A stretch of DNA of 16,901 nt from Spirochaetaceae bacterium. GTDB lineage: Bacteria; Spirochaetota; Spirochaetia; Treponematales; Breznakiellaceae. Both the position numbers and the translations under genes were made by a program. The notes below the pieces were generated by a model. It was not told where the DNA came from. It ran no database searches and worked only from the letters and a program-made list of their open reading frames with translations. Every line of letters starts with the position of its first letter. Within the stretch, counting starts at the first letter, position 1. Of the stretch, positions 1 to 16,901 are shown in pieces. Location: the NCBI GenBank assembly GCA_031284085.1, contig JAITAM010000071.1:1-16901 (forward strand), written 5' to 3'.

Positions 1-389
1 ATTGACCTGTGCCTGAAATTATTTCCCTGGGCGGATTTCAGGGAAAACAAAGGGGGAATAAAACTCACGGTGAAACTGGACCATCAGGGGAAGATACCGT
101 GTTTTGTGACTGAATCCAACGCGAGGGAACATGACAGCAAGAAGATACGCTCGGTACCATTTGCCGCGAATGACGTGGTGGTATTTGACCGTGGATATGC
201 GGATTACGGTTATTTTGCCTCATTAACGAACCAAAAAGTATGGTTTGTGACCCGTTTGAAGAAGAGCACGAAATTCAGGCGGGTTCGATGTTGTTTCAAA
301 GGATCTGTCTTTTTGAATGGCTGCTCAATCCATCGCCGCCTAAAAAATTGCCGAAAAGTCCATCGGTGCAGCAGGAGTTCGTATGGTAA
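1..389 (+). pseudogene. IS4-family transposase remnant, internally deleted and cut by the window edge
   Basis: The reading frame is open from base 1, so the gene begins outside the window; the GTG at 70 lies inside the protein and is not a start. The first about 95 visible codons read like the middle of an IS4-family DDE transposase: IDLCLKLFPWADF, then LDHQGKIPCF, then VVVFDRGYADYGYF (the second catalytic Asp of the DDE triad), then VWFVTRLKKSTKF. Near 275-290 the similarity jumps to another frame, where LFQRICLFEWLLNPSPPK and VQQEFVW, ending at TAA 387-389, resemble the extreme C-terminus of the same family. The region between these parts, including the catalytic Glu, is missing, so this is an internal deletion with a frame change and the product must be inactive. 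Identification rests on remembered family motifs. Confidence 0.8.
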
Positions 390-444
390 TATCTGTTCTT
401 ATTTTGGACACTAGTGGTTTTGAATATATTTTTTTATTATATTC

Positions 445-720
445 TCAATTAATTTTATTTCCCCATTTGTTTCTTTTGATATTTTTATAGAAATTATTAA
501 ACCAATTTCTCTTGGGAATATTCTCTGTTTCATTTTTTATATATTCAATAATTACATCATTGATTTTTGCATTATTATTTTCAATGGGATTATCATAATT
601 TATTATTGATAGGGGATTATATATTTCAACAATATTATTAATACATAAGTTAATTTTTGTTTTATTTGAAGTCTTCTTGAATTTCTTTATTGCCATTTTC
701 TCCAGAAAGCTAATCTTCAT
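445..720 (-). CDS. Small AT-rich hypothetical protein (91 aa)
   Basis: I do not recognise this protein. It is rich in Asn, Lys and Ile (for example INDVIIEYIKNETENIP), has no signal peptide or membrane segment, and looks soluble and basic. The start at 720 is chosen over the in-frame ATG at 741 because GGAAGGTG sits 6 nt before it; the upstream ATG has no such site. A good sigma-70-type promoter lies at 753-781. The coding DNA is far more AT-rich than every neighbour, which suggests recent transfer. It sits between an IS4 remnant and a broken GyrI-like gene, which fits cargo left in a rearranged island. A good promoter and ribosome binding site in a decayed neighbourhood suggest it may still be expressed. 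Function unknown. Confidence 0.6.
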   Translation of the reverse strand: MKISFLEKMAIKKFKKTSNKTKINLCINNIVEIYNPLSIINYDNPIENNNAKINDVIIEYIKNETENIPKRNWFNNFYKNIKRNKWGNKIN

Positions 721-752
721 TGCTATCACCTTCCATTTCAACTAATAAACTG

Positions 753-781
753 ATTTTATCCTTTTCATACAGTCTTGCCAA
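753..781 (-). promoter_or_regulatory. Sigma-70-type promoter for the 91-aa AT-rich gene
   Basis: On the minus strand TTGGCA (776-781) and TAAAAT (753-758) are separated by exactly 17 nt; each box matches the consensus at 5 of 6 positions. The predicted start of transcription is about 25 nt before the ATG at 720, leaving room for the GGAAGGTG ribosome binding site. Confidence 0.55.
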
Positions 782-820
782 TTGATGGCAAATTCACGTC
801 TTTTGAAGCGGGAACAAGCG

Positions 821-1012
821 CTATGTCCACTGTATCGCCCGGGTCCGCACGCCGTAAACGTCATGCCGAATGTCAAGATGCTCGCTAAGATTCCCGTAAA
901 AAGGTGAGACACAAGCCGCCGGAACGTGAACAGGCCTGTTAAGCGCCGTGCCTGTTGAGCCTTCTTTACCAATGACAGAGAATGTTCCTTTAACATATTT
1001 ATTAACTTCCAT
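821..1012 (-). pseudogene. Remnant of a GyrI-like/AraC effector-binding-domain gene
   Basis: Translation from ATG 1012 gives MEVNKYVKGTFSVIGKEGST. This closely resembles the N-terminus of small GyrI-like (YdeE/SOUL-like) effector-binding proteins, whose family text continues with a Gly/Glu-rich stretch and an LW motif. Here the similarity stops after about 20 codons, near 953, and the remaining open frame to 821 does not look like the family, so the rest of the gene is deleted or replaced. A strong ribosome binding site (GCGGAGG, 6 nt before the ATG) remains. Intact members are about 150 aa, so this is a 5' stub. The family call rests on a short motif. Confidence 0.5.
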
Positions 1013-1052
1013 ATCTGTCCTCCGCTTGTTATGATTTTTATCACTCAATTCC

Positions 1053-1073
1053 CGGCTTTAACGCTTTAAGCCG
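1053..1073. repeat. Imperfect hairpin upstream of the GyrI-like remnant
   Basis: CGGCTT (1053-1058) pairs with AAGCCG (1068-1073), and two further A-T pairs close a short CGC loop with one mismatch between. It lies before the ribosome binding site of the GyrI-like stub and at the left edge of the repeat region. It could be an old terminator or a repeat boundary; there is no clear T-tract. Confidence 0.3.
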
Positions 1074-1158
1074 TGTCCTAAAGGCAGCTTGGCTTGCGTC
1101 CGCTTTTTATGTAGGGGCATTGCCCAGATCCCGACACACTCTTTCAAGCTGGCCTGCA

Positions 1159-1397
1159 GGCAAAAAGCCATACGCCGTCCCCGATACAACAACCTTTGAA
1201 ACAGCCTGTGGCTGAGAGGGGTCAGACCTCACCTCTCCCGCTTCCTGTAGGCAGAAAGCCGTACTCCGCTCCCGATACAACAACCTTTGGAACCCGCTGG
1301 CGGGCAAAAAGCCGTACGGTGTTCCCGATACAACAACCTTTGAAACAGCCTGCGGCTGCTTTGAAACACGCTGGCGGGTTGAAACAGCCTGCGGCTG
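1159..1397 (+). repeat. Three tandem copies of a REP-like dispersed repeat (about 56 bp unit)
   Basis: Copies lie at 1159-1214, 1250-1304 and 1303-1397. Each opens with a small stem GGCaaaaaGCC (or GGCAGAAAGCC), has a conserved core CCCGATACAACAACCTTTG, and closes with a stem of the CAGCCtgcGGCTG or CCCGCtgGCGGG type. The third copy carries two extra tail units to 1397. A ggGGTCAGACCTC motif lies between copies 1 and 2 at 1219-1230. The same element recurs at 10490-10554, 15456-15609 (inverted), 16085-16140 (inverted) and 16846-16901. The block ends 7 nt from the stop codon of the 893-aa gene, so on the minus strand these stems would form its 3' untranslated region. Short open frames through the block are by-products of the repeat. 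No gene is visible between 1050 and 1404. Confidence 0.85.
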
Positions 1398-1404
1398 TGG
1401 AGGT

Positions 1405-4086
1405 TTATATCAGCTTGTATTTGCGGGCAATTTCGTTTAAGGGAGCGTTCCAGTATTGTTGGGTTAGAAAAGATTGTCTGATTTTTGGATCGTCAATGTA
1501 AGCAGCCCGACTTTGTAACTGTCTGAAGGCAATGCTGATTGCGGTATTCATTTCACGTTCCTTAGCGCCGGTCTTTTGCAAGATAAGATAATAGGCAAAA
1601 TAATAAAGCGCAGAGTAAGGATCGCTTTTTAGCACTTCTGACTTTACCATGTATTGAATGTCGGTAACCGCCTGTTTCTGAGCGTCTTTCGAGGATAGGT
1701 GGCATAAAGAAAGATCCCGATATATTCTTGCAAGATGTGAAAAAAGATAGTCCGGATGCAATAATAAAAGTTCGCATTGAGTAAAACCACTCCACCAATC
1801 GGGTCTTTCCGTATAAATAAACCGCTGCTCCGGCAAATTGGAGAGGAACTTATCGGCACAATTCAAAGCTTTTTGATATTCACCGCGGATATAGTAGTCT
1901 TCAAGTTCAAAAAGCCGAGTATCATAGGTGTTTTGCGCTGTCTTAGAGGAGGGTGTTTTACCAGATAAGACATGGGAGCGGTATAACCACGCTGCAAGGC
2001 TGTCTTTACAGATATCTGCATGAGGGCCGCTGCGAATATTTTCAAATATAGTGATTGCCTTGTCATAGAAACCTATCTCAAAACAAAGCCGTCCATGCAA
2101 GAATTTTGCACGATCTACCCACTCGTATTGCCCATTTGATAGAGCGCAGTCGCTACTCTGTATGGCAAAGCGTTCGGCTTTGGATAAATTACCCTGCAAA
2201 AAGTAGATAACCGCAGCATAGTACAACGATATGGTCAACTCGTACGTTTGAGCGCTGCTTTTGGCGCTCTCAACGGCAAAACTGATGTAGTCAACGGCCT
2301 CTTCTATTTTCTGTTTTGCAGTATATACCATAGCAAAAAGCCGGTACGATTGAGCTATGTATTCCTCTTTTTGAAAATTAACTATTGCTTCTTTTAGAAC
2401 CCGAAGTGCATTCTTAGTGTCCCGTATCCCTATATAAAAGCTTGCCCAGTTATTAAACATGGGAAGCCGGTACCCAACAAAGCCAAGAGCATTCGGTTCC
2501 GGCTGATCAAAAGCCTTTTGAATACTTGTTTCGTTTCCATGGATCAGCTCTTTGAAGGTTTTATAAATGGAATAAAGCACCAAGCTCATATCCGCGCCAA
2601 GAATAGTATCAATGCTGCCTTCCTTAAAAGCCTGATCAAGCTCCGTATAATTATTATTGATCACTTCATGGTACAGTACGCTCAGCACAAGCTGGTGGGA
2701 AATATTTCCCTCAAAGGTATTCAATATTTTAAGAAGCATAAAGCTGGGAGACAGTTTTTTCTGTGCTATCTTTGCCAGCAGCTGCTTGCAAAGCAGTTTA
2801 TGTATACGGGTAGTGCGGCTGCCGAGCGCAGCTTGGGCGCGTGCGACAAAATTATGGATTTTGGGGATGGGGTCTTCAACAAAATCAATGATTCCCTGTT
2901 CGTAAAGCAAGGTAAATGCAGTGGAGATCATAATACTACTGTTTCCCTCTTCAGTCAAAATCTCAGGAATTGCCGCTCCGGGAAAATAACAATTAAAAAG
3001 AAACAAGGTATAAGCTATTTCCCATAAATCCATCGTCATCAAAGGCTCTTCTTGAAGACGATGCTCTTCAGAAGGGAGATTTATTATCTTAGGAAAGATC
3101 GCTTCCCACGCCTTGAGTTCTTTGTCGAGCGCCGGTTCGGTTAGTTCAGATGAATAGGTGGCGTAGATTTGGAGTATGGCTTTACTGCGCAGTGTTGAAA
3201 ATATGCCAATAAGCAGCTGCTGCGATGCCTTGTCTGCCCACTGAATATTTTCGAGGATGAATACCGGAGTATTATTACGGCGGCGGACTTCGGCGATGTA
3301 AGTTTCAAGTAAAAGGGTAAAAAAGACAGAAATCCTTTGGCTCAGAGCCTCGGAAAAGACAGTATGGAGACGCTGCCGCGAAAGCAGCTGTGAGAGCTGG
3401 TCTAACTTTTGAAGGTTGGTGCTGAACAATGCCCGTAACGGATCGGTAAAGGCATCAATAAAACAAGACAACCCATTCTTTTGAGGACCGAAGCGCAGCA
3501 TGAGAGGCGGGATTTGTTTGCGTATACTGTACTGGTATAGCCCGTCGATTTTGCCGATAAAAGGCGGCCCGGCAAGAATTATGTTCTTACGGGACTCACG
3601 TATGAGCATCCGCCGTATTTTTTCACGGAAATCAGATTTCTTTGTCGTTTCAGTATGCACTGAGATTTTTTCTATTTGACTATAATCGCCTTCAGTTCCT
3701 TCAAATACGGCATAGCAGCCGATGGCTTCCCTGACAAAGCTGTTGCACCAAATATGGGTCTTGCCTTCGTGCACTGCCAAGGATCGACACAAGCGTTCTG
3801 TACTATAAATAGGAATATTGCTGCCGACAACCAAGGAATAACCGTATAATTGTGAAGATGCCTTGTCTAAAAAACCGGCAATAGCGTCAAGGACGGTAAC
3901 AATAGTGAGCCACAATCCTATATTGTCTTCATCAAATGAAGCTGCAAGCACTTGTTGTTTAGTGGTAATAATTCCGCCGGATAATTTTATAGTACTAATA
4001 ATAGACTGCTCTAGAGAAGAAATAAATTCTTTTCTAGTATGGTGTAGTTGTGTTCTAAAACGCAGAAAAAACAAGAGTTGTATCAT
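1405..4086 (-). CDS. Large NTPase/TPR protein with degenerate P-loop (893 aa)
   Basis: This is probably a cytoplasmic signal-transduction or regulatory ATPase of the AAA_16/STAND kind. Residues about 25-130 loosely follow the pattern of a class III nucleotide cyclase domain (SGGIITTKQQVLAASF, then SLVVGSN) without obvious catalytic residues. Residues 168-182 (IILAGPPFIGKI) are a Walker A-like loop lacking the usual final GK[ST] Ser/Thr. Residues 275-285 (VFILENIQWAD) match the Walker B hhhhEDxQWAD signature of MalT-like and cyclase-associated ATPases. The C-terminal half, about 560-780, is helical with TPR-like repeats of alternating Ala/Leu/Tyr pairs. There is no DNA-binding C-terminus of the LuxR type. 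The start at 4086 has a weak AAAGG 6 nt upstream. It stands alone, divergent from the 4533 gene, with REP-like repeats just after its stop. Cyclase ancestry is inference. Confidence 0.75.
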   Translation of the reverse strand: MIQLLFFLRFRTQLHHTRKEFISSLEQSIISTIKLSGGIITTKQQVLAASFDEDNIGLWLTIVTVLDAIAGFLDKASSQLYGYSLVVGSNIPIYSTERLCRSLAVHEGKTHIWCNSFVREAIGCYAVFEGTEGDYSQIEKISVHTETTKKSDFREKIRRMLIRESRKNIILAGPPFIGKIDGLYQYSIRKQIPPLMLRFGPQKNGLSCFIDAFTDPLRALFSTNLQKLDQLSQLLSRQRLHTVFSEALSQRISVFFTLLLETYIAEVRRRNNTPVFILENIQWADKASQQLLIGIFSTLRSKAILQIYATYSSELTEPALDKELKAWEAIFPKIINLPSEEHRLQEEPLMTMDLWEIAYTLFLFNCYFPGAAIPEILTEEGNSSIMISTAFTLLYEQGIIDFVEDPIPKIHNFVARAQAALGSRTTRIHKLLCKQLLAKIAQKKLSPSFMLLKILNTFEGNISHQLVLSVLYHEVINNNYTELDQAFKEGSIDTILGADMSLVLYSIYKTFKELIHGNETSIQKAFDQPEPNALGFVGYRLPMFNNWASFYIGIRDTKNALRVLKEAIVNFQKEEYIAQSYRLFAMVYTAKQKIEEAVDYISFAVESAKSSAQTYELTISLYYAAVIYFLQGNLSKAERFAIQSSDCALSNGQYEWVDRAKFLHGRLCFEIGFYDKAITIFENIRSGPHADICKDSLAAWLYRSHVLSGKTPSSKTAQNTYDTRLFELEDYYIRGEYQKALNCADKFLSNLPEQRFIYTERPDWWSGFTQCELLLLHPDYLFSHLARIYRDLSLCHLSSKDAQKQAVTDIQYMVKSEVLKSDPYSALYYFAYYLILQKTGAKEREMNTAISIAFRQLQSRAAYIDDPKIRQSFLTQQYWNAPLNEIARKYKLI

Positions 4087-4218
4087 TATGGACCTTTATA
4101 TTGCCAAATGCCGTATCTCCATCTACACCGACTTGCCGAAGGCTATTGTCTTAGTTTTGGCGGACTGAAGTTCCAGCAGGCTTCATGAAGATCAAGACTA
4201 AATTGTGTGGCTTACACC

Positions 4219-4292
4219 GAGGCTATCTCTACCTCAAAAGTCCGGTCTGTCTCTGACCTCGTCGAGGTCTGTGCCGCTAGAGGTATTACCTC
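4219..4292 (-). promoter_or_regulatory. Structured 5' leader with three GAGG/CCTC hairpins
   Basis: Within the leader of the 893-aa gene three stems lie in series: GAGGTaatACCTC at 4280-4292, GACCTCgacGAGGTC at 4255-4269, and GAGG(9 nt)CCTC at 4219-4235 (read on the minus strand). Because the arms share the GAGGT/ACCTC sequence, arms from different stems can also pair with each other, which allows alternative folds. The leader from the predicted promoter to the ATG is about 230 nt, unusually long for the window. The leader carries no convincing open reading frame. No known riboswitch class is recognised. Confidence 0.4.
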
Positions 4293-4326
4293 CGATACTA
4301 ACTTTTTATTTTCACCTTTTGGATAT

Positions 4327-4354
4327 TTTATAGTACAGCGGTCATACTTTTCAA
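4327..4354 (-). promoter_or_regulatory. Candidate promoter for the 893-aa gene
   Basis: On the minus strand TTGAAA (4349-4354) and TATAAA (4327-4332) are spaced by 16 nt within an AT-rich stretch. Transcription would start near 4319, giving the long leader containing the three hairpins. The rest of the 4087-4532 divergent intergenic region holds a short CCCGCAA direct repeat at about 4420-4440 and an AT-rich stretch before the 4533 gene; no gene is seen. Confidence 0.4.
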
Positions 4355-4495
4355 AGCTTAAGTCTACCTACTAGTTATAATATATATCTATTACTCTGTA
4401 AAGCTTTCTTTCAGTCGTAACCCGCAACCCGCAACCCACTGGCAGGCTGCGAGAGAAAAACTGTGTCGGATTTTGCAGAAAATCTAAATTTCTAC

Positions 4496-4524
4496 TAGCA
4501 TGATCTCATAAAATCATATATACT
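4496..4524 (+). promoter_or_regulatory. Possible promoter for the 4533 gene, implying a leaderless mRNA
   Basis: TATACT at 4519-4524 matches the -10 consensus at 5 of 6 positions and is 8 nt before the ATG at 4533. The -35 position (4496-4501, TAGCAT) is poor. No Shine-Dalgarno sequence precedes this ATG. If this -10 box is used, transcription would begin at or within a few nt of the start codon. Confidence 0.3.
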
Positions 4525-4532
4525 CATTTTCC

Positions 4533-6020
4533 ATGAGAAGGAATTCTTTCAGACTTTCCTCACTGATAGCAGGCATCTGCGTCGTGATTTATCTTGCGGC
4601 GATTGTTTTTACCGTAGTTAGAATTACTACTATTATTTCGGACCGGCGTATCAAAGCGGAGCGTGAATTCAAAGAAATAAGTAATGTAGTTTCTGTCGGC
4701 GACAAAGGTTTCATGGATGAAGTAAGTAAAAATCTTGTGCAAGATGCACTTACTAGATCAGAAACTTTACAAGGTCTTATTGTTTCTGGATCGGATAATA
4801 CCTATCCTTTTGAGCGGGAGCAGGGGATTGTCATTCCGGTACATAACGGTAATGGGTTCCAATTTGCAGGATGGCTAGGCTTTTCAAAAGAACCTCTTTT
4901 TGGGAAGCTTTCTGACAGCTCTACCATCTCTGCAATATATAGTATTTTTGATTACCAACTGCTTATCTCTATTTTTAAGCAAAGTCTTATCGCCATCCTC
5001 GCTGCATTCTGCATAGCATTTATAGGCCTGCTCGTACAATTCTTTTCCGGAAAATCTTCTTCGCTTGAGCCGGTGGGAAAAGATGGCTTTTTAGCTGATG
5101 ATGATCTTGATCTACCGGAGCTAGATTTTGACGATCAATCGGATGATCTTGATTTTGATCTACCGGAGCTGGACTCAGACGATCAATCGGATGATTTAGA
5201 CTTTAGTCTGCCGGAGCTGGACTCAGACGACGAGCAATCGGACGATCTGGACTTTATTTTGCCGGAGGAAGATTTTGATAGTCAATCGGATGATTTGGAC
5301 TTTAGTCTACCGGAGGAGGATTTTGATACTCAACCAGATAATCTTGACTTTGATCTACCGGAGCTGGACTCAGGCGACGATCAATCGGATGATTTAGACT
5401 TTAGTCTACCGGAACTGGACTCAGACGACGATCAGTCGGACGATCTGGACTTTACTTTGCCGGACGAGGATCCTGATACTCAACCGGATGAGCAGGAAGA
5501 TACCGCTAATACAAAGGAAAAGGAGCAATCCTCTCATCAGGTATTGGCAGCGCAGAGCGACACAGCCCCACACCTTATATCGGTATTACAGCAATGTACT
5601 GCACAGGACAATGACCTTGCCTGTGTTATGATAGAATCAAAGGAAGTGGGAGGCTCAGAGGATCTGTATCAGAGTATTGCTGACGAAGCGCTTAAATTCT
5701 TTGAACTAACCGATGGTATTTTCCAAAAAGATAAACGAGGAATGTCGATCATTCTTCCGGGAGAAACACTGGAAGGATGTCGAGACAAGGTTGAAACATT
5801 CCATAAACAAGTCCTTGACAAGCACGGCAGCGTTTTTTGGGAACCCTCTGATGTATGTATAGGTATTAGCGCACGACAAGGTCGGGATATAGATGCAAAT
5901 CGGCTTTTGTTAGAAGCATCAACCGCACTAAAAAAAGCGCTATCTGACATAGAAAATCCCATCATAGCGTTCAAAGTTGACCCGGCACGCTATAAGGCTT
6001 TTCTTGATCAAAAGAAATAA
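4533..6020 (+). CDS. Membrane protein with acidic repeat linker and degenerate GGDEF-like domain (495 aa)
   Basis: The predicted architecture is TM1 at residues 12-34, an extracytoplasmic segment about 35-145, TM2 about 150-172, an acidic repeat linker about 189-319, and a C-terminal domain about 342-485. The linker holds about eight units of 16-17 residues resembling DDQSDDLDFSLPELDSD. The C-terminal domain follows the diguanylate cyclase pattern: TDGIFQKDKRGMSIILP aligns without gaps to the canonical DLVFRYGGDEFAILLP stretch, putting DKRGM (400-404) where GGDEF should be, and VCIGISA and the final LLLEASTALKKA helix also fit. The RxxD inhibitory-site Arg is absent as well. Synthesis of c-di-GMP is therefore not expected; a binding or scaffolding role is possible. 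There is no clear ribosome binding site at 4533. The 3' end overlaps the convergent neighbour by 13 bp. Confidence 0.7.
   Translation: MRRNSFRLSSLIAGICVVIYLAAIVFTVVRITTIISDRRIKAEREFKEISNVVSVGDKGFMDEVSKNLVQDALTRSETLQGLIVSGSDNTYPFEREQGIVIPVHNGNGFQFAGWLGFSKEPLFGKLSDSSTISAIYSIFDYQLLISIFKQSLIAILAAFCIAFIGLLVQFFSGKSSSLEPVGKDGFLADDDLDLPELDFDDQSDDLDFDLPELDSDDQSDDLDFSLPELDSDDEQSDDLDFILPEEDFDSQSDDLDFSLPEEDFDTQPDNLDFDLPELDSGDDQSDDLDFSLPELDSDDDQSDDLDFTLPDEDPDTQPDEQEDTANTKEKEQSSHQVLAAQSDTAPHLISVLQQCTAQDNDLACVMIESKEVGGSEDLYQSIADEALKFFELTDGIFQKDKRGMSIILPGETLEGCRDKVETFHKQVLDKHGSVFWEPSDVCIGISARQGRDIDANRLLLEASTALKKALSDIENPIIAFKVDPARYKAFLDQKK
5098..5490 (+). repeat. In-frame coding minisatellite (48-51 bp units)
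   Basis: Roughly eight imperfect direct repeats inside the 4533 gene encode the acidic linker. The conserved DNA core is close to CAATCGGATGATCTTGA followed by a CTACCGGAG-type core. Unit lengths are 48 or 51 bp, always a multiple of three, so copy number could change without breaking the frame. Units differ by synonymous and conservative changes, which indicates selection for the acidic LPE/DDLDF pattern. Confidence 0.85.
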
Positions 6021-6922
6021 TCAACATCTGAGGGCAGGATACGGCTGAGAGTCCAAGCGGCAAGCGTATAAGTAAACTGCGATCCGGAGAGAGCTGCTGT
6101 GCGCTGATTGGTATCGGTGCTTGCTCCCAGCCGGATTGTATACAAAGCGCCGTTTCCTGTTTCTATATCAATACGGCTTTCACTTGTGCCTACCGGTTCA
6201 GCAGAAAAATCTTCAGCTTCTGTGTCAAGAACGGCACGGATATATGACTCTACTTTTTGTGTATTAGCCGTTCTCTCACCGAGAAGCCAGCCATTTGCAG
6301 ACCGGCTTATCACCCAAGCTTCGGAGTCAGATTTTGATACAATTATACGTTGCACATCCGCAACGGTTACCGATGATTCAAGAAAAAGGCGGAGATTAGA
6401 CCACGCAGTCAGCGGTGAGGAAAGGTAGCCCGACAATGTGTCAAGACCCGACCGTACTTCATCGCTGCCGTTCTTTCGTAGATAGCGTTCAGTGGCGGTG
6501 GCATTGCTATCACCGATAAGTAGATCCATGACAAGCTCATTGCCCGCACGAGCAACAATACGGGAGGCCGTATCCTCTGTTAATCCAAGCCGAGCATGAG
6601 AATTTGCATTAGTGCTATACAACGGATATTTATCGGTATACGACAAGATTTGAAGCACGTCTTCAACACGTGCCGGCTTTGCCGGATATAAAGTACCGTT
6701 ACGGTTCACTGACCATGCGGAGTCTTTCACCAGATACACGGTGCCGGTATCTCCGGTAATTTCAAGACGATCAACCCGATCACGCTGCCTTGGTGGAAGC
6801 CATGCAAAGATCGCATTCTGCGAAACAAGCCTGTCCGGATCCAGTATAAAGGTCGCAATTAAAACCAATGTTAAAAGCGTAAGGACAGCCGATAAAAGTT
6901 TTATTTTAGTACGATAGTGCAT
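6008..6922 (-). CDS. DUF4340 domain-containing envelope protein (304 aa)
   Basis: An N-terminal membrane segment (residues about 9-28, LLSAVLTLLTLVLIATFIL) is followed by an extracytoplasmic region. The features RLEITGDTGTVYLVKDSAWSV, RVEDVLQILSYTDKYPLY, LGLTEDTASRIV and LLIGDSNATATERYLR are typical of DUF4340, a family often encoded next to GldG-type ABC transporter components; no transporter gene is visible here. The gene follows the 587-aa gene by 23 nt in the same direction and is probably cotranscribed with it. There is no strong Shine-Dalgarno before ATG 6922, which suggests translational coupling or a weak start. The last 13 bp overlap the convergent 4533 gene. Its molecular function is unknown. 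Confidence 0.75.
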   Translation of the reverse strand: MHYRTKIKLLSAVLTLLTLVLIATFILDPDRLVSQNAIFAWLPPRQRDRVDRLEITGDTGTVYLVKDSAWSVNRNGTLYPAKPARVEDVLQILSYTDKYPLYSTNANSHARLGLTEDTASRIVARAGNELVMDLLIGDSNATATERYLRKNGSDEVRSGLDTLSGYLSSPLTAWSNLRLFLESSVTVADVQRIIVSKSDSEAWVISRSANGWLLGERTANTQKVESYIRAVLDTEAEDFSAEPVGTSESRIDIETGNGALYTIRLGASTDTNQRTAALSGSQFTYTLAAWTLSRILPSDVDYFF

Positions 6923-6945
6923 AGTAGTTTTACAAATACCATTCT

Positions 6946-8709
6946 CTAAAAATATATTTGGATATGCTCTACTTCAGTCCGGTGTTTCATTTTGACAAGG
7001 AGAGTCCCTTCTGAAGCGGAATAAACCCAGCCGGAAGAATCGTAGCGCTCGTACTGTGGGTCGGAAGGCCAATTACGGGCGTGCAGTTGTATACGGCTTG
7101 GACGAGCAATGCCGCGGACGAACATATAGTGCGTTTCTCCTACTGGAAAATTTACCTGTATATCCACAGCTCCTGTTGCTTCCCGTGTCCCCCGTACCAA
7201 AGGCGACACCGTCCATGTCCATATAGCCCCATCCGGCGGATCTATGTTGACCGCACGGGGATAATTGTCATCCGGGACAAGTAAGCGGTAAAGCCTGCCG
7301 GAACTGATACGAGCGTCTCCAAGTGCTGCGCCAGTTCTGTCAAGTCTTGCCGGAACAGTACCGGCCGTATCTTCTAAATCCAGCACGGATAATATCAATG
7401 ACCGTCCTACAGCAGACCAGATATTTGCACCGGTCATCTCGCCATAAACCATGAGCGCCTTACCCAGTCTGAGGTTGTATTCAATATCTGCGGATTCATC
7501 GCTGAATACTAATACTCCGCTGTCCTGCGCTATTTTACCAAAGCTTTCGGTAATGACAGTCAATGCAGGATCGATCAAGGCGGCAAAAGGATTTTCTTCA
7601 CGGGCTTTGTATTGGGCAAAATCAACATAGCCTTCAAAGATTCCAGGAATTATATCCCATGCTATAGCTTGTGGATTTATCAGCCGGACTATATCCACGA
7701 TTCCGGTGATAAGATCCGCATGAGATCGGGTGCTAAGCCAGAGTAAACTATGAGACTCTTTAAGAATATCCTGCGATTGATTTTGGATCAGCGTAGAAAG
7801 CCGGCTTAATGTCGTGCGTTCGGTCATAGTTAGAGAACGTAAGCCAACGTCAAGACGACCTAGGTATCCGGTTGACTCAAATGTACGGCGCGTCCCATTC
7901 TTAAAAACCGCCGGCACGGTATTAACCGCCGTTTGATAGGTGGCATGTCGTAAAGATTCGCCTATAAAAGCTACGACCATGTCTTCATCATTACTGGTAA
8001 GTATAGATTGATTCCATAAAGAAAAATTACGATCACGCCAGCGGTTTAGATTTTCCGTGTATGCAGCTTGAGTGCGTGCCGAACTAAGCACAAAATCTTC
8101 AAGACTAAAGTTTTCAATTTCAGGCATTACTTGGTAGACCACGACGGTATTTTCCGGCCTCAGGCTAAGCACTGTGCGGGTAGCCATCTGCGGCTGATCA
8201 AAATAGTAATTGATACCGTCAAAACCGATAACTAATTGCCCGCTTTCACTGTTTTTTACTTCAGCCGCCCTTGCAACTTGGTATGGTAATTCCAAAAGCG
8301 TTTGGTTTTCAGAAAAAGCTGCCTGTATTATCAGTTCAGGCACGGCGTTTTCCTGACTTTCATTGAAAGCAATACTTGTCCCATCTGGTAAAGTAAAAAT
8401 TACAGAGCCTTCTTGTGAAACCACAAGATATTCCGGATCCGCTTCCGGAATATCTGCATTCTTGTTGCCGAAACGAAATTCTATACCGTTGAAAGAAATA
8501 GTCGTATTACCGCTCAGCATATAAGTATCCACGCCGTCAATTTTTTCAATCTTGCTATAACGACCATTCACAACAAGATTCCCTTGTTTCAGCGACAAAG
8601 GATTGATCCGTTGCGTTGATTGCACAGCCACAAAAATAATAATAACCGCTACATACACTATAAAGAGAGCAAGTAACCGCAAAAATACATATTTTCTCTT
8701 TAATTTCAT
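6946..8709 (-). CDS. Spirochaete envelope-anchored hypothetical protein (587 aa)
   Basis: I do not recognise a named domain. Residues about 9-29 (LRLLALFIVYVAVIIIFVAVQ) form an uncleaved signal anchor; the rest should be extracytoplasmic. The first about 210 residues are rich in beta-strand patterns (NTTISFNGIEFRFGNKN, SVIFTLPDGTSIAF). Residues about 215-460 look helical and repeat-like, with LSTLIQNQSQDILKESHSLL and ENPFAALIDPALTVI. The C-terminal about 100 residues are again beta-rich (TGAVDIQVNFPVGETHYMFV) and could form a carbohydrate-binding-like or immunoglobulin-like sandwich. It is the first gene of a probable two-gene operon with the DUF4340 gene, so a shared envelope complex is plausible. 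The start at 8709 has no close ribosome binding site; GAGGG lies about 20 nt upstream. Confidence 0.65.
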   Translation of the reverse strand: MKLKRKYVFLRLLALFIVYVAVIIIFVAVQSTQRINPLSLKQGNLVVNGRYSKIEKIDGVDTYMLSGNTTISFNGIEFRFGNKNADIPEADPEYLVVSQEGSVIFTLPDGTSIAFNESQENAVPELIIQAAFSENQTLLELPYQVARAAEVKNSESGQLVIGFDGINYYFDQPQMATRTVLSLRPENTVVVYQVMPEIENFSLEDFVLSSARTQAAYTENLNRWRDRNFSLWNQSILTSNDEDMVVAFIGESLRHATYQTAVNTVPAVFKNGTRRTFESTGYLGRLDVGLRSLTMTERTTLSRLSTLIQNQSQDILKESHSLLWLSTRSHADLITGIVDIVRLINPQAIAWDIIPGIFEGYVDFAQYKAREENPFAALIDPALTVITESFGKIAQDSGVLVFSDESADIEYNLRLGKALMVYGEMTGANIWSAVGRSLILSVLDLEDTAGTVPARLDRTGAALGDARISSGRLYRLLVPDDNYPRAVNIDPPDGAIWTWTVSPLVRGTREATGAVDIQVNFPVGETHYMFVRGIARPSRIQLHARNWPSDPQYERYDSSGWVYSASEGTLLVKMKHRTEVEHIQIYF

Positions 8710-8717
8710 TTGTTTAT

Positions 8718-8747
8718 ATAATAAAGCACCCTCTTACAGCTATGCAA
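8718..8747 (-). promoter_or_regulatory. Possible promoter for the 587-aa/DUF4340 operon
   Basis: On the minus strand TTGCAT (8742-8747) and TATTAT (8718-8723) are 18 nt apart. The predicted transcription start is only 1-3 nt before ATG 8709, so the message may be leaderless. An alternative -10, TATATA, overlaps the same place. Confidence 0.3.
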
Positions 8748-8847
8748 GAGACCTTTTGCACAGAAAGAGTGCGGATGCACCTTGGTTGAAAGAATAGATA
8801 ATAAAACGGATTAAACATGAAAGGAAGGCTCATTAACGATTTTGATA

Positions 8848-8929
8848 TTTAGGCAAGCCTTTGAATTAAAACCGACTTGCCTAAAGCTTATCACAGTTAC
8901 CATACCACTTGGCTTTCCAAAACGGAAAG
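8848..8929 (-). terminator. Hairpins downstream of gapA, probable terminator region
   Basis: Two stem-loops follow the gapA stop. The nearer is CTTTCC(5 nt)GGAAAG at 8913-8929. The second has perfect 10-bp arms, TTTAGGCAAG (8848-8857) and CTTGCCTAAA (8876-8885), with an 18-nt loop. Neither has a clean T-tract on the minus strand, so intrinsic termination is only likely, not certain. The stems could instead protect the 3' end of the gapA message. Confidence 0.4.
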
Positions 8930-8951
8930 GTACTCAAGCGGTATCATTCTT

Positions 8952-10414
<1,463 letters not shown>

Positions 10415-10489
10415 GGTCTGTCCTTCCCCGATTCTACTAGATGCAAGCTCGGAAGCGGGTGGGGTCAGACCTCCGGTATGGTTAGAGCA

Positions 10490-10554
10490 GGTAAAAAGCC
10501 GTGTGCCGCCCTGATGCAGCGCCAAAAACGTAGAAACAGGCTGGCCTGCGGCTG
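10490..10554 (+). repeat. Degenerate copy of the REP-like dispersed repeat
   Basis: The copy starts with GGTAAAAAGCC and ends with CAGGCTGGCCTG and GCGGCTG stems; the central CCCGATACAAC core has diverged. It stops 2 nt before the -35 box of the OTC promoter. Confidence 0.6.
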
Positions 10555-10556
10555 TC

Positions 10557-10586
10557 TTGACCTCTTATACATTTCTTATTTATAAT
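10557..10586 (+). promoter_or_regulatory. Sigma-70-type promoter for the OTC operon
   Basis: TTGACC (10557-10562) and a perfect TATAAT (10581-10586) are 18 nt apart. Transcription would start near 10593, with AAAGGAGA and then ATG 10611 downstream. The -35 box begins 2 nt after the end of the dispersed repeat copy. Confidence 0.6.
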
Positions 10587-10610
10587 AATCTCAAAGGAGA
10601 AAGACTAGGT

Positions 10611-11543
10611 ATGCTGAAAGGACGATCACTGCTGACATGGCTTGATTATACGCCGGAAGAAATTCGCTATCTTTTAGATTTATCAAAAAAAATAAAAGCA
10701 CAGCGAGGAGCTTTACAGCGTTTTTCTGGCAAGACGCTTGCTTTGCTTTTTGAAAAGCGCTCCACTCGCACACGTTGTGCGTTTGAGACGGCGTTTGGTG
10801 AAGAGGGCGGCCATCCGGTTTTTCTCTCAACGGATGATATACAGCTTGGCGCCAAAGAGTCGATTGAAGATACGGCACGGGTTCTTGGGCGTATGTTTAA
10901 TGCCATTCAGTTTCGTGGGTTTAAGCAGTCGACCGTCCAAACCCTAGCCGAATATTCAGGCGTCCCTGTGTACAATGGGCTGACGGACGATTTTCATCCG
11001 ACACAGGCATTGGCTGATATGCTTACTATAGAAGAAAGCTGCGGTTCCATCACCGGAAAGCACCTTGTCTTTATCGGGGACGGCAGGAATAATGTCGCCC
11101 GCTCCCTTGTGGTAATAGGTTCAAAGCTGGGAGTGCATACTACGATCATTACGCCGCCTTCATTGAATCCTGATCCCGCTTTGCTTGCACAGTGCAAAGC
11201 CTTTGCTCTCTTGTCGGGAAGCCGACTTACGGTAAGCGCCGATACTGCTGCGGTGAGCGGGGCTGATGCGGTTTATACCGATGTGTGGGCTTCCATGGGT
11301 GAGGAAGCAAAAAAAGCGCAGAGGGCTAGCCTTCTCAAGCCCTATCAGGTAAACAGCCATCTTATGGAACAGACGGGACGAGCTGATACCATCTTCTTGC
11401 ATTGTCTGCCGGCAATAAGAGGCGAAGAGGTTAGTGCAGAGATTATTGACGGCCCGCAGAGCCGTGTATGGGATGAAGCTGAAAACCGCAAACATACTAT
11501 TAAAGCGCTTATGCTTGCAACGCTTGGTTTGGATAACCAATGA
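10611..11543 (+). CDS. Ornithine carbamoyltransferase (310 aa)
   Basis: This enzyme transfers the carbamoyl group between carbamoyl phosphate and ornithine, making or, in the arginine deiminase pathway, breaking citrulline. Family motifs are complete: S51TRTR55 (carbamoyl phosphate binding), H129PTQ132, GDGRNNVARS (156-165, an OTC hallmark rather than aspartate carbamoyltransferase), DVWASMGE (224-231) and HCLP (264-267, catalytic Cys). Length is slightly below the usual 330. The start at 10611 is preferred over the in-frame ATG at 10557 because the family N-terminus begins here and AAAGGAGA lies 10 nt upstream. The TGA overlaps the next ATG (ATGA), indicating translational coupling. Without arcA or arcC beside it, anabolic argF versus catabolic arcB cannot be decided. 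Confidence 0.93.
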   Translation: MLKGRSLLTWLDYTPEEIRYLLDLSKKIKAQRGALQRFSGKTLALLFEKRSTRTRCAFETAFGEEGGHPVFLSTDDIQLGAKESIEDTARVLGRMFNAIQFRGFKQSTVQTLAEYSGVPVYNGLTDDFHPTQALADMLTIEESCGSITGKHLVFIGDGRNNVARSLVVIGSKLGVHTTIITPPSLNPDPALLAQCKAFALLSGSRLTVSADTAAVSGADAVYTDVWASMGEEAKKAQRASLLKPYQVNSHLMEQTGRADTIFLHCLPAIRGEEVSAEIIDGPQSRVWDEAENRKHTIKALMLATLGLDNQ

Positions 11544-12217
11544 GCATTGACTGTACGAAGCTAACCCGTCAGTACTTGGAGCGCCTTACTACGAGGGAGC
11601 TTTTAGTATTAGCGGACTCAATGGCTTTAGATGTACCAGCCGGCTTAGATAGAATATTTATTATTGAAGAGCTTATAAGCCTTGGCCAAGAGCCGCCTTT
11701 TACTGATGATTTGACTGAGGATGAGATAGAAAAAACCACGTTGATACAAAATGATAATTCAAAAGCCGTTGCATTACCGACACAGTACAACATTACGTTT
11801 ATACATATTATGATCCGAGATCCCTTGTGGGTTTTTGTATTTTGGGAAGTGAAATCGCACGATCGGGAAATCCTTGAAAAAAATCCAAGCTTTGACGGAT
11901 ACTACCTTAAAGTTACTCCTCTTCCTCTTCTTTCAGAAGAAGATGTTTTTACCGTAACGGTAGGCGCCGCAGATAACGCATGGTATTTAAGTTTTCCGCC
12001 GGAACAAGGAACATTTCAAGTTGCATTGTGCGCCCACTGTGGACAAGAGGAAGTTATTTTGATTGTCTCAGACCCTTTTACGCTGCCCAATCTATTTGAT
12101 CCGGCTCATATACACAACAACAATCCGCTCATACAATTATCCGGTTCAGGATTTATGCCAATTCTGCATAAAGTAGATCGAGTTCCTAGAAGGACGCGAT
12201 CCGGTAATACACAATAG
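11540..12217 (+). CDS. DUF4912 domain-containing protein (225 aa)
   Basis: Residues about 14-48 (LERLTTRELLVLADSMALDV) resemble the SAP or Rho N-terminal helical module often found ahead of DUF4912. The DUF4912 core follows: LPTQYNITFIHIMIRDPLW (79-97), FWEV (101-104), and a later beta-rich part with NAWYLSF and FQVALCAHC. There is no signal peptide, so the protein should be cytoplasmic. The start overlaps the OTC stop by 4 nt, and the GH57 gene follows after 10 nt. DUF4912 genes are known to occur beside GH57-type genes, and a polysaccharide-related role has been assumed, but the biochemical function is not established. Confidence 0.8.
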   Translation: MSIDCTKLTRQYLERLTTRELLVLADSMALDVPAGLDRIFIIEELISLGQEPPFTDDLTEDEIEKTTLIQNDNSKAVALPTQYNITFIHIMIRDPLWVFVFWEVKSHDREILEKNPSFDGYYLKVTPLPLLSEEDVFTVTVGAADNAWYLSFPPEQGTFQVALCAHCGQEEVILIVSDPFTLPNLFDPAHIHNNNPLIQLSGSGFMPILHKVDRVPRRTRSGNTQ

Positions 12218-12227
12218 TAGGAGCGCT

Positions 12228-13778
12228 ATGGGTAGATATACTTTTTCTTTGATTCTCAACGCTCATACTCCTTTTATCCGACACCCGGAAATCGATCATA
12301 CTATGGAAGAGCAATGGTTTTTTGAATCCATTTCTGAAACCTATCTTCCACTGCTTGAACTGTTTAGCCGGCTTGATACTGATCATGTGCCGTTCCGGCT
12401 TGGATTGGTCTTATCACCAACGTTCTGTCATGTTTCTCAGGATGAATTATTGATAAAGCGCTACCTTGAATACGTTGATCGTCAAATAGAGTTCGGGCAG
12501 GCAGAACAGAGTCGTGCGCAAGGAGACCCTGAACGGCAGCGCTTGGCAAAGGTATTCTGTGATACCTTTGTTGAAAGAAAAGCTCGCTTTATTGATCAGT
12601 ACGACAAAAAAATACTTGAAGCTTTTAAGTACTACCAAAGAAAAGGTTCGATAGAGTTACTCTTAACGACCGCGACTAATGCTTTCTTGCCTTTTTATAC
12701 TGCGAATCCTGAATCTATTCAGGCGCAGTTTGAAACGGCTATTATCAATTTCCGCTCCATCTTCGGGCGTTACCCACAGGGCTTTTTTCTACCGGAGATG
12801 GGTTGGACTCCCTCCGTTGACTCTTATTTGCGCGCCTATCATTTTGCCTACACCATAGTTGACACCCATGGCCTTATTCTGGGAAACCCTCCGGCACAAA
12901 AAGGTATCTTCTATCCGATTAAGACTCCCTTAGGCATTTTCGTGCTTGGCCGCAATTTTAATATGCCTGAATTCTCTCGACATACTGTGTACCGCGATCA
13001 TAGCTGCGATGTGGGCTTTGAACTTCCCGCCGACTTGGTGTCCTCTTTCCAAACTTCGGATGGCGCACGTGTGCCGACTGGTTATCGCTACTACAACAAA
13101 GCTCAATACCTCTATGATCCGTATGCTGCAGCGCAGCAAGCCGCTGCGGATGCGCATGAATTTCTAGCTATGAGATTGGATGAATTTCAAAAGATCAGAA
13201 AAAATATGGAAGAAGATGTCCTTGATCTTTATGTCCTGAACGCCGATCAATTCGGACGCTTTTGGTCAGAAGGCATCTATTTTTTAGAAGCTCTATTCCG
13301 GGAAATTGCCCGATATAGTTATATCGCAACACCGGCAGAATACCTCTATAACCAAAATATTGCCCGGTTCCAAACTATGGTCCCTGAATTTTCTTCATGG
13401 GGAAGCAACGGTTATGCAGAAACATGGCTTGACTCGTCTAATGATTGGATTTACCGGCATTTGTTACAGGCAACTATACGGATGACCGAATTGGCGGAAC
13501 GTTTCCCTAATGCAGTTGGAATCAAAGAGCGTACGCTTAACCAAGCGGCGCGGGAGATACTCCTTGCACAAAGCTCAGATTGGACAAAAATGCTACACCG
13601 TCAGGAATACACCGATTATGCCCGCAAGCAGGTAACCGGCTCTTTGCGTAATTTTACCACTATTTATGAAGCATTAGGCGGTAGTTATCTTAATATGGAA
13701 TGGCTTACGGATTTAGAACGCCGGCATAATATCTTCCCTGATATTAATTACCGGGTCTTCAGAAGACGTATTTTGTAA
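12228..13778 (+). CDS. GH57/DUF1957 alpha-glucan branching-enzyme-like protein (516 aa)
   Basis: The overall sequence matches GH57 branching enzymes such as the Thermotoga AmyC type. Region 1 reads LNAHTPFIRHPE (family: LHAHLPYVRHPE, so the first His is Asn11). Region 3 reads GFFLPEMGW with the nucleophile Glu190 present. Region 4 reads LNADQFGRFWSEG where the family has YDAELFGHWWYEG, so the general acid/base Asp aligns with Asn338 and the following His with Arg. The N-terminal EEQWFFESISETYLPLL stretch and the C-terminal helical DUF1957 part are conserved, and the length is normal. The ribosome binding site TAGGAG precedes ATG 12228. It is the third gene of an operon with OTC and DUF4912. 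Branching activity is doubtful given the replaced residues; substrate binding or altered chemistry is possible. Confidence 0.85.
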   Translation: MGRYTFSLILNAHTPFIRHPEIDHTMEEQWFFESISETYLPLLELFSRLDTDHVPFRLGLVLSPTFCHVSQDELLIKRYLEYVDRQIEFGQAEQSRAQGDPERQRLAKVFCDTFVERKARFIDQYDKKILEAFKYYQRKGSIELLLTTATNAFLPFYTANPESIQAQFETAIINFRSIFGRYPQGFFLPEMGWTPSVDSYLRAYHFAYTIVDTHGLILGNPPAQKGIFYPIKTPLGIFVLGRNFNMPEFSRHTVYRDHSCDVGFELPADLVSSFQTSDGARVPTGYRYYNKAQYLYDPYAAAQQAAADAHEFLAMRLDEFQKIRKNMEEDVLDLYVLNADQFGRFWSEGIYFLEALFREIARYSYIATPAEYLYNQNIARFQTMVPEFSSWGSNGYAETWLDSSNDWIYRHLLQATIRMTELAERFPNAVGIKERTLNQAAREILLAQSSDWTKMLHRQEYTDYARKQVTGSLRNFTTIYEALGGSYLNMEWLTDLERRHNIFPDINYRVFRRRIL

Positions 13779-13784
13779 CAAACT

Positions 13785-13807
13785 TTTCAGGGTTCACTGA
13801 AAGATTT
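13785..13807 (+). terminator. Weak terminator-like hairpin after the GH57 gene
   Basis: TTTCAG (13785-13790) pairs with CTGAAA (13797-13802) around a 6-nt loop, followed by GATTTTT. It lies just before the ribosome binding site of the 113-aa gene, so read-through into that gene is likely. Confidence 0.35.
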
Positions 13808-13820
13808 TTAGGAGGATTGT

Positions 13821-14162
13821 ATGGCTATCAATTTTAAGGAATTAGCATCAAAGACAGGCGAGAAGGCAAAGAATTTGGGTGAAAAAGGCTGGGCGGCGTC
13901 AAAAGATTTTATGACTAAAGCGTCTGAAAAAGCGCAAGACCTGAGCGAAAAAGGTATGACTGCCATAGAAATTAAACAACTGCAATCACAAGAAAAGAAA
14001 TTGGTGGCGCAGTTAGGGCAGACGGTACACAAGCTGCTGATTGAAGATCAGGTCGAAAGTATCAATATTGATACGCCGGACGTTAAAGCGACACTCTTGG
14101 AGATTGCAGCGGTTCAAGAAGAAATTACCAAAAAGAACAAAATCTTAACTCCTGAAGAATAA
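13821..14162 (+). CDS. Small helical Lys/Glu-rich protein (113 aa)
   Basis: I do not recognise a named family. It has no Cys, no signal peptide and no membrane segment. Residues 9-47 contain two similar copies of an amphipathic stretch: SKTGEKAKNLGEKGW and TKASEKAQDLSEKGM. Residues about 48-105 look like a coiled coil (LQSQEKKLVAQLGQTVHKLL and LEIAAVQEEITKKNK). This composition resembles phasin-like or LEA-like stress and surface-coating proteins, but that is only an analogy. The ribosome binding site AGGAGG is perfect and 5 nt from the ATG. It follows the GH57 gene by 42 nt and may be the last member of that operon, with a partial terminator between them. Confidence 0.7.
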   Translation: MAINFKELASKTGEKAKNLGEKGWAASKDFMTKASEKAQDLSEKGMTAIEIKQLQSQEKKLVAQLGQTVHKLLIEDQVESINIDTPDVKATLLEIAAVQEEITKKNKILTPEE

Positions 14163-14200
14163 GCCGAAAAGCGATATAAGATTCTGCCGCCTTTTCTACC

Positions 14201-14230
14201 GCCCTGCCGGTAATTCTTGCCACGCAGGGC
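14201..14230. terminator. Hairpin between convergent genes
   Basis: GCCCTGC (14201-14207) and GCAGGGC (14224-14230) form perfect 7-bp arms around a 16-nt loop, followed on the plus strand by ACCTTTT. It sits between the stops of the 113-aa gene (plus) and the EpmA-like gene (minus), so it may act on both. The T-tract is short. Confidence 0.45.
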
Positions 14231-14235
14231 ACCTT

Positions 14236-15249
14236 TTACAGCTCTTCCCATGAAAAACAAAGCACCTCTTTGATCTCGGTAGAATCAGTAAAAAGCATAC
14301 AGAGCCGGTCAAGACCAAGCGCCATACCCGCACCGGCAGGCAGCCCATGCGAGAGCATTTCCAGATACCGCTCATCATAGCATACCGGCGCTATATTGTT
14401 GTTTTTCCGGTATGTATTCGCCTGCTCAAACAATGCCCTCTGCATATAAGCATCACATAAAAAAGGAAACCCGTCGGCAATCTCAATGCCGGCAATAACT
14501 ATCTCAGTCCTGTTGATCCACTTTGCATCAAGGGACTCGCAATCGGAAGAAGTGGTCATTGCGGCAGGCCATTTTTTTATCAGCACAGGCGCATCAAAGC
14601 CCAGAGCTTTAATCGCATTGTCTAAGAGAGCCGATATCAGTATACCGCTCTGCTCCGCAGGAATTTCTTTAGGACAGAGTTTGGCACGCTGAATTAAAGA
14701 AATTATATCCGCAATACACCATTCATCCGCAATTTCAAGACCGTACTGTGTATAAAACACCTCTTGAAATGTCATGGTTTTCCACGGCGTTTTTAAGGAT
14801 ATGCGGGCATTTTGATAGTCAAGATAATCGGAGTCAGGGTGCAATTCGTGATGTATCGCCACAATAAGATTCGCCGCATCATCTTCAATGGCAGGAAGCG
14901 AAGCTGCGGTGCGCGCCCACTCAAGCATAGTGAATTCAGGATTATGGGTTTTGTCAAATTCATACTCTCTAAAGTTTTTTGTTACGGTAAAGACTTTATC
15001 AAAACCTCCTGCGATCATCCTTTTGATGTGATACTCTGTCGAGGTGGTTAAATAGAGGCCGGCTTTACCTGCTATTTCAAACGACTGAACCGCCCTATCC
15101 GGCGTAGTTCCAAAAACCAGCAAAGGAATTTCAGCCTCAAAAAACCCTTGCCTCTTATAAAAGAGGCGTATCAAATCTACAATCTTTTGCCTGATGTATA
15201 GTTTTTCCTTGCGGCTTATGCCTTTTTTATCTTTGTCCGACCACAACAC
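14236..15249 (-). CDS. epmA: EpmA/GenX-type lysyl-tRNA-synthetase-like protein (337 aa with GTG start)
   Basis: The family ligates (R)-beta-lysine or lysine to a conserved lysine of elongation factor P and lacks the tRNA anticodon domain of true LysRS. Class II synthetase motifs are in order: motif 1 near RQGFFEAEIPLLV, then LTTSTEYHIKRMI, motif 2 TKNFREYEFDKTHNPEFTML (90-109), GIEIADGF, and motif 3 GMALGLDR (308-315). The length suits the family (E. coli EpmA is 325 aa). The open frame continues to an ATG at 15474, but that start lies in a dispersed repeat and adds 75 poorly conserved residues. GTG 15249, with AGGAGA 4 nt upstream, is preferred. TTG 15246 or a longer form cannot be excluded. 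It is monocistronic here; EF-P and EpmB genes are not in view. Confidence 0.85.
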   Translation of the reverse strand: MLWSDKDKKGISRKEKLYIRQKIVDLIRLFYKRQGFFEAEIPLLVFGTTPDRAVQSFEIAGKAGLYLTTSTEYHIKRMIAGGFDKVFTVTKNFREYEFDKTHNPEFTMLEWARTAASLPAIEDDAANLIVAIHHELHPDSDYLDYQNARISLKTPWKTMTFQEVFYTQYGLEIADEWCIADIISLIQRAKLCPKEIPAEQSGILISALLDNAIKALGFDAPVLIKKWPAAMTTSSDCESLDAKWINRTEIVIAGIEIADGFPFLCDAYMQRALFEQANTYRKNNNIAPVCYDERYLEMLSHGLPAGAGMALGLDRLCMLFTDSTEIKEVLCFSWEEL

Positions 15250-15455
15250 GGCATCTCCTAAACAATAATCTCCTTCTTTCAGGCCGAAGGAAAAAAGCAA
15301 TGCGTCCGCGGCGCAGTCTGTTTCATTCTTTGTTATGAGTATACAAACAAGAACAATGTGCAGCCGCTCCTTGTCTAAGATAGGCACTTGTACTGTTTTT
15401 AACAAGCATATTCTTACGGGTATATGTTCTCTGTCCCACTTTTCTATCAGGCAAA

Positions 15456-15635
15456 CAGCCACAGGCTGTTTCAAAGCAGGCCAGCCTGTTTCAAAGGTTG
15501 TTGTATCGGGAGTGGTGTACGGCTTTCCGCCTGCAGGCCAGCCTGTTTCAAAGCAGCCGCAGGCTGTTTCAAAGGTTCTTGTATCGGGAGTAGTGTACGG
15601 CTTTTTGCCTGACAGCAGGCCAGCCTGTTCTAAAC
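15456..15635 (-). repeat. Two inverted copies of the REP-like dispersed repeat
   Basis: Reverse-oriented copies lie at 15456-15531 and about 15536-15609, with a tail to 15635. Each has a CAGCCacaGGCTG or CAGCCgcaGGCTG stem, then the core CAAAGGTTGTTGTATCGGG (or GGTTCTTGTATCGGGAG), then GGCtttttGCC. An extra AGGCCAGCCTGTTTCAAAG module is inserted. They lie immediately upstream of the EpmA-like gene; the open frames passing through them are repeat artefacts. Confidence 0.85.
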
Positions 15636-15731
15636 TTTCGGTATTGGTATCAAGGGCGACTACGACTCTTTGTCTGACGGAAGCAGTCAGAGGTCTGACC
15701 TGTTTTGCCTATGTCTGTCCCTACCCCGATA

Positions 15732-15777
15732 GTGATACGGGCATATCATCAATGGTGATACGGGCATATCACAGGCA
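15732..15777 (+). repeat. Two-copy 23-bp tandem repeat
   Basis: GTGATACGGGCATATCA occurs at 15732-15748 and 15755-15771, exactly 23 bp apart. Each copy has dyad symmetry, with GTGATA and TATCAC arms in the second copy. The period equals that of the three larger arrays to the right. Confidence 0.8.
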
Positions 15778-15879
15778 GGGATAAAGACGCAAGTATATCC
15801 CGTTCTAAACTTCAGCCTGACTCTTCATCCTTCGGGTCGGAGGTCTGACCTCTCAGGTCGGAGGTCTGACCCTGTTTGC

Positions 15880-16052
15880 GTATTAGGCTCACACTCGTCC
15901 ACGTATTAGGCTCACACTCGTCCACGTGTTAGGCTCACACTCGTCCACGTGTTAGGCTCACACTCGTCCACGTGTTAGGCTCACACCCACCCACGTGTTA
16001 GGCTCACACCCGCCCACGTGTTAGGCTCACACTTGTTAGGCTCACACTCGCC
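15880..16052 (+). repeat. Tandem array, 23-bp unit (about 7 copies)
   Basis: Six full units at 15880-16017 are followed by two truncated ones (16018-16034 and 16035-16052). The conserved part of the unit is TTAGGCTCACACTCGTCCAC. Units 3-7 join through a CACGTG palindrome; units 1-2 have CACGTA. Units 5-6 diverge in the TCGTCC part. There are no spacers, so this is not a CRISPR array. Confidence 0.95.
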
Positions 16053-16084
16053 TTCGGAGGTCTGACCCTTTGGGCAGGAGGTCT

Positions 16085-16140
16085 CAGCCACAGGCTGTTT
16101 CAAAGGTTCTTGTATCGGGAGTGGAGTACGGCTTTTTGCC
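16085..16140 (-). repeat. Inverted copy of the REP-like dispersed repeat
   Basis: It has a CAGCCacaGGCTG stem, the TTTCAAAGGTTCTTGTATCG core and a GGCtttttGCC stem, in the same orientation as the 15456-15609 copies and opposite to those at 1159-1397 and 16846-16901. It lies between the first and second large 23-bp arrays. Confidence 0.8.
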
Positions 16141-16187
16141 TGACAGTAGGCACAGACTGTTTTGGACAGGAGGTCTGACCTGATTTT

Positions 16188-16450
16188 GCGGTGGAAGCTC
16201 TCCACACTATGCGGTGGAAGCTCTCCACACTACGCGGTGGAAGCTCTCCACACTACGCGATGGAACGTCTCCACACTATGCGATGGAAGCTCTCCACACT
16301 ATGCGGTGGAAGCTCTCCACACTATGCGGTGGAAGCTCTCCACACTATGCGGTGGAAGCTCTCCACACTACGCGGTGGAAGCTCTCCACACTACGCGATG
16401 GAAGCTCTCCACACTACGCAGTGGAAGCTCTCCACACTACGCAGTGGAAG
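16188..16450 (+). repeat. Tandem array, 23-bp unit (11 full copies plus a partial)
   Basis: Eleven uninterrupted 23-bp units run from 16188 to 16440, and a 10-bp partial twelfth unit ends at 16450. The core is GTGGAAGCTCTCCACACTA. Within it GTGGA and TCCAC are inverted arms around AGCTC. Variation is limited to GCGGT/GCGAT/GCAGT at the start, C or T at the end, and one CG swap in unit 4. Because 23 is not divisible by 3 and the unit lacks stops, all three plus-strand frames stay open, which creates spurious ORFs. Confidence 0.97.
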
Positions 16451-16465
16451 GTGTGAGCCTAATAC
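16451..16465 (-). repeat. Inverted single copy of the 15880 array unit
   Basis: GTGTGAGCCTAATAC is the exact reverse complement of GTATTAGGCTCACAC, the opening of the 15880 and 15903 units. It abuts the right end of the 16188 array, so that array is flanked by inverted copies of its neighbour's unit. Confidence 0.85.
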
Positions 16466-16576
16466 ATGACAGGTATAGCCGGAGGACTGACCCCTTAGCG
16501 AAATTTAGAGTCGTATTCTATAACCTGAAAGCCTTGTTTGCAGGCAGAAAGTCGTAGATCACCCTTTGATACCTAC

Positions 16577-16806
16577 GCTAGTACCGGAATCCGTCCTACA
16601 CTAGTACCAGAGTCCGTCCTACGCTAGTACCAGAGTCCGTCCTACGTTAGTACCAGAGTCCGTCCTACACTAGTACCAAAAACCGTCCTACACTAGTACC
16701 AGAATCTGTCCTAGGCTAGTACCGGAAACCGTCCTAGGCTAGTACCAGAATCCGTCCTACACTAGTACCAGAATCCGTCCTAGGCTAGTACCAAAAACCG
16801 TCCTAC
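16577..16806 (+). repeat. Tandem array, 23-bp unit (10 copies)
   Basis: Ten exact-length units run from 16577 to 16806. The conserved core is CTAGTACCAGAGTCCGTCCT, with variable bases at the first dinucleotide (GC, AC or GT), the CAGAGT/CGGAAT/CAAAAA centre, and the last base (C or G). It ends just before a GGAGGACTGACC motif. No dyad is conserved across units, apart from CTAG and GTAC. Confidence 0.97.
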
Positions 16807-16845
16807 ATTGCAACCGGAGGACTGACCTGCCTGCGCCTGCTTCTT

Positions 16846-16901
16846 GCAGACGAAGAGTCGTACTCTACTCCCGATACAACAACCTTTGAAACAGCCTGCG
16901 G
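16846..16901 (+). repeat. REP-like dispersed repeat copy, cut by the window edge
   Basis: The core CCCGATACAACAACCTTTG is followed by CAGCCTGCGG at the window end. The opening stem is degenerate (GCAGACGAAGAGTCG). A further degenerate fragment (CAGGCAGAAAGTCG) lies at 16541-16554. Orientation is plus, facing the inverted copies at 15456-16140. Confidence 0.8.

Follow-up and report, generated by a model that had tools for sequence, protein, structure and literature searches.

Tandem arrays of constant unit length and variable sequence in a Spirochaetaceae genome and their relation to REP-like motifs

Four neighbouring tandem arrays near the end of a Spirochaetaceae contig repeat at the same 23-bp period, yet their units cannot be aligned with one another, which raises the question of whether something in this organism measures repeat length independently of sequence. 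The stretch of DNA analysed, hereafter the window, is the 16,901-nt contig C132 of a draft genome (G000; 1.78 Mb in 247 contigs, 67.6 % complete), and the island that carries the arrays runs off the end of this contig. Both TRF and inspection of the sequence bore out the initial annotation of the four arrays, and the dyads that it had read in two of the units (GTGATA/TATCAC and GTGGA/TCCAC) are present as well (Table 1). For arrays 2–4 chance is of no concern; array 1 is weak by itself, yet 1, 4 and 4 copies are found at other loci that share its flanks. Its dyad copies lie at 15732-15749 (with a final T) and 15755-15772. Array 2 closes with a 15-bp step (16015-16048 by TRF), whilst array 3, whose family recurs in other G000 contigs, ends in an inverted piece of the array-2 unit, such that arrays of different families are joined; similar junctions are found in contigs C220 and C71. 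Copies of either GAGGTCTGACC or GAGGACTGACC lie between and beside the four arrays. A REP consists of a foot tetranucleotide plus a hairpin; the GGTC-N-GACC form of the motif, as read from the linear sequence, amounts to a hyphenated palindrome around a single central nucleotide.

Table 1. Arrays, REP-like motifs and the neighbouring gene in the window (positions are those of the window)
Feature	Position	Strand	Description and basis
Class II (D/K/N) tRNA-synthetase-like protein	14236..15474	-	PF00152, E 7e-44; start codon uncertain
REP-like motif GAGGTCTGACC (reverse GGTCAGACCTC)	15690..15700	-	Sequence; motif flanks RAYT genes
Array 1	15732..15783	.	23-bp unit, dyad GTGATA-N6-TATCAY; TRF 15734-15783, 2.2 copies, score 56
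Two REP-like motifs	15840..15871	-	Starts 21 bp apart, 7 bp ahead of array 2; sequence
Array 2	15879..16048	.	23-bp unit CGTGTTAGGCTCACACTCGTCCA; TRF 15879-16033, 6.7 copies, score 261
REP-like motif	16057..16067	-	Directly past array 2; sequence
REP-like motif	16170..16180	-	7 bp ahead of array 3; sequence
Array 3	16188..16450	.	23-bp unit, dyad GTGGA-AGCTC-TCCAC; TRF 11.4 copies, score 442
Inverted array-2 unit piece GTGTGAGCCTAATAC	16451..16465	-	At the end of array 3; sequence
Variant REP-like motif GAGGACTGACC	16482..16492	-	Interval between arrays 3 and 4; sequence
Array 4	16572..16806	.	23-bp unit CCTACGCTAGTACCAGAATCCGT; TRF 10.2 copies, score 337
Variant REP-like motif GAGGACTGACC	16817..16827	-	10 bp past array 4; sequence

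A DNA search with positions 15462-16901 as the query returned 200 matches in G000, many of which are dispersed island repeats. One such repeat, CAGGCTGTTTCAAAGGTT..TGTATCGGGAGT..GTACGGCTTTTTGCCTG, occurs in both orientations and is plentiful in the islands, being found at 15462-15629 of the window and in many G000 contigs. The window had no Rfam match at gathering thresholds, and phage and plasmid collections gave 0 matches for positions 15650-16901. Elsewhere in the window, positions 5111-5491 hold an Asp-rich repeat that is coding and lies within a predicted protein of 495 aa without a Pfam match, and the contig starts with a DDE transposase fragment (PF01609; 1-414).

Array periods were tabulated in sampled contigs from four sources: G000, two further members of its genus (G001 and G002) and a named relative, Im510_bin15, a Spirochaetaceae bin that was reached via the synthetase-like gene (81 % identity over the best segment) and that carries three 22-bp arrays in 7.2 kb. 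The G000 sample comprised 20 contigs chosen by number, 19 reached via matches to the window, which are a biased set, and the window itself. Across the four sources, 80 of the 121 arrays with at least three copies have a period of 21–23 bp (39 at 21, 11 at 22 and 30 at 23). Arrays of many different periods elsewhere, with no excess at 23 bp, had been named in the initial annotation as the sign of coincidence; an excess near 23 bp is what these sampled contigs hold, and the suggestion that units unrelated in sequence do share a length, which points to a length-measuring agent, was right, as was the attention paid to dyads. The view that 23 bp alone is special was not right, as it is one of two preferred lengths, 21 and 23, both of which are common in G000, and the preference is genome-wide rather than local. 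The 20 G000 contigs picked by number, 126 kb in all, hold 15 arrays with at least four copies; 11 of these fall at 21–23 bp and the remaining four at 75 (one) and 84 (three). Clustering the 83 of 121 arrays with a period of 19–25 bp gave 47 unit families, of which, in this set limited beforehand to 19–25 bp, 27 are at 21, three at 22 and 17 at 23. A few unit lengths dominate across unrelated units, as is the mark of constant-size repeats. All but two of the families (45/47) are confined to one of the four sources, meaning that there are several, largely species-specific families. Of the 22-bp families, two carry the REP motif or a close variant and the third is common to G000, G002 and Im510_bin15 (seven arrays). 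The members of this shared family centre on GAGATGCGGGAGTCTC and include loci L043, L055, L081 and L091 (G000), L074 (G002) and L035 (Im510_bin15). As for coding status, a period of 23 is not a multiple of three and one of 21 is; by a crude open-frame check, at least one 21-bp array, that at 1992-2363 of L053, looks coding.

Such arrays are unevenly spread among relatives. The density of arrays with at least four copies is 12.9 per 100 kb in G000 (11.9 in the contigs chosen by number), 22.3 in G001, 12.3 in G002 and 0 in G003, a fourth member of the genus. Self-comparison of 108.8 kb of G003 (∼6 kb of it counted twice) revealed no 21–23-bp array of at least three copies, against 96 arrays at 21–23 bp in 630 kb of G000–G002; at the RAYT loci of G003, described below, TRF reported a single 72-bp array. 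Among 13 other sampled genomes, six were without arrays of at least four copies and seven had 1.2–6.3 per 100 kb, at various periods. The densest of these seven, G006, belongs to another genus and has arrays at 42, 46 and 63 bp together with a 23-bp repeat of 2.3 copies; dyads such as TCCCA-ctacgc-TGGGA are seen in its arrays.

Loci with the same flanks differ in length by approximately whole units. For array 1, the distance between anchors is 49 bp in the window (two copies), 96 bp in both C193 and C113 (four copies each) and 26 bp in C105 (one copy). In a second family the anchors are 17 or 155 bp apart, a difference of six 23-bp units, and in a third they are 23 or 206 bp apart, the 183 bp being eight units minus one bp. 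These are three of five flank comparisons, all with copy numbers that derive from draft assemblies; F1a anchors were uninformative and F5 right flanks differ, the F5 comparison ending at the fourth locus and the third F1b locus (C197) being without a right flank. The direction from single to many copies is also a matter of reading, since loci with one copy could have contracted from more. In C197, a locus shares the right flank of array 4 but not its left flank and holds two matching units, and arrays are therefore also joints of rearrangement. A possible seed for slippage is found at the short F9 locus, where the direct repeat CCTTGAGAC recurs 23 bp apart. In G000, direct repeats of at least 12 bp outside detected arrays fall at 21–23 bp in 33 of 124 cases (nine at 21, four at 22, 20 at 23); the same count is weak in G001 (6/36) and G002 (6/29). 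The length preference may thus act at the birth of an array, unless these short repeats are remnants.

The units are enriched for dyads. A set of 58 units was assembled from 40 families, one of the 41 motif-free families having been excluded as coding-like, and from 18 short repeats picked by eye out of 54 rows; REP-like repeats and obvious family copies were excluded from the latter, some of which are perhaps remnants of larger arrays and a few of which are at 22–25 bp. The mean longest perfect arm was 4.00, compared with 3.26 in shuffled units and 3.21 in flanking DNA, a value reached by 0/300 controls of either kind. For 21-bp families alone, 0/300 shuffles and 0/300 flank controls reached the observed arm length; for 23-bp families alone, 3/300 and 5/300 did so. 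Of the 58 units, 13 have arms of at least 6; among 3000 control 22-mers the share is 2.3 %. With periods of 42 and 63 counted as 21, and 46 as 23, in this and in the covariation, shared-word and cross-family identity tests, arm positions depart from the consensus less often than other positions in 23 of 31 arrays; collapsed to 23 families, arms are less variable in 16, and 3/2000 rotations gave a value as low. Because dyads exceed controls and their arms are the less variable part of the unit, the sequences suggest that the dyad matters, as a hairpin or as a binding site. Arm covariation is weak (885 cells: five compensatory, 28 of G-T type, 78 broken and 774 unchanged), and the rare compensatory changes do not decide between these two roles.

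The explanation that we favour, and to which we give an even chance as a whole, is one of genome-wide satellites that grow by whole units, with the help of hairpins, in islands shared with a transposase. According to this proposal, the four arrays would be members of a set of largely non-coding satellites, constant in unit length but not in sequence, found throughout the genome and sharing their islands with the REP-like ends of a multicopy RAYT transposase. Arrays would begin as short direct repeats flanking a small hairpin and would gain or lose whole units by hairpin-assisted replication slippage or by unequal exchange, whilst RAYT activity and recombination would duplicate and rearrange the islands. 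Four elements of this account are observations in themselves: the lock on periods 21 and 23, the excess and low variability of dyads, the steps of approximately whole units and the enrichment of array ends near REP-like motifs, set out below. Slippage alone predicts no such lock, and the proposal does not extend to what fixes the step. It also has to contend with the scarcity of compensatory arm changes (five cells against 78 broken) and with the 35 of 58 families in which no perfect arm reaches 5. A bolder form, in which DNA is copied 21 or 23 nt at a time, and seldom 22, by a sequence-blind, dyad-favouring amplification, strikes us as rather unlikely; if true, satellites would be made from almost any small hairpin by an enzyme or a replication structure that carries its own ruler.

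A DNA-binding protein that contacts the half-sites of the dyads, and for which arrays with a 21- or 23-bp spacing are selected, for instance in nucleoid organization, is a serious rival, if on balance an unlikely one. A role of the DNA-binding-protein kind has been proposed by Subirana and Messeguer for constant-size repeats (PMC8161180), and the enriched, less variable arms would fit it. Across 70 non-REP families there is also a weak hidden shared signal, AGTC being present in 24 (11.4 expected) and AGACT in 13 (3.2 expected), the latter count lying above the 95 % level of the shuffled maximum and speaking for such a protein. Against this, dozens of units with differing arms are hard to fit to one sequence-specific protein, the spacing between half-sites spans 7 to 15 bp, a perfect arm of at least 5 is lacking in 35 of 58 families, and 23 bp is not two whole turns. 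The initial annotation had further proposed iteron-like binding, or partition or replication control, for which we found no support: iterons occupy a single locus beside a replication initiator gene, whereas these arrays occur at many loci, and no replication, partition or initiator protein was present among the ten window proteins scanned. CRISPR loci differ in that their repeats are split by unique spacers, whereas the units here abut head to tail.

A further alternative is that the RAYT transposase itself builds the arrays, cutting single hairpin units and putting them back in side by side. There were 34, 33, 97 and 46 matches to PF01797 (Y1) in G000–G003, respectively, versus 0–6 in 15 other genomes, counts that take in partial genes and at least two matches (L155 and L156) that do not align with the RAYT queries; some further genomes in the family are also rich in Y1 matches. 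The RAYT genes themselves (loci L158–L248) make up the bulk of the 33–97 matches per genome in G000–G003. Both multicopy proteins tested exceeded the cut-off of NF047646, REP-associated tyrosine transposase, and the one RAYT protein searched against PDB matched TnpArep (4er8; E 7.6e-6). Within 120 bp upstream or 35 bp downstream of the genes, in the 88 of 90 loci that were aligned, GGWCAGACC was found in the sense orientation at 22/30 loci in G000, 22/29 in G001 and 11/14 in G002 (55/73 in total); at the G003 loci it was found in 0/15 in sense and in 11/15 in the other orientation. From this placement we take GGWCAGACC to be the cognate repeat of these multicopy transposases. Of 136 ends of non-REP arrays, 36 have the motif within 40 bp, whereas the rate at 11,883 random positions is 1.9 %; these controls include coding DNA, so the enrichment partly reflects the intergenic location of both. 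Some arrays are in fact tandem REPs, as direct building would have it. Yet 100 of the 136 ends lie more than 40 bp from the motif (median distance 1733 bp), and its pattern is matched by only six of the 47 families; the units of the other 41, and thus most array units, are not the REP. The REP-bearing arrays of G000 are, in addition, looser in length (22–25 bp). A tree of 74 RAYTs gathers 20 of the 21 G000 rows into a single clade, a grouping that sits poorly with the many unit families, and all 24 G001 rows into another; those of G003 fall in three places. Such arrays are missing from the G003 sample, for all its RAYT genes and motifs, and in 79.6 kb of G006, which does have arrays, the motif is matched once. 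In 60.7 kb of Y1-rich genomes from elsewhere in the family (G022, G032, G124 and G113) no 21–23-bp array of at least three copies was found; G124 has one 63-bp array of 3.3 copies that resembles 3 × 21, and G113 two 21-bp repeats of ∼2 copies each. Because G003 and G006 dissociate gene and motif from arrays, RAYT seems to accompany the arrays without being enough to cause them, and direct building by the transposase appears improbable.

Common descent, in which copies of a few ancestral arrays spread through the genome and drifted in sequence whilst keeping their period, we consider quite improbable. The 22-bp family of G000, G002 and Im510_bin15 exemplifies links of this kind between loci and genomes, and the mean best identity across families exceeds that of shuffled units, at 0.633 versus 0.604 for 21 bp and 0.627 versus 0.566 for 23 bp (0/60 in both cases); the excess is small, however, and loci with one copy, together with short local repeats, hint at arrays that arose in place. 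An artefact of assembling a fragmented, incomplete metagenome bin, with a contig that stops inside the island, is a most implausible reading, as the same pattern is found in three further assemblies, one of them named, copies of a unit differ, and arrays of up to 999 bp lie inside contigs. Two other candidates were dismissed. Argonaute was considered as a source of ∼22-nt pieces, and no Piwi domain was found in the 19 genomes searched. Loss of the hairpin nuclease SbcD gave a pattern that would not explain the arrays, with a match above the cut-off in G000, weak ones below it in G001 and G002 and none in G003, all of these genomes being incomplete.

The initial annotation knew of no named system with this layout; in fact, the kind is published, and these arrays are another, informative member of the bacterial tandem repeats whose size is constant and whose sequence varies. 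In excerpts of that account, such repeats have units of 20–23 or 52 nt, variable sequence and unknown function, and those of 52 nt often hold short sequences plus their reverse (Subirana and Messeguer, PMC8161180). Shared with these excerpts are the near-constant unit, several unrelated families per genome, species specificity and, probably, a mostly non-coding location; relative to them, the present arrays add the coexistence of two odd lengths (21 and 23) alongside a scarcity of families at 22, a measured enrichment and lower variability of dyad arms, a measured nearness to RAYT and REP, and copy-number differences between loci with the same flanks. Leptospira interrogans, likewise a spirochaete, has several non-coding satellite families that moved around the genome; its tabulated lengths, which cover only those above 30 nt, include 46, 46, 46 and 69 nt, all multiples of 23, and another of 37, a likeness in length (PMC6749651, in part). 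As in REP/BIME-RAYT systems, where BIMEs are often tandem, Y1 transposase genes are flanked by dispersed short repeats; in the sections of those sources that treat the gene, RAYT is usually present as one full-length gene per REP type, in contrast to the multicopy Y1 genes here (33–97 matches), and the motif is absent from most array units (PMC8266576, PMC6006769). The tandem repeats of Borgs similarly arise locally, with partial flanking repeats seen as seeds, but, in the relevant part of that report, these are archaeal elements with near-perfect units of 18, 20, 21 and 36 nt (PMC9879509). Literature searches with four motif strings gave nothing on bacterial repeats among the matches listed, and those on treponeme and termite tandem repeats gave, among the matches listed, no title or abstract with the phenomenon.

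The question that these arrays address is why some bacteria hold many unrelated tandem repeats of fixed length. This lineage offers several handles on it: members of a single genus that are rich or poor in arrays, loci that differ by whole units between shared flanks, dyads of low variability and the contrast between 21 or 23 and 22 bp, all of which lend themselves to tests of a mutational ruler against selection by a protein.
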